Position numbers and translations under genes: made by a program. Shown in pieces: positions 1-64,000 of a stretch of 64,000 nt of DNA (position 1 is its first letter; the number at the start of each line of letters is the position of its first letter). The DNA lies in the NCBI RefSeq assembly GCF_012844345.1, contig NZ_CP051625.1, forward strand, positions 1,550,001-1,614,000, in the 5' to 3' direction. Source of the stretch: Pseudomonas sp. gcc21 (GTDB lineage Bacteria; Pseudomonadota; Gammaproteobacteria; Pseudomonadales; Pseudomonadaceae). The notes under the pieces are model-generated. The model saw only the letters and a program-made list of their open reading frames with translations, searched no databases and had not been told where the DNA came from.

Positions 1-139
1 ACTGTTTTTTCATGGCGTAGCGCCACTGGGAAAACGCGCAGATCATCCGTTGACCGGACCGGTTCGATACAACCTGACATTCAGAAAAGTTCTCTGAATA
101 GTCTGGCTGAAAGTATGGAAGGAATCTCGAAAGCGCCGA

Positions 140-159
140 CGCTGCGTATCTACGCAGCG
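140..159 (-). terminator. Possible hairpin after the acyl-CoA dehydrogenase gene
   Basis: Nine-base arms CGCTGCGTA (140-148) and TACGCAGCG (151-159) flank TC just past the stop of the minus-strand acyl-CoA dehydrogenase. No clear T tract follows on the minus strand, so termination is only a guess. The remaining sequence from position 1 holds no gene that I recognise. Confidence 0.3.
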
Positions 160-177
160 CCGACAGTCAAGCTACCG

Positions 178-1977
178 TTAGAAGCATTCTCCCGGCATAT
201 CCAGCGTAGTGCGGTCTGCGCTGCGTAATACCTCAGCCAGCGACAAGGTTTTAGGCAACTCATAACGCAGGAAGTACTCGCACGTGTTCAGCTTGCCCTG
301 ATAAAACGCCTGCGGGCGCTCACCGCCCTGCTTCAGGCCACGTAGTGCAGCCTGGGCCTGACGCAACCACATCCAACCAACTACCACGTGACCAAACGCC
401 TCCAGATACAGGTAGGCATTGGCCAGCGCGCGGTCCGGATCGTCCTTGCGCAGCGCGCGCAGAATAGTGGTGATCTCTTCCAGCGTGGTCAGGGCTTCAT
501 CCAGTAGCGTGCAGGATGACTGCAGCTCTGATTCGCCCTGGCATTCGCTGATGGTTGCGCGCATGCGCGAGACCAGCGCCTGGTAGTACTTGCCGTCCTG
601 CATGTTGACCTTGCGGCCAAGCAGATCCTGACCCTGGATACCGTGAGCACCTTCATGAATCGGATTCAGGCGGTTGTCACGGTAAAACTGCTCAACCGGG
701 TATTCACGTGTGTAGCCATAGCCGCCATGAACCTGAATCGCCAGACTGTTGGCTTCCAGGCAGAACTGCGACGGCCAGGACTTGACGATAGGCGTGAGCA
801 GATCCAGCAGACCGGCGGCCTCTTCGCGCTTGGCGGCGTCTTCGGCGTGCTTTTTCTCGTCAACCAGCGTCGAGGCGAACAGGCACAGCGACAACCCACC
901 TTCTACGAAGGCTTTTTGCGCAAGCAGCATGCGGCGTATATCCGCGTGCTCGATCAGCGGGATCATCGGGCTTTCCGGATCACGCTCCTTGAGCGGGCGG
1001 CCCTGGCGACGCTCACGGGCGTATTCCAGCGCATGCAAGTAACCGGTATAACCCAGCATGACGGAACCCAGGCCAACGCCGATGCGTGCCTCGTTCATCA
1101 TATGGAACATCTGCGCCAGCCCCTGGTGTGGCTCGCCCACCAGATAACCCACCGCCCCGTCCTTCTCGCCGAAGTTGAGCATGGTGGATGTAGTGCCGCG
1201 ATACCCCATCTTGTGGATCAGACCCGCCAGATGCACGTCGTTGCGCTCACCTAAGCTACCGTCCTCGTTGACCAGAATCTTCGGCACGATGAATAGCGAG
1301 ATGCCTTTCACGCCGGGCGGCGCATCGGGCAGCTTCGCCAGCACCAGGTGCACGATGTTTTCGCTCAGCTCATGGTCGCCGGCGGAAATGAAAATCTTGT
1401 TGCCGGTGATCCGGTAGCTGCCGTCTTCGGCGGGTATGGCGCGGGTCTTGATGTCCGCCAAAGACGAACCGGCCTGCGGCTCGGTCAGACACATGGTGCC
1501 GAAGAAGCGGCCTGCCATCATCGGCTCGGCGAAGCGGCGCTTATACTCGTCGCTGCCGTGAGCCATGATCAGGTTGCTGGCGGCGATGGTCAGGCCGGCA
1601 TAAGCCTGGGTGCTGACGTTCGCGCCCTTGATCAGGCCGATGCACATCTGTGCGACCGCTGCGGGCAACTGCATACCGCCGCGCTCGTAATCTTGCGATG
1701 CGGCCATCAGACCGGTTTCGCGCAATACTTCCAGCGCTTCGGCAACCTCGGGGCGGATGACAACCTTGCCGTTTTCAAAACGCGGCTCGTCGGCATCACA
1801 CAGGTGGTTATGGGGCGCGAAGGTTTCTGCACCCACTTTCAGGGCCAGCTCGATGGCGGCATCGAAGGTGTCGCGGCTGTGATCGGTATAGCGGGGATAC
1901 TGGGTCAGACGTTCGATATCCAGCAGCTCGTAGAGCAGGAAGGACAGATCGTCGGTGTTGATGATCTTCTGGGACAC
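178..1977 (-). CDS. Acyl-CoA dehydrogenase, ~600-residue class
   Basis: A 599-residue flavoprotein that should oxidise an acyl-CoA to the trans-2-enoyl-CoA in the cytoplasm and pass electrons to ETF. It is much longer than the ~380-residue short-chain enzymes and matches the ~600-residue FadE/DmdC-like class, which carries an extra C-terminal helical domain. Visible family motifs are MCLTEPQAGSSLAD (FAD/substrate loop, about residues 160-173), KIFISAGDHE, the QVHGGYGYTREYPVEQFYRDNR block, and IHEGAHGIQGQDLLGRK, which holds the presumed catalytic Glu. The start ATG is preceded by a GGAGGAATT-type ribosome binding site. The thiolase gene lies upstream on the same strand, separated by a terminator, so the pair belongs to one beta-oxidation locus although read-through may be limited. 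Chain-length preference cannot be told from sequence. Confidence 0.9.
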   Translation of the reverse strand: MSQKIINTDDLSFLLYELLDIERLTQYPRYTDHSRDTFDAAIELALKVGAETFAPHNHLCDADEPRFENGKVVIRPEVAEALEVLRETGLMAASQDYERGGMQLPAAVAQMCIGLIKGANVSTQAYAGLTIAASNLIMAHGSDEYKRRFAEPMMAGRFFGTMCLTEPQAGSSLADIKTRAIPAEDGSYRITGNKIFISAGDHELSENIVHLVLAKLPDAPPGVKGISLFIVPKILVNEDGSLGERNDVHLAGLIHKMGYRGTTSTMLNFGEKDGAVGYLVGEPHQGLAQMFHMMNEARIGVGLGSVMLGYTGYLHALEYARERRQGRPLKERDPESPMIPLIEHADIRRMLLAQKAFVEGGLSLCLFASTLVDEKKHAEDAAKREEAAGLLDLLTPIVKSWPSQFCLEANSLAIQVHGGYGYTREYPVEQFYRDNRLNPIHEGAHGIQGQDLLGRKVNMQDGKYYQALVSRMRATISECQGESELQSSCTLLDEALTTLEEITTILRALRKDDPDRALANAYLYLEAFGHVVVGWMWLRQAQAALRGLKQGGERPQAFYQGKLNTCEYFLRYELPKTLSLAEVLRSADRTTLDMPGECF

Positions 1978-2030
1978 GATAAATTCCTCCGGAATCTGAG
2001 CTCAAGCTTCAAGCGGCAAGCCAACCCCTA

Positions 2031-2060
2031 TAAAACAAAACCCGAGCACGGCCCGGGTTT
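2031..2060 (-). terminator. Rho-independent terminator after thiolase, within a larger inverted repeat
   Basis: On the minus strand a seven-base-pair stem (2038-2044 with 2054-2060, AAACCCG/CGGGTTT) is followed by a T-rich tract (2031-2037). It lies 37 bases beyond the thiolase stop. A second, perfect 10-bp inverted repeat, AAGCGGCAAG (2011-2020) and CTTGCCGCTT (2070-2079), encloses the terminator. The arrangement would attenuate transcription into the downstream dehydrogenase. Confidence 0.7.
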
Positions 2061-2096
2061 CGCTTACAGCTTGCCGCTTAACGCTTGCCGCTGCTG

Positions 2097-3281
2097 TTAG
2101 ATAACCTCGAACAGACCAGCTGCGCCCTGGCCGCCACCGATACACATGGTGACTACCACAAACTTGGCGCCGCGACGCTTGCCTTCGATCAGCGCGTGGC
2201 CAGTCAGACGCGAACCGGTTACACCATAGGGGTGGCCGATAGCGATGGAACCGCCGTTGACGTTCAGGTTTTCCATCGGGATGCCCAGTTTGTCGCGGCA
2301 GTAAACAACCTGTGAAGCGAAGGCTTCGTTCAGTTCCCACAGACCGATGTCGTCCATGGTCAGGCCATTGCGCTTGAGCAGCTGGGGAATGGCGTAAACC
2401 GGTCCAATACCCATTTCGTCAGGCTCGCAACCTGCAACGCTGAAGCCGCGGAAGATACCCATCGGCTCGATGTTCTGCTGCTCGGCAGTCGTACCGTTCA
2501 TGACGACGCATACGGACGCACCGTCGGACAGCTGGCTGGCGTTGCCGGCAGTAACGAAATGCTCAGGGCCACGAACCGGCTGCAGGCCTGCGAGGCCTTC
2601 CAGTGTAGTGTTCGGACGGTTGCACTCGTCCTGAGTCAGGTTGACCTGCTTCTCGCTGACTTCACCGGTTTCCTTGTCCTTGACCAGCATGGTGGTCTGG
2701 TAAGGAACGATCTCGTCGTCGAACTTGCCGCTTTCCTGACCGGCAGCGGTGCGCTGCTGGCTGATCAGCGAGTACTCGTCCTGGGATTCACGGCTCACGT
2801 TGTAGCGAGCAGCAACGATGTCGGCGGTTTCGATCATGGACAGATACAGCTCAGGCTTGTTCTGCTTGATCCACTCGTTAACGCCTTTGTACATGTTCAG
2901 CTTGTCGTTCTGGCACAGGCTGATCGATTCCACACCACCGGCAACAATTGCAGGGATCTTCTCGCTGACGACACGCTGAGCAGCGATGGCGATGGACTGC
3001 AGACCGGAGCTGCAGAAACGGTTGATCGACATACCGGCGGTGGTCACCGGCAGACCGCCGCGGATAGCGGCCAGACGCGCCATGTTCTTGCCCTGTGCGC
3101 CTTCATGGAAAGTCGCACCGAGAATGACGTCTTCAACGATGGACGGATCGATACCGGCGCGCTTGACTGCGTGCTCGATGACGTAACCGGCCATGTCGAC
3201 ACTGTGAGTGTTGTTCAGTGCGCCGCGGTAGGACTTGCCCAGCGCGGTGCGGGCCGTGGATACGATAACTGCGTCAGTCAT
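2097..3281 (-). CDS. Acetyl-CoA C-acyltransferase (thiolase)
   Basis: A 394-residue thiolase that cleaves 3-ketoacyl-CoA with CoA, or condenses acetyl-CoA in the reverse reaction. The nucleophilic Cys90 lies in [10 protein letters not shown]; the C-terminal catalytic set is visible as [19 protein letters not shown] (His) and CIGGGQG (second Cys). The length is normal for a tetrameric biosynthetic or degradative thiolase. The reading frame extends to 3317, but the ATG at 3281 (MTDAVIV) has an AGGAGC ribosome binding site and matches the family N-terminus, so that start was chosen. It precedes an acyl-CoA dehydrogenase on the same strand, which favours a beta-oxidation role. It could also serve acetoacetyl-CoA metabolism. 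Confidence 0.92.
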
Positions 3282-3294
3282 GGTGTAGCTCCTG

Positions 3295-3534
3295 TTAGAT
3301 AAAAGATGCCGGGACAATCACAGCGGCAACAACTACCGGATCAACCCGGCTGCCCTGTCTCTCACCCCAGCTGGCGAGTGTTTCCCTGGCCTCGCGATAG
3401 GGCTTCAGCCCCATGCCGGCGATGGTATGAAAGATCGCGAAGGACAGACCCATCAACACGCTCATCTGAATGTCGTTGACTGACAGATCGCGGCGGATGG
3501 GTAGGCCAGCAACAGAATCAAAACGGTAAATCAC
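3295..3534 (-). pseudogene. Possible C-terminal remnant of a glutathione S-transferase
   Basis: This short frame has codon use (strong G/C third positions) like real genes here. Its translation resembles the C-terminal helical domain of glutathione S-transferases: LSVNDIQMSVLMG, then GLKPYREARETLASWGERQGSR (compare the typical S-ADIQMS...YP...AWLER pattern). No N-terminal thioredoxin-like domain follows upstream in any frame, and the only start would be a GTG at 3534. I read it as a decayed fragment next to the thiolase promoter. It may instead be chance or a small unknown gene. Confidence 0.35.
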
Positions 3535-3901
3535 GCGCGGCCACTTGAAGCATACAAGCTATTGTTATGAGGCACGTTGCGCTCCCGCACAGGGTGAAAA
3601 AGGTCCAATCAGGAGACTATCAGGTTCGCACTGCGGAAGTCGATTCCGAAATATTTGCATTAATAGAGCCGATGCGTACCCATTAGCGATAGCTATGGAA
3701 GCTGAAAGACAGGCCATAACCTGACCATAACGCGCGGTCTGATATCCGACTGCCCGCTCCGCCCGTCTCGATTGAAGGAAGCGTTGGAATTTTTTCCACA
3801 GCAATGCCTCCAACGACATAGAGCTCAACAAGCGACGAACATGCCTGGTGTACGATCACTGGGCATTCGTTGAATCCACCCGAGAGCGAACGGAGATATT
3901 C
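3535..3901. other. Intergenic stretch with no recognised gene
   Basis: This ~370-base stretch separates the thiolase/GST remnant from ydcH. Short frames exist on both strands, but they look like no family and have no good start. It presumably holds the promoters of thiolase (minus) and ydcH (plus); I see no convincing -35/-10 pair. Confidence 0.4.
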
Positions 3902-4147
3902 ATGGTTGCGTCCCACGATCTCTATCAGGACTTACAAGTAAGCAGAGAAGACATTCAGAAACGCCGGGAGCAGGATAGCAAGCTCGATCAGTTGCTGGAT
4001 GAATACAACGACCTGGATAACCAGGTGCTTGCCGGAGAGTCCATCTCCGCTGGTAATGCCGAAGATGATGCGGTTCAGGAACTCAAGGAAAGGCGGCGCG
4101 CAGTCAAGGACCGAATTGCCCATCACCTGCAAGGCGGCCAAGGGTAG
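3902..4147 (+). CDS. YdcH family (DUF465) small protein
   Basis: An 81-residue, highly charged, helical protein of the YdcH/DUF465 type: MVASHDLYQDLQVSREDIQ followed by a run of Lys/Glu/Asp/Arg-rich helix ending LKERRRAVKDRIAHHL. Family members are small soluble coiled-coil proteins of unknown function. The open frame begins at 3848, but the ATG at 3902 fits the family start (a short lead into the HDLY segment) and has CGGAG upstream. Its last 44 bases overlap the end of dusC on the opposite strand, so the two genes converge and share coding sequence. Confidence 0.8.
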   Translation: MVASHDLYQDLQVSREDIQKRREQDSKLDQLLDEYNDLDNQVLAGESISAGNAEDDAVQELKERRRAVKDRIAHHLQGGQG

Positions 4148-5069
4148 CCGAAACCACATCCGCGCTGGTTTCGCGACGTAACTGATCGAACAGCCCGCGG
4201 GCTTCAGGAAACTGTTGCGTCAGCATGGCCAGCCACTGTTTGAAGCGTCCCGGCGCATGCCGTGGCGCCACCCGTTCCCGGGTCTGGCGGAAGAAATCCG
4301 CGAACCATGGCTGTAAAGAGTGCCAGCTCATGCAGGCGATGTCCTTTCCAGCTAATTGTTGGCGGATTTGGGCCGCCAGATCCGGGCACACCACCAGACC
4401 GCGACCGATCATCACGGCGTCGCAGCCGCTGATGTCGCGGATCCTCTGGTAATCTTCCGGGCTCCAGACATCACCGTTAGCCACCACCGGTACATCCACG
4501 GTCTCCCGGATGCGTGCCAGCCATTCCCAATGGGCTGGCGGCTTGTAGCCATCAACCTTGGTCCGGGCATGCACCGCAATTTCCGCCGCCCCCGAGTCTG
4601 CCAGTGCCTGAGCGCAGTCAAGCGCCAGACTTGTATCGCTGTAACCCAGGCGCATCTTGGCGGTGACCGGTATGCCGGCAGGCACAGCAGCACGTACTGC
4701 GGTAACAATCCTGGCCAGCACTTCGGGATCGCGTAACAACCCTGCCCCGCCACCGTGACGATTGACTGTCTTGGCTGGGCAACCGAAATTCAGGTCGACC
4801 GCCGGGGCGCCCATATCCGCCAGCATCGCCGCGTTGAATCCCAGCCAATGGGGGTCGGAACCGAGCAATTGCGGATGCACGGGTACGCCTGCCCGCGTAG
4901 CCCAGCCGCTCAGGGCTTCGGGCACGATGCGCAGAATGGTTCCTTTGTTGAGCGGCCCCTCGGTCACACGGATAAATTCGCTGACGCAACGATCAATACC
5001 GCCGATGCGTGTGAGAATGTCGCGCATGGGGGCATCGACCAGCCCTTCCATGGGCGCGAGGATGATCAT
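4104..5069 (-). CDS. dusC: tRNA-dihydrouridine synthase DusC
   Basis: An FMN/NADPH-dependent enzyme that reduces uridine to dihydrouridine in tRNA D-loops (U16 for DusC). The 321-residue protein has the Dus signature LAPMEG at its N-terminus, LNFGCPAKTVNRHGGGAGLL with the catalytic Cys, KMRLGYSDT, VHARTKVDGY and ANGDVWSPED, then SGCDAVMIGRG of the FMN phosphate site. These fit DusC better than DusA or DusB. The frame continues to a TTG at 5078 overlapping the ligA stop; the ATG at 5069 aligns with the short N-terminus of E. coli DusC and is preferred. It directly follows ligA on the same strand and converges on ydcH. Confidence 0.88.
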   Translation of the reverse strand: MIILAPMEGLVDAPMRDILTRIGGIDRCVSEFIRVTEGPLNKGTILRIVPEALSGWATRAGVPVHPQLLGSDPHWLGFNAAMLADMGAPAVDLNFGCPAKTVNRHGGGAGLLRDPEVLARIVTAVRAAVPAGIPVTAKMRLGYSDTSLALDCAQALADSGAAEIAVHARTKVDGYKPPAHWEWLARIRETVDVPVVANGDVWSPEDYQRIRDISGCDAVMIGRGLVVCPDLAAQIRQQLAGKDIACMSWHSLQPWFADFFRQTRERVAPRHAPGRFKQWLAMLTQQFPEARGLFDQLRRETSADVVSATLGRLAGDGQFGP

Positions 5070-5074
5070 ATCGC

Positions 5075-7815
<2,741 letters not shown>

Positions 7816-8745
7816 TTAATACGACCGGCGCTGACTGAAACGCTTGCGCTCGTATTCAGCGATGCGCTGGCGGTAATGCTCGATGGTTTGCGCGGTCAGG
7901 ACACTGCGCTGTTCATCCTTGAGGTCACCGCCCAGCTCGTGGGCAAGCTTGCGGGCGGCAGCGATCATCAGATCAAGTGCTTGCTTGGGATGTCGCGGCC
8001 CCGGTAACCCCATGAAGAAGCTGACGGCGCGCACATAGGTGCTGTCCATCTCGTCGAGATCAAATACGCCAGGTTTCAGCGCATTAGCCATGGAGAACAG
8101 TACGTCGCCATTGCCGCTCATGCTTTCGTGGCGGTGGAAGATATTCATCTCGCCATGGCGAAGCCCGCTTTCCAGAATATTCTGTAGCAACGCCGAACCC
8201 GGGAAACCGAGCTCATCGCGCGCTATCACATTGATCACGAACACTTCCTCGACCGGCGGAAGCTCTTCCTTCGCAGCGGCGGACTCGGCGCTGAGCTCCG
8301 GCTCCGTGCGTGCGGGCTGCTCATCCTGCTCGGTCATGCGCGGCTCGCGGCGCGGCATATCCGGCGCGCGCGGCGTGACATTGCGCGGGCGCGAGGTGCC
8401 ACGAGTGTCCTGCATGCTGGGGGGTTCGGGTATGTCGTCGAGATTCATACCGCCCAGATCCAACCCGGCCTGCTCCGGTGATTGCACTGACGCATCATCA
8501 CCCAGATCGTCCAGGTCGGACAGATCGCGGCCAAACGAAGGTTCCGAGCGACTCTTGCGACCAATGACGCGCGGGGGGCCGAGCAAGTCATCCGCCGGCG
8601 GCGCATCCGAGTCGTCAGTCAGATTGCGTTCAAGCTTGATACGTATACGCGAGCGGCCGCCCATGCGCCGCCATCCGTCAAACAAGATACCGGCAATGAC
8701 CAGTACGCCGATAATGATAAGCCACTCACGTAAACCGAAATCCAT
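7816..8745 (-). CDS. zipA: Cell division protein ZipA
   Basis: An inner-membrane division protein that tethers FtsZ filaments at midcell. The 309 residues show the ZipA layout: an N-terminal membrane anchor ([21 protein letters not shown], about 5-25), a basic patch ([10 protein letters not shown]), a long Pro/Asp/Glu-rich disordered linker (about 45-165), and a C-terminal FtsZ-binding domain from about 168 ([20 protein letters not shown] ... [29 protein letters not shown]). The ATG is preceded by AGGAATTC. It lies downstream of smc and upstream of ligA, the usual pseudomonad order. Confidence 0.93.
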
Positions 8746-9063
8746 GAATTCCTGTTCCTGTTATGCCAATTCTTTCATGTAGGCCGACTAGAAATGTCGT
8801 GCCGAATATAAGCGAAGCCTGGGTAGCTGTTAAGCATTCATTGCAGACCACATGGTTCAACTCAACCAGCCGGCACTCCGAAGCATCCGAAAAATTACAG
8901 CGCTCAGCACACCGACGTGTTATTGCCGTAGCCTGAGATGGATAAAAAGCCTGTCTGCGGGACCGACCGGCAACTCACCGGCAGTCGTCATCTGCCCGCC
9001 ACGCAAGAGTCAAAATTCAGACTCGCAAATCATCGACAAACCCTAACATGAGCCCGCAGAACT
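8746..9063. other. smc-zipA gap
   Basis: A 318-base gap between smc and zipA with no recognisable gene. The small plus-strand frame at 8852-9046 resembles no family and is probably chance. A zipA promoter is likely here, but no clear box was seen. Confidence 0.4.
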
Positions 9064-12000
9064 TTACACCGCCGCGAGCGCCGCAGCCTCCTCGACATCC
9101 ACTGTGACCAGTCTCGAGCAGCCAGGTTCATGCATAGTTACGCCCAGCAGCTGATCAGCCATCTCCATGGCAATCTTGTTGTGAGTGATATAGATGAACT
9201 GCACCCGCGCTGACATTTCCTTGACGATCCGGGCGTAGCGTCCCACGTTGGCATCATCAAGCGGCGCGTCCACCTCATCCAGCATGCAGAAGGGTGCGGG
9301 ATTGAGCTGAAAGATCGAGAACACCAGCGCAATCGCCGTCAGCGCTTTTTCCCCGCCTGAAAGCAAATGAATGGTGCTGTTCTTCTTGCCGGGCGGCCGC
9401 GCCATGATAGCCACCCCGGTATCGAGCAGATCATCGCCGGTCAATTCGAGATAGGCGTTGCCGCCGCCGAAAACCTTGGGAAACAACGTCTGCAACCCGT
9501 TATTCACCTTGTCGAAGGTTTCCTTGAAACGGCTGCGTGTTTCCCGGTCGATCTTGCGGATGACTTGCTCCAGCGTATCAAGCGCCTCCTCCAGATCGGC
9601 GTTCTGCGCATCCAGATAGCGTTTACGCTCGGACTGCTGTTCATACTCGTCGATAGCGGCGAGGTTGATCGGCCCCAGCCTCTGGATGCGTGTGTCGAGC
9701 TGAGCGAGCTGCTGCTCCCAGTCGGCTTCAGTTGCCTCCTCGGGTAAGGTCGCAATCACGCCGTTAAGATCATAGCCTGCCTCCAGCAATTGCTCTTGCA
9801 AGCCTTGCCGGCGCGTCTGCAGATCGCGCGCAGTCAGACGTTGCTCATCCAGCTGTCCCCGCACCACCTGAGCCTGCTGTTCGGCCTGACTACGACGGCG
9901 ATCCTGCTCGCGTATCTGCTGATCGATCTCTTCCAGCGCCTGACGCGCTGTGCCCAGGTCCTGTTCCGCCTGGAGGCGCTGCTCGAGCAGTGACTCAAGC
10001 TCGATGCGCTGGTCATCCTCCGGCGCCTGATTTTCCTCATAGGTCAGGCGCAATTCTTCCTTGCGTTCGGCCAGGCGTTCGACCTGGATACTCAGCCGCT
10101 CGAGCCCCTGCGAGGTGGATTCGCGCTGGGCCCGTAGCGATTGCACCCGCAGCTCCAGCTGGTGCGAGCGGTCCTTGTGCTGACGCGTTTGCTGGCGCGC
10201 CTGGTCCAAGGCTTCGCGCACCTGATCCCGGCGTTGCAAGAGCGTCTCGCGCTGCTCCGCGTCGCTGGCCATCCGCTCGAGCGCCGCTTCCAGAGTCATG
10301 CGTGCTTCGCCGATCTGCTCCAGCTCGTCGCTGCGTTGCAAACGGAGATCATCCAGGTCTTCATCGATACGCTGACGCCGGGCAATGACCTGTTCCAATC
10401 GCACCTGCCGCGCGGAACATTGCGCCTTGATTTCGCCTTGCTCGCGAGAGCTGCGAGCCATGCCCTGCTGCAGCGTTTCGCGCTGCTGTTCCAGCTGGCG
10501 GACGTGCTCCTGGAGCAAGGCGATGCGTTCTTCGCCTTCGACTAACAGCGCCTGCTGTTCTTCGACCGTGGCGTGCAGATGTTCCATTTCCTGCTGGCGC
10601 GCAAGCACACCCGTTTCGCCGGCACTGCCTCGCTTGATACGCAACCAGTTCGGCCCTACCCACTCTCCACCAGGCGTAATCAGGGACACATGGCTGGCCA
10701 GCCGCGACCGCTGCGCCAACGCCTGTTCGAGGGAGTCGCAGACTTTGACGCCTGCGAGCCAGGGCGAGAGATCCACTGGCGAACTGACTTTTGCCAGTAA
10801 TGAATCTGCCCCTGAAGCGGATTTGCTGTCAGAACGGCTGGCATCGAGCAGCCGCAGGCTACCTTGTTCAAACCCGGCGCACAGGTCGGTTAACGTACTG
10901 ACGTCCTCCAGGCTGACCGCCTGAAGATCCTCGCCCAGCACCGTCTCGACAGCAACGTCCCAGCCAGTCTCCACTTGAAGTTGCGCGGCCAGCTGAGGCA
11001 GGTCTGACAGGCCGTGCAGTTGCAGCCAGTCCCGCACCCCTGAACCATGTTCCAGTGCCGCTTGTTGTAGCGCTTCGAGGGAGGCCAAGCGGCCGTTCTG
11101 ACGCTGCATTTCTCCGCGACGAATGTCCGCTTCCTGGCTCAGCGCGGTAAGCGCATCACGTTCCTGACCCAGCGTTTCGGCAAGCTCTTCCAGCTGCTGC
11201 TGATCGGTTTCGCTGCGCAGTTCCAGCTCGGCCAGCTGTTCGTTCAAGGCGGCCAACTCCTCGTCGAGCGGACCCGCAGTCAGGGTGGATCGCTCCTCTT
11301 CCAGGCGCTGAATACGTTCGGCAAGTCGCTCGGTTGCCTGCTCAAGGTGGCGAATACGCGACTGTTCCACCTCGGCTTGCTGGCGTGGCGAAGCTGACTG
11401 CTGATTGAACTGGTCCCAGACAGACTGCCATTCCTGCATGGCGTGCTCGGCACGTTGCAGTTGTTCGGCAGTTTCCTCGTCCGCGGCGGCAGACATTTCA
11501 AGCTCCGGCTCGATCTCGCCCAGCTCACTCTCGAGATCGGCCAGTAACGCCTGATCCTGCGTGAGATGGCTCTGCGCCTCCTGCCAGGCCTGCTCGGTGC
11601 GGTCGATGTCTGCCTGCAGCTGGCTCTGCCGGTCACGATTGAATTGCAGCGTCTGCTCGATGCGACTGATGTCCGCGCCCACGCTGTAGTAGCGCGCCTG
11701 GACACGGTTGAAGGATTCAGTGAGATCCAGATGCTGGTCTCGCTGTTTTTCCATCTGACTGTCAGCATTGCGCTGTTCGGCTATCAGCGCTTCCAGCGCG
11801 ATTTCCAGTTCGCGAACTCGATGCTCCCGCTCGGTAACCAGCCCATCAAGCGTCTGCCAGCGCAGGGCTTGCAGTTGCGCCTTCAATTGGCGCTCGCTGG
11901 CCTTGTACTCCTTGTATTTGACCGCCGATTGCGCCTGGCGCTGGAGGTGTCCCAGCTGGCGCTCCAGCTCCTCGCGCAGGTCCGTCAGGCGTGCCAGATT

Positions 12001-12567
12001 CTCATGCGTGCGGCGGATGCGGTTTTCGGTTTCGCGTCGGCGTTCCTTGTATTTGGAAATGCCGGCAGCCTCCTCGATGAACAGGCGCAGCTCATCAGGC
12101 TTGGCTTCGATCAGCTTGGAAATCATCCCCTGCTCGATGATCGAATAACTGCGCGGCCCGAGTCCGGTGCCGAGAAAGATGTCGGTAATATCGCGGCGGC
12201 GGCACTTGGTACCGTTCAGATAATAGTGATTCTGCGCTTCGCGGGTGACCTTACGGCGGATGGATATCTCGTTGTAGGCCGCGTACTCACCCTTGAGCGT
12301 GCCGGCACTGTTGTCGAATACCAGCTCAATGGACGCCTGGCCCACCGGCTTGCGGCTATTGGAGCCATTGAAAATGACATCAGTCATGGACTCGCCGCGC
12401 AGGTTCTTGGCCGAACTTTCGCCCATGACCCAGCGCACCGCGTCGATGATGTTCGACTTGCCGCAACCGTTCGGGCCGACAACGGCGCCCATATTGGTCG
12501 GGAAGTAAACAGTGGTGGGATCGACAAAGGATTTGAAGCCCGCCAGCCTGATGCATTTCAATCGCAT
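9064..12567 (-). CDS. smc: Chromosome segregation protein SMC
   Basis: A 1167-residue SMC ATPase that organises and segregates the chromosome with ScpA/ScpB. Walker A GPNGCGKS is at residues 31-38. Two long coiled-coil arms rich in Gln/Glu/Arg flank a hinge (around DLSDLPQLAAQLQVETGWDVAVETVLGEDLQAV). The C-terminal head has the signature LLSGGEKALTAIAL, Walker B FCMLDEVDAPLDDANVGRY and the D-loop. The frame stays open to 12687, but MRLKCIRLAGFKSFVDPT at 12567 is the conserved SMC N-terminus, with AAGGAT upstream. It is the first gene of the smc-zipA-ligA group and is divergent from an MFS gene. Confidence 0.96.
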   Translation of the reverse strand: MRLKCIRLAGFKSFVDPTTVYFPTNMGAVVGPNGCGKSNIIDAVRWVMGESSAKNLRGESMTDVIFNGSNSRKPVGQASIELVFDNSAGTLKGEYAAYNEISIRRKVTREAQNHYYLNGTKCRRRDITDIFLGTGLGPRSYSIIEQGMISKLIEAKPDELRLFIEEAAGISKYKERRRETENRIRRTHENLARLTDLREELERQLGHLQRQAQSAVKYKEYKASERQLKAQLQALRWQTLDGLVTEREHRVRELEIALEALIAEQRNADSQMEKQRDQHLDLTESFNRVQARYYSVGADISRIEQTLQFNRDRQSQLQADIDRTEQAWQEAQSHLTQDQALLADLESELGEIEPELEMSAAADEETAEQLQRAEHAMQEWQSVWDQFNQQSASPRQQAEVEQSRIRHLEQATERLAERIQRLEEERSTLTAGPLDEELAALNEQLAELELRSETDQQQLEELAETLGQERDALTALSQEADIRRGEMQRQNGRLASLEALQQAALEHGSGVRDWLQLHGLSDLPQLAAQLQVETGWDVAVETVLGEDLQAVSLEDVSTLTDLCAGFEQGSLRLLDASRSDSKSASGADSLLAKVSSPVDLSPWLAGVKVCDSLEQALAQRSRLASHVSLITPGGEWVGPNWLRIKRGSAGETGVLARQQEMEHLHATVEEQQALLVEGEERIALLQEHVRQLEQQRETLQQGMARSSREQGEIKAQCSARQVRLEQVIARRQRIDEDLDDLRLQRSDELEQIGEARMTLEAALERMASDAEQRETLLQRRDQVREALDQARQQTRQHKDRSHQLELRVQSLRAQRESTSQGLERLSIQVERLAERKEELRLTYEENQAPEDDQRIELESLLEQRLQAEQDLGTARQALEEIDQQIREQDRRRSQAEQQAQVVRGQLDEQRLTARDLQTRRQGLQEQLLEAGYDLNGVIATLPEEATEADWEQQLAQLDTRIQRLGPINLAAIDEYEQQSERKRYLDAQNADLEEALDTLEQVIRKIDRETRSRFKETFDKVNNGLQTLFPKVFGGGNAYLELTGDDLLDTGVAIMARPPGKKNSTIHLLSGGEKALTAIALVFSIFQLNPAPFCMLDEVDAPLDDANVGRYARIVKEMSARVQFIYITHNKIAMEMADQLLGVTMHEPGCSRLVTVDVEEAAALAAV

Positions 12568-12835
12568 TGAGTTGCTTATCCTTGCGCAGCAGTTGCGAAG
12601 AGTTGCCGTCTCCATCGCCGTCAACAAAGGGGCATTTTTACCCACTACACACGCGGAAGAGAAGCCCCAGCGCCCGGAGCCTGTCAAAAAGCGCGGATTT
12701 CGGGCTCAGACCAGGCGTATTCAGCCAGCACAGACGTGCATTTGCTACTTCGCGAAGGAAGGAGAGCAATAATGCTGTCTTGCGGTAGCGTAAAAATGCC
12801 CACTCCGGCACAATTCGCGGCCCTTGAATTGTGTT

Positions 12836-14155
12836 ATGGACGCTGACATGGCCGTGCAGCCGGATCTGGACAGTATCTACAGCAAGCTGATGAATGAGGA
12901 CGATGTCCGGGTTTGCAAGGATATACCGGACAGCGCCTGCAACGGTGTGCCGCAGAACTTCTTCCTGCAGGTGGCAGCCAATACCCTGACCAGCCTGGGC
13001 GATACGCTCATCAACCCGAAGACGACACTTGCCTGGCTGATGGGCGTGGTGGGTGCGCCGGTCGCCCTGGTTGCCTGGCTGGTGCCCATTCGGGAATCCG
13101 GCTCAATGTTGCCGCAGTTGTTTATCGCCGCGCGCGTTCGCCGTTACGCCATGCGCCGTGGCATATGGATAATTGGCAGTCTGCTGCAGGCCGCGATGCT
13201 GCTTGCGCTTGGCGCGGTGGCCTGGTTGTTTGAAGGGGCGTTGGCCGGCGGTCTGATCATCGCCTGTCTGGTGTTATTCAGCCTGGCGCGCGGCCTCTGT
13301 TCGGTCGCCGGAAAGGATGTGATTGGCAAAACAGTGCCCAGGACCCGGCGCGGCCGGCTCAATGGTCTGGCGAGCAGCCTGTCCGGTTGGGCTGCCCTGG
13401 CCTTTGGCGTGTACTGCATGCTCTGGCCGCCGACTGAAGACGACGTGCTCTTTTATGCCGGTTTATTAAGTGCTGCCGCCTTGTTGTGGATCATCGCAGC
13501 GTGGGTCTATCGGCATATTGACGAACAGCCAGGGGCGACCGAAGGCGGTGAAAATGCTATCCGCGAAGCCTTCGCGCGCATGAGTCTGCTGCGCACCGAT
13601 ACCGTTTTTCGACGCTTTGTTGTCACCCGTGCGTTGCTGCTCTGCTCCGCTCTCTCTGCGCCCTACTACGTGCTGCTCGGGCAGGATATCGAATCGGGTA
13701 TCGGCATGCTCGGTGCCTTCCTGGTCGCCAATGGCCTGGCCAACAGTCTGAGCGCCATGGTCTGGGGCCGCATGGCCGACCACTCGAGCAGGCGCGTGCT
13801 GATTCTCGCTGCCGCTATCGCCAGTTTGTTGGGGCCTGTCGTGCTGGCGCTGCACTTCTGGGCAGCTTTGCCCGAGGCTTTGCATGCCTGGCTGTTCCCG
13901 GTGGCGTTCTTCGTGCTCGGTATAGCGCACAGCGGCGTGCGGGTCGGACGCAAGACCTATGTACTGGATATGGCCGAAGGCAATCGGCGCACGGATTATG
14001 TGGCAGTGGGTAATACCGTCATCGGCGGCATCCTTTTGGCTACCGGGCTGTTCGGTCTGCTCAGCACCATGATCGGCGCGGCAGGCATGTTGCTGCTACT
14101 TTCAATGGTAGGTCTGGTCGGCACGATGCTGGCCCGCTCGCTGCCTGACGTCTGA
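12836..14155 (+). CDS. MFS-type membrane transporter
   Basis: A roughly 439-residue polytopic inner-membrane protein with about ten to twelve hydrophobic helices. MFS-like loops are visible: GDTLINPKTTLAWLMG in helix 1, and GKTVPRTRRGRLNGLASSLSG and WGRMADHSSRRVLILAAAIASLLGP resembling the charged loop of the major facilitator fold. It carries an unusually long (about 45 residues) polar N-terminal extension. The frame opens with a TTG at 12824; ATG codons at 12836 and 12848 are possible and none has a strong ribosome binding site. The DASS symporter follows after 24 bases, so the two are probably co-transcribed. The substrate cannot be inferred. Confidence 0.7.
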   Translation: MDADMAVQPDLDSIYSKLMNEDDVRVCKDIPDSACNGVPQNFFLQVAANTLTSLGDTLINPKTTLAWLMGVVGAPVALVAWLVPIRESGSMLPQLFIAARVRRYAMRRGIWIIGSLLQAAMLLALGAVAWLFEGALAGGLIIACLVLFSLARGLCSVAGKDVIGKTVPRTRRGRLNGLASSLSGWAALAFGVYCMLWPPTEDDVLFYAGLLSAAALLWIIAAWVYRHIDEQPGATEGGENAIREAFARMSLLRTDTVFRRFVVTRALLLCSALSAPYYVLLGQDIESGIGMLGAFLVANGLANSLSAMVWGRMADHSSRRVLILAAAIASLLGPVVLALHFWAALPEALHAWLFPVAFFVLGIAHSGVRVGRKTYVLDMAEGNRRTDYVAVGNTVIGGILLATGLFGLLSTMIGAAGMLLLLSMVGLVGTMLARSLPDV

Positions 14156-14179
14156 TTACTTACCCGATGGGATCGTTAT

Positions 14180-15643
14180 ATGTCTGAAATTCATCAAGGA
14201 ACCCCAAGTCAGGGCCTTCCGCTGTCACGCGTCATCGGCCTGTTTCTCGGACCGCTGCTGCTGGTCATGACACTGGTGCTGCCAGCGCCGACCGGGATGA
14301 GCATCGAAGCCTGGCACGCGCTGGGGCTCATGCTGCTGCTTGCGACCTGGTGGTCGACCGAGGCGATCGCTATCCCCGCTACATCTTTATTACCTATCTG
14401 CCTGATCCCTGCGCTCGGTCTGGGCACCGTCAGCCAGGCGACTGCGCCCTACGCCAACCCGATCATTTTCCTGTTCATGGGCGGGTTCGTACTGGGGCTG
14501 GCCATGCAGCGCTGGAATTTGCACAAGCGTATCGCGCTGGTCACGCTGATCGCCGTGGGCGGGCAGCCCAAGCGTCAGGTAGCCGGGTTCATGATCGCCA
14601 CAGCCTTTTTGAGCATGTGGGTGAGCAACACTGCCACAACCATCATGATGCTGCCGATCGGTTTGTCAGTTATTTCCATGATGGGCAACGAAGGTTCCGA
14701 GCCGATTCGCCGGTACGCCTCGAACCTGCTGCTGGCCATCGCCTATGCAGCCAGCGTGGGCGGCATCGCCACGCTGATCGGTACGCCGCCGAATGCGTTA
14801 CTTGCGGCTTATCTGGCGGAGACCCATGACATTCAGGTGGGCTTCGCCCAATGGATGCTGATCGGTGTACCTGTTTCATTCACTATGTTGCTGGTGGTCT
14901 GGTGGATGCTGACGCGCAAGGATTTCGGTCTGGATAGCGAATCCGCCAACAGCTCCACCCTGCTCAAGGAACAACTGGCGGAGCTGGGGCCGATGAGAAA
15001 GGGCGAGAAGCTGGTTGCCGTGGTATTCCTGCTTACCGCTCTGTCGTGGATATTCCAGCCGGTGCTGTCCGAGACGCTGATCCCCTGGCTCAACGACACC
15101 GTGATCGCCATCGCTGCGGCACTGGTGATGTTTCTGATTCCGGTCGACACCAGAAACCGCGTGTTCTTGATGGACTGGGACAGCGCTCAGAAGATGCCCT
15201 GGGGCGTCCTGCTGCTGTTTGGTGGCGGCCTGGCGCTGGCCTCGGTGATCACCTCCTCCGGCCTGGCAGTCTGGATTGCCGAAAGCATGTCGATCATGAG
15301 CGTATTGCCGATCATCGCTATGGTGATCCTGATCACCATGGTCATCATTTTCCTCACCGAGGTGACCAGCAACACCGCCACCGCCGCAGCCTTCCTGCCG
15401 CTGCTAGGCGCGCTCGCCGTCGGCCAGGGCGTGTCGCCCATCCTGTTCGCCGTGCCCGCCGCCATCGCCGCCAGCTGCGCATTCATGATGCCCGTCGCCA
15501 CCCCACCCAACGCCATCGTGTTCGGTAGCGGCCACATCAAGATAGGCGAGATGATCCGCGCCGGTTTCGCGCTGAACCTGGCAGGTGTGGCGATCGTTAC
15601 AGTGATTGGGTATCTGCTGATGGGGTGGGTGTTCGGGGTTTGA
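14180..15643 (+). CDS. DASS/SLC13-family anion:Na+ symporter
   Basis: A 487-residue inner-membrane carrier of the divalent anion:Na+ symporter family, which imports dicarboxylates such as succinate or malate, or sulfate in some members. The family's repeated Ser-Asn-Thr motifs are both present: SNTATTIMMLPI (about residues 150-161) and the C-terminal TSNTATAAAFLPLL (about 395-408), each followed by a Pro-rich loop (GTPPNALLAAYL; MPVATPPNAIVFGSG). Around 11 membrane spans can be counted. It follows an MFS gene by 24 bases and is closed by a terminator at 15669-15693. A dicarboxylate is the most likely substrate. Confidence 0.87.
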   Translation: MSEIHQGTPSQGLPLSRVIGLFLGPLLLVMTLVLPAPTGMSIEAWHALGLMLLLATWWSTEAIAIPATSLLPICLIPALGLGTVSQATAPYANPIIFLFMGGFVLGLAMQRWNLHKRIALVTLIAVGGQPKRQVAGFMIATAFLSMWVSNTATTIMMLPIGLSVISMMGNEGSEPIRRYASNLLLAIAYAASVGGIATLIGTPPNALLAAYLAETHDIQVGFAQWMLIGVPVSFTMLLVVWWMLTRKDFGLDSESANSSTLLKEQLAELGPMRKGEKLVAVVFLLTALSWIFQPVLSETLIPWLNDTVIAIAAALVMFLIPVDTRNRVFLMDWDSAQKMPWGVLLLFGGGLALASVITSSGLAVWIAESMSIMSVLPIIAMVILITMVIIFLTEVTSNTATAAAFLPLLGALAVGQGVSPILFAVPAAIAASCAFMMPVATPPNAIVFGSGHIKIGEMIRAGFALNLAGVAIVTVIGYLLMGWVFGV

Positions 15644-15668
15644 TCCTGGCTCTACCGTGTAATACCAG

Positions 15669-15693
15669 CCGCCGTCCTTGTGACGGCGGTTTT
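15669..15693 (+). terminator. Rho-independent terminator after the DASS gene
   Basis: CCGCCGTC (15669-15676), a five-base loop, GACGGCGG (15682-15689), then TTTT. Outer bases ATACCA/TGGTAT extend the pairing, so it might act in both directions. Confidence 0.85.
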
Positions 15694-15741
15694 GGTATGC
15701 GGTGTGAGCGGGGAACGAACCGGCTGCTCTTGCGACCAGCG

Positions 15742-15780
15742 TCGCCCCGAGGGCGGGCCTCCCACAGGTGGGCGCTGCTA
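15742..15780 (+). repeat. REP-like element, family B, copy 1
   Basis: Begins with TCGCCCCGAGGGCG, which folds as CGCCC-CGA-GGGCG, then GGCCTCCCACAGGTGGGCGCTG. Similar copies start at 16422 and 16556, on the other side of the RAYT gene. Confidence 0.7.
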
Positions 15781-15820
15781 TTCAAATGGCTTCATACTGG
15801 AAACGTGTCGGATTGAGTTT

Positions 15821-15864
15821 GGTGGGAGGGGCGCCCTCGCCGCGAGCGTCCGCAAGACGCCCCG
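15821..15864 (+). repeat. REP-like element, family A, next to RAYT
   Basis: The 44-base element is repeated at 16661-16704 with two differences and, inverted, at 7643-7687. It contains the hairpin GCGTC-CGCAA-GACGC. It abuts the 3' end of the transposase gene. Confidence 0.8.
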
Positions 15865-15865
15865 C

Positions 15866-16309
15866 TCACAACCACACCGCGTCCCAATGTGGATAATCAC
15901 CTACCGAATCGACTATCCCAGCGCGTATCGGGTTAGCTACTACGTAGCGCGCCATTGCCTTCAAATCTTGTTCCTTGCGCAGCGCTCGATCATGAAACCC
16001 ATCCTGCCAGAGGGCTCGACCGAGCCTCCTCGCTGAAAGCCCTTTCACTCTGCCTATCACATGCGAGAGCGGCTCGTCATTCAACTGCAATATCCAGTGA
16101 AAATGATCTGGCATGACGACAAAAGCCCAGGTATGTACCTGCTTGAGGCGCGACTCTGCCTGGAAGATGTTGACCAATGTGCGCGCACTTGCGAAATCGT
16201 TAAAAACGGGCTGTCTGTTCGCGGTAGCAGCTGTGACCAGATAAAGTCGCCCGGGCTCGGATGTTCTGCCTCTTCGTAGATCGCGGGAATGTCCCTTCGA
16301 AATGTTCAA
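15866..16309 (-). CDS. REP-associated tyrosine transposase (RAYT)
   Basis: A 147-residue HUH-type single-strand DNA nuclease of the IS200/TnpA_REP kind, thought to excise or spread REP sequences. The HUH motif is His69-Phe-His71 in VVMPDHFHWIL, and the catalytic Tyr is Tyr122 in MARYVVANPIRAG. LRRGRTSEPGRLYLVT and LWQDGFHDRALR are family blocks. There is no ATG. The frame opens at a TTG at 16336; the TTG at 16309 is preferred because GGACGGG lies upstream and it gives the usual short lead into LRRGR. Flanking REP-like elements at 15742-15864 and 16422-16704 form a classic REPtron. The protein looks intact. Confidence 0.88.
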   Translation of the reverse strand: MNISKGHSRDLRRGRTSEPGRLYLVTAATANRQPVFNDFASARTLVNIFQAESRLKQVHTWAFVVMPDHFHWILQLNDEPLSHVIGRVKGLSARRLGRALWQDGFHDRALRKEQDLKAMARYVVANPIRAGIVDSVGDYPHWDAVWL

Positions 16310-16421
16310 TTGTTGCCCGTCCTGTGGCTGACACAACTATTGAACATCTTGGAAAACTATCAATCTGTGATCTGGACCCAGTTAAGTGAAAATGGCTAGA
16401 CGCCGAGTTCACGGCATGCCA

Positions 16422-16661
16422 TCGCCCCGAGGGCGAGCCTCCCACAGGCGAGCGATGCGTATTCATCTTGAGGAATGTTGACTCAATGTCAGGCCTGTTT
16501 AGCGCAATCGCGGGGAGTTCGGACCTGTAGGGAAACCATACAAGGGCGTGTACCGTCGCCCCGAGCGCGGGGCTCCCACGGATGAGCGATGCGTGTTCAG
16601 CTTGAGGAATGTTGACTCAATGTCAGGCCTGTTTAGCGCAATCGCAGGGAGTTCGGGCCTG
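16422..16661 (+). repeat. Two REP-like family B units, 134 bases apart
   Basis: Units 16422-16527 and 16556-16661 share a head TCGCCCCGAG, CCTCCCAC/GCTCCCAC and GAGCGATGCGT, and a long near-identical tail (CTTGAGGAATGTTGACTCAA, GTCAGGCCTGTTTAGCGCAA, then TCG and GGGAGTTCGG). The tail is longer than a REP, so the pair looks like a segmental duplication that includes a REP. Confidence 0.75.
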
Positions 16662-16704
16662 GTGGGAGGGGCGCCCTCGCCGCGAGCGTCTGCAGGACGC
16701 CCCG
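16661..16704 (+). repeat. REP-like element, family A, second RAYT-flanking copy
   Basis: Matches 15821-15864 at 42 of 44 positions and directly follows the second family B unit. It ends 20 bases before the ccmI stop, so it lies in the 3' region of the ccm operon. Confidence 0.8.
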
Positions 16705-16724
16705 CCCATCAATCGAACACAGAC

Positions 16725-17939
16725 TCACTGAACCGCAGTATCCACCCGCAGCAACACTTGATCCTCAGCCCCTACCTTCACCCCACCAAGCGTTTCCTGA
16801 TGCGAACCCTGCATGGCGTCGCCTTCCGGTGAGACGCGGGCGATAAGCTCGAGGGTTTGACCTTCGCTCAGTGTCACTTCGGGCAACATGGCGTCCGATG
16901 AACTGAGGATTACATCGGCTGGCAACTCATTGAGCGTGAAACGGCGCGCAACAAGCGGCATCGGCGGGCCTTCCGGATCGCGGGCGAAGAGGAAGATGAC
17001 GGCGCTTTCATCCAGTTCGGCGGTAACTTCATCACTGAGTTCAAGCCGCACGCGTATGACGGCGGACTCATCCGCGACGGCCTGCTCGGGGTTCGCCTCG
17101 CTCGGCTCCAATCCCAGCCGCTCACGTGCGCGGTCGATACCGCCCTGGATGGCTTGCGCACCCGGACCACCGGGTGGCATACCGGCCAGCAGGCGTTCCC
17201 AGTATTGAATAGCGCCGGTGTATTCGCCGGCTTCGAACGCGGCGATGCCCAGCAAGCCGAGGGCGGTCGGCTCGTCAGGATTCAGCTCCAGCGCCTTGTC
17301 CAGTGCTGCTGCGGCTTCTGTATCCAACTGGTTTCCAGCGGCGAAGAAACGCGCCTGCGCCAGTTGCGCGAGCACTTCAGGCCGCTCGCCGATGCGTTTG
17401 AGGCTGTTCTCGAAGGCACCGATTGCGCGATCGGGCTGTTGCGCGGACATATAACCGCGGCCGAGCATGAACCAGGCTTCGCCATTTTCCGGCTGAACCT
17501 CGGTGACACGTTCCATCCGGTCGATCATCTGCTCCAGACTGGAGGGATCCGGACTTTCCTGCAGTTCCCGGTAGAGCGCCAGACCCGCCGGGTTGCCCCA
17601 GCTCATGTACAGACCAGTGACGATCAATGGCAGCAAACCGGCGGCGATAATCAGCAATACGGGACTGCCCCGCCGCTTCACGCCTTGTCGTCCATCGGCA
17701 CGCGCGGTGTCTTCCAGCAGTAGCCGACTGGCCTCCTCGGCAGTGACTTCGCGCTGTTCAGGCGTGATCTCACCCGCGGCCACCTGAGCGTCCAGTTCGG
17801 CCAGCCGCTCCTCATACAGCGCCACGTTCAGTGTGGTGCGGTCAACCGTAGTAGTGCGGCGATGCCGCCAGATTGGCCAGAGTACAGCTATAACACCCAG
17901 GGCTAGCAACAGGGCGCCAAAAATCCATAGATCAGTCAT
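16725..17939 (-). CDS. ccmI: Cytochrome c maturation protein CcmI
   Basis: The apocytochrome chaperone of the Ccm system. Its 404 residues start with two membrane helices (about 4-22 and 92-112) joined by a cytoplasmic leucine-rich stretch (YEERLAELDAQVAAGEITPEQREVTAEEASRLLLED). TPR repeats follow in the periplasm (GEAWFMLGRGYMSAQQPDRAIGAFENSLK; PTALGLLGIAAFEAGEYTGAIQYWERLL), with a C-terminal beta domain typical of gamma-proteobacterial CcmI. It overlaps ccmH by 8 bases and is the last gene of the operon. Family A/B repeats lie just past its stop. Confidence 0.93.
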   Translation of the reverse strand: MTDLWIFGALLLALGVIAVLWPIWRHRRTTTVDRTTLNVALYEERLAELDAQVAAGEITPEQREVTAEEASRLLLEDTARADGRQGVKRRGSPVLLIIAAGLLPLIVTGLYMSWGNPAGLALYRELQESPDPSSLEQMIDRMERVTEVQPENGEAWFMLGRGYMSAQQPDRAIGAFENSLKRIGERPEVLAQLAQARFFAAGNQLDTEAAAALDKALELNPDEPTALGLLGIAAFEAGEYTGAIQYWERLLAGMPPGGPGAQAIQGGIDRARERLGLEPSEANPEQAVADESAVIRVRLELSDEVTAELDESAVIFLFARDPEGPPMPLVARRFTLNELPADVILSSSDAMLPEVTLSEGQTLELIARVSPEGDAMQGSHQETLGGVKVGAEDQVLLRVDTAVQ

Positions 17940-18411
17940 CAGAACTCTTCTTCTCCAGCAGAGCGTGCAGGCGTTGCTGTTCTTCAGCAGTCAAGTGTCC
18001 CGTTTCTGTTTCACGCAGCGCGCGCTGTCTCCGGCGCAGCATGATTACCAGGGTGGCAAGGCCGATCAACAAAAACAGGGCGGGACCGAACCAGAGCACG
18101 ATGGTCTGGGCATTCAGAGCAGGCTTGTACCGTACGAAATCGCCGTAACGGTCAACCATGAACCCGATGATCTCTTCATTGCTCTGCCCTTCATCCAGCA
18201 GGCGATAGAGTTCACGGCGCAGGTCGGTCGCGACCGGCGCATCAGAGTCGGCAATATTCTGGTTCTGGCATTTAGGGCAGCGCAGCTCACCGCTCAGGTC
18301 ATAAAAACGCTGGCGCTGCTCCTCGCTGTCAAACTCGAAGGTATCGACTGCCGCCTGACTGACGCTCATCATCAGCATCAACAGCAGCGAGATCCACAGA
18401 CCGCGCTTCAT
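17932..18411 (-). CDS. ccmH: Cytochrome c maturation protein CcmH
   Basis: A membrane-anchored periplasmic thiol-oxidoreductase that reduces the CXXCH cysteines of apocytochrome c and presents them to CcmF. The 159-residue protein has a cleavable signal (1-20, ending SQA), the LRCPKCQNQNIADSDAP motif with Cys45 and Cys48, and one C-terminal membrane helix (TIVLWFGPALFLLIGLATLVIML). It is the short form; the TPR part is the separate CcmI. It overlaps dsbE by 4 bases and ccmI by 8. Confidence 0.95.
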   Translation of the reverse strand: MKRGLWISLLLMLMMSVSQAAVDTFEFDSEEQRQRFYDLSGELRCPKCQNQNIADSDAPVATDLRRELYRLLDEGQSNEEIIGFMVDRYGDFVRYKPALNAQTIVLWFGPALFLLIGLATLVIMLRRRQRALRETETGHLTAEEQQRLHALLEKKSSDD

Positions 18412-18995
18412 GGCTGCACCCCGTCAACCAGAGCCTGATATCGTGGTTGCAGTTCACGCTCCCAGACGCGTTCGTCCACCACGCCGATGAATTTGTAACG
18501 AATCACGCCCTCGGCGTCGATCAGGAAGGTTTCCGGCGCGCCATATACCCCCAGATCAAGCCCGAGACGTCCTTCCGCATCGCTGATGTTCAGCTGATAA
18601 GGGTCGTGAAATTCCTTCAGCCACTTCTGCGCGGCGGCATTGTCATCCTTGTAATTGACGCCGTGAATCACCACGCCCTGCGCAGACAACTTGTTAAGCA
18701 CCGGGTGTTCAACGCGGCACGCTACACACCAGGTACCCCATACGTTGACCAGCGCCGGTTTGCCGATGAGATCCTCTGTCGAAATCGCTTTGGTGGGGTC
18801 TTCGACACTCGGCAGATTGAAAGCAGGGAACGGCTTGCCAATCAGCGCTGACGGCAATGTCAGTGAAGTTGATGGCTGCAACCCCGAGGCGGCCAGCTCC
18901 TCGTTCTCGCGCTGCTTGTCCATCAGCGTCATGAGGAAGAAGCCAGCCAACCCGAAAAACAGCACCAATGGAATGATCAGAAGAATCCTGCGCAT
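18408..18995 (-). CDS. dsbE: Thiol:disulfide interchange protein DsbE (CcmG)
   Basis: A periplasmic thioredoxin-like reductant of the cytochrome c maturation pathway, held by an N-terminal membrane anchor (about 4-24). The active site is WGTWCVACRVEHP with Cys90 and Cys93, a variant of the usual WCxxC. The cis-Pro loop of the thioredoxin fold appears as GVYGAPETFLIDAEG. At 195 residues it is a normal length. It sits in the ccm operon with overlapping stop and start codons on both sides (ATGA with ccmF). Confidence 0.95.
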   Translation of the reverse strand: MRRILLIIPLVLFFGLAGFFLMTLMDKQRENEELAASGLQPSTSLTLPSALIGKPFPAFNLPSVEDPTKAISTEDLIGKPALVNVWGTWCVACRVEHPVLNKLSAQGVVIHGVNYKDDNAAAQKWLKEFHDPYQLNISDAEGRLGLDLGVYGAPETFLIDAEGVIRYKFIGVVDERVWERELQPRYQALVDGVQP

Positions 18996-20968
18996 CAGAC
19001 TGTCTCCGGGGCGATGGTTTGCGCGGTGGTTTCCCGACGCTTGACGCGCAACCGGTAACGCTTGTCCGCTGCAGCGAGCAGGCCGCCGAAGGCCATCATC
19101 AGCCCGCCTAGCCAGATCCAGCGCACAAAGGGTTTGATATGCACGCGCATAGCCCAGGCCCCGTCATCAAGCGGCTCCCCCATGGCGACGAACAGATCGC
19201 GGGTAAAACCTGCATGGATCGACGCCTCGGTCATCATCTGGTTCTGCACCGTATACAACCGCTTTTCAGGATGCAGAACGGTAATCTGACGGTCCCCGTG
19301 ATACACCTCAACGGTGGCTCGGTCGGACTCCCAATTAGGCCCTTCCAGATGCGACGCACCCTGATAAACAAACCGATACCCACCCAGCTCGAGGGAGTCC
19401 CCCGTCGCCATACGCAGGTCGCGCTGACTGTCGAACAGGCTTGCACCCACTATACCCACCGCACAAACGGCCATGCCAATGTGCGCCGCGGTCATGCCCC
19501 AAAAGCTGCGTGGCAATGCGCGCATGCCCTTGACCAGACCCTTGTTGCGAGTCTTGTGCAGCACATCGCGAATGCTCACGCCGACTACCCAGAACACCAG
19601 GAACAGCATGCTGCCGACTGCCAGATGGTGGTCGCCGATCCACACCGCCAGGCCGATGGCGCCGATTGCCGACAGCACCATCACCCATTTCAACTGACCG
19701 AACAACCACTTGACCGGCGTGTCCTTCCAGCGACTGATCATCCCCACGCCCATGGCGAGCATCAGCAAGCTCATCAGCGGCAGGAACAGGGCATTGAAGT
19801 AAGGCGGCCCGACCGATACCAGCGTGCCGGTCAAACCATCCAGAACCAGCGGATACAGCGTACCGAGCAATACCATCAGCGCGGTGACCACAAGAACCAC
19901 GTTATTGATCAGCAGGAAGGTTTCCCGTGACCAGAGCGCAAATCCGATCTGACTTTTCACCACCGGCGCGCGCAGGGCATAAAGCACCAACGAGCCACCG
20001 ACGACGACCATCAGAAAGCCAAGGATAAACACCCCTCGCTCTGGATCGTTGGCGAAGGCATGCACTGAAGTCAGCACACCGGAACGCACCAGGAAGGTCC
20101 CCAGCAGGCTCAGCGAGAACGCGGCAATCGCCAGGAGGACGGTCCAGCTCTTGAACACGCCGCGTTTTTCGGTAACTGCCAGCGAGTGGATCAGCGCCGT
20201 GCCGACCAACCAGGGCATGAAGGAGGCGTTCTCGACCGGATCCCAGAACCACCAGCCGCCCCAGCCAAGCTCATAATAGGCCCACCAGGAGCCGAGGATG
20301 ATGCCGAGACCGAGGAATGCCCAGGCGACAATCGTCCAGGGCCGAGACCAGCGGGCCCAGGCCGCATCAAGCCGACCGCCAAGGAGCGCGGCAATAGCGA
20401 AGGCGAAGGCCACGGAAAAGCCAACATAGCCCATGTACAGCATGGGCGGATGCACGATAAGACCGAAATCCTGCAACAGCGGGTTCAGGTCGTTACCGTC
20501 CGCCGGATGGAATGGCAACTGCCGATCGAAAGGATTGGAGGTCATCAGCATGAACAGCATGAAGCCAACGCTGATCATGCCCATTACTGCCAACACCCGG
20601 GCAAGCATCTCCTCAGGCAGGTCGCGTGAGAAAATCGCTACGGCAAAGGTCCAGCCGGACAGTATGAGTGCCCATAACAGCAGCGAACCTTCATGCCCGC
20701 CCCAGACCGCGCTGATCTGGTAATACCAGGGCAAGGCCGAGTTGGAATTAAGCGCGACGTAGGACACGCTGAAGTCATTGGCCAGAAAAGACTGCACCAG
20801 GCACAGGAAGGCAAACAGTACAAAAAGCCCCTGCGCCATGGCCGCCGGCTGACCAAAACTCATAGCCAGACTGTCGCCACGCCAGGCGCCATACAGCGGC
20901 ACGGTGGCCTGCAGAATCGACAGGACCAGCGCGATGATCAGCGCGATCTGACCAAGTTCGGGAATCAT
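18995..20968 (-). CDS. ccmF: Heme lyase subunit CcmF
   Basis: A large integral membrane protein (657 residues, about 15 helices) that joins heme from holo-CcmE to apocytochrome c together with CcmH and CcmI. The periplasmic WWD domain is [21 protein letters not shown], and conserved His residues flank it ([26 protein letters not shown]). The protein has the usual length. It overlaps ccmE upstream by four bases and dsbE downstream. Confidence 0.97.
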
Positions 20969-21435
20969 TTGGCCTCCGATGTATCAGCAGAACTGGCATC
21001 GAGCTTCATCTGATTGACCTTGTCCATTGCCTGGGCCACTTCGGGCGGCATGTATTCCTCGTCATGCTTGGCCAGCACTTCATCAGCGACCAGCATGCGG
21101 TTCTCATCAAGCTTGCCCAGCGCGACGATGCCCTGCCCTTCGCGGAATAAATCCGGAAGGATGCCGCTATAGGCGACCAGGACTTCCTCGGCGCCATCGC
21201 CCACCTTGAAACGCACATCGAGGCTGTCCCGCGAGCGTTCCAGACTGCCGTCTACCACCATGCCGCCTGCGCGGATGCGGGTATCGATGGGCGCATGGCC
21301 CGAGGCGATCTCGGACGGGGTGTAGAACAGGTTGATGTTCTGCTGCAGGGCACTGAGCGCCAGGGCCACTGCAATCCCGATGCCGACCAGTGCCAGCAGG
21401 ATAAGGCTCAGACGTTTCTTGCGTTGCGGATGCAT
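20965..21435 (-). CDS. ccmE: Periplasmic heme chaperone CcmE
   Basis: Binds heme covalently and carries it from CcmABCD to CcmF. The 156 residues comprise an N-terminal membrane anchor (about 9-28), an OB-fold beta barrel, and the heme-binding segment [13 protein letters not shown], with His124 as the covalent site and Tyr128 as the axial ligand. A short, polar, disordered tail follows. The ATG overlaps the ccmD stop. Confidence 0.97.
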
Positions 21436-21602
21436 CAGTTCATCTCCCGGCGCCGACGACGCGCCTCTTCATTTACCAAACGCCGACGCGCCAGCCAGGG
21501 CTGCAACACGTTCAGCGACAAGACCACCAGGGTGATGGCATACGAAGACCAGACGTAGGCCCCGTGTCCGCCCATGGCGAGAAATTCGGTTACGGCATTC
21601 AC
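21435..21602 (-). CDS. ccmD: Heme exporter protein CcmD
   Basis: A 55-residue single-span protein that helps release holo-CcmE from the CcmABC complex. It reads [20 protein letters not shown] then a hydrophobic helix ([16 protein letters not shown]) and a strongly basic tail ([18 protein letters not shown]), exactly the CcmD layout. The open frame runs far upstream inside ccmC, but the GTG at 21602 overlaps the ccmC stop (GTGA) and gives the family's size. Its stop overlaps the ccmE start by one base. Confidence 0.92.
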
Positions 21603-22342
21603 AACATCTTCTCCAGTGCTTCCTGGGCCCAGCGCGTGCGGTTCTCGCGGCGCAGGATCTCGACGCGCATGCGCATCAGCAGGCTGACCGTGAAGAGAGC
21701 GTAAAAGCCCAGCACCATCAGCAGCAGCGGCAACCACATTTCCATCGGCATTGCCGGCTTCTCGGTGATCTTGAACGTGGCTGGCTGATGCAGGGTGTTC
21801 CACCAGTCAACCGAGTATTTGATGATCGGAATGTTCACCACGCCAACGATCGCCAGCACCGCCGTGGCCTTGGCCGAGGTCTCACGGTTACTGATGGCCT
21901 GCCCCAGCGCGATGATCCCGAAGTATAAAAACAGCAAAATCAGCATGGACGTCAGGCGCGCATCCCAGACCCAGTAGGTACCCCAGGTCGGCTTGCCCCA
22001 GATAGCCCCGGTGACCAGCGCGACGAAGGTCATCCAGGCGCCAATCGGCGCAGCGCATTTGAGTGCTACATGCGCCAGTTTCATGCGCCAGACAAGTCCG
22101 ACTATGCCCGCCACGGCGAGCATGATGTAACACGACTGCGCGACGAAAGCCGCCGGGACATGTATATAAATGATACGAAAGCTGTTGCCCTGCTGATAAT
22201 CCTGCGGAGCAAAGAACAGGCCCCACGCGCTTCCGGCCAGCAGCAGTAACGCGCCGGCGCCAGCAAACCATGGCAACCAGCGGCCGCTGATGTCGAAGAA
22301 CCACTTGGGCGAACCCAGCTTATGGAAAAAACTCCAGTTCAT
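21599..22342 (-). CDS. ccmC: Heme exporter/transfer protein CcmC
   Basis: A six-helix inner-membrane protein that presents heme to CcmE. Its 247 residues contain the WWD-type motif [24 protein letters not shown] and flanking periplasmic His residues ([24 protein letters not shown]). The length fits the family. A 19-base gap separates it from ccmB; ccmD overlaps its end. Confidence 0.96.
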
Positions 22343-22361
22343 GCTTGACCTATTCCATCAA

Positions 22362-23033
22362 TCATTCGCTCACCCCGATGCGCAATCCGGCGGCAATCGC
22401 CACCGGTGCCAGACTCAGAGACAACACGGCCAGGCAACCCAGCCACAATGCGTAACCTGCTACAGGCATTCCCTGTAGTGATGCCTCGATCGCCCCGGTA
22501 CCCAGAATAAGCACCGGAATGTACAGCGGCAGGATCAAAAGCGCGAGTAATACACCGCCGCCCTTCAGACCAACCGTCAATGCCGCGCCAACAGCGCCGA
22601 GCAGGCTCAGCACGGGTGTGCCGAGTAGCAGACTGAGGCATAGCACCGGTAACACCGACACTGGCAGCGCCAGCATCAAGCCAAACAGCGGTGCCAGAAG
22701 CACCATTGCCAGGCCGCTGACCAGCCAGTGATGCAGCACCTTGACCAGCACCATCAGCGACAGGGGATGTGGCGACAGCACCCACTGCTCAAGCGAGCCG
22801 TCCTCATGATCACTGCGAAACATTCCATCCAGCGATAACAGAGTGGCCAGCAGAGCAGCCACCCAGATCACCCCGGGCGCCATGGTGCGCAACATGTTCG
22901 GCTCAGGGCCGACCGCCAGCGGGAACAAGCTGATAACAATGGCGAAGAACACCAGGGGATTGAGCAAATCACCCGGACGACGCCAGGCCAGACGCCACTC
23001 GCGACAAAACAATAACCAGACGATCTGGCGCAT
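22362..23033 (-). CDS. ccmB: Heme exporter protein CcmB
   Basis: The membrane permease partner of CcmA, with six predicted helices in 223 residues. The conserved RSDHEDGSLEQWVLSPHPLSLMVLVK loop (about 60-85) is the typical CcmB cytoplasmic segment. Its start overlaps the stop of ccmA by one base. With CcmA it forms the ATP-driven unit that frees holo-CcmE from CcmC. Confidence 0.95.
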   Translation of the reverse strand: MRQIVWLLFCREWRLAWRRPGDLLNPLVFFAIVISLFPLAVGPEPNMLRTMAPGVIWVAALLATLLSLDGMFRSDHEDGSLEQWVLSPHPLSLMVLVKVLHHWLVSGLAMVLLAPLFGLMLALPVSVLPVLCLSLLLGTPVLSLLGAVGAALTVGLKGGGVLLALLILPLYIPVLILGTGAIEASLQGMPVAGYALWLGCLAVLSLSLAPVAIAAGLRIGVSE

Positions 23034-23668
23034 CAGGCCACCTGCCCGAGGTCAAGACGACGCAGCCCGTCGATGTGGTCGAGACTGTGATGCGTTGTCA
23101 GGATCACCGTGCCGCCCCGCTCTGCGTGCTGCATCACATGCTGCTCAAGTGCCGCAACGCCAGCCTTGTCAATGGCGGTAAAGGGTTCGTCAAGAATCCA
23201 TACCGGATGCGCTTCGAGATACAACCTGGCCAGGGCAACGCGCCGCTGCTGACCCGCCGAAAGCGTATGGCAGGGCACGTCCTCGAAACCACGCAAACCG
23301 ACCTTGCCGAGCGCGTCGCTGATGCGCTGACGATCAGCCGGCTCACTGAGTGCGCATAGCCAGCTGAGATTTTCTTCGGCGGTAAGATTCGCCTTGACTG
23401 CCGGCGCGTGACCGATGAAAAGCCGGCTATGGCGCCATTGCTCGCGTCCGCTACCGGCGAAAACAGAGGCGCCGCCGTAGCGCACATCGCCGCAGACGGC
23501 TGGCAGCAATCCTGCCAGAATGCGTAACAGACTGGTTTTGCCCGAACCATTCGGACCGGCCACCTGCAACACCTGGCCACCCTGCAGCGAAAAGGACAGG
23601 TCAGAAAACAGCTCCCGCTGGTCGCGCTCACAGGTCAGCGTGTGTATTTCAATAGGCAGTGATTTCAC
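23033..23668 (-). CDS. ccmA: Cytochrome c biogenesis ATP-binding protein CcmA
   Basis: The ATPase of the CcmABCD complex, 211 residues. It shows Walker [17 protein letters not shown], the signature [16 protein letters not shown], Walker [17 protein letters not shown] and the switch His (ILTTHHSLD). It is the first gene of the minus-strand ccm operon. Its promoter should lie in the 225-base divergent region towards the fliK-like gene, which also holds a 47-base hairpin and an ANR-like site. Confidence 0.96.
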
Positions 23669-23703
23669 TGTCTCTCCAGGTTGGCGCAGCCGGGGAACCC
23701 CAA

Positions 23704-23750
23704 GGTCTGTTGACGTTTCATCGCGAGCCGCGATGAAACGTCAACAGACC
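23704..23750. repeat. 47-base perfect inverted repeat upstream of ccmA
   Basis: The arms 23704-23725 and 23729-23750 are 22 bases each, perfectly complementary, with loop AGC. The left arm begins GGTCTGTTGACG and ends CATCGCG. It lies between two divergent genes (ccmA and the fliK-like gene), so it does not end either of them. A sequence 27/29 identical to its left arm, loop and first right-arm bases is at 26805-26833 at the end of parP. Confidence 0.85.
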
Positions 23751-23868
23751 CCAGCCAGATTCATGTTCGCAGGCATTCAGCCGCTATACTGATCAGGCGC
23801 CTGAATGGCGCCTTCTGGCCGGTTCTTTTCGGGGGGCCATTATACATACAGCCTTTCGGTGAAGGGCC

Positions 23869-23882
23869 CTGATTTATATCAA
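23869..23882. promoter_or_regulatory. ANR/FNR-like site in the ccmA - fliK-like divergent region
   Basis: CTGATTTATATCAA differs from the TTGAT-N4-ATCAA consensus at one base. It lies 12 bases before the fliK-like start and 201 upstream of ccmA. Oxygen control of ccm would make sense, but the position relative to a start site is unknown and the match may be chance. Confidence 0.35.
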
Positions 23883-23893
23883 GTTGTGGCGCC

Positions 23894-25528
23894 ATGACAT
23901 CCGACTTCCGTCTGCCCTCCATTGCCAGCCCGCATGCTGCCGGGCCTGCCAGCCGCCCCGGACCCGGCGCAAGTATCGCGCTGCAGCTGCTGCGGCCTAT
24001 TGACGCACAGATGCTGGATGCCGGCGGAACAGCCAGAGCCGAGGTCATCAGCAGCACAGCGCGTGCCGGCCAGTTCGAGCTGTTGCTGCGCGTCGCCCGG
24101 TCCGAGGGCTTTCCGCCCAGAGAGCTCAAGGTAACGAGCCGCGAACCGATCCCCAGCGGCACTCAGCTACTGATACAGGCCGTCAACCAGACTCGGGTAC
24201 TCGCCTCGGTTCAGGCGGCCGCTGTAACCAGTGCAGCGCTGAATACGCCGCTCATCCGCCTGGATCCGACCCAGTTCCCACCGGACGCCAGCCTGCAAGC
24301 CAGAGTATTGACGCAGAGAGCCGTCGAAGACGGCGCTCAGCAGCGATTCGCCCTGCTCGCGCGCATCGTACAGGGCGCGGGGGCCGGGTCAACCCTGTCA
24401 TTGGTGAGCAGCAAACCGGTGGAGCCCGGCACGCTGTTACAGGCCACGGTCGGCGCTTCGGGCGAGCTGCGCGTCGCCGCGCCCAGCGAGCAGCTGCGTC
24501 AATTAGCCGTCTCGTTGGGGCTGCGCGACAGCCTGCAACGACAGGCGTCGGCAGAACCCTTGATGGCGCAGCTCGAGCGCATCGCCGGCGCCGCCCCCGA
24601 GCGGTTGCAGCCGGCGATACGCCAGGTGCTGATGCACGTCACCACCGCTACGCAACTGAGTACCGAAGCCGGCGTAGCGCAGGCAGTGAAACAGAGCGGC
24701 CTGTTTCTGGAAAACAATCTGGCGATGCTGGCCAACGCCCTCAAGACCCGCCCGGGTGGCACCGAGCCAATGCCCGGACAGACACCCGCGGTACAACTGC
24801 CACCGCTGAACAAGGTGCTTGCTCTGCTTGCCGGACTGGCCACGCCACCGGGTGTCGAGCCCTTGCCGGGTGCCGATCTCAAGGCGTCGCTGACCAACCT
24901 TCTGCTGAACCTGCAACACCAACTGCCGGCTGAGAGCCGCGCGTTGCTCGCATTACCGCCGGGCCCGTGGCAGAAGATCCCCGGCATCCGCCCCGGCGCC
25001 TTCCCATTGCCCTCGCGGGTATTGCAGAACATGAGCGAAACGCCGGAACTGGGCAGCTTGCTGCGTCTCACCGCGGCCCTGCTCTCGCGCATTCAGCATC
25101 ATCAGTTACAGAGCCTTGGTCAGAGCCAGAGCTTTGCCGACGGCAGCAGCCAGACTGTATGGCAACTGGAAATTCCGCTACGGGACGGCCAGCAGTTCAA
25201 CCACATACAGGTACGGGTCCAGCGCGACGACGCGGCCCCCTCGAAAAAGTCGCCGGAGCCAATACCCCGTTGGGAAGTCCGTCTGGCATTTGAGCTTGAA
25301 TCCTTAGGCCCGATGCAGGCCATTGCCCGACTGTACAAAGGCAAGGTCAGCAGCGAGTTCTGGGCAGAGCGCCCGGCGACACTGAACCTGCTCGATAGCG
25401 AACTGGGGCGGCTACGTGATCGGTTATTAGCCAAGGGGCTCTCGGTCGGGGAGTTGTCCTGGCACCAGGGCACGCCACCACCACCGAGGCAGGCCGTACA
25501 GCAGAACTGGGTAGACGAGGTAACCTGA
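23894..25528 (+). CDS. FliK-like protein (flagellar hook-length control C-terminal domain)
   Basis: A 544-residue soluble protein. Residues about 1-420 are Ala/Leu/Pro/Gln-rich with low complexity. The last ~110 resemble the Flg_hook domain of FliK (VWQLEIPLRDGQQFNHIQVRVQRD ... WEVRLAFELESLGPMQAIARLYKGKVSSEFWAERPATLNLL). FliK measures the hook and switches export specificity through FlhB. Here it is followed, with overlapping TGATG, by a gene for a free FlhB C-terminal-like domain, so the pair may act on export switching. It may be a second FliK-type protein rather than the main fliK. No strong ribosome binding site was seen. Confidence 0.75.
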   Translation: MTSDFRLPSIASPHAAGPASRPGPGASIALQLLRPIDAQMLDAGGTARAEVISSTARAGQFELLLRVARSEGFPPRELKVTSREPIPSGTQLLIQAVNQTRVLASVQAAAVTSAALNTPLIRLDPTQFPPDASLQARVLTQRAVEDGAQQRFALLARIVQGAGAGSTLSLVSSKPVEPGTLLQATVGASGELRVAAPSEQLRQLAVSLGLRDSLQRQASAEPLMAQLERIAGAAPERLQPAIRQVLMHVTTATQLSTEAGVAQAVKQSGLFLENNLAMLANALKTRPGGTEPMPGQTPAVQLPPLNKVLALLAGLATPPGVEPLPGADLKASLTNLLLNLQHQLPAESRALLALPPGPWQKIPGIRPGAFPLPSRVLQNMSETPELGSLLRLTAALLSRIQHHQLQSLGQSQSFADGSSQTVWQLEIPLRDGQQFNHIQVRVQRDDAAPSKKSPEPIPRWEVRLAFELESLGPMQAIARLYKGKVSSEFWAERPATLNLLDSELGRLRDRLLAKGLSVGELSWHQGTPPPPRQAVQQNWVDEVT

Positions 25529-25815
25529 TGACGGATTCCAAACAGGCCATTGCACTGGTGTACGACGGCGAGCAGGCCCCGACGCTGACGGCCAAGGGCG
25601 AAGGCGATCTGGCCGAGCAGATTGTGCAGCTGGCCATGGAATATGAAGTACCGATATATGAGAACGCGGACCTGGCAAAGATGCTCGCGCGAATGGAGCT
25701 GGGGGACGAGATCCCGGAAGAGCTTTACCGGACCATCGCCGAGATCATTGCTTTCGCCTGGTATCTGAAAGGCAAGGCGCCGGTGGGATTTGTTCCGCCG
25801 GAGGAGGACTACTGA
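25528..25815 (+). CDS. Stand-alone FlhB C-terminal-like protein
   Basis: A 95-residue soluble protein matching the cytoplasmic autocleavage domain of FlhB/YscU: AIALVYDGEQAPTLTAKGEGDLAEQIVQLAMEYEVPIYENADLAKMLARMELGDEIPEELYRTIAEIIAFAWYLKG. The membrane part and the NPTH autocleavage motif are absent, as in FlhX/YlqH-type proteins, which resemble only the cleaved FlhB-CC fragment. It shares one base with the preceding fliK-like gene. Known homologues can partly replace the FlhB C-terminal fragment; that role here is inference. Confidence 0.82.
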   Translation: MTDSKQAIALVYDGEQAPTLTAKGEGDLAEQIVQLAMEYEVPIYENADLAKMLARMELGDEIPEELYRTIAEIIAFAWYLKGKAPVGFVPPEEDY

Positions 25816-25845
25816 TTTACAGAAAAGCCAGCCTGCAGACCGGCC

Positions 25846-26253
25846 TCAGTGCCGTTCCTGTCTGGCCGCATGCAGCCGCGCCACCAGTTCGGCTTCAGCT
25901 TTGGACAAACCGCAGGATTGGGTAACGTCTTCAATACTCGCTCCCATCCCGACCAGGCGCGCAGCCTGGTTATAGGGCATGGTTTGCGGGTCCTGTTGCT
26001 CGAAGCGTTGCTGCTTGTCTTCGATGCGCTTGAGCTGGTCGCGCAACGCGAACAGCTCCTCTCCCATGCCGATCGTGCCCTGCTGGTACCCGCTGATATC
26101 CTTGAGCAACTGCTCGATTCGCTGTCGCTGTGCAGCGTCCTGCTCATCGAGGCGCCGGGCCAGGCGGCGATACGCAAGGGTCAGCGCAGCCAGGGCTGCA
26201 ATAAGCAGCCCCAGGCCTAACCCCAGTAACAGCACCCATCCTGACTCAGCCAT
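25846..26253 (-). CDS. DUF2802 membrane-anchored protein of the chemotaxis cluster
   Basis: A 135-residue protein with one N-terminal membrane helix (about 4-28), a coiled-coil stretch (about 30-95) and a small C-terminal helix-turn-helix-like segment (YNQAARLVGMGASIEDVTQSCGLSKAEAELVARLH). This is the DUF2802 family, nearly always found directly after cheW in Pseudomonas and relatives; its function is unknown. The frame extends to a GTG at 26283 inside cheW, but the ATG at 26253, five bases past the cheW stop, starts the membrane segment and was chosen. Confidence 0.8.
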   Translation of the reverse strand: MAESGWVLLLGLGLGLLIAALAALTLAYRRLARRLDEQDAAQRQRIEQLLKDISGYQQGTIGMGEELFALRDQLKRIEDKQQRFEQQDPQTMPYNQAARLVGMGASIEDVTQSCGLSKAEAELVARLHAARQERH

Positions 26254-26258
26254 GTCGA

Positions 26259-26738
26259 TCAAAAACCCTGCAGCTCGGCCCACTCATCCTCGGTCATCAT
26301 CTTTTCCAGATCGACCAGGATCAGCAGCTCGTTATTCTTGTTGCATACACCCTGAATGAACTTGGCGGACTCGTCGGTACCGACATTGGGTGCGGTCTCG
26401 ATCTCGGACTGCTTCAGGTAAACCACTTCAGCGACGCTGTCTACCAGAATGCCAATGACCTGCTTGTCCGCCTCGATAATCACTACCCGGGTAGCATCAG
26501 TGATCGGCGCAGGGCTCAGACCGAAGCGCTGACGCGTATCGATCACGGTCACTACGTTACCGCGCAGGTTGATGATACCCAGCACATATGAAGGCGCGCC
26601 TGGCACCGGAGCAATCTCGGTATAGCGCAGCACTTCCTGTACCTGCATGACATTGATGCCATAGGTCTCGCTGTCCAGGTGAAAGGTCACCCACTGCAGA
26701 ATCGGATCTTCGGCGCTTTGTGCGGTGTGGTTATTCAT
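26259..26738 (-). CDS. cheW: Chemotaxis coupling protein CheW
   Basis: The adaptor that couples chemoreceptors to CheA. Its 159 residues form the double beta-barrel CheW domain: QWVTFHLDSETYGINVMQVQEVLRYTEIAPVPGAPSYVLGIINLRGNVVTVIDTRQRFGL, the canonical N-terminal half with the conserved NLRG. It follows parP by 63 bases and ends at DUF2802 within the main chemotaxis and flagellar cluster. Confidence 0.96.
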   Translation of the reverse strand: MNNHTAQSAEDPILQWVTFHLDSETYGINVMQVQEVLRYTEIAPVPGAPSYVLGIINLRGNVVTVIDTRQRFGLSPAPITDATRVVIIEADKQVIGILVDSVAEVVYLKQSEIETAPNVGTDESAKFIQGVCNKNNELLILVDLEKMMTEDEWAELQGF

Positions 26739-26801
26739 CTATCAATTCCCGATTTATAAAAGGGCCCTGTGCGTTGTCCCTGCGCAGGGCGAATGATAAT
26801 C

Positions 26802-27605
26802 CTAGGTCTGTTTCCGTTTCATCGCGAGCCGCGTTGCTGACTCGCCGGGCGCATGGCTGATCAGCAACGAGGCCAGCGCTGATACATCCAGCAAAGCACA
26901 CATATGTTCGATAACGGTTCCGGCCAGCCAGGGCCGCTTACCCTGTTGCGAGCGCCACTTGATCTGGTCCGGATTCAACTTGATGGACCGGCTGACACCG
27001 TGCACCGCCATGCCCCAGTCATATCCCTGAACGGAGATCACGAAACGCAGGTCGTCCCGTAGCGCCGGCGAGTATCGCTCCGGCATGACCCAGCGCGCCG
27101 TGTCCAGTACCTTCAGGTTGCCTGCCGAGGTGGGCAACAGACCGAGGAACCAGTCAGGCTGGCCAAACAATGGCGTAATGTCGCTTTCCAGAGAGTGAAT
27201 GGTCCCAAGCGATACCAGAGGCACTGCGAGGGTCAGACCGCCCACGTCAAACAGCAGGGCCTCGAAGGGCTGGTCCCGCCACGCCGCTCGTTCGCTGGGC
27301 TCAGCTTCCTGCGGCGAAAGCTCCTGTTCGACCGTCTGCCATTCAGCCGACAGCTCGGTGTGGGCGTTCCGCGAAGCGACGTGTTGAACCCTTGCTGCGG
27401 CCTGTTCCGCTGCCGGTGTCTGGACCGGAACGACGTGCGGCTCGGACACCGCCACCTGCGCCTCGGCCTGAGCGGGTATTTCAATTTCCGGCTGTTCAGC
27501 CAGCGCCAACTCGACAGCAGCCTCCTGCAACAGCGCATCCAGGTAACACTGGATGGTCTGCTGGGGAATATATTCCTGTAGGGGCGTAGTTCTATTCATC
27601 GACAT
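26802..27605 (-). CDS. parP: ParP, CheW-domain array-positioning protein
   Basis: A 267-residue protein with a Pro/Ala/Glu/Gln-rich N-terminal half (about 25-110) and a CheW-like C-terminal domain (about 113-260: EALLFDVGGLTLAVPLVSLGTIHSLESDITPLFGQPDWFLGLL). It lies between parC and cheW, the position of ParP, which links the ParC ATPase to CheA and keeps chemotaxis arrays at the pole. The final codons (KRKQT and stop) and bases just past them overlap a half-copy of the ccmA hairpin repeat (26805-26833). Two ATGs (27605, 27599) are possible. Confidence 0.88.
   Translation of the reverse strand: MSMNRTTPLQEYIPQQTIQCYLDALLQEAAVELALAEQPEIEIPAQAEAQVAVSEPHVVPVQTPAAEQAAARVQHVASRNAHTELSAEWQTVEQELSPQEAEPSERAAWRDQPFEALLFDVGGLTLAVPLVSLGTIHSLESDITPLFGQPDWFLGLLPTSAGNLKVLDTARWVMPERYSPALRDDLRFVISVQGYDWGMAVHGVSRSIKLNPDQIKWRSQQGKRPWLAGTVIEHMCALLDVSALASLLISHAPGESATRLAMKRKQT
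26805..26833. repeat. Half-copy of the 47-base hairpin repeat in the 3' end of parP
   Basis: Twenty-nine bases that match 23704-23732 at 27 positions. The stretch lies inside the last parP codons, immediately before the stop. The second arm is missing here, so it cannot form the same hairpin. Confidence 0.65.
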
Positions 27606-27636
27606 GCCCGGTTTATCGGCGGGAGTAGATTTAACA

Positions 27637-28431
27637 TTAGGCTACCTGCTCGCGGCGCGGCACGGCCTGCGCCAGCAGATACCGCAGCAAGGCGCGATAA
27701 GCCAACACGCCGCGCGAATTGGCGTCGTGCCGCGACGGCACCACTCCCGCCACGCTCGCGTCGCGCAATTTGGTATCGATCGGAATGAACGCCTGCCACA
27801 AATGATCCTGATAATCGCGCCGCAACAGACGCAGGGTACTCAGTGAAGCCTGGGTGCGCCGATCGAACAGGGTTGGAACGATGGTATAAGGCAGCCCCTG
27901 TTTACGTGATCGATTGACCATCTCAAGGGTAGTGACCATGCGCTCGAGCCCTTTGAGTGCGAGAAATTCCGTCTGCACCGGGATAACCAACTGCTCGCAG
28001 GCCGCCAGTGCGTTGATCATGGACACGCCGAGCAGCGGCGGGCTATCAATCAGCACATACTCGAAGTCGTTCCACAGTTGTGCCAGCGCCCGCGACAGGA
28101 CCAGACCGAATCCACCCTGCGCGGCGGACTGGCGCTCCAGTGTTGCCAATGCGGTACTGGATGGCAGCAGACGAATGTTTTCGTGTGTTGTATCGAGCAG
28201 CAAGGCTTCGGCGAGTCCGTCAGGCACTTGGCCCTTGTGCTGAAACAGATTGAACACGCTACTGGTCAGGCTATCCGGATCGTGTCCAAAGTAGCTGGTC
28301 ATCGAACCATGGGGATCGAGATCGACGACCAGCACGCGCTGGCCCTGATCCGCCAGCAGACCAGCCAGGGCTACCGCGGTCGTGGTTTTGCCCACCCCAC
28401 CCTTCTGATTGGCTACGGCCCAGACTCTCAT
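27637..28431 (-). CDS. parC: ParC, ParA-like ATPase of the chemotaxis cluster
   Basis: A 264-residue ParA/Soj-type ATPase. The deviant Walker A NQKGGVGKTTTAVALAG is at residues 8-24; switch and Walker B strands are VLVVDLDPHGSMTSYFG and YVLIDSPPLLGVSMINAL. In polar-flagellated gamma-proteobacteria the copy next to parP/cheW places chemotaxis arrays at the cell pole and is not the chromosome partition ParA. It follows motD by 125 bases and precedes parP by 31. Confidence 0.9.
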   Translation of the reverse strand: MRVWAVANQKGGVGKTTTAVALAGLLADQGQRVLVVDLDPHGSMTSYFGHDPDSLTSSVFNLFQHKGQVPDGLAEALLLDTTHENIRLLPSSTALATLERQSAAQGGFGLVLSRALAQLWNDFEYVLIDSPPLLGVSMINALAACEQLVIPVQTEFLALKGLERMVTTLEMVNRSRKQGLPYTIVPTLFDRRTQASLSTLRLLRRDYQDHLWQAFIPIDTKLRDASVAGVVPSRHDANSRGVLAYRALLRYLLAQAVPRREQVA

Positions 28432-28556
28432 TCACCCTCCAGGTCCTGACCCGTGCGGGCCCTGACTACGACGACAAATTGACGTCTTTCGGGACATCAA
28501 CTCAGAAATTGCTCAGTTACAGTGTAGTTAGCAGAACCCGTGCCAGAACCGCTCGC

Positions 28557-29381
28557 TTATTCGGAAACAGCCAGGGTGCGGCTGCGAGCAGAGCGCATGG
28601 CATCCACGCCATGTCGATCCTGCTGCGACGCCGTGTCGGGCTGTTCGGTATACCGTGATACCAGTAGAACCACCCTACGATTCGCCCGGCGTCCCGCTAC
28701 GGTAGTGTTATCGGCCACCGGCCGGAATTCTCCATAGCCCACTGCAGCCATACGACCCGGATCGATCCCGCCGTGGGCGAGCATTCTGACCACACTCGCC
28801 GCGCGTGCGGCAGACAATTCCCAGTTGGTCGGGTACAGACGCGAGCGTATCGGCACGTTGTCGGTAAAGCCTTCCACATGAACCGGGTTGTCATAGGGCG
28901 CCAGAATTCCGGCTATCTTTTCGGTCAGATGAAAGGCGTCGTCCAGCGGCAAGGCATCACCGCTGGGAAACAACAGACCCGAGCTCAACTCGATCTCAAT
29001 CCATAATTCATTGCCGCGCACCTCGATATCGCCGGCACTGATCAGATCGCCAAAGGCTGCTTGCATCGCCTTGGCGATATCCGCGAGGCTGTCACTCTCC
29101 GAATCGTTAACCGCGTCGCTGCCGCCATCATGCTCCCCCATCCCTTCAATCGGGCTCAGGCTGCGCGGCGTGGTCTCGCCTATCTGGATGGGATTGATGA
29201 CCTGCTGCGGCTGATTGAAGGCGCCGCCGAGCGTATCGGCAAGCACTTTGTATTTCCCTTCATTGACCGACGAGATGGAATACATGACCACGAAAAACGC
29301 GAACAACAGGGTTATGAAATCCGAATAGGAAACCAGCCAGCGCTCGTGGTTTTCACTTTCACGTGTGCGACGCCGGCGCAT
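28557..29381 (-). CDS. motD: Flagellar stator protein MotD
   Basis: The MotB-type half of the second stator of Pseudomonas. Residues 1-45 hold a basic N-terminus and one membrane helix with the ion-binding Asp21 (SYSDFITLLFAFFVVMYSIS). The periplasmic C-terminus is an OmpA/MotB peptidoglycan-binding domain (HVEGFTDNVPIRSRLYPTNWELSAARAASVVRML ... GEFRPVADNTTVAGRRANRRVVLLV). At 274 residues it fits MotD. It starts one base after motC ends. MotCD supports swarming and high-load swimming in P. aeruginosa. Confidence 0.94.
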   Translation of the reverse strand: MRRRRTRESENHERWLVSYSDFITLLFAFFVVMYSISSVNEGKYKVLADTLGGAFNQPQQVINPIQIGETTPRSLSPIEGMGEHDGGSDAVNDSESDSLADIAKAMQAAFGDLISAGDIEVRGNELWIEIELSSGLLFPSGDALPLDDAFHLTEKIAGILAPYDNPVHVEGFTDNVPIRSRLYPTNWELSAARAASVVRMLAHGGIDPGRMAAVGYGEFRPVADNTTVAGRRANRRVVLLVSRYTEQPDTASQQDRHGVDAMRSARSRTLAVSE

Positions 29382-29382
29382 A

Positions 29383-30123
29383 TCAGTCCAGGAAGCCTTC
29401 GAGCTTCAGCTCGATAGAACGGGGATTCTCGCCTTCGGCTATGGACGAAAGGCCCTCCAGCAGCATCTCGCGGTAGCTGGATTCCTGCAGCACGACGGAT
29501 TTGAGCTTGTTGGCCACCGGCAACAGAAACAGGTTGGCCAGCGCCACACCGTAAATGGTCGCCACGAAAGCCACCGCTATGCCGCTACCCAGCAACGAGG
29601 GATCGGCCAGATTCCCCATGACGTGGATCAGCCCCATCACCGCGCCAATGATGCCGATGGTCGGTGAATATCCGCCCATACTCTCGTACACCTTGGCGGC
29701 GGCCATGTCGTGGTTTTCGCGCGTGAGCAGATCCACCTCGAGAATGGCGCGCAATGTTTCCGGCTCGCAACCATCGGCCAGCAACTGCAGCCCCTTGCGG
29801 GCGAACGCGTCGGGCTCCAGCTCGGCCATTGCTTCCAGCCCGAGCAATCCTTCCTTGCGCGCCGTTGTGCTCCAGTTGACTACCTGTCCGATGCCCTCAC
29901 GGTGACGGCTGCGGGGCGGTACGAATATCCAGCCGAGAATGCCAAGTGCGCGCTTGAAGACAGGAAGTGGCGTCTGGATGAGTGCGGCAGCCAGCGTGCC
30001 GCCGATGACAATCATCGCCGCCGGCCCGTTAAGCAGGGCCGCGATGTGGCCGCCCTCGAGATAATTACCACCAAGGATGGCAACGAAAGCCAGAATAACG
30101 CCGATAATACTCAGAATATCCAT
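29383..30123 (-). CDS. motC: Flagellar stator protein MotC
   Basis: The MotA-type stator subunit, 246 residues with four membrane helices. It has the N-terminal ILSIIGVILAFVAILGGNYLEGG and the conserved pair GGYSPTIGIIGAVMGLIHVM and GIAVAFVATIYGVALANLFLLPVANKLK that line the ion path. The large cytoplasmic loop between helices 2 and 3 carries the charged rotor-interaction region. It overlaps cheB by one base and precedes motD. Confidence 0.95.
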   Translation of the reverse strand: MDILSIIGVILAFVAILGGNYLEGGHIAALLNGPAAMIVIGGTLAAALIQTPLPVFKRALGILGWIFVPPRSRHREGIGQVVNWSTTARKEGLLGLEAMAELEPDAFARKGLQLLADGCEPETLRAILEVDLLTRENHDMAAAKVYESMGGYSPTIGIIGAVMGLIHVMGNLADPSLLGSGIAVAFVATIYGVALANLFLLPVANKLKSVVLQESSYREMLLEGLSSIAEGENPRSIELKLEGFLD

Positions 30124-31226
30124 CAGCCAATCTCAGCGAGATAACGACCGATATCGTCCAGGCTATAGATGCTGTCGGCCAGACCGGCCTTGGCTATAGC
30201 CATCGGCATGCCATAGATCACACTGCTCGCTTCGTCCTGCGCCCAGACCGAACTGCCAGCCTGCTTGAGCATGCGAGCGCCCTCGCGACCGTCGGCCCCC
30301 ATGCCGGTCAGCACTACTGCCAACACCTTGTCCTGAAATGCCTTGGCCGCCGAACCAAAGGTGATATCCACGCAGGGCTTGTAGTTGAGACGCTCGTCCC
30401 CGGGCAGGATGCGCACCGTGCCGCGACTATCCACCATCATCTGTTTGCCACCGGGGGCCAGCAATGCCAGACCGGGGCGCAGCATGTCGCCATCCTGGGC
30501 TTCGCGGACACTGATACGACAAAGCTTGTCGAGCCGCTCTGCAAAAGCCTTGGTAAAGGCTGCCGGCATATGCTGAACCAGCAGCAAGGGTGCCGGAAAG
30601 TTGGCCGGCAGCTGAGTGAGCACCTTTTGCAGCGCAACCGGTCCGCCTGTCGAGGTGCCGATGGTGACAAGCCGGTAGCTTTTACGGCGCGGCGCCGGGC
30701 TGACAGCTGGCGCAGCCGTGCTGCGCGCCGGAGCAACCGGCTGGCGAAGCGGCTCGGTGCGGGGAGCGACAGAAGACTGAACCGGGGCCACGGCAGGCGC
30801 GGGCGCGCTCAATCCCAGTGAACGGCGATTGGTACGCGCTAGGACATGCACCCGCTCACAGAGCAGTTGACGCACCTTGTCCGGATTGCGGGAAATGTCC
30901 TCGAAATTCTTTGGCAGGTAATCCGCCGCACCGGCGTCCAAGGCGTCCAGGCTCACCCGCGCGCCTTCGTAGGTCAGCGAGGAAAACATCAGGACCGCGG
31001 TGGGACAACGCTGCATGATCTGTTTGACCGCCGTAATGCCGTCCATCACCGGCATTTCGTAGTCCATGGTGATCACGTCGGGATGCAGCGCAAGCGTCTG
31101 GTCGATTGCTTCTTGCCCGTTCGAGGCGGTACCGACTACCTGAATCTGCGGATCGCCGCCGAGGATTTCGGCTACCCGGCGCCGGAAGAATCCCGAATCG
31201 TCGACAACCAGTACTTTCACCGCCAT
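30123..31226 (-). CDS. cheB: Chemotaxis methylesterase CheB
   Basis: Removes methyl groups from chemoreceptors when phosphorylated by CheA. The 367 residues contain a receiver domain with Asp9, Asp10 and phospho-acceptor Asp55 ([13 protein letters not shown]). A Pro/Ala-rich linker (about 135-180) follows, then the esterase with the Ser in [10 protein letters not shown], the His in [18 protein letters not shown] and the Asp in [15 protein letters not shown]. It follows cheA by 29 bases and is followed directly by motC. Confidence 0.96.
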
Positions 31227-31255
31227 ATTGACTCTCCCTGAGTACCTGCGCCGTG

Positions 31256-33487
31256 CTATGCGCGGCGCGCGTAGCGCTTGAGCAGGCTGGGTATATCGAG
31301 AATGAGCGCAATGCGGCCATCACCGGTAATCGTTGCGCCAGACATGCCGGCGGTTCCCTGCAACATGCGACCAAGAGGCTTGATAACCACCTCTTCCTGC
31401 CCGACCAATTGATCCACAACGAAACCGACGCGCTGGGTACCGACCGAGACGATCACTACGCTGGCAGCTGAACGTTCGGTGGTATCTGCAGCGCCAGGCA
31501 TCAGCCAGCGCTTGAGGTAAAACAGAGGCAGGGCCTTGTCGCGGACGATGATCACTTCCTGACCATCCACCACATTGGTGCGGGACAGATCCAGATTGAA
31601 AATTTCATTCACGCTGACCAGCGGCAATGCGAAGGACTGGTTCGCCAGCATGACCATCAGTGTCGGCATGATTGCCAGCGTCAGCGGCACCTTGATCGCG
31701 ATGCGGGTGCCCTGCCCCTTGGTCGACTGGATCGTGATACTGCCGTTGAGCTGGGAAATCTTGGTCTTGACCACATCCATGCCAACGCCGCGCCCGGACA
31801 CATCCGAGATCTCGGTCTTGGTGGAAAAGCCGGGGGCCAGAATGAGGTCGAAACACTCACTTTCGCTCAACCGCTCGGCGGCTTCGCGTTCCATCATGCC
31901 CTTCTCGACCGCCTTGCGCCGAAGTACTTCCGGATCCATTCCGCGACCATCGTCGGTAATGGTCAGCAATATATGATCGCCTTCCTGCTCCGCAGCGAGC
32001 ACCACTTTGCCCATCCGCGATTTGCCAGCGGCTTCGCGCTCGTCTGGCATCTCAACGCCATGGTCTACCGAGTTGCGTACCAGGTGAACCAGCGGATCGG
32101 CCAGCGCCTCGACCAGGTTCTTGTCGAGGTCAGTTTCCTCCCCGATCAGCTCGAGCGTGATTTCTTTCTTGAGAGCACGTGCAAGATCGCGCACGACACG
32201 CGGAAAGCGGCCAAACACCTTCTTGATTGGCTGCATGCGGGTCTTCATCACGGATGACTGCAGATCGGCCGTCACCACATCAAGATTGCCCACAGCCTTG
32301 CTCAGCTCCTCGCCGCCAGTGCTCGCCCCAAGACGCACCAGGCGGTTGCGCACCAGCACCAGCTCGCCGACCAGATTCATGATTTCGTCGAGGCGCGCTG
32401 TGTCCACGCGCACCGTGGTTTCTGCGGGATGTGCATCAGCAGCGGCCGGTGCTTTTGCCGCGACGGGCTCGGGCTGGCGGGCGGGTGCAGGTGCAGCAGC
32501 TGGCCGGGCATCGGGTCTGGCCGCAGCGGCAGCGGTGGTGTCAGAAGCTGAGTCAACGTCAGACTTGCCCGGCGCCTTGCCGGTGCCATGCAGTTGATCC
32601 AGCAGCGCTTCGAATTCATCATCGGTAATATGATCGATACCTGCCGAGTCTGCGGCAGGTTCGTCCCTGGAAACAGCTTGCGCCGCGTCTGTCGCGCCCG
32701 GACCTTTGCCGGTGCCGTGCAACTGATCCAACAAAGCTTCGAATTCGTCGTCAGTGATGACGTCATCAGACGCGCCAGTGTCCGGTATCGATGCGCTGGC
32801 AGCCGCCGCTACGGCCGCAACAGGCGGTTTACCTGCTCCGTGCAGTTGATCAAGCAGGGCTTCAAACTCTTCGTCGGTTATTTCATCGCTATCGCTATCG
32901 CCGCTACCCGCACTGCCGGCAGACACAGGCAAAGCGGATTCAACGGCCTCGGCAGAGGGCTCTGCCTGTAGCGCGTCCAGAAGTTTCTCGAACTCGTCGT
33001 CGGTGATATCACCTTCGCCGCCGGCTGCTTCCGGAGTGTCCACGGTGGTCGCTTCTACTGTCTGGTTCGAGGTGACAGGCTCATGGTTTTCGCTCGCCGC
33101 TGGTTTCGCCAGCAAGGCCAGCGCTTCAAGCAATGCAGGCTCAGCGGGCGTGGGCGTCTCGCCTTCGCGCACCTGAGCGAACATGCTGTTGACCGCATCA
33201 AGCGCCTGCAGCACGACGTCCATCAGTTCGGAGGTCACCGAACGTTCGCCCTTACGCAGGATGTCGAACACGTTTTCCGCGATATGACAGCAGCCAACCA
33301 GTGCGTCCAGTTGCAGGAATCCGGCACCGCCTTTTACGGTGTGAAAGCCGCGAAAGATCGCATTGAGCAGATCGGCGTCGTCCGGACGGTTTTCCAGTTC
33401 TACCAACTGCTCGGACAACTGCTCCAGGATCTCTCCGGCTTCCACCAGAAAGTCCTGAAGAATTTCCTCATCCGCGTCAACACTCAT
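31256..33487 (-). CDS. cheA: Chemotaxis histidine kinase CheA
   Basis: The array kinase, 743 residues. P1 Hpt holds phospho-His49 in [17 protein letters not shown] long acidic/Ala-Pro linker (about 130-355) contains four copies of an [19 protein letters not shown] motif at 161-173, 203-220, 244-261 and 287-304. The dimerisation domain P3 starts near 356 ([26 protein letters not shown]). The ATPase P4 has [24 protein letters not shown] and [13 protein letters not shown], and P5 is CheW-like. I see no typical P2 CheY-binding domain. The gene sits between cheZ and cheB. Confidence 0.97.
32576..33007 (-). repeat. Four-fold coding repeat in the cheA linker
   Basis: The DNA encodes four copies of an amphipathic motif with consensus [18 protein letters not shown] (the first is shorter and diverged: [13 protein letters not shown]). 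They start at residues 161, 203, 244 and 287, about 42 residues apart, within otherwise low-complexity sequence. The last two are identical in protein. Confidence 0.9.
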
Positions 33488-33499
33488 GCACTCGCTCCC

Positions 33500-34294
33500 T
33501 TAAAAACCAAGACTGGACAGCAAATCATCGACTTCGTCTTGCCCAGACACTACGTCTTCCCTTATATCGGCATGAATCTGCGGACCTTCACCCTTTTCTG
33601 GGGCTTTTTTCGGCTGTACGCCATCGCCGTGCTCGATTCCGGCAAGGCGATCGACCTTCCCGGCCATACGCACCAGACTCACCAGGCTTTCCTCTACATC
33701 GTGAACCAGCGTCGTTACACGCTTGATGACCTGGCCAGTCAGATCCTGGTAATCCTGAGCGATCATGATGTCGTTCAGATGGGTCGAGACGGTTGTCGCA
33801 GACTGCTCGGTGCGCGTGAGGAATTCTCCGATGCGTCGAGACAGGTCGCGAAATTCATCGGCGGTCATTTGCCGGCGCTGCAGACGCGCCCATTCGAGGC
33901 GCAACGCCGCCGCCTCTTCGCCAATCTCGGCGACATGGGGGGTGCTGCTTTCCACCAGATCCATGGTGCGATTGGCAGCCTTGTCGGTGAGCTGCACGAC
34001 ATAGTCGAGACGGTCCGAGGCATCGGAAATCTTCGAGGCTTCGCCGCTGTCGCCCAGCGCGTGGGAGGTGTCGATCTGAAAATTCACGATGGCGTTGTGT
34101 AACGCCCGGGTAAGCTGGCCTACCTCGTGATACAGCCCGCGGTCTCGGGCCTGATTGATCGCGTGCACCACCAGCACCGCTTCGCTGAATTGCCCATTTT
34201 CTAGATACTCAACGAGCTGTAGTGCATGCTCCTTGAGGGATTGCTCAAACTGTTGAGCAGTCGCCTGGCCGGGATCCTTGCTTAACGCCATCAT
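33500..34294 (-). CDS. cheZ: Chemotaxis phosphatase CheZ
   Basis: Dephosphorylates CheY-P. A 264-residue, mainly helical protein with the CheZ core RLDYVVQLTDKAANRTMDLVESSTP and the active-site helix DIMIAQDYQDLTGQVIKRV, which holds the catalytic Asp-Tyr-Gln-Asp-Leu-Thr-Gly-Gln segment. The C-terminal CheY-binding peptide ends VDDLLSSLGF. The frame runs to 34387 inside cheY, but the paired ATGs at 34294/34291, with GGGGTACC upstream, lie 16 bases after the cheY stop and match the family length. Confidence 0.95.
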   Translation of the reverse strand: MMALSKDPGQATAQQFEQSLKEHALQLVEYLENGQFSEAVLVVHAINQARDRGLYHEVGQLTRALHNAIVNFQIDTSHALGDSGEASKISDASDRLDYVVQLTDKAANRTMDLVESSTPHVAEIGEEAAALRLEWARLQRRQMTADEFRDLSRRIGEFLTRTEQSATTVSTHLNDIMIAQDYQDLTGQVIKRVTTLVHDVEESLVSLVRMAGKVDRLAGIEHGDGVQPKKAPEKGEGPQIHADIREDVVSGQDEVDDLLSSLGF

Positions 34295-34310
34295 CTGGTA
34301 CCCCGGTTGG

Positions 34311-34700
34311 TTATTTCGGCTGAACGCGCTCGAAAATCTTTTCGATCTTTTCCTTGAGCGCCTGGGCAGTGAATGGCTTGACCACATAACCGCTCACACC
34401 TGCCTGGGCGGCCTCGATGATCTGGTCGCGCTTGGCCTCGGCTGTGACCATGAGCACCGGAAGATGCTTCAGACGGTCGTCAGCGCGAACCGCCCTGAGC
34501 AGGTCAATACCGCTCATACCGGGCATGTTCCAGTCAGTGACGAGGAAATCGAAATTGCCGCTCTGGAGCATTGGCAAAGCAGTATTGCCGTCATCGGCTT
34601 CAGCGGTGTTGGTGAACCCGAGGTCACGCAGCAGGTTCTTGATAATGCGCCTCATCGTCGAAAAATCGTCGACGATGAGAATTTTCATATTCTTGTCCAA
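34311..34700 (-). CDS. cheY: Chemotaxis response regulator CheY
   Basis: A single-domain receiver that binds the flagellar switch when phosphorylated. Acidic pocket Asp11 and Asp12, phospho-acceptor Asp56 ([12 protein letters not shown]), Thr in MVTAEAKR and Lys in [10 protein letters not shown] are all present. The family start is usually MKILIVDD (ATG at 34688). Here a strong GGAGG lies five bases before an in-frame TTG at 34700, and 17 before that ATG, so a four-residue extension MDKN from TTG is likely. It precedes cheZ and follows fliA after a 163-base gap that holds a hairpin. Confidence 0.95.
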
Positions 34701-34834
34701 GTAAACCTCCGTACAAACCAGAAAAAAGTGCAGGTTCGCACTCTGCTGAATTCATGTCCCTGAGCGAGAAGCGCTCAGCAAGTAAAGCGCGCACCCTAAG
34801 CTGACCCGCCGGCAGGCGACACAGCCACGGCTGC

Positions 34835-34861
34835 GATAGCCGGACCAGAGATCCGGCTATC
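34835..34861 (-). terminator. Hairpin immediately after the fliA stop
   Basis: A perfect ten-base-pair stem, GATAGCCGGA (34835-34844) and TCCGGCTATC (34852-34861), begins two bases past the fliA stop codon. There is no T tract, so it may protect the fliA transcript or act as a weak terminator before cheY. Confidence 0.6.
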
Positions 34862-34863
34862 TA

Positions 34864-35601
34864 TTATTCGTTCTTCCAGGCGACCAGGCGTGCGCGCAAC
34901 CTGGCGGCGCACTGGGTATGCAGCTGACTCACCCTCGATTCGCTCACGCCCAGCACCGCGCCAATCTCCTTGAGATTCAGCTCTTCGTCGTAGTACAGGG
35001 AAAGCACCAGCCGCTCGCGCTCCGGGAGGCCTTCGATGGCCTCGACCAGTGCGCCGCGAAAGCGCTCGTCATGCAATTCGCCCTGGGGCTCACCCTCGGC
35101 GTGCACATCCGCCGCCGCACCGGATTCGAGCAGATCCTCGAAGCTGAACAGCTTGCTGCCTGCGGTGTCGCCAAGAATCGCGTAGTAATCCTCAAGGCTC
35201 ATCTCTAATTCGGCCGCAACCTCATGATCTTTAGCGTCACGTCCGAGCCTGGCCTCCACTGCGCGGATGGCATCACTGACCATGCGCGTATTGCGGTGAA
35301 CCGATCGGGGCGCCCAGTCGCCTTTACGAACCTCATCCAGCATGGCGCCACGAATGCGGATGCCGGCGTAGGTTTCGAAACTGGCGCCCTTTGAATGGTC
35401 GAATTTGCGTGAAGCTTCGAGCAGGCCGATCATGCCCGCCTGCATCAGATCTTCTACCTGCACGCTGGATGGCAAGCGCCCGAGCAAGTGATAGGCAATG
35501 CGTTTGACGAGGGGAGCAAACTGTTCGACCAGCAGATCCTGCTGACCCGCTGCACGTTGGGTACGGTTGTACATATAGGCTCCACTGGCGGACGCGATCA
35601 T
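34864..35601 (-). CDS. fliA: Flagellar sigma factor FliA (sigma-28)
   Basis: Directs RNA polymerase to late flagellar and chemotaxis promoters. Its 245 residues show sigma regions 2 (LVKRIAYHLLGRLPSSVQVEDLMQAGMIGLLEASRKFDHSKGASFETYAGIRIRGAMLDEVRKGDW), 3 and 4 (GLPERERLVLSLYYDEELNLKEIGAVLGVSESRVSQLHTQC). It overlaps fleN by four bases (ATGA), the standard Pseudomonas order flhA-flhF-fleN-fliA. Confidence 0.97.
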   Translation of the reverse strand: MIASASGAYMYNRTQRAAGQQDLLVEQFAPLVKRIAYHLLGRLPSSVQVEDLMQAGMIGLLEASRKFDHSKGASFETYAGIRIRGAMLDEVRKGDWAPRSVHRNTRMVSDAIRAVEARLGRDAKDHEVAAELEMSLEDYYAILGDTAGSKLFSFEDLLESGAAADVHAEGEPQGELHDERFRGALVEAIEGLPERERLVLSLYYDEELNLKEIGAVLGVSESRVSQLHTQCAARLRARLVAWKNE

Positions 35602-36425
35602 GAATCTGCCCCCGATTGCTGGACCAGACGTTCCACAAAGAACTCCAGGTGACCACGCGGGTTAACCGGCAACGGCCAGGCATCAACCTTCTGCGCAATG
35701 CCGCGAATGGCCAGCGAGGCCTTGCTTCGCGGGAAGGCGTCAAATACCGCGCGCTGTTTCTGCACCGCTTTGCGTACGGATTCGTCATAGGGCACCGCGC
35801 CGACATATTGCAGCGCCACGTCCAGGAACCGATCGGTCACCTTGGTCAGTTTGGCGAAGACAGTGCGGCCTTCCTGCGGCGTATTGACCATGTTGGCCAG
35901 CACCCGAAAACGGGTCATGCCATGGTCGCGATTGAGCAGCTTGATCAGCGCATAGGCGTCAGTAATCGAGGTCGGCTCGTCGCACACAACCACCAACACT
36001 TCCTGGGCGGCGCGCACGAAGCTCACGACCGAGTCGCCTATTCCGGCAGCGGTGTCGACTATCAACACGTCAATGTTGTCGCCGATGTCACTGAAGGCCT
36101 GAATAAGCCCGGCGTGTTGCTGCTGGTTCAGGTTGACCATGCGCGCCGCACCTGATGCGGCGGGAACGATGCGGATGCCGCCGGGGCCGTCAATCAGCAC
36201 ATCCCGCAGGTCACATTTGCCATCAAGCACGTCCGCAAGCGTGGCCTTGGGCTTGATACCCAGGAGCACGTCCACGTTGGCGAGGCCAAGGTCGGCATCG
36301 AGCAGTACGACCCGACGCCCCAACGCCGCCAGCGCCATGCTGAGGTTGACGGATACGTTGGTTTTGCCGATCCCGCCCTTGCCGCCGGTGACCGCGATAA
36401 CCTGAACCGGATGATTGCTGCCCAT
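35598..36425 (-). CDS. fleN: Flagellar number regulator FleN (MinD-like ATPase)
   Basis: A 275-residue MinD/FlhG-type ATPase that holds flagellar number at one by restraining the master regulator FleQ. The deviant Walker A is AVTGGKGGIGKTNVSVNLSMAL (about 12-33). VVLLDADLGLANVDVLLGIKPKATLADVL is the switch region, and DVLIVDTAAGIGDSVVSFVRAA is Walker B. It sits between flhF and fliA; the flhF gap is 148 bases. Confidence 0.95.
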   Translation of the reverse strand: MGSNHPVQVIAVTGGKGGIGKTNVSVNLSMALAALGRRVVLLDADLGLANVDVLLGIKPKATLADVLDGKCDLRDVLIDGPGGIRIVPAASGAARMVNLNQQQHAGLIQAFSDIGDNIDVLIVDTAAGIGDSVVSFVRAAQEVLVVVCDEPTSITDAYALIKLLNRDHGMTRFRVLANMVNTPQEGRTVFAKLTKVTDRFLDVALQYVGAVPYDESVRKAVQKQRAVFDAFPRSKASLAIRGIAQKVDAWPLPVNPRGHLEFFVERLVQQSGADS

Positions 36426-36573
36426 CTGTGTGGATTACCTTGTAATAAGAATTCGTGTTAGCAAATTTGTAAAAATCGCACCGTGTCTGCTACAGGGCGG
36501 CTCACTGACGGAACGCCGGCCTGGTTCGCTTGCTGCATGCCGCCGTGAGGCGAAGTGCGCTAATCACCGGCTC

Positions 36574-37920
36574 TTAACCTGCATGCAGTATACCTGCAAA
36601 GACATTACCCATCGCCTCGTCAGCAGGCGCTTCGCCAGCATGGCTGGCCATGTTCACCGCGCGACTGACCAGCTTGTGTCCGACCGCTTGACAGATGTCG
36701 TCCGGAATGCGCTGGCCATCTGCCATATAGGCTACCGGCAAAGCTTGTTCCATAGCCAGACCCAGGGACTCACCCAGCGTGGCAGCCTCATCGATCTTGG
36801 TCAGGATACAACCGGACAATCCGCAGGACTTGTAATGATGGTAGGCGGACTTCAACACCTGGTACTGGCTCGTCGCGGCCAGCACCAGCAAGGTCCGCAC
36901 CCGTTGCCCCTGCGCCGCCAGCTCGTTCAATTGACTACGCAGTTGCGGATCCTGACCTTGCATGCCGGCTGTATCGACCAGCACCATGCGCTTGCCGGCA
37001 AACTCCTTGAGCACATCAGTCAGACTGTTCTGCTCATCAACCACCCGCACCGGTACATTCAGAATACGTCCAAGCGTACGCAACTGTTCATGCGCGCCAA
37101 TCCGGAAGGTATCCATGGTGACCAGCGCAACATGCTGACTGCCGTGTTTGAGCACATACCGTGCTGCCAGCTTGCCGAGACTGGTGGTCTTGCCGGCGCC
37201 TGTCGGGCCAACCAGCGCAATCACACCGTTCTGATCGATCAGTTCGTCCCGGATGACCGGAATGCTATGAGACAGATGCGCCAGCAGCATGCGCCAGGCC
37301 TGACGGATATCGGTCACATCAGCCACTTTAGCCATCAATTGCTTGCTCAGCCCTGCCGGCAGGCCGAGCTGGGTAAGCCGACGCCACAAGCTGGCCTGAT
37401 GGGGATTTTGCTGATTGATCTGCCCCCAGGCCATGTTGCCCAGCTGGGTCTCGAGCATTTCACGCAGGCCTGCCAGTTCGGCGCGCATTGCACCGATACC
37501 GCTTTCCCCAACCTCTGCTTGTGGAGCTGTGCTCACACGGGCTTGCGGTGGGGCCTCAGCGGCGTGTTCGTTCTGCAGCCGTGCCAGCAGCTGCTGCGCA
37601 ACGGGCGAGCCCTGCTCAACAGCCTGACGCATGGCTTCGCCGAATAACTGGCGGTTGACCTGGGGGCCGTCTGCAGACTGCCCGCCTTCGGCCAGCTGGG
37701 CACGCGCCTTGACGATGCGCTCCTGGGTTTTCTTCAGTTCCTGATCCAGGCCAGGTGTGGGTGGGGTCACGCGAGGCGCCTCATAGTCCAGCGCCGCTGT
37801 CAGTTCCACGCCGCCGGCGACCCGGCGGTTAGCGATGATGGAGGCGTCCGCGCCCATTTCGTCGCGCACCAACTTCATCGCCTGACGCATATCAGCGGCA
37901 AAGAAACGTTTTACTTTCAT
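36574..37920 (-). CDS. flhF: Flagellar placement GTPase FlhF
   Basis: An SRP-family GTPase that recruits the flagellar base to the pole. The 448 residues have a basic N-terminus (MKVKRFFAADMRQAMKLVRDEMGADASIIANRRV), a variable linker, and an NG domain with P-loop VALVGPTGAGKTTSLGKLAARYV, MVLVDTAGMQGQDPQLRSQL (DTAG) and ILTKIDEAATLG (TKxD). The frame opens with a GTG at 37932; the ATG at 37920 has GAGG ten bases upstream and the usual MKVKRFFA start. It lies 31 bases after flhA. Confidence 0.96.
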   Translation of the reverse strand: MKVKRFFAADMRQAMKLVRDEMGADASIIANRRVAGGVELTAALDYEAPRVTPPTPGLDQELKKTQERIVKARAQLAEGGQSADGPQVNRQLFGEAMRQAVEQGSPVAQQLLARLQNEHAAEAPPQARVSTAPQAEVGESGIGAMRAELAGLREMLETQLGNMAWGQINQQNPHQASLWRRLTQLGLPAGLSKQLMAKVADVTDIRQAWRMLLAHLSHSIPVIRDELIDQNGVIALVGPTGAGKTTSLGKLAARYVLKHGSQHVALVTMDTFRIGAHEQLRTLGRILNVPVRVVDEQNSLTDVLKEFAGKRMVLVDTAGMQGQDPQLRSQLNELAAQGQRVRTLLVLAATSQYQVLKSAYHHYKSCGLSGCILTKIDEAATLGESLGLAMEQALPVAYMADGQRIPDDICQAVGHKLVSRAVNMASHAGEAPADEAMGNVFAGILHAG

Positions 37921-37951
37921 GGCTGACCTCACCTGTCCTGGTACTGACTAT

Positions 37952-40078
37952 TCATTGTTGGCCCACCGTCGCAACGATGGTGACCTGCTTGCTGTCCGGT
38001 ATTTCCTGGTAGGACAGTACATTGGCCGCTGGCGCCGCATAGCGAACGAACTTGGCCATCATCCCGCGGATCGGTCCGGCTACCAGAACGATGGCTGGCT
38101 TGCCCTGAACCTCCTGCCGCTGTACCGCATCTGCCAGTGACCGCTGCAGCTTCTCGGCCATGCCCGGCTCGAGCATGACGCCTTCTTCCGCGCCTTGCCC
38201 CGCCTTCTGAACACTCTGTAGCAATATCTGTTCCAACCTGGGCTCAAGCGTGATCACAGGGAGCTCGGCGTCAAGCCCTACAATGCTTTGCACGATGGAG
38301 CGGGATAATGCGACCCGCACAGCGCCGATCAGGGCGCCAGTATCTTGACTCCGCCCCGACTGGTTGGCGATGGCTTCAGCGATGGTCCGGATGTCACGTA
38401 CCGGCACCTGTTCTTCCAGCAGACCCTGCAGCACCTTGAGCAGACCAGACAGCGAGATCATCCCGGGCACCAGCTCTTCGGCCAGCTTCGGCGAAGCCTT
38501 GGCCAGCACCTGCAGCAGTTGCTGAACCTCTTCGTGACCAATCATCTCGTGGGCATGCTTGTGCAGGATCTGGTTAAGGTGGGTAGCAACCACGGTGCTG
38601 GCATCGACCACCGTGTACCCCAGTGACTGGGCCTGATCGCGCTGCATGACCTCAATCCACACCGCCTCCAGGCCAAAGGCCGGATCCTTGCCCGCGATCC
38701 CCTTGATCTCACCGAATACCTGACCCGGATTGATCGCCAGCTCCTTGTCCGGATAGACCTCGGCTTCTGCCACCCCGACGCCCATCAGCGTCACGCGGTA
38801 GGCATTCGGAGCGAGATCGAGGTTGTCTCGGATGTGTACCGAGGGCATGAGGAAACCCAGATCCTGCGACAGCTTCTTGCGTACACCCTTGATGCGCGCC
38901 AGCAACTGCCCACCCTGGTTGCGGTCCACCAGCGGAATAAGGCGATAGCCGACCTCAAGACCGACCATGTCAACCGGCGTCACGTCTTCCCAGCCGAGTT
39001 CGCGGGTCTCAGGGCGCTGCGTTGCCGGCACCTGGGATTCCTTGCGCTCTGTTTCGGCAACCTCTTCAAGCTTGGCTTTCTGCTTCTGCGCAATCCAGTA
39101 CGCACCGGCAGCAGCCAGCGCGCCCAGACTCAGAAAGGACACATGCGGCATGCCTGGGATCAAGCCCATGAGCACCAGAATCGCTGCGGCAATCCCCAGC
39201 GCCTTGGGCGAGGCAAACATTTGACGCTGCACCTGCGCGCCCATGTCCTCTGAAGTCGAAACGCGGGTCACCATGATTGCCGCGGCAGTGGACAGCAACA
39301 GCGAAGGAATCTGCGCAACCAGGCCATCACCGATGGTCAGAAGCACGTAGATGCGCCCAGCGTCAGCGAACGACAATCCGTGCTGGGCCATGCCGATGGC
39401 CAACCCGCCGATGACGTTGATGAACAGAATCATCAAACCGGCTACGGCGTCGCCACGGACAAATTTGCTGGCACCATCCATCGAGCCGTAGAAGTCAGCT
39501 TCCTGGGCTACTTCACTGCGGCGTAGCTTGGCCTGCTCCTGATCGATGATGCCGGCATTCAAGTCCGCATCGATGGCCATTTGCTTGCCCGGCATGGCAT
39601 CCAGGGTAAAGCGTGCGCTCACCTCCGAAATGCGACCAGCGCCTTTGGTGACGACCACGAAGTTGATAATCATCAGGATGGCGAAAACCACCAGACCAAC
39701 CACATAGTTACCACCGATCACTACTTCGCCGAAGGCCTGAATCACCTTGCCCGCTGCATCTCCACCTTCGTGTCCGTAGAGAAGTACAACCCGGGTCGAG
39801 GCTACGTTCAGCGCCAGGCGCAAAAGCGTGGAGACCAGCAGAATGGTCGGGAAGACGGCAAAGTCCAACGGGCGAAGCGCATAGGCGCAGACCAGCAACA
39901 CCACCAGCGACAGCGCGATGTTGAAGGTAAAAAACACGTCCAGAAGAAACGGCGGCACCGGCAGCATCATCATGCCGAGCATGACCAGCAACAGGATTGG
40001 CACGCCGAGGCTGCCATGGCGCAGCCCAGCCAATCCGGTTCGCATGTTGCTCATCATCTGGGAACGATCCACTGCCAT
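37952..40078 (-). CDS. flhA: Flagellar export apparatus protein FlhA
   Basis: The export-gate ring of the flagellar type III machine, 708 residues: eight N-terminal membrane helices, then a large cytoplasmic nonamer domain from about residue 350. Conserved blocks include VFPTILLVSTLLRLALNVASTRVVLL, the FHIPEP-like cytoplasmic loop region (DAMPGKQMAIDADLNAGIIDQEQAKLRRSEVAQEADFYGSMDGASKFVRGDA) and the C-terminal VRIRDNL-type segment. It is the first gene of the flagellar operon and is preceded by a sigma-54-type promoter. flhB is not in the window. Confidence 0.97.
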   Translation of the reverse strand: MAVDRSQMMSNMRTGLAGLRHGSLGVPILLLVMLGMMMLPVPPFLLDVFFTFNIALSLVVLLVCAYALRPLDFAVFPTILLVSTLLRLALNVASTRVVLLYGHEGGDAAGKVIQAFGEVVIGGNYVVGLVVFAILMIINFVVVTKGAGRISEVSARFTLDAMPGKQMAIDADLNAGIIDQEQAKLRRSEVAQEADFYGSMDGASKFVRGDAVAGLMILFINVIGGLAIGMAQHGLSFADAGRIYVLLTIGDGLVAQIPSLLLSTAAAIMVTRVSTSEDMGAQVQRQMFASPKALGIAAAILVLMGLIPGMPHVSFLSLGALAAAGAYWIAQKQKAKLEEVAETERKESQVPATQRPETRELGWEDVTPVDMVGLEVGYRLIPLVDRNQGGQLLARIKGVRKKLSQDLGFLMPSVHIRDNLDLAPNAYRVTLMGVGVAEAEVYPDKELAINPGQVFGEIKGIAGKDPAFGLEAVWIEVMQRDQAQSLGYTVVDASTVVATHLNQILHKHAHEMIGHEEVQQLLQVLAKASPKLAEELVPGMISLSGLLKVLQGLLEEQVPVRDIRTIAEAIANQSGRSQDTGALIGAVRVALSRSIVQSIVGLDAELPVITLEPRLEQILLQSVQKAGQGAEEGVMLEPGMAEKLQRSLADAVQRQEVQGKPAIVLVAGPIRGMMAKFVRYAAPAANVLSYQEIPDSKQVTIVATVGQQ

Positions 40079-40134
40079 GCGCTAGCGCTTCCTGAACAAT
40101 TAATTGACGCTGAAAAGGGTGTGACAGACCCTTA

Positions 40135-40150
40135 CGCAAGAAGCGTTCCA
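40135..40150 (-). promoter_or_regulatory. Sigma-54 promoter for flhA
   Basis: On the minus strand TGGAACGCTTCTTGCG has GG and GC spaced by ten bases, as in the RpoN consensus TGGCAC-N5-TTGCW. It lies 57 bases before the flhA start. FleQ/RpoN control of flhA is known in Pseudomonas; no FleQ site was identified. Confidence 0.65.
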
Positions 40151-40298
40151 GTTGAGAACAGTGTCGAGCTTACGGAATATGAACCAACCGACTAAAACCG
40201 CGTCCTAGCAGTGATAATGTTGGCTCATGACATCAAAATCACATTCTCGGCAAGGTAGCGACCAAAACGGCATACGCCGACTGGAATAGAGAAAGTAG

Positions 40299-41933
40299 AT
40301 GCGCTTAATACCCAAAACAGTACTCGCCTGCGTGACGCTGAGCGTTGCAGGCTGCGTAACCACGCCCGGGCAACAGACACCGTTGTCCAAGCCGGCCGAA
40401 GTTATTGCAGAACAGAAACAGAACCTGACGGACTTCATCGATGGAATGAACGCCTCGGAAGAGGCTCGTACGCAGGAAGTAGACAAACTGCTGGCTCAGC
40501 CAAGGATCGATCCGCTTACGGATTATCTGGCGGAACGTCCTATTGATCTTCGATATATTCCGCACCGCCAACGCGTCGCCAGGGAACGGGACAAGCGTTG
40601 TGACGAGGTCGGTGAACGCTACGCCGATATGGCTCCTACTGTCGAAAACCTGGCCCAGCTGAAGGAGCTATACAGCCACTCCTGCTACGCCCAGGTCAAC
40701 GCGTTCGAGCGGCGCGTAAATAAAGCCCTCGCCAAGTACAGTCCGGCCCAGTCCTATAGCCCGTTCCCGCCTTTTATGGTCGGTCTCGTTTCGGCAATAT
40801 CCAAAGTGACGGATCCGCAGCCGGAAGCAAAACAGCCTGACGCCAGGGACGGTTCGAGCAGTCGAGCCGCAGCCAAGCCGCCCGTCAACGAGGCCGGCAT
40901 GCAGGTCAGCAAGGCCACCGAGCAACCCGCCGGGGCATCCGACAATTCGGCCGCTGCGCGCGCCCCTATTGCCGAAACACGTACAGCCTCTACAAGCACC
41001 ACTGAAACGGTAGCGCGCGCCGCCGAAGCACCGCCATCTGCCACATCTGAAACGGAACGCAAACAGGCCGGGGCTGAATCCGCTGCATCCAGGCCGCAGG
41101 TGGCAGCTGCCACTCAGCCCGCGCCAGCACCTGCACCAGCCACCACCGCAGCGCCCGCCGCAAAGCCCGCGTCAACATCCAAACCCGGCTCTACGCTCGA
41201 CAAGGATAGCCGCAAACACGCCAATAACTGCTACCTGCTGTTCGCCATCCGTAACTATCAGGAGGCGCACGGCGCCTGCCTGTCGGCTGCCCGTGCCGGC
41301 GATGCCAAGTCGCAGCATCATATCGCCTCGCTGGCACGTATCAGTAATGAAGCCGATGCTGCTGTTCATTGGTCAAAGTTGTCCGCCGAGCAGGGGTATG
41401 GTCCCGGCCAGCTATTGCTGGCTGATCTTTATACCAAGGGTGAAGGCGCGGTACGCGACGAGGCGCGCGCGCTTGAGCTGGTTGAACAGGCCGCAAGCCA
41501 GGGCCTGGCCGAAGCGCGTTTCCGCGCCGGCCAGGCTTACCTACAAGGCAAGGGCACGGAACCTGACCAGGCCAGGGCACTACAACACCTTGAGCAAGCT
41601 GCAGCGCAGAACCATCTGGCAGCCCAGCTGGCCCTGGCCGAGCAGTACAGCTCCGGTGCACAACCCAATGCCAGCAAATCCAGAGAGTGGCTCAAGCGAG
41701 CCGCTGCCCAACAATCTGCCGAGGCACAGTACACACTCGGTCTGAGCTACGCCCAGGGTACCCCTGACGGCCAGGAAGCGCTTGAAGCGTACGTCTGGCT
41801 CAGCAAAGCCCTGCTCAATGGCGAAACCCGCGCGCGGTCCCACCTTGAGCGGATCGCCAGATCCCTGACACCCGAGCAACTCCAGCTCGGGCAACAACGA
41901 GTCCAGTCGGACATGCGAGGCAGACGTTCGTGA
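40299..41933 (+). CDS. Sel1-repeat lipoprotein
   Basis: A 544-residue exported lipoprotein. The N-terminus MRLIPKTVLACVTLSVAGCVTT has a lipobox (VAGC, Cys19). The next ~140 residues are soluble and not recognised. Residues about 185-300 form an Ala/Pro/Thr-rich spacer. The C-terminal 240 residues hold about five Sel1-like TPR units (for example YGPGQLLLADLYTKGEGAVRDEARALELVEQAASQGLAEARFRAGQAYLQGKGTEPDQARALQHLEQAA). Sel1 proteins scaffold protein complexes. Its stop overlaps the start of the GGDEF/EAL gene, so the two are translationally coupled and may act together in the envelope. Function unknown. Confidence 0.82.
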   Translation: MRLIPKTVLACVTLSVAGCVTTPGQQTPLSKPAEVIAEQKQNLTDFIDGMNASEEARTQEVDKLLAQPRIDPLTDYLAERPIDLRYIPHRQRVARERDKRCDEVGERYADMAPTVENLAQLKELYSHSCYAQVNAFERRVNKALAKYSPAQSYSPFPPFMVGLVSAISKVTDPQPEAKQPDARDGSSSRAAAKPPVNEAGMQVSKATEQPAGASDNSAAARAPIAETRTASTSTTETVARAAEAPPSATSETERKQAGAESAASRPQVAAATQPAPAPAPATTAAPAAKPASTSKPGSTLDKDSRKHANNCYLLFAIRNYQEAHGACLSAARAGDAKSQHHIASLARISNEADAAVHWSKLSAEQGYGPGQLLLADLYTKGEGAVRDEARALELVEQAASQGLAEARFRAGQAYLQGKGTEPDQARALQHLEQAAAQNHLAAQLALAEQYSSGAQPNASKSREWLKRAAAQQSAEAQYTLGLSYAQGTPDGQEALEAYVWLSKALLNGETRARSHLERIARSLTPEQLQLGQQRVQSDMRGRRS

Positions 41934-44272
41934 GAGTCGAAGGAATGACTCCGGTCAAACGGTCCATCATGATAGTTCTCGGGCTTTTGGTCGGCCTTTT
42001 CATCATCGGCATGTGGCTCATGTCCAGCCTCAACCTGGACTTTGCCCAGAAAACCATGTCGCAACTGCGCCAGCATCAGATCGCTGACACCTTCCATGCC
42101 AATCTGGACCGTATCAATGCACATCACCGGTTGATGGAGCAGAACACCCGCGAGCTGGCGCGCATGGGGCAGCTTTTCGGCAAACAGCAATCCCTGACCG
42201 GCCGGCATAACAAGCAGGAATTGGAAGAAGCCCTGGCGCAGACGCTGAATGATGTCGAGGGCGTGAGCGGTGGCGGAATCTGGTTTGCTCCTGACGCCTA
42301 CCAGCCGGGGCCTTTCGCCGTTTACGGTTTTAAGGTCGGGGATCAGCTGGAAGTGGTAAGCGATGATATCAACTATGCCGAGCGCGACTGGTATGCGCAG
42401 ATCGAGCCTCCCAATGAGCGTATCTGGGATATGGGAACTCGATTCTACTGGAGCCCCGCCTATTACCACTCAAGCACGGACAAGGTTGTAGTCAGCCTCA
42501 GCACGCCGATACGCGATGAACAGCAGCAGGTCATTGGCCTGGCATCCACCGACTGGCGAGCAGATGAGATCATCCGCATGGTCAGCCGCGTGGAAGTCAC
42601 ACCCGGCACCTTCTCCTTCCTGATCGACTCCGACAATCGCAACCTGTCCAGCCTGTCCCGCGCCGATGATGTACGCCGCGCACAACAGCTGATGGACGCC
42701 ATTTCACGCAGCGAACTACACAAGCAAACCAACAAGATCCAGCCGCCGGATATTCTTTCCAGCCCCTTGATCGCCTCTCCGATGCAGCGCATGACGCTGA
42801 CGGTGAACGATGAACCCTACGCACTGTTCTTTTCGGAGACCGTCGCGGGTATGGTGTTCGGTATCGGCGTGCCCAAGGCAGAAATAGATGCCGCCATGAC
42901 ACCCATGCGCGAGCGCAATCTGCGTATCGCAGCGATCATCGGCATTATTTTCCTGATACTCGCCGGGCTGGTGCTCTATATCATCGCCGGCACGCTGCGC
43001 CAGCTGAGCAATCTGTATACCGACTCACTGACCAGGATGCCGAACCGGGAAAAGTTGCTTGAGGACCTGCGCAAGACCGACTCAGCCGCCCTGCTGCTAC
43101 TCAATCTGGATGCGTTCAAGCAGGTCAATGATTTTTACGGCCACGAGTGCGGCGACCACGTCATCATCAAACTGGCTGAAGCTTTGCAACGTTTCATGAC
43201 GAGCCGGGCCGCCTGGCGCAATTGTCAGCTGTACAGCATGCCTGGGGATGAGATGGCGATCGTTATCCCCGGGCACCACGCCCCCGCCTCGCTGCCGCCA
43301 CGTCTGGAAGAGGTGGCCAAGTTCATCACGCTGATGGATATCACCTGGCAAGGCCATGATATCCCCCTGAACGCTACTATCGGCGCGGCCAGCACGGTAC
43401 AGCCTGACAATTCACGGATGAACGGCGAACAGTTGCTGCCCTCTGCAAGCATGGCGCTCAAACTGGCCCGTCTCAGCCGCGTCAGCCACTTCGTTTATGA
43501 TCCGGCTAACCGGGTACGTGAAGGCTATGAGCAGAACCTGATCTGGGCCAATCGCCTGAAGAACGCTCTCGACGAAGGCCGCATCGTTCCGTTCTTTCAG
43601 CCGATCCTCGATGTCCGCAGCGGGCGCATCGACAAATTTGAATGCCTCGCGCGGATGATTGACCTCAACGGGCACGCGGTCAGCCCTGAACAATTCCTGC
43701 CGATTGCCAAGAAGATTCGCCTGTACCGATTCATCACCCGGGCAATGATCGAACAGTGCTTCCAGCGTTTCGCCAACTGCCGATACGATTTTTCGGTCAA
43801 CCTGTGCTGTGAGGATCTGCTCGACGCTGAGCTCACCTCGTTCATCCTCGAACAACTGGACGGGAACGAACTGGCTAACCGGGTCATTTTTGAGATTCTG
43901 GAATCCCAGGGGATCGAAAACTACAGCCAGGTTCGGGAGTTCATCGACAAGGTGAAAGCCATGGGTGCACGCATCGCGATCGATGATTTCGGCACGGGCT
44001 ACTCCAACTTTGAACACCTGCTGCGTCTGAATATCGATCTGATAAAAATTGACGGCAGCCTGATCAGCCGTCTCGACGACAGCGAAGATGCGCTGACCCT
44101 CACCCGAGGCATCGTTCAGTCGGCCAGGGAAATGGGCGTTCACACCGTGGCGGAATACGTGCACAGCCCTGAAGTGCTGGAGCAGGTTCAGGCATTGGGA
44201 ATCGACTATGCACAGGGCGCCTATATCGGGATGCCCGCCGGCGTATTGATCACCGAGGTGGAGCTGGTCTAG
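41930..44272 (+). CDS. Membrane GGDEF/EAL protein with sensor domain, PDE-type
   Basis: A 780-residue cyclic-di-GMP enzyme. A membrane helix (about 11-32) and another near 325-345 enclose a periplasmic Cache-like sensor (VSGGGIWFAPDAYQPGPFAVYGFKV). The GGDEF domain (about 355-500) is degenerate: the active loop reads MPGDEMA instead of GGDEF. The EAL domain keeps the key acids: Glu in FECLARM (ECL for EAL), Asn in FSVNLC, Glu in FEILES, Asp-Asp in IAIDDFGTGYSN, Lys in LIKIDGS and Glu in VAEYV. It is therefore probably a phosphodiesterase. The start GTG at 41930 overlaps the preceding stop; an ATG at 41945 lacks room for a ribosome site. Confidence 0.88.
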   Translation: MRVEGMTPVKRSIMIVLGLLVGLFIIGMWLMSSLNLDFAQKTMSQLRQHQIADTFHANLDRINAHHRLMEQNTRELARMGQLFGKQQSLTGRHNKQELEEALAQTLNDVEGVSGGGIWFAPDAYQPGPFAVYGFKVGDQLEVVSDDINYAERDWYAQIEPPNERIWDMGTRFYWSPAYYHSSTDKVVVSLSTPIRDEQQQVIGLASTDWRADEIIRMVSRVEVTPGTFSFLIDSDNRNLSSLSRADDVRRAQQLMDAISRSELHKQTNKIQPPDILSSPLIASPMQRMTLTVNDEPYALFFSETVAGMVFGIGVPKAEIDAAMTPMRERNLRIAAIIGIIFLILAGLVLYIIAGTLRQLSNLYTDSLTRMPNREKLLEDLRKTDSAALLLLNLDAFKQVNDFYGHECGDHVIIKLAEALQRFMTSRAAWRNCQLYSMPGDEMAIVIPGHHAPASLPPRLEEVAKFITLMDITWQGHDIPLNATIGAASTVQPDNSRMNGEQLLPSASMALKLARLSRVSHFVYDPANRVREGYEQNLIWANRLKNALDEGRIVPFFQPILDVRSGRIDKFECLARMIDLNGHAVSPEQFLPIAKKIRLYRFITRAMIEQCFQRFANCRYDFSVNLCCEDLLDAELTSFILEQLDGNELANRVIFEILESQGIENYSQVREFIDKVKAMGARIAIDDFGTGYSNFEHLLRLNIDLIKIDGSLISRLDDSEDALTLTRGIVQSAREMGVHTVAEYVHSPEVLEQVQALGIDYAQGAYIGMPAGVLITEVELV

Positions 44273-44365
44273 CGCGCCGGAACCTTGAGCCGCAGAGGGA
44301 TCCAAGCATTGATGGCAGCGTCCGGCAGTCCTATGCTCGGCGCCACTGAAATGCAGGAGTAGCGT

Positions 44366-45364
44366 ATGCCTTCCCCCGTCGTGCCGTTGTCGATCCTGGA
44401 TCTGTGTCCTGTTCCCGAAGGTTCTGGACCAAGGCAAGCGCTTCACAACAGCCTGGCGTTGGCCAGATATGCAGAACAGCAAGGCTATAACCGTTTCTGG
44501 GTGGCCGAACACCACAACATGACGGGTATTGCCAGTGCTGCCACCTCAGTGGTCATGGGTTATCTGGCAGCCGGTACCGAGCGCATACGCATTGGATCCG
44601 GCGGCATCATGTTGCCTAACCACGCTCCGCTGCAGATCGCCGAACAGTTTGGCACCCTTGAGTCACTCTACCCCGGCAGGATCGATCTCGGGCTGGGGCG
44701 CGCGCCGGGCAGCGACCAGGTAGCCGCCCAGGCGCTGCGACGTGGCCGTGGAGACGGCAGTGACTTTCCCGAATTACTCGATCAGCTACGCCAGCTGTTC
44801 GCCGAACCCGAGCCGGGCCAGCGCCTGCGAGCAGTACCGGGCGCAGGGCTCAAGGTTCCAATCTGGCTGCTGGGCTCCAGCACTTTCAGCGCGCAGCTGG
44901 CAGCACAACTGGGTTTACCGTTCGCCTTCGCCGGACAATTCTCACCCGACTACATGCACGCCGCGTTTCGCACCTACCGCCAACATTTCGAGCCGTCGGA
45001 AACTCTCGACAAACCTCACTTGATGCTGGGCATCAATGCCTATGTTGCCTCCAGCAAGGAGCAGGCGCATAGGCTTTCGACCTCTCATCAGCAGTCCTTT
45101 CTGAACCTGATACGTGGTCGCCCCGGTCCTTTGCCGCCACCGGTTGAAGACATGGAAGCCCTCTGGCAACCGCACGAAAAACACAGCGTTCTTTCTACGC
45201 TGGCTGGCACCTTGGTGGGTGACGAAGCAACCGTTGGGCAGCAATTGGACGAGCTGCTGGAGCGCACGCAGGTTGATGAGCTGATTGTGGCCAGCGCAAT
45301 TTATGACCAGACGCTGCGACACGACAGCTACCAGCGCCTGATGCAGATAGCCTCGGCCCGTTAA
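44366..45364 (+). CDS. LLM-class flavin-dependent oxidoreductase
   Basis: A 332-residue luciferase-family monooxygenase (FMN-dependent, using reduced flavin). Typical of the MsnO8/YhbW subgroup are [93 protein letters not shown]. These form a TIM barrel with the His-His pair. The ATG has AGGAG eight bases upstream. It precedes a P450 by 71 bases on the same strand and could be co-transcribed. The substrate is unknown. Confidence 0.85.
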
Positions 45365-45435
45365 GGTATCGGCCTCGAACTTTTGAACCGGCACCCTTTC
45401 CATATCCCTATCGACGGCGCTGACAGGGGTATCTG

Positions 45436-46686
45436 ATGCAATCCATTCCACGCGACGACACCTTTGACGTTTCTCTGGCGCTACTGAAGGACGGTTACCG
45501 CTTTATCTCGAGACGCTGCGCCCAACACAATACCGATGCCTTCCACACGCGCATCATGCTCCGACCGGTCACCTGCGTCATGGGTGAAGATGCAGCCCGC
45601 ATGTTCTACGAGCCGGGACGCTTCACCCGCAAGATGGCTATGCCGCCGATGACGCTGATGTCGCTGCAGGACACCGGCAGCGTGATGACCTTGGACGGCG
45701 CAGCGCATGAGCATCGCAAGAAGATGTTCATGTCATTGATGGGCCCGGATAGCCTCGGTGAGATTGTTTCGCTGTTTGAGCGCTACTGGCGCGACCGTTT
45801 GTCAGTATGGGCGCAACGTCCCGGCATTACTCTGCATCATGAATCCGAAGAGATAATCTGCCGCGCAGTGTGCGAATGGGCAGGTATAGCGTTGCCGGAC
45901 GCTGAGGTTCGCGATAGAACCCGTGAGCTGTCCGCGATGATCGAGGGAGCCGGGGCAATTGGCCCGCGCAACTGGAAAGGTCTGGCGCTGCGCGCCCGCA
46001 CCGAACGCTGGGCACGGGATCTGATCGATCAGGTACGCGCGGTGCCCTCCTCCGAAGAGCCTGATAGACCTATCGAAATCCTTGCCCGGCATCGAGCGTC
46101 CAATGGCGAATTACTGAGCACAAAGGTCGCCGCCGTCGAATTGCTCAACCTGCTCAGACCCACAGTCGCCGTCGCTCGCTATGTGACCTTCATAGCGCTG
46201 GCGTTACATCGCCATCCTGAGTACCGCGATAAACTGCTGCAGGATGAAGAGCGCTGGCTGAAGCCCTTTGTCCAGGAGGTGCGGCGGTTCTATCCTTTTT
46301 TCCCGATCATAGCCGGCAACGCCACCCAGGCTTTTGACTGGCACGGTGAGCATTTCAGCAAAGGCAGCTGGGTCGTTCTGGATATCTACGGCACCAACCA
46401 TGATCCGCGCAGCTGGGATCAACCCACGCGTTTTCTACCTGAACGTTTCGAGCAGTGGGACGAGAGCCCTCACAACTTTCTACCCCAGGGGGGCGGCGAG
46501 TTCTTATCCGGGCATCGCTGCGCAGGGGAATGGATGACTATAGAACTAATGAAGTCCGCAACCAGGCTGCTGACGAAGGGTATGAGCTATGAAGTCGTGC
46601 CTCAGGATCTATCCATTGACATGTCTCGCATGCCGGCCATTCCCGAAAGTCGATTCATCATCCGCCAGATCAAGCGAACCGATTGA
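45436..46686 (+). CDS. CYP152-like cytochrome P450 (fatty-acid peroxygenase/decarboxylase family)
   Basis: A 416-residue soluble P450. The ExxR motif is Glu281-Arg284 (EVRRFYPFFP); the heme-ligand Cys362 is in PQGGGEFLSGHRCAGEW. The family hallmark is LLRPTVAVARYV: Arg241-Pro242 replaces the acid-alcohol pair, the arrangement by which CYP152 enzymes bind the fatty-acid carboxylate and use H2O2. The distal-pocket residue that is His85 in the OleT decarboxylase and Gln85 in P450-BSbeta aligns with Met84 here (SVMTLDGAAHEHRK). It may hydroxylate or decarboxylate fatty acids; which one is uncertain. It follows a luciferase-type gene. Confidence 0.87.
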   Translation: MQSIPRDDTFDVSLALLKDGYRFISRRCAQHNTDAFHTRIMLRPVTCVMGEDAARMFYEPGRFTRKMAMPPMTLMSLQDTGSVMTLDGAAHEHRKKMFMSLMGPDSLGEIVSLFERYWRDRLSVWAQRPGITLHHESEEIICRAVCEWAGIALPDAEVRDRTRELSAMIEGAGAIGPRNWKGLALRARTERWARDLIDQVRAVPSSEEPDRPIEILARHRASNGELLSTKVAAVELLNLLRPTVAVARYVTFIALALHRHPEYRDKLLQDEERWLKPFVQEVRRFYPFFPIIAGNATQAFDWHGEHFSKGSWVVLDIYGTNHDPRSWDQPTRFLPERFEQWDESPHNFLPQGGGEFLSGHRCAGEWMTIELMKSATRLLTKGMSYEVVPQDLSIDMSRMPAIPESRFIIRQIKRTD

Positions 46687-46767
46687 CCTGGCGCAACAGG
46701 GCCTACCCGAAAATAACTGCCAAAGGTATTTGCCGAGCCCCCAACAACTGCATAGAATGCGCAGCAC

Positions 46768-46841
46768 GCGGGTGTAGCTCAATGGTAGAGCAGAAGCTTC
46801 CCAAGCTTACGACGAGGGTTCGATTCCCTTCACCCGCTCCA
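46768..46841 (+). tRNA. tRNA-Gly (anticodon CCC)
   Basis: A 74-base cloverleaf including an encoded CCA end. Acceptor stem GCGGGTG/CACCCGC, D arm GCTC/GAGC, anticodon loop TTCCCAA, T arm GAGGG-TTCGATT-CCCTT and discriminator T then CCA are all visible. The anticodon CCC reads GGG glycine codons. The last pair of the anticodon stem is a G-A mismatch. The amber-interrupted acyltransferase begins 208 bases downstream. Confidence 0.95.
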
Positions 46842-47049
46842 TTCCCGCATTGTTCGATTCAATATCCCTGACGCCGCATTTAATTTCCCGCAGACGCTGC
46901 ATTGCGTTGCTATTGGCACTCCCCTGCACGGCGTAAACCTCTAAACCCCTACACGCGTTCTCTCTCGCCTTTTCGCAGAACTACGTCACGGTTCTAGCAA
47001 GCCGCCTCAGGTAGCATCGCTTTTATATCAGGGAAACCGGGGCGGACAT

Positions 47050-49062
47050 ATGAAGCCGACCAGAACATTCAGGGATGACATCAACGGTCTGCGCGCATGG
47101 GCGGTCGTCTCGGTCATACTGTTTCACTTCCACGTGCCCGGATTTGCTGGCGGCTTCGTAGGGGTTGATATCTTCTTCGTGATTTCGGGTTTTCTGATGA
47201 CCGGAATCATCATCCGCGGGCTGGAAGAGCCCCGCTCAGAGACCAGCAATTCCTTTTCGTTGATAGGTTTTTATCTGGCCAGGGGCGTCAGGATTATTCC
47301 AGCTTTGCTGGTTCTGTGTTTAGCGCTCCTCGCTATTGGCTGGTTTTTCCTGCCAGCTATCGAATACCGATCCCTCGGGGTTCATTCAACCTCCGCAGTG
47401 GGGTTTCTATCCAACTTCAAGTTCTGGGCTGAAGCGGGGTACTTCGACACCGCCTCGCATGAAAAATGGTTTCTACATACCTGGTCGCTGTCAGTTGAGT
47501 GGCAGTTCTACCTGATATTGCCACTTGTCCTTATGCTGGTCTGGAAGCTTGCTCCTGGCAGAAAGGCAGCCACCCTCGCGGCATTGGCGCTTGTTATCCT
47601 TTCGCTGGCGCTATCCGTCTTCATTTCCGACACCCACCCAGGCGCGGCCTTCTACCTGCTTCCCACCCGCGCCTGGGAAATGCTGGCGGGAGGACTGGTC
47701 TTTCTTTTGGCGGACCGGCTGTCGCTCGCTGAGCGGGCCCGCCAATGGCTATACGGTGCGGGCTTCGGCTTCATCGTGCTGTCGATTGCGGCATTTGATT
47801 CCACTACGGTCTGGCCAGGCTAGAAAGCATTGCTACCTGTACTAGGGACCGCGATGGTGCTGGTCGCCGCACGACAAAAGGCGTTGCTATCCGGCCACGT
47901 AGTGATTCAGCGGATAGGCGATTGGTCCTATTCCCTGTATCTGTGGCATTGGCCCCTTGCTGTCGCGCTCGTTTATCTAGGTTTACAGGGCGATACCATC
48001 GCCATCCTCTGCAGTCTGATCCTCACGTTCTTGTTGGGCTGGCTGTCATTCAGGTTGGTGGAAGGTCCCACACGGTCACGGTTGAAGATGCCCGTGACGG
48101 CGACCACAAGCGTACTGGCATGCGCGGCAGCGCTCGCAGCCGCGCCGGGCGTCGGTATCTATTTGCAGAACGGCGTGCCTGGTCGGCTATCTGCCGAGGT
48201 CGAAGGCATATTCGCCGAAGCCGAGAACAGGAATCCGCGCATGGAAGAATGCCATGCCGTAGACGGACGAAACGTCCCCGGCTGTACCTACGGAGGGGAC
48301 ACGCTCGGAGCCATTGTCATCGGCGACAGCCATGCCGCTTCCGTCGTTCGCTCGGTCGAGAAGGCTCTGCCCTCCGAGCAGCTGCACGTACTGGACTGGA
48401 CGCTCAACACCTGCCAGACGATACGGGGACTGAAGAAGGCTAACGATCCCGACTTTCCCTGCGAGGCGTTTATCGAACAGGCGTTATTGCTGAACGCTGA
48501 TATTGAGCCGCACGTCCCGCTGATTATCGTAAACAGGCTCTCAGGCCTGCTTTTCGGGCAGAACGAAGGGCCTGGCCCCGGTATTCAGCCGCCCAGTAAA
48601 TACCTGTCAGAACTTCGAACGGCCCGGGACGAAACCTATAGAAACGAAATGAAGGAGAGCTTCGTTCAAACCGTATGTGAGTTCAGCAAAACCAGGGACG
48701 TGTTCATTCTGGGCCCTATTCCCGAGTTGATACTGGACGTGCCAAAAACAATGGGCAGGGCCGCTCAGCTAGGCAAGCCCACGCGAGTAAGCATCACGAC
48801 TCAGGATTATCTGCAAAGGCATCAGTTTGCTCTGGACACCCTGGGGCAGGCAGTCGAAAAATGTAACGCCCAGGTCCTTGATCCCACCCCCTTTCTCTGC
48901 GATGAGATCGCCTGTTATGGCGATGAAAACGGTCTGCCACTTTATTATGACGACGACCATCTGAATGAGCGGGGCGGGAATCGTCTGATTCCCTTATTCG
49001 AAAGGGTATTTGCGAAACCGACTGACAGCCACGTACAGGCCAGCGTTGGGCAGGACCCATAA
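47050..49062 (+). pseudogene. Acyltransferase-3/SGNH (OafA-like) gene interrupted by an amber stop
   Basis: Two open frames in the same phase, 47050-47820 and 47824-49062, are separated only by TAG at 47821-47823, with WPG before it and KALLPVLGTAMVLVA after it. The upstream part is an acyltransferase-3 domain (DDINGLRAWAVVSVILFHFHVPGFAGGFVGVDIFFVISGFLMTG). The downstream part completes the membrane domain (IGDWSYSLYLWHWPLAVAL) and adds a periplasmic SGNH hydrolase-like domain (GAIVIGDSHAASVVRS ... YDDDHLNERGGNRLIP). Intact relatives of about 670 residues O-acetylate surface polysaccharides. The expected residue at the stop is probably Tyr (TAC or TAT to TAG). Restart at a TTG at 47830 is possible but would give half a protein. 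Confidence 0.85.
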
Positions 49063-49304
49063 AGCTGCACGCTCCTTCTGCACCGCCTGCCGGACTGTGG
49101 TTGCATTTATTCTGCAATGGCTTATGGTTGCGTCCTGCGTCATCTGCACCACGGAGTGCCAATGCGAAACAGTCATCAGATCACCTACAAAGCACCCTTC
49201 ACCTTTCTGGCCTGAGCCGGGGCGGTCAGCCGTACCCGGCGGTTAATCTCAACGTTTTGAAAGCGGCATCTTCAGCCGCGGTATTGTTGCGTCCAGGAGT
49301 TCAC

Positions 49305-49682
49305 ATGACGTTGCATAAGTACGCTTCCCCATCGCCACAGTCGTCATTCAATCACAGCATTCGCTGGTCGATGATTGGTCCGAGAGAGCTGGCCATGGTC
49401 ATTGGCAAACTGGATCAGCTTGATCATGACCGTCCCGGTAGTTTGCAGCGCAAAGCTCAGATTGGCAGCCAGCTCAAACTGCTGGATATGGAAAATGACA
49501 GCTTTCTCGAAGTGGAGCTGACAGGCCATGGTGAGAGTGATGCCGGGGGCGGCCGCATCTCGATATTTTCTCCGGTCGGCTCGGTACTGCTCTGTAGCGA
49601 GCCAGGCCAGGTCGTCTCTCTTCCGAGTTATTGCGGAGGGTTTCGCCTGCTGGTTGTGGAAGTGAGACAGCCGCCAGAATAA
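49305..49682 (+). CDS. GreA/GreB C-terminal-like (Rnk-type) small protein
   Basis: A 125-residue protein whose C-terminal half resembles the FKBP-like domain of GreA/GreB and Rnk: IGSQLKLLDMENDSFLEVELTGHGESDAGGGRISIFSPVGSVLLCSEPGQVVSLPSYCGGFRLLVVEV, with the SPVGSxLL pattern. The N-terminal coiled coil of Gre factors is absent. Members bind RNA polymerase; the exact role here is unknown. The frame opens at 49101, but the ATG at 49305 has a near-perfect CCAGGAGTTCAC lead and was chosen. It converges on hmp and shares a terminator with it. Confidence 0.7.
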   Translation: MTLHKYASPSPQSSFNHSIRWSMIGPRELAMVIGKLDQLDHDRPGSLQRKAQIGSQLKLLDMENDSFLEVELTGHGESDAGGGRISIFSPVGSVLLCSEPGQVVSLPSYCGGFRLLVVEVRQPPE

Positions 49683-49693
49683 AGCGCTGAGCA

Positions 49694-49721
49694 TCAGTCC
49701 GGGCATTCATGACCGGACTGA
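49694..49721. terminator. Bidirectional hairpin between the Gre-like gene and hmp
   Basis: A nine-base-pair stem, TCAGTCCGG (49694-49702) and CCGGACTGA (49713-49721), lies between two convergent genes. No strong T tract is present on either side. Confidence 0.6.
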
Positions 49722-49744
49722 CGCCAGCTGAGCGTTCAAGGCAC

Positions 49745-50923
49745 TCAGGCAGACAGCTCCTCCAGCGGGCCAAAGAACTCATAACGCTGGTTCTCCGCCG
49801 GCACACCCAATTCGTTCAGCAGCTTGCGACAGGTTTGCATGAACGGCTTGGGCCCGAGGAAATAAACATCCATATCCGGGTCGCTGGGCAGCATCTTGCT
49901 TAGCTTGTCGAGGTCAAAGAACCCCGTAGCGTGCGCCTGGTCATCCGGCAACGGATCGCTGTAGACATAGTGCACATTGAGGTTGTCGTGCTGCGCGGCC
50001 AGCGCATCTACATGATCGCGAAACGCATGATGGCGACTGTTCAGCGCGCCATGCAGGAAATGGACTTCCCGACCACTCTCGAGCGCCGGCTGCAGCATGC
50101 TGACTGCTGGCGTGATGCCGACCCCGCCCGTCAGCAGTACCAGCGGCCGTTTCTGCTGGTTGAGTACGAAGTCGCCGCTCGGTGCAGTCAGCCTGATGGT
50201 GTCGCCAACCTGTATGTGTTCGTGCAGATAGTTGGACACATGCCCGTCGGCTTCGCGCTTGACGCTGATACGGTAATGGCCAACACCGGGCCGATCAGAA
50301 AGTGAATAGTTACGACGCAGGCTTCGCCCGTTCACGTCCACGATCACACAGGTGAACTGCCCGGGGATGAATTCCATCAGCGGGCCGTCATCCGTCGGAA
50401 CCAGGTAGAACGAAGTGATGACTTCACTTTCCTTCTCCTTGCGCTCAACGGTGAAGCTGCGTTCACCACGCCAGCCCCCGGCCTTGTGCTCGTTCTGCTG
50501 ATAGCGCTGCTCTTCGGCAACTATGAAAATCTCTGCCAACTGTCCATAGGCTTCACCCCAGGCCTGCAAGACTTCATCGGTGGCAGCTTCGCCCAGAACT
50601 TCCTTGATTGCGGCCAATAGACACTCGCCGACGATAGGATAGTGGTCCGGCTGGATATTCAGCGATACGTGCTTTTGCACGATCAGCGATACCGCATCGC
50701 CAAGTGCTTCCAGACGGTCGAGGTTGGCTGCGTAAGCGACTACGGCATTGGCCAGTGCCTGGGGCTGAGTGCCCTGACGCTGGTGCGCTTCATTGAAATA
50801 GTCCTTGACCGACGGGTAACGCTCGAACATGAGCGGATAAAAGACCGATGTGATGGTACTGGCGTGCTCCTGCACCGCCGGGAGGGTGGCTGCGATGATG
50901 TCTTTACTGTGTTGTGACAGCAT
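49745..50923 (-). CDS. hmp: Flavohemoprotein Hmp (nitric oxide dioxygenase)
   Basis: Converts NO and O2 to nitrate using NAD(P)H. The 392-residue protein has a globin domain (1-~140) with B10 Tyr29, proximal His85 and Tyr95. A ferredoxin-reductase-like FAD domain follows (RRNYSLSDRPG, with the RxYS motif), then an NAD domain (LVLLTGGVGITPAVSMLQPAL ... FLGPKPFMQTCRKLLNELGV, ending EFFGPLEELSA). It is divergent from norR; the region between holds a sigma-54 promoter, a NorR-type site and an 84-base tandem duplication. Confidence 0.97.
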   Translation of the reverse strand: MLSQHSKDIIAATLPAVQEHASTITSVFYPLMFERYPSVKDYFNEAHQRQGTQPQALANAVVAYAANLDRLEALGDAVSLIVQKHVSLNIQPDHYPIVGECLLAAIKEVLGEAATDEVLQAWGEAYGQLAEIFIVAEEQRYQQNEHKAGGWRGERSFTVERKEKESEVITSFYLVPTDDGPLMEFIPGQFTCVIVDVNGRSLRRNYSLSDRPGVGHYRISVKREADGHVSNYLHEHIQVGDTIRLTAPSGDFVLNQQKRPLVLLTGGVGITPAVSMLQPALESGREVHFLHGALNSRHHAFRDHVDALAAQHDNLNVHYVYSDPLPDDQAHATGFFDLDKLSKMLPSDPDMDVYFLGPKPFMQTCRKLLNELGVPAENQRYEFFGPLEELSA

Positions 50924-50949
50924 GGTCTCTCTCTAGGCTGATTAGTTGT

Positions 50950-51122
50950 AAGAGCGTTAGAGCCGTAGCGCTCGGCTTGTGCCGCTGACAGTCGGCCTGC
51001 CGACGCGGCAGCTGCTCAGGACTCTTGCGTCCAAAGAGCGTTAGAGCCGTAGCGCTCGGCTTGTGCCGCTGACAGTCGGCCTGCCGACGCGGCAGCTGCT
51101 CAGGACTCTTGCGTCCAAAGAG
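50950..51122. repeat. Exact 84-base tandem duplication in the hmp leader
   Basis: 50951-51034 and 51035-51118 are identical over all 84 bases, with partial extension on both sides (one base and four bases). Each unit contains the hairpins CTGCCG-ACG-CGGCAG and GGACTCTTGCGTCC, and can also form GCCG/CGGC pairs. The unit length is a multiple of three. Confidence 0.95.
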
Positions 51123-51131
51123 AAGGATGAA

Positions 51132-51147
51132 AGCACTTACCGTGCCA
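51132..51147 (-). promoter_or_regulatory. Sigma-54 promoter for hmp
   Basis: On the minus strand TGGCACGGTAAGTGCT matches the RpoN consensus, with GG and GC separated by ten bases. It is 209 bases from the hmp start codon. Transcription should begin near 51120, at the edge of the tandem repeat. Confidence 0.75.
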
Positions 51148-51184
51148 GCTAAAACCACGCAGATTTGCACGGCTCGCACGCCGT

Positions 51185-51201
51185 GTTGTCCATAGAACAA
51201 C
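51185..51201. promoter_or_regulatory. NorR/FhpR binding site
   Basis: GTTGTCCATAGAACAAC is a palindrome with the GT-N7-AC core known for NorR. It lies about 38 bases upstream of the hmp -24 element and 38 before the norR start codon, so it may serve hmp activation and norR autoregulation. A weaker GT-N7-AC match is at 51213-51223. Confidence 0.65.
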
Positions 51202-51238
51202 GCATCATCCAAGTTGAAAAGACTACGGGCGTGTCCTT

Positions 51239-52792
<1,554 letters not shown>

Positions 52793-52814
52793 CCTACGCC
52801 AGCTCGGCGCGTCA

Positions 52815-52842
52815 CGCGGACGCCATCGCGACGGCGTCCGCG
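52815..52842. terminator. Hairpin between norR and the OprD gene (REP-like core)
   Basis: A perfect ten-base stem, CGCGGACGCC (52815-52824) and GGCGTCCGCG (52833-52842), lies between two convergent genes. Its GGCGTCC core resembles the family A REP hairpin; the rest of the REP is not present. It has no T tract. Confidence 0.55.
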
Positions 52843-52850
52843 CGATATCG

Positions 52851-54098
52851 CTACCAGATATTGAACGTGTATCCGAGGATAACCCGGTTCTCATCGATGT
52901 CGGTAGTGTGACTGCCACGGTAGGCTACGTTGCGCCATAAGAGGCTAACGCCTTTGAAATGACCGGTCTGTACGGTGTACCCGATGTCCACGTCACGCTC
53001 CCATTCCTTCGCATCAAGACCGCCAATCTCGAAGTTATCACCCCTGACATAGCGCGCCATCAGCTTGAGGCCGGGAATGCCCGCTGCGGCAAAATCGTAG
53101 CTATACCGTACTTGCCAGGAATCTTCCTCGGCCCGTAGAAAGTGCTGGTAGGTTACGGTGTTCAGCGCCCAGGGATCGGTACCGCCCGAAATGAACGGCA
53201 TGCCGGTGTCGCCATCCTGTTCCTGCCAGGCCAGGCCTAGCGCATGCCCCCCGCGAAGCAAAGTGAACATACCCGCCAGGTTCTGGTTGTCGACATTGGT
53301 ACCGCCCTGATCACTGCTGTCGAAGTAGCGGATATCCGAGCGCAGGGTAAGATTCTCGGTCAGTTTCCAGTCATGCAGAATGTTGGCGTAGTGCTGACTG
53401 TAGTTGTCTTGCATCCTGGCGTAGAACCAGGTGCCGGTAAGTGTCGGGCTCGGCTGCCAGGTCGCCCCGGCGTAGTTGAAACGGTTGCTCGCCACGCCGC
53501 CGCTTGAGCCGTCAGCAAACATCACCATATCTTCACGGCTGGATGAATCACGCAAACGGGTGCTGCGAAACTGACCGGCGAGCACGCTCAGATCATCAAT
53601 TTCGTTGAACGCCAGCTGAGCGCCTTCGAAGGTCTGCGGCAATAATCGGGTGTCATTGCGGTAGGCAATCGGCAACAGGGGTTCATGCGTACCCAGGGTA
53701 ACCAGCGACTGCGAGACGCGGGCCTTGGCAGTCAGACCCAGTGAGCTGAAATTGTCGGAGGGTTGCCCTGCCGAGTTGCGCTGCAAGGCACCCGTGCCGC
53801 TGGTGCCATCCCCCGAATCCAGCTTGATGCCCACCAAGCCCAGCGCATCCACACCAAAACCCACAGTGCCCTCGGTGAACCCCGAGTTCAGGCGCAGCAT
53901 GAACCCCTGCCCCCAATCCTCGGCCTTGCTTTGACCGCTCGGGTTGTCCCTGAAATCGCGGTTCATATAGAAGTTGCGGAGCTGCAATTTGAGCGTGCTG
54001 TCGTCGACTAACTCGGCATAGGCGCCAGTCGAATTCAGAATCGTAGCAACGAATGCAAAGACAGAAATAGCTCGCTTCAGGTGCGACAGCACAAACAT
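52851..54098 (-). CDS. OprD-family outer-membrane porin
   Basis: A 415-residue porin with a signal peptide (1-~28, ...NSTGAYA|EL) followed by an 18-stranded-barrel-type sequence and a C-terminal aromatic (GYTFNIW). OprD-family marks are STLKLQLRNFYMNRDF near the N-terminus, WGQGFMLRLNSGFTEGTVGFGVDALGLVGIKLDSG, ARVSQSLVTLGTHEPLLPIAY and LKLMARYVRGDNFE. These porins admit small carboxylates, amino acids or aromatics. It lies next to the cyclohexanecarboxylate genes and has the shared 27-base element in its upstream region, so uptake of an alicyclic acid is a reasonable guess. Confidence 0.88.
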   Translation of the reverse strand: MFVLSHLKRAISVFAFVATILNSTGAYAELVDDSTLKLQLRNFYMNRDFRDNPSGQSKAEDWGQGFMLRLNSGFTEGTVGFGVDALGLVGIKLDSGDGTSGTGALQRNSAGQPSDNFSSLGLTAKARVSQSLVTLGTHEPLLPIAYRNDTRLLPQTFEGAQLAFNEIDDLSVLAGQFRSTRLRDSSSREDMVMFADGSSGGVASNRFNYAGATWQPSPTLTGTWFYARMQDNYSQHYANILHDWKLTENLTLRSDIRYFDSSDQGGTNVDNQNLAGMFTLLRGGHALGLAWQEQDGDTGMPFISGGTDPWALNTVTYQHFLRAEEDSWQVRYSYDFAAAGIPGLKLMARYVRGDNFEIGGLDAKEWERDVDIGYTVQTGHFKGVSLLWRNVAYRGSHTTDIDENRVILGYTFNIW

Positions 54099-54218
54099 GA
54101 TGTTTACCTTTTATTATTGTGTGGAGAGCGACAGAAAAATCGGGAAACGCTGACAACCTACGTGCCAGCGCGGTATCGGTTTTTTCTGGACACAACCAGA
54201 CGTTAAAGTCTCACTCCG

Positions 54219-54245
54219 CATTATGTCAAGATCATTACTTTAATT
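54219..54245. promoter_or_regulatory. Shared BadR-type element upstream of oprD
   Basis: CATTATGTCAA-N8-CTTTAATT, the same pattern and spacing as at 59426-59452. Read on the minus strand it contains TTGACA (54224-54229) as a -35 for the OprD gene; TTAACG, 17 bases further, is a weak -10. It is separated from the upstream badR by a terminator. Confidence 0.6.
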
Positions 54246-54256
54246 TAATTCAGCGC

Positions 54257-54285
54257 AAAAAAAAGACCGGCAACAAAGGCCGGTC
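54257..54285 (-). terminator. Rho-independent terminator after badR
   Basis: On the minus strand GACCGGC (54279-54285 on plus), a seven-base loop and GCCGGTC (54265-54271) are followed by eight T residues (A run 54257-54264). It closes the aliA-badHI-aliB-badR operon before the OprD gene. Confidence 0.9.
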
Positions 54286-54318
54286 AGCAGGGGATTTAAT
54301 GCGATCCCATTTGCAAAA

Positions 54319-54810
54319 TCATTCTTGTTTTATAAGCTGTTCGACCTCTGGCCCGATGCGTTCAAGGGAGACATCCGCCAGGTCTGTTTGAACCCGATTC
54401 AGGTAATGCAACAGGCTCACGGCATCGTCGAAGGGCAGGCTTTTCAAGCCTTGCGCATAGAATTCATAGATTTTCTCCTGTAGCTGCTCCCAGTACTCAC
54501 GACCCTGCTTGGTCATGACTACCAGACGGGCCCGCCCGTCGTCCGGATGGGGTATGCGCAGCACATGCTTGTCACGCTCCATGCGCTTGAGTACGCCGTC
54601 CAGGCTCTGACGACTAACCACGAGATATTCTGTCAACTTGTTGAATGAAATGCCCTGCTCATATCCCTGACGTGACAGCGCTCCGAGCACCGCCCATTGC
54701 ACGGTACTAATGCCCATTTCGTTCTGAACCTGACGCTGCAGAGTGTTCCCCGTCTGGAACAGACGGAAAAACAACCTGTTCGCTACTCCGTCTCGTTCAT
54801 CATGTTTCAT
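54319..54810 (-). CDS. badR: MarR-family regulator, probable BadR
   Basis: A 163-residue winged helix-turn-helix protein: MGISTVQWAVLGALSRQGYEQGISFNKLTEYLVVSRQSLDGVLKRMERDKHVLRIPHPDDGRARLVVMTKQGREYWEQL, with the MarR wing DDGRAR. The start chosen is the ATG at 54810 (GGGGATCT upstream), giving a family-length protein; the frame runs to 54861. It ends the cyclohexanecarboxylate operon, where R. palustris has the MarR repressor badR, which responds to a pathway CoA intermediate. The name rests on context. Confidence 0.78.
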   Translation of the reverse strand: MKHDERDGVANRLFFRLFQTGNTLQRQVQNEMGISTVQWAVLGALSRQGYEQGISFNKLTEYLVVSRQSLDGVLKRMERDKHVLRIPHPDDGRARLVVMTKQGREYWEQLQEKIYEFYAQGLKSLPFDDAVSLLHYLNRVQTDLADVSLERIGPEVEQLIKQE

Positions 54811-54873
54811 AGATCCCCGTTGCTCCGGTATCCGGTCAAGTTTGCCAGCCCCGCACACCACAGCGGCGGAGCG

Positions 54874-56013
54874 TCATTTTTTCAGGGTTTCGCGGGTGAT
54901 GATGTTCTTCATGATCTGTGCGGTGCCATCGCCGATCTGCAAGCCCAGCACGTCACGCAGGCGCTGACCGAAGGGCAGGTCCTCACCGTAACCGGTATGA
55001 CCGTGCGCCAGCAGGCACTGATTGATCACATCGAAGGACAACTTCGGCCCCCACCACTTGTTCATTGCCGCTTCGGTGCTGTGCGGCAGACCATTGTCTT
55101 TCAGCCACAGCGCATTAAAACACTGCAATCGGGCAGCATGCACGAACGTCTGGTATTCGGCTAGCGGGTGGGTCAGCCCCTGGAATCCCGCTAAAGGTTG
55201 CCCGAAAGCCTGACGCTCTGTCAGCCATCGCCAGGTTTCGTCCAGCGACACCTGGGCCAATGCCAGACATTGCAAACCAATCAGCGCACGACTGTAATCG
55301 AAGCCCTGCATCACCTGTTTGAAGCCTTTTCCCTCATCGCCAAGCATATTTGCCGCCGGCACCTCGACGTTATCGAAGAAGATCGAACCGCGCCCAATAG
55401 CCCGCTGGCCGGCGTCTTCAAAACGGGTGGTAGTCACTCCCGGCAAGTCCATCGGTACCAGGAAGGCACTGATGCCGCTGGCGCGCTGTTCGACAGTCCC
55501 GGTGCGGGCAAAAACCACCGCGACGTCGGCCTGGTCAGCCATCGAAATGGAGGTTTTCTCGCCATTGAGCACAAAGACATCGCCACGTCGCTCTGCCTTC
55601 AAACGCAGGTTGGCTGCATCGGACCCGCCCTGCGGCTCGGTCAATGCAATACAGGCTACCTTGCGACCTGCAGTAATAGCGCCTAGCCATTCGCGTGCGA
55701 GATCCGGCGCTGCGTGGCTGGCAATAATCTGGCCATTCAGGGACGTCAACAGCGGAATATAGGCCACGTTGAAATCACCTTTGGCCATTTCCTCGATGAT
55801 AATGCCGCTGGTCATGCAATCCAGATCGCTGCCACCGAATTCTGCGGGCAGCTCTCCGCCGAGAAAACCCATTTCGCCCATCTGCTGGATCGTCTCACGC
55901 TCAATCCTGCCTTCCTTGTCACGCTTGCGGTAACCTGGCGCGAGCACCTCGGCGCTAAACCGCGCGACGCTTTCGCGGATGGCGTTCTGTTCGTCACTGA
56001 ATGCAAAGTTCAT
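54874..56013 (-). CDS. aliB: Cyclohexanecarboxyl-CoA dehydrogenase AliB
   Basis: A 379-residue acyl-CoA dehydrogenase fold enzyme, expected to oxidise cyclohexanecarboxyl-CoA to cyclohex-1-ene-1-carboxyl-CoA. FAD and substrate motifs are ACIALTEPQGGSDAANLRL, LNGEKTSISMADQADVAVVFA and RQAFGQPLAGFQGLTHPLAEY. At the usual catalytic-base position (xxYEGTxQIxR in classic enzymes) it has Asp362 in IGDGTAQIMKNIITR. An Asp here is a feature of alicyclic acyl-CoA dehydrogenases. It lies between badI and badR on one operon, supporting AliB over a generic fatty-acid enzyme. Confidence 0.85.
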   Translation of the reverse strand: MNFAFSDEQNAIRESVARFSAEVLAPGYRKRDKEGRIERETIQQMGEMGFLGGELPAEFGGSDLDCMTSGIIIEEMAKGDFNVAYIPLLTSLNGQIIASHAAPDLAREWLGAITAGRKVACIALTEPQGGSDAANLRLKAERRGDVFVLNGEKTSISMADQADVAVVFARTGTVEQRASGISAFLVPMDLPGVTTTRFEDAGQRAIGRGSIFFDNVEVPAANMLGDEGKGFKQVMQGFDYSRALIGLQCLALAQVSLDETWRWLTERQAFGQPLAGFQGLTHPLAEYQTFVHAARLQCFNALWLKDNGLPHSTEAAMNKWWGPKLSFDVINQCLLAHGHTGYGEDLPFGQRLRDVLGLQIGDGTAQIMKNIITRETLKK

Positions 56014-56070
56014 ATCTGGTCTCCAAACCCGGCTGGGTTTTACCGGCGGCGGACCGCCGGCATCCTGCTG

Positions 56071-56853
56071 TTATTTATAGAATTTGCGGAAGTCGGGCTT
56101 GCGCTTTTCGAGGAAGGCCTTGGCACCTTCCTTCGACTCGTCGGTGTCGTAGTACAGACTCAGCGCCTGCATACCCAGCGCACCGATACCGGCGATATTC
56201 TCGCTGTCGGCGTTGAACGAACGCTTGGCAATCGACAATGCTGTCGGGCTCTTCTCTAGAATCTCGTCGCACCACTTCTGCACTTCAGCGTCGAGCTCGG
56301 ACTGCGGCACAACCGCGTTGACCAGGCCCCATTCAATTGCCTGCTGAGCGGTGTACTTGCGGCACAGGTACCAGATTTCCCGGGCACGTTTTTCACCAAT
56401 AACGCGGGCCAGATAAGCCGTACCAAAGCCCGGATCGACCGAACCGACCTTGGGACCGGCCTGGCCGAAAATGGCGTTATCCGAGGCAATGGTCAGATCA
56501 CATACCACGTGCAGCACATGGCCGCCGCCGATTGCGAAGCCGTTAACGCGGGCGATGACCGGTTTGGGCACCTGACGGATCAGCGTCTGCAGCTCCTCCA
56601 CCGGCAGACCAATGATGCCGCGACCGTCGTACTGACCGTCATGGGCGCCCTGATCACCGCCGGTACAAAAGGCCTTGTCGCCAGCACCGGTGAGTACGAT
56701 CACACCTACATTCTTGTTCCATCCGGCGCGGTTGAAGGCATCCAGCAATTCCATACAGGTCTGGCCACGGAAGGCGTTGTAGCGCTCCGGGCGGTTGAGC
56801 GTGATGGTCGCGACGCCGTCTTTTTCTTCGTAGAGGATATCTTCGTAGTTCAT
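56071..56853 (-). CDS. badI: 2-Ketocyclohexanecarboxyl-CoA hydrolase BadI
   Basis: A 260-residue crotonase-family ring-cleaving enzyme that opens 2-ketocyclohexane-1-carboxyl-CoA to pimeloyl-CoA. It strongly resembles R. palustris BadI by recollection of that sequence: GDKAFCTGGDQGAHDGQYDGRG, VPKPVIARVNGFAIGGGHVLHVVCDLTIAS, FGQAGPKVGSVDPGFGTAYLARVIGEKRAREIWYLCR and YYDTDESKEGAKAFLEKRKPDFRKF. It belongs to the MenB (naphthoate synthase-like) branch. It is 14 bases after badH and precedes aliB by 57. Confidence 0.93.
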   Translation of the reverse strand: MNYEDILYEEKDGVATITLNRPERYNAFRGQTCMELLDAFNRAGWNKNVGVIVLTGAGDKAFCTGGDQGAHDGQYDGRGIIGLPVEELQTLIRQVPKPVIARVNGFAIGGGHVLHVVCDLTIASDNAIFGQAGPKVGSVDPGFGTAYLARVIGEKRAREIWYLCRKYTAQQAIEWGLVNAVVPQSELDAEVQKWCDEILEKSPTALSIAKRSFNADSENIAGIGALGMQALSLYYDTDESKEGAKAFLEKRKPDFRKFYK

Positions 56854-56867
56854 GTTGTTTTCTCCTG

Positions 56868-57635
56868 TTAGCCGGCCATGGTCAGGCCGCCGGATACGCT
56901 GATCACCTGGCCTGTAATGAAATTCGCATCGTCGCTGGACAGCAAAGCAATGATGCCGGGGAAGTCTTCGGGCTGACCGAGGCGCCGCATCGGCACAGCA
57001 TTCTTGAATGCTTCAAGCAGCTTCTCGGGATTGTTGGCAGTGTCCGCCACGCCCTTGAGTAACGCGGTATCCGTCGGGCCGGGGCATACCACATTCACGG
57101 TGACGTTCTTGGTGGCCAGCTCGCGGGCCAGCGTTTTGCTCAGCCCGACCAGCCCGGCCTTGCACGCGGCGTAGACCGCCTCCCCGGAGGAACCCACGCG
57201 CGCTGCGTCGGACGCAATATTGACCACCTTGCCGCCACCCGCCTCGAGCATTTTCGGCAGCACAACGTGATGCATATTCAGCGCACCGGTCAGGTTGATG
57301 GCGATGAGCTGCTCCCACATCTGCGGCTCGGTCTTGAGGAACGGCATGAAGCGATCAAAGCCTGCATTGTTAACCAGTACGGTCGGCACGCCGAAGTCCG
57401 CTTCGATTGCCCCGACAGTGGACTCAATTGCGGCGTAGTCGGTGATATCCGCTGCATAGGCCTTGGCCTTGCCGCCATGCTCGGTGATCAGATCCACAGT
57501 GGCCTGCGCGGCCGCCTGGTCGCGATCAAGCACTGCAACGTTGCAGCCTTCTTCCCCAAAACGAGCACAGACTGCACGGCCGATACCGCCGCCACCGCCG
57601 GTGACAATGACTGTTTTTCCGTTAAGACCTTTCAT
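56868..57635 (-). CDS. badH: 2-Hydroxycyclohexanecarboxyl-CoA dehydrogenase BadH
   Basis: A 255-residue SDR that oxidises 2-hydroxycyclohexane-1-carboxyl-CoA to the 2-keto compound with NAD+. The nucleotide site is TGGGGGIG (12-19); the catalytic set is Ser142 (NIASDAARVGSSGEAV), Tyr155 and Lys159 (YAACK), with the NNAG motif at 89-92. NIASDAARVGSSGEAVYAACK and VNVVCPGPTDTALL match the BadH pattern. It lies between aliA and badI in the operon. Confidence 0.92.
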   Translation of the reverse strand: MKGLNGKTVIVTGGGGGIGRAVCARFGEEGCNVAVLDRDQAAAQATVDLITEHGGKAKAYAADITDYAAIESTVGAIEADFGVPTVLVNNAGFDRFMPFLKTEPQMWEQLIAINLTGALNMHHVVLPKMLEAGGGKVVNIASDAARVGSSGEAVYAACKAGLVGLSKTLARELATKNVTVNVVCPGPTDTALLKGVADTANNPEKLLEAFKNAVPMRRLGQPEDFPGIIALLSSDDANFITGQVISVSGGLTMAG

Positions 57636-57667
57636 GACGAACCTCTCTGTTATCTGGAAATGGGAGC

Positions 57668-59332
57668 TCAGGCGCGTTTGGCCGGTGCGATTTCGATGTC
57701 CTGCGCCATTTCGCGCAGCTTGAATTTCTGGATCTTTCCGGAGGGCGTGCGGGGCAATTCCTGCATCACCTGCAGATGCTCCGGCAGGTAATTGCGCGAT
57801 ACGCCCTGGTTGGATAGGAAGGTCGTCACTTCATCGAGTGTGAGGTCGGTATAACCGTTGTGCAGAGTGACGTAGGCGCACATCCGTTCGCCGAGGCGCT
57901 GGTCGGGACAACCAACCAGGGCGACCGCGGAAATGCCGGGGTGCTTGTAAAGCAGGTTCTCGATCTCCACCACCGGTATGTTCTCGCCGCCACGGATGAT
58001 CACGTCCTTGGTCCGGCCGGTGATACGGATGTAGCCATCCGCATCGATGGTCGCCAGGTCGCCAGTGGCGAACCAGCCTTCGTTATCCACGCTGTAGAGC
58101 TCGGGCCGCTTGAGGTAACCGACAAACAGACTTGCGCCGCGAACCAGAAGATTGCCTTCCTGTCCTGCGCCCAGCTGTTCGTGTTGGTCGTTTTCAACCT
58201 TGACCTCCATATAGGGCAGCGCCACGCCATCGCTATGAATAGAGCGTGATGCATCATCTTCCGGATGGGTCATGGTGACAGCGCCATTCTCAGTCATGCC
58301 CCAGGCGGAAATGATCCTGGCAGGCAGCACGCCCGCAGCACGCTCAACCAGCGCGCCTGGAATAGGTGCCCCGGCGGAAACAAAAATGCGCAGAGAATCA
58401 AGGTTGCCGGTGGCGGTCGGCGCAGTGTCGATCAGATCTGCCAGGAACGGCGTTGAGGCCATGGTGAAAGTCGGTTTCTCAGCCCGCGCGATGCGGCCAA
58501 AGGCTTTCGCATCCCAGATATCCTGCAACACCACCCGTGCCTTGAGGTAGACAGGCATCAGCACGCCATACAAAAAGCCGGTCTGGTGCGCCATCGGCGA
58601 GGACATCATGATCACGTCGTCAGCGTTCAGGTGCAGGCGTTCAGCATAGGGCTGCACGTTGCTGAACAGGGTGTTGGAGGTATGCAGAACACCCTTGGGC
58701 TCGCCGGTCGTGCCCGAGGTAAACAGCAGCTGAATGACATCGTCCGCCGATGGCTTGCGCTCAGCGAACAGCGCCGCGGTGTCGGTTTCCTCTTCCCAGG
58801 CACGATCGAGCAGTACTGTCTCGAAGCTGTCGTCACCCTCGCCACCTATCACCAGAACCTGTTTGAGACTTGGTAGGTCAGCGCGAATGCCCGCGACCAT
58901 GTCCGCGTAATTGAAATTACGGAAGGTTTGCGGCACCACTAATACACGGGTTTCGGCATGGGCCAGCATGAAGCGCAGCTCGCGCTCCCGGAAGATCGGC
59001 ATCAACGGATTGAGCACCGCGCCTATGCGTGCGCAGGCCAGATTCAGAGCGATCATTTCCCACCAGTTCGGCAACTGACAGGACACCACTTCGCCCTTTG
59101 CCACGCCGAGCGCCGCCAACCCTGCCGCCATTCGCCGGGAAATAGCGTCCAGCTGACCATAGGTGAGCTCCGTACGCTCATCAGTGGCTACCCGGTAACT
59201 GACAACCGCTGTGGAATCAGGCGTCTCGGAGACAATATCATCTAGATATTCAGTAATGATCCTGTCATTCCATGCACCAACTCGAATCATCTCTTCCCGA
59301 CGTTCGGCGAAACCAGACGTTGAAATAATCAT
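57668..59332 (-). CDS. aliA: Cyclohexanecarboxylate-CoA ligase AliA
   Basis: A 554-residue ANL-superfamily acyl-CoA synthetase that activates cyclohexanecarboxylate with ATP and CoA. Motifs include IQLLFTSGTTGEPKGVLHTSNT (P-loop A3), GWFATGDLATIDADGYIRITGRTKDVIIRGGENIPVVEIENLL (A7-A8) and PRTPSGKIQKFKL with the C-terminal catalytic Lys. The ATG at 59332 (MIISTSGF) has GGGAG five bases upstream and is preferred over a TTG at 59350. It is the first gene of the minus-strand operon and is divergent from badK. Confidence 0.9.
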   Translation of the reverse strand: MIISTSGFAERREEMIRVGAWNDRIITEYLDDIVSETPDSTAVVSYRVATDERTELTYGQLDAISRRMAAGLAALGVAKGEVVSCQLPNWWEMIALNLACARIGAVLNPLMPIFRERELRFMLAHAETRVLVVPQTFRNFNYADMVAGIRADLPSLKQVLVIGGEGDDSFETVLLDRAWEEETDTAALFAERKPSADDVIQLLFTSGTTGEPKGVLHTSNTLFSNVQPYAERLHLNADDVIMMSSPMAHQTGFLYGVLMPVYLKARVVLQDIWDAKAFGRIARAEKPTFTMASTPFLADLIDTAPTATGNLDSLRIFVSAGAPIPGALVERAAGVLPARIISAWGMTENGAVTMTHPEDDASRSIHSDGVALPYMEVKVENDQHEQLGAGQEGNLLVRGASLFVGYLKRPELYSVDNEGWFATGDLATIDADGYIRITGRTKDVIIRGGENIPVVEIENLLYKHPGISAVALVGCPDQRLGERMCAYVTLHNGYTDLTLDEVTTFLSNQGVSRNYLPEHLQVMQELPRTPSGKIQKFKLREMAQDIEIAPAKRA

Positions 59333-59407
59333 GCTATCTCCCGGTGACAATAATTGTTCTTGTAGGGTCAGACCTGACGCCCAGTAAGGCGCTGCCTGTT
59401 GAACAAA

Positions 59408-59436
59408 ACATTAGGACCACAGGCTCATTATGTCAA
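59408..59436 (-). promoter_or_regulatory. Predicted sigma-70 promoter of aliA
   Basis: On the minus strand TTGACA (59431-59436) and TAATGT (59408-59413) are spaced by 17 bases. The -35 lies inside the shared element. Confidence 0.75.
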
Positions 59437-59452
59437 CATGTTGTCTTTAATT
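59426..59452. promoter_or_regulatory. Shared BadR-type element between aliA and badK
   Basis: CATTATGTCAA-N8-CTTTAATT, with the same spacing as at 54219-54245. It also contains the palindrome CAACATGTTG (59434-59443), which sits exactly between the -35 boxes of the two divergent promoters. A MarR repressor bound here could close both. Confidence 0.65.
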
Positions 59453-59469
59453 ATTTTCTTACCTAGAAT
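59441..59469 (+). promoter_or_regulatory. Predicted sigma-70 promoter of badK
   Basis: TTGTCT (59441-59446) and TAGAAT (59464-59469) are 17 bases apart. The -35 overlaps the CAACATGTTG palindrome. Confidence 0.6.
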
Positions 59470-59532
59470 AAAACGACCCGGCCCATCAGGGTTTGCTCGG
59501 CGCGTGCTCACTTGAATAAAAAAGGAAAACAA

Positions 59533-60309
59533 ATGACTTACCGCAACCTGCAGGTGGAAACCCATGACGCGATCGGCCTGATCCGACTGCACCGCCCGGC
59601 CGTCCACAACGCGCTCAATAATGCTCTGATGGATGAGTTGGGAAACGCCTTACGCGCCTTCGAACAGGATTCAGCGATCCGCGCCATGGTCATTACCGGC
59701 AATGAGAAAGCCTTCGCCGCCGGCGCGGACATATCGGAAATCCGCAACATGTCCTTTTCCGATGCCTACCTGAACAACTTCGTAACCACCAACTGGGAAC
59801 AGGCTGCGCGTTGCCGCAAACCGGTGATCGCTGCGGTAGCCGGCCTGGCGCTTGGAGGGGGATGTGAACTGGCGATGATGTGCGATTTCATCATCGCCGC
59901 TGAGAACGCCCGTTTCGGCCAGCCGGAAGTCAAAGTGGGCACCCTGCCCGGCGCTGGCGGTACCCAACGGTTGGCTCGCGCAGTGGGCAAGGCCAAGGCG
60001 ATGGACATGTGCCTGACCGGCCGCACCATGGACGTACTAGAAGCCGAACGCAGCGGACTGATCAGCCGCATCGTCCCGACCGACAAGCTGCTCGAAGAAG
60101 CGTTGAGCGCTGCGGCAGCGATAAGCGCTAATTCGGGTATGGCGGCCATGCTGAACAAGGAAGCGGTAAACCGGGCGTTCGAGACAACACTGGCAGAAGG
60201 TATTCAGTTCGAGCGCCGGTTGATCCATGCCAGCTTCGCCACCGAAGACCAGAAGGAAGGGATGCAGGCGTTTATCGATAAGCGCCAGCCCGAGTGGCGG
60301 CATCGCTGA
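59533..60309 (+). CDS. badK: Cyclohex-1-ene-1-carboxyl-CoA hydratase BadK
   Basis: A 258-residue crotonase-family hydratase adding water to cyclohex-1-ene-1-carboxyl-CoA. Catalytic Glu positions are in GGGCELAMMCDF and FGQPEVKVGTLPGAGGTQRL; AMDMCLTGRTMDVLEAERSGLISRIV and NRAFETTLAEGIQFERRLIHASFATEDQKEGMQAF are close to known BadK. The ATG at 59533 has AAGGA eight bases before it; the frame runs back to a TTG at 59512. It is transcribed away from aliA and completes the five-step pathway to pimeloyl-CoA. Confidence 0.9.
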   Translation: MTYRNLQVETHDAIGLIRLHRPAVHNALNNALMDELGNALRAFEQDSAIRAMVITGNEKAFAAGADISEIRNMSFSDAYLNNFVTTNWEQAARCRKPVIAAVAGLALGGGCELAMMCDFIIAAENARFGQPEVKVGTLPGAGGTQRLARAVGKAKAMDMCLTGRTMDVLEAERSGLISRIVPTDKLLEEALSAAAAISANSGMAAMLNKEAVNRAFETTLAEGIQFERRLIHASFATEDQKEGMQAFIDKRQPEWRHR

Positions 60310-60366
60310 CGTGACGCGATACGATGCCGGGCGGGCTTGGCATAGAGCCGTTGCCCATGCGCAGCT

Positions 60367-61749
60367 TCAGATTACCCGCGAATACCGCGGGTTTTCTTCC
60401 AGTGCCTGGTAAGCATCGAAAACCATACAGATCGAACGCACCAGCAATCTGCCCGCTGGCAATATGTTCAGGCCACCCTCCCCCAGCTGCACCAGCCCGT
60501 CCCTGTGCATCTGTTCTAGGACGGGCCAGCAATCAGCAAAGTACTCGCGAAACACGATCTCGAAGCGTTTCTCTATATCGGCAAACTCGAGGTGGAAATA
60601 ACAGATGAGCTGCGCAATGATGGCTCGACGTATACGGTCATCAGTGGTGCAAACGAGCCCCTTGCTCGTCGCGAGCTGTCCGCTTTCGAGGCTGTACTGG
60701 TAAGACCGCAGATCGCTGTCGTTCTGAGTGTAGAGATCGCCCACCTGGCTGATTGCCGATACCCCGAGTCCCAACAGGTCGCAATCACCGTGGATGCTGT
60801 AGCCCTGGACATCATGGTGCAGGCGGCCGGTTTCCTGTGCGTTGCTTAGCGCGTCGTCAGCAAGAGCAAAATGCCCCATGCCGAGGTAGCGATAGCCGGC
60901 ATGGCCGAGTTGTTTCACGCTTTCCTCCAACAGCGCCAGCCGTATCTTTTCGGCTGGCAGGTCTGCCGCAACGATGCGCCGCTGGGATGGGAATTGATCA
61001 GGCGCATGCGCATAGTCGTATAGCGATAGCCGATCCGGCCTGAGCTCAATGATGCTCGTTAGAGTTCTGGCGAAGCTGATCGGCGTCTGTTTCGGCAAGC
61101 CGTACATCAGATCGATATTGATAGACCGATAAGCCAGCGTACGGCCTGCATCCATCAGCGCCTGCACCTGTTCGAGGCTTTGCAACCGATTGATTGCGCG
61201 CTGTACGTCAGGATCAAGATCCTGGACGCCGAGACTGAGCTGATTGAAACCCACCTCACGGAGCATGCCTATAGTCGACCAGTCAGCTTCACGGGGGTCG
61301 ATTTCGATTCCGTAATCCCCGGTATCGTCATCATGCAGTGAAAAATGCGAACGCAGCTTATCCATCAGCTCTCGCATTTCTGCATGGTTCAGAAAGGTCG
61401 GGGTACCACCGCCAAGGTGCAGCTGCTGAACTACCTGGTCGCGGCTGAGAGACTGGCTGATCAGTTCGATCTCGCGGAACAGCGCTTGCAGGTATGGGCG
61501 GGCACGGCTGCGGTCCTTGGTAATGACCTTGTCACAGGCGCAGTAATGGCAGAGGTTCGCGCAGAACGGCACATGCAGGTATAGAGAAAGGTCACGCCTG
61601 GCCGCCTTGCTGGCTGCCAACGCGTATTCCAGCACCAGCGCGGAGGCATCTTCGTGGAACTGCGACACGGCAGGGTATGTGGTATAGCGCGGACCGGGCT
61701 TGTCATAACGGCGAATGAGGTCCGCGTCCCAGCGAATGGGGTTGAACAT
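60367..61749 (-). CDS. hemN: Oxygen-independent coproporphyrinogen III oxidase HemN
   Basis: A radical-SAM enzyme making protoporphyrinogen IX from coproporphyrinogen III without oxygen. Its 460 residues contain the [4Fe-4S] motif CANLCHYC (Cys63, Cys67, Cys70) in LYLHVPFCANLCHYCACDKVI, the LHLGGGTPTFL SAM-binding strand and GVQDLDPDVQRAINR. An ideal ANR box sits 62 bases upstream of the start, which fits induction at low oxygen. It converges on badK. Confidence 0.96.
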   Translation of the reverse strand: MFNPIRWDADLIRRYDKPGPRYTTYPAVSQFHEDASALVLEYALAASKAARRDLSLYLHVPFCANLCHYCACDKVITKDRSRARPYLQALFREIELISQSLSRDQVVQQLHLGGGTPTFLNHAEMRELMDKLRSHFSLHDDDTGDYGIEIDPREADWSTIGMLREVGFNQLSLGVQDLDPDVQRAINRLQSLEQVQALMDAGRTLAYRSINIDLMYGLPKQTPISFARTLTSIIELRPDRLSLYDYAHAPDQFPSQRRIVAADLPAEKIRLALLEESVKQLGHAGYRYLGMGHFALADDALSNAQETGRLHHDVQGYSIHGDCDLLGLGVSAISQVGDLYTQNDSDLRSYQYSLESGQLATSKGLVCTTDDRIRRAIIAQLICYFHLEFADIEKRFEIVFREYFADCWPVLEQMHRDGLVQLGEGGLNILPAGRLLVRSICMVFDAYQALEENPRYSRVI

Positions 61750-61810
61750 GGCGCTCTCCGGCTACGAATGCTGATTTCGCGCAGGTTAAACGCTGGCCCG
61801 TAGCGCCATG

Positions 61811-61824
61811 TTGATGCATATCAA
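61811..61824. promoter_or_regulatory. ANR/FNR box upstream of hemN
   Basis: TTGATGCATATCAA is a perfect match to TTGAT-N4-ATCAA. Its centre is 68 bases before the hemN ATG, a fitting distance for an activator at -41.5 with a start site near 61776. It lies beyond the stop of the CopD-like gene. Confidence 0.9.
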
Positions 61825-61852
61825 CACAGGCCCATTTACCAGTAGCCGTTGA

Positions 61853-62287
61853 TCAGAGCATGAACATGGCCTTGGCGCAGACCACAATCAGTGCGGCGTG
61901 CAAGAGCAGGCTGATATTGACCCAGCGCATGCCTACCGGGCCTACGGGCGCGCGACGGCGAGTGGCTGCCAGCGCCAGATAATGGACGATGATGGAGAAC
62001 GCGAGGATCAACTTCAGACTGAGCAACATCGAAAAGTTACTGGAGAAAGGCGTCAGCAGATGTTTCCAGTAATTGGTCAACAGGCCGAACCCCGCGCCAT
62101 ATAACACCAGCGCCACCAGATGAATCACCAACATGAACCGCCGGCGAACGGACTGGTCAAGCTCGCTGAGACTTTGCGCGGGCAGTTGTCTACTGGCCGG
62201 CCATAAAACGAATATCTGAAAGAAGAGACTGCCGATAAAGGTGGCGGCAGCGAGCAGATGCAGCGTCTTGAGCGCGAGGTAGGTCAT
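61853..62287 (-). CDS. CopD-family membrane protein
   Basis: A 144-residue polytopic membrane protein with four hydrophobic helices and conserved His residues (LKTLHLLAAATFIGSLFFQIFVLWPASRQ; LVIHLVALVLYGAGF; IIVHYLALAATRR; LLLHAALIVVCAKAM). This resembles the CopD/DUF2269-type family, whose members bind copper or heme or have unknown roles. It lies upstream of hemN on the same strand, though hemN has its own ANR box in the gap. Family placement is moderate; function unknown. Confidence 0.6.
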   Translation of the reverse strand: MTYLALKTLHLLAAATFIGSLFFQIFVLWPASRQLPAQSLSELDQSVRRRFMLVIHLVALVLYGAGFGLLTNYWKHLLTPFSSNFSMLLSLKLILAFSIIVHYLALAATRRRAPVGPVGMRWVNISLLLHAALIVVCAKAMFML

Positions 62288-62537
62288 GTCAGGTCCATGG
62301 AACGAGCAAAGCGTCAGGATACCGTAAACCGGTGGCGATTTTGAGGTTCAATCACGCGTTCCGGGGGAATAGGCTGGGGTGTTCTGCAGCGCATGGATCG
62401 CCCTCTTTCACAGGCTCTGGCATTATCACAACTCATCCCTGGCCCGAATGGTCACAAGAAATGGAAGTTGATGTGCTCAACACCGATCGCCCCGCCAGCC
62501 AGCTATCCGCCTGTCACTGCCTGACAGGGACAGCTGA

Positions 62538-63329
62538 ATGACACTCTCCCGCCTGTTTGGCCGCGTTGTACTGGCCTGGTGCCTGGGCTATCCGCTGGTC
62601 ACGACCGCTGATCAACCCCTTACCCTGGCTGCCGCTTCGGATTTGCGTTTCGCGCTGGAGGAAATCATTCAGGCCTGGGATGCACAGTATCCGCAGCAGG
62701 AAGTACGGGTCATTTATGGCTCCTCGGGGCGCTTCGCCACGCAGATACGCCAGGGCGCACCTTTTGATCTCTACCTGTCAGCTGACGCAACCTACGCGCT
62801 TGCTCTGCATCAGGATGGCTTTACCGCCGGGCCACCGCAGCCCTACGCCATCGGACGAATCGTGTTGTGGAGCAAAGATAGTCGCTTGGCCGAGAAGGGC
62901 CTCGAGGGGCTGGCGGTGTCTCCGCCCAAGCGCCTGGCTATCGCCCGGCCATCACATGCGCCCTATGGCGCCAGGGCACAGGAAGCCTTGCAGGCAATTG
63001 GCGCCTGGACGACGGTTGAGCCGCATCTGGTCTACGGGGAGAACATATCCGGCACCGCGCAAATGGCAGAATCGGGCGCGGCGGAGGCAGCGATCATTGC
63101 GCTGTCTCTCGCCCTGCATCCGGGCATGCAACGACAGGGGCATTACCAACTCATCGATGACCGTCTGCATGCTCCATTGCTACAAGCAATGGTCGTGACG
63201 CGTCGCGCAGCGGACAATGCCAACGCAGAGCGACTGGCCCGGTTCATTCGCGCCCCTGCCGCGCAGAAGATTCTGGAGAAATACGGTTTCGCCGCTCCGC
63301 CTGAAAGCCTGGCGCTACCCGCGCCGTAA
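62538..63329 (+). CDS. modA: Molybdate-binding protein ModA
   Basis: The periplasmic substrate-binding subunit of the molybdate ABC transporter, 263 residues. The signal peptide (1-~24) ends in LVTTADQ. The ModA pattern is clear: LTLAAASDLRFALEEIIQAWDAQYPQQEVRVIYGSSGRFATQIRQGAPFDLYLSADATYALAL, then RIVLWSKDSRL, AIARPSHAPYGARAQEAL and GENISGTAQMAESGAAEAAIIALSLA. Ser residues in ASDL and GSSG form the oxyanion site. modB follows after 51 bases. Confidence 0.93.
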   Translation: MTLSRLFGRVVLAWCLGYPLVTTADQPLTLAAASDLRFALEEIIQAWDAQYPQQEVRVIYGSSGRFATQIRQGAPFDLYLSADATYALALHQDGFTAGPPQPYAIGRIVLWSKDSRLAEKGLEGLAVSPPKRLAIARPSHAPYGARAQEALQAIGAWTTVEPHLVYGENISGTAQMAESGAAEAAIIALSLALHPGMQRQGHYQLIDDRLHAPLLQAMVVTRRAADNANAERLARFIRAPAAQKILEKYGFAAPPESLALPAP

Positions 63330-63380
63330 GCCAAGCGGCTATCATGATCCGATGACTGATTTTCTGCCCGTATCGCCACG

Positions 63381-64000
63381 ATGCTGACGCTCAGCCCGGA
63401 AGACTGGACCGCCATAGGCGTGACCCTGCGCCTATGCCTGTTTACCACGCTGATTCTGCTGGCTTTGGGCACTCCCATAGCGTTATGGCTAGCGGCAGGT
63501 AACAGCCGCCTGCGTTCGGTTGTTCAAGCACTGGTTGCGTTGCCGCTGGTGCTGCCACCCACGGTACTCGGCTTCTATTTGCTGTTGACGCTTGGCCCGC
63601 AGGGATGGGTCGGCGGGACGCTACAGAAACTGGGATTCGACCATTTGGCTTTCAGCTTCACCGGTATTCTCATCGGCTCGGTAATTTATTCCCTGCCCTT
63701 TACGGTGCAGCCCTTGCAGCAGGCATTCCGACAGGCTGGTCGGCGCCCGCTGCACGTGGCAGCCTCGCTCGGAGCCGGTCCGCTGGATCGCTTTCTCAGC
63801 ATAACCTTGCCGCTTGCCCGCAGCGGCTTTGTGATGGCTGCGACCCTTACCTTCGCTCATACGCTGGGCGAGTTCGGCGTCATTTTGATGATCGGCGGCA
63901 GTATTCCCGGCGAGACCCACGTGCTCTCGACCACGATTTTCGCGCACGCAGAAGCCATGAATTACGCGGCAGCACACCGGCTATCCCTGCTGCTTATCGG
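63381..64000 (+). CDS. modB: Molybdate ABC transporter permease ModB (partial)
   Basis: The 5' part (about 206 codons) of the membrane permease, cut by the window end. It starts MLTLSPEDWTAIGVTLRLCLFTTLILLALGTPIALWLA and continues with LPLVLPPTVLGFYLLLTLGP and the EAA loop AASLGAGPLDRFLSITLPLARSGF, followed by HTLGEFGVILMIGGSIPGET. These are standard ModB segments. No frameshift is seen up to the edge. Confidence 0.93.
   Translation, partial: MLTLSPEDWTAIGVTLRLCLFTTLILLALGTPIALWLAAGNSRLRSVVQALVALPLVLPPTVLGFYLLLTLGPQGWVGGTLQKLGFDHLAFSFTGILIGSVIYSLPFTVQPLQQAFRQAGRRPLHVAASLGAGPLDRFLSITLPLARSGFVMAATLTFAHTLGEFGVILMIGGSIPGETHVLSTTIFAHAEAMNYAAAHRLSLLLI

Follow-up and report, generated by a model that had tools for sequence, protein, structure and literature searches.

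An exact 84-bp tandem duplication makes up most of the predicted hmp leader of Pseudomonas sp. gcc21 and is probably a recent copying slip

Results and discussion

The DNA analysed here (the window) is a 64,000-nucleotide stretch of the Pseudomonas sp. gcc21 genome, in which an exact 84-bp tandem duplication lies between a sigma-54-like promoter and the hmp gene. We consider it likely that a single 84-bp leader segment was duplicated by slippage, recently and with near-neutral effect, in a clade where the hmp leader was already long, and that the event occurred in this lineage alone as far as the genomes compared show. The array is real, but has the appearance of a common copying error and not of a novel control element.

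Structure and rarity of the array

Tandem Repeats Finder gave an array at 50950-51122 with a period of 84, 2.1 copies, 100% matches and no indels, and direct comparison gave an exact period-84 run of 173 bases at the same position (173 = 2 x 84 + 5), the agreement of the two confirming the exact duplication in the hmp leader claimed in the preliminary description. Read on the minus strand, on which all parts of the leader lie, the sequence shows a 5-bp partial third copy CTCTT (51118-51122), the short repeat which bounds the duplication in the 173-base run, followed by the promoter-proximal copy of the unit (51034-51117), the identical hmp-proximal copy (50950-51033), and an unduplicated leader tail with the purine-rich, Shine-Dalgarno-like AGAGAGAGACC (50924-50949). 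The array fills most of the hmp leader, with the sigma-54-like promoter directly upstream.

Chance can hardly account for an exact tandem of this length: in 464 kb of sequence, made up of the window and 20 stretches of 20 kb from the same genome, no other exact tandem had a unit between 20 and 1500 bp. Tandem Repeats Finder listed 10 imperfect ones in the same 464 kb, their units being 20-52 bp long. A three-copy tandem repeat of 52 bp, with 89% matches, is also found in this genome approximately 34 kb before the window (L076:15645-15800).

When the unit was compared with its own genome (a single 3,983,233-base contig with a listed completeness of 100%), there were 2 matches at E values up to 0.001, both being the array copies themselves, which gives no support to a REP-like dispersed repeat or mobile element as the source. 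In the other 36 same-genus genomes the unit had weak matches in two, of 46 and 31 bases (G006 and G033 respectively), neither of them at hmp. A plasmid origin was likewise dropped, the plasmid collection containing no match to the unit, as was a phage origin, with 0 viral contigs carrying an exact 26-base piece of it.

Promoter setting and predicted leader

The hmp gene (49745-50923, minus strand) encodes an NO-inducible flavohemoprotein of 392 aa (NF009805, 541.4 bits against a curated cut-off of 432), and is adjoined by a divergent norR ortholog (51239-52792, plus strand) encoding an NO-responsive sigma-54 activator of 517 aa (NF003451, 724.1 bits, curated cut-off 476), the two genes starting at 50923 and 51239, respectively. 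Between them lies a sigma-54-like -24/-12 promoter, TGGCACGGTAAGTGCT (51132-51147, minus strand), which was recognised from sequence only and has 1 mismatch to TGGCACNNNNNTTGCW. As matches with up to two mismatches are not commoner in the window than in shuffled sequence (33 versus a shuffle mean of 44.7), the assignment of this site rests on its context, namely its comparable place in relatives, the divergent norR gene and three GT-N7-AC motifs upstream. These putative NorR sites, all on the minus strand, are found at 51233-51243 (the first, overlapping the norR startcodon), 51213-51223 (the second) and 51188-51198 (the third, nearest to the promoter). All 10 same-genus NorR-type loci have three such sites, with the third located 51-54 bases from the promoter element, and this constancy indicates that it is mainly the length of the leader which has changed. 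Rodionov et al. 2005 (PMC1274295) describe the layout of NorR sites and sigma-54 promoter for NorR targets including Pseudomonas hmp, and also cite the control of fhp by FhpR in P. aeruginosa. The sigma-54 promoter proposed earlier for this locus, and its NorR setting, are therefore supported by the comparable place of the element in relatives, the three sites and the divergent norR gene, and hmp is probably under NorR/sigma-54 control here.

As a rule of thumb, sigma-54 transcripts start about 12 nt past the GC of the -12 element. Transcription is thus predicted to start near 51121, so that the array would be transcribed almost whole, as had been suggested, provided that the start site is where predicted. 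The resulting predicted leader is 198 nt long, of which 172 nt are repeat. The array is unlikely to encode a leader peptide: the 102-codon open reading frame over it (50904-51212), which gave no hit in Pfam, begins with a TTG lying before the point where transcription is predicted to start, and the doubled leader contains neither ATG nor GTG and only one TTG per unit, which leaves the divisibility of the unit length by three, pointed out in the preliminary description, with no evident coding meaning. Extra NorR sites within the unit were also discounted, as the one GT-N7-AC match per copy represents four fixed bases only and is missing from the leaders of both sister species, P. profundi and P. 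saliphila.

Leaders in same-genus relatives

We searched 37 same-genus genomes with Hmp, one genome per species, and found a full-length copy in 12 and the NorR/sigma-54 layout in 10. Two loci (L022 and L023) lack a sigma-54 element of the kind seen here in the vicinity of hmp and were excluded from the leader counts, and the second hmp copy of genome G007 was kept outside the comparison. In Pseudomonas sp. gcc21 the predicted leader measures 198 nt. Both P. profundi and P. saliphila have one of 114 nt, exactly the length that the 198-nt leader takes when one unit is removed, and the remaining 7 NorR-type loci have leaders of 25-38 nt. A tree of hmp and norR DNA separated the three long-leader species from these 7 at 100/100 support; it is unrooted, with the two most distant species among the 7, and it resolved the 10 species, which a protein tree did not. 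No comparable tandem was present in the other 9 same-genus NorR-type hmp loci, and the longest direct-repeat run in the other 38 of the 39 hmp upstream regions (300 bp each, periods of 8-149) was 14 bases.

The one-unit leader (50924-51037 in the window) and the leaders of P. profundi (L003, 2887-3000) and P. saliphila (L004, 1768-1881) are each 114 nt long, and are similar only over the last 30 nt. In alignment the one-unit leader has 59% and 55% identity to those of P. profundi and P. saliphila, respectively. Over the last 30 nt the tail is recognisably related to those of both sisters, as 0/1000 shuffles aligned as well to P. profundi and 5/1000 to P. saliphila. When the unit part was compared with the first 86 nt of the sister leaders, shuffles did as well in 919/1000 and 750/1000 cases, respectively. 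The first 86 nt of the two sister leaders are related to each other (0/1000 shuffles as good). With the P. profundi leader as query, a search of the gcc21 genome (G000), G017 and G021 returned the query's own locus and the ortholog in P. saliphila; no other match had an E value below 0.07, and the gcc21 genome gave none at E values up to 1. A single copy of the unit in each sister species is not supported by the shuffle test, in which only the last 30 nt proved related. From these comparisons the length, place and tail of the long leader can be taken as traits of the clade. The unit itself may plausibly go back to a leader present in the ancestor of the three species; turnover or replacement fits equally, and the common length of 114 nt could reflect coincidence or rapid turnover.

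Leaders in the wider family and the FNR/DNR-type box

In the wider family, hmp was found at E values up to 1e-100 in 106 of 148 genomes, and the leaders of the 27 best-scoring loci outside the genus (L042-L068) were read. A TGGCA-type element was present in 25 of these 27, giving leaders of 31-64 nt; one locus (L050) has two candidate elements, and the nearer one was counted. This loosely held length across the family fits a leader which tolerates changes. In a species of another genus (L046) a NorR-type promoter with GT-N7-AC sites was located 218 nt upstream of hmp. A further locus (L059) has a 115-codon open reading frame between the sigma-54-like site and hmp, which may accordingly be the second gene of an operon there.

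Within the genus, 6 of the 7 species with a short hmp leader (L015-L019 and L021) carry an FNR/DNR-type box in that leader (TTGAT-N4-ATCAA, with 9 or 10 of the 10 bases matching), at position -32 to -34 in five of these and at -26 in L021, while the leader of the seventh (L020) has no such box. The leaders of the three long-leader species contain no match of at least 8/10, and two of these species have 8-of-10 matches upstream of the promoter. The long hmp leader thus goes together with absence of a predicted FNR/DNR-type box. A search of the gcc21 genome found putative regulators with a cNMP-binding domain in 8 places.

Origin and age of the duplication

The exact match extends 5 bp beyond the unit, for which the probability of at least 5 by chance is approximately 0.005 when equal base frequencies are assumed, and consequently in a precursor with one unit the segment would have begun and ended with CTCTT. 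Short direct repeats at the ends of a duplication are a mark of slippage or illegitimate exchange, and we infer slippage as the probable cause, acting on an ancestor with a single copy of the unit. The two copies have 0/84 differences (at most 3.5% divergence at 95%), and hmp differs from its P. profundi ortholog at 58 of 115 fourfold sites, so the duplication should be young compared with the divergence of the species, barring exchange that homogenises the two copies. Of the two explanations offered originally for the identity of the copies, a recent event agrees with these figures, while strong constraint is unlikely, given that the unit is unrecognisable in the two nearest species.

The proposed sequence of events is as follows. 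A long hmp leader behind a conserved NorR/sigma-54 promoter is common to this species and its two nearest relatives, and in this genome slippage (or unequal exchange) between the two CTCTT repeats would have copied the segment once, lengthening the leader from 114 to 198 nt. In the present-day locus NorR would sense NO and activate the sigma-54 polymerase from the three upstream sites, giving an hmp transcript which includes both units and would be translated from the ribosome-binding site in the unduplicated tail, with little or no predicted change in initiation caused by the extra unit.

Folding of the leader and alternative explanations

The alternative with the most in its favour, although we still think it unlikely, is a structured RNA in the leader which regulates the translation of Hmp or the stability of the mRNA and which the second unit doubles or strengthens. 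Long hairpins are predicted in the sister leaders, which fold with z-scores of -1.60 and -2.64 (12/200 and 3/200 shuffles as good), and the doubled leader has a z-score of -2.69 when compared with plain shuffles (2/200 as good). However, the one-unit leader folds no better than many shuffles (z-score -0.60, 57/200 as good), and against duplicates of shuffled units, which are the fairer control, the doubled leader reaches a z-score of -1.6 only, with 22/300 as stable. In a consensus fold of the three sequences, 88.6% of the cells pair versus at most 45.7% when the alignment is slid, albeit that the fold was itself built on this alignment. It has 24 pairs with 3 double changes, a number also reached by 91/500 shuffles, and its covariation score was reached by 70/500 shuffles; with three sequences and an alignment of the unit part which is not better than chance, these two figures carry little weight either way. 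An Rfam search of 50700-51500 (801 bases) gave no hit over gathering score, the one match (E value 3.2) being outside the leader at 51337-51410, and there was no terminator-like site in 50700-51400.

Copy number also has hardly any predicted effect on access to the translation start. Opening the ribosome-binding and start region is predicted to cost 8.7 kcal/mol with one unit, 8.6 with two and 8.7 with three, and 7.6 kcal/mol when only the 30-nt tail is present. This region is predicted to be less open here than in the sister species (8.6 versus 5.0 and 4.5 kcal/mol), and according to this model the difference is not due to the duplication. The earlier suggestion of a structured RNA controlling Hmp translation hence finds no support in the one-unit fold, the duplicated shuffles or the constant opening energy, and the extra unit would be near-neutral in its effect. 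An effect on mRNA decay, through pairing between the two copies, is possible.

An exact 84-bp tandem can expand and contract by slippage, and the identity of the copies and their location in the leader of a stress gene would suit a phase-variable or dosage-tuning repeat, in which changes in unit number set the Hmp output of subpopulations. Such a repeat seems very improbable to us, as there are only two copies, the one genome of this species shows no second allele, the other 9 same-genus NorR-type loci lack a tandem, the array lies outside a promoter with a layout like that of relatives, and the predicted accessibility of the start is independent of copy number; phase variation or dosage tuning is thus possible but unsupported. 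We give equally little credence to a scenario starting from the clade-level pattern, in which the clade would have swapped a short leader with an FNR/DNR-type box for a fast-evolving leader of fixed 114-nt length, moving hmp from control by a redox factor to control by leader RNA, after which a doubling of the element in this species would have made Hmp levels under NO depend on unit number. Finally, an assembly artefact hiding a genome with one unit is the least probable explanation: one unit would match the leader length of the two sisters and the 173-bp array exceeds a typical short read, but the genome is a single contig listed as complete, the unit has no other copy which could drive a false expansion, and the usual assembly error is false collapse.

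Significance and comparison with known systems

By itself the array matters little, as one tidy instance of a regulatory leader with an exact and probably young duplication; should the number of units turn out to influence Hmp, the locus would provide a naturally occurring example of NO defence tuned by leader dosage. Among open-licence PMC papers we found nothing on a duplicated hmp leader. The clade-level change, in which leaders of equal length have unlike sequences and the FNR/DNR-type box is gone, poses a more testable regulatory question than the duplication.

The locus shares the divergent norR gene, the three GT-N7-AC sites and the sigma-54-like promoter with the NorR/sigma-54 hmp (fhp) promoter of Pseudomonas, as outlined by Rodionov et al. 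2005 (PMC1274295). It differs in having a predicted 198-nt leader with a tandem duplication, whereas the leaders of most relatives examined are 25-64 nt long. With contingency (phase-variable) repeats it has in common a tandem between promoter and startcodon, but here the unit is long and present in two copies, with no known alleles and no predicted effect on initiation. It also resembles short tandem duplications bounded by microhomology, of the kind generated by slippage, with which it shares the exact head-to-tail copies and the 5-bp end repeat and from which it does not evidently differ, the array here merely being situated in a regulatory leader.
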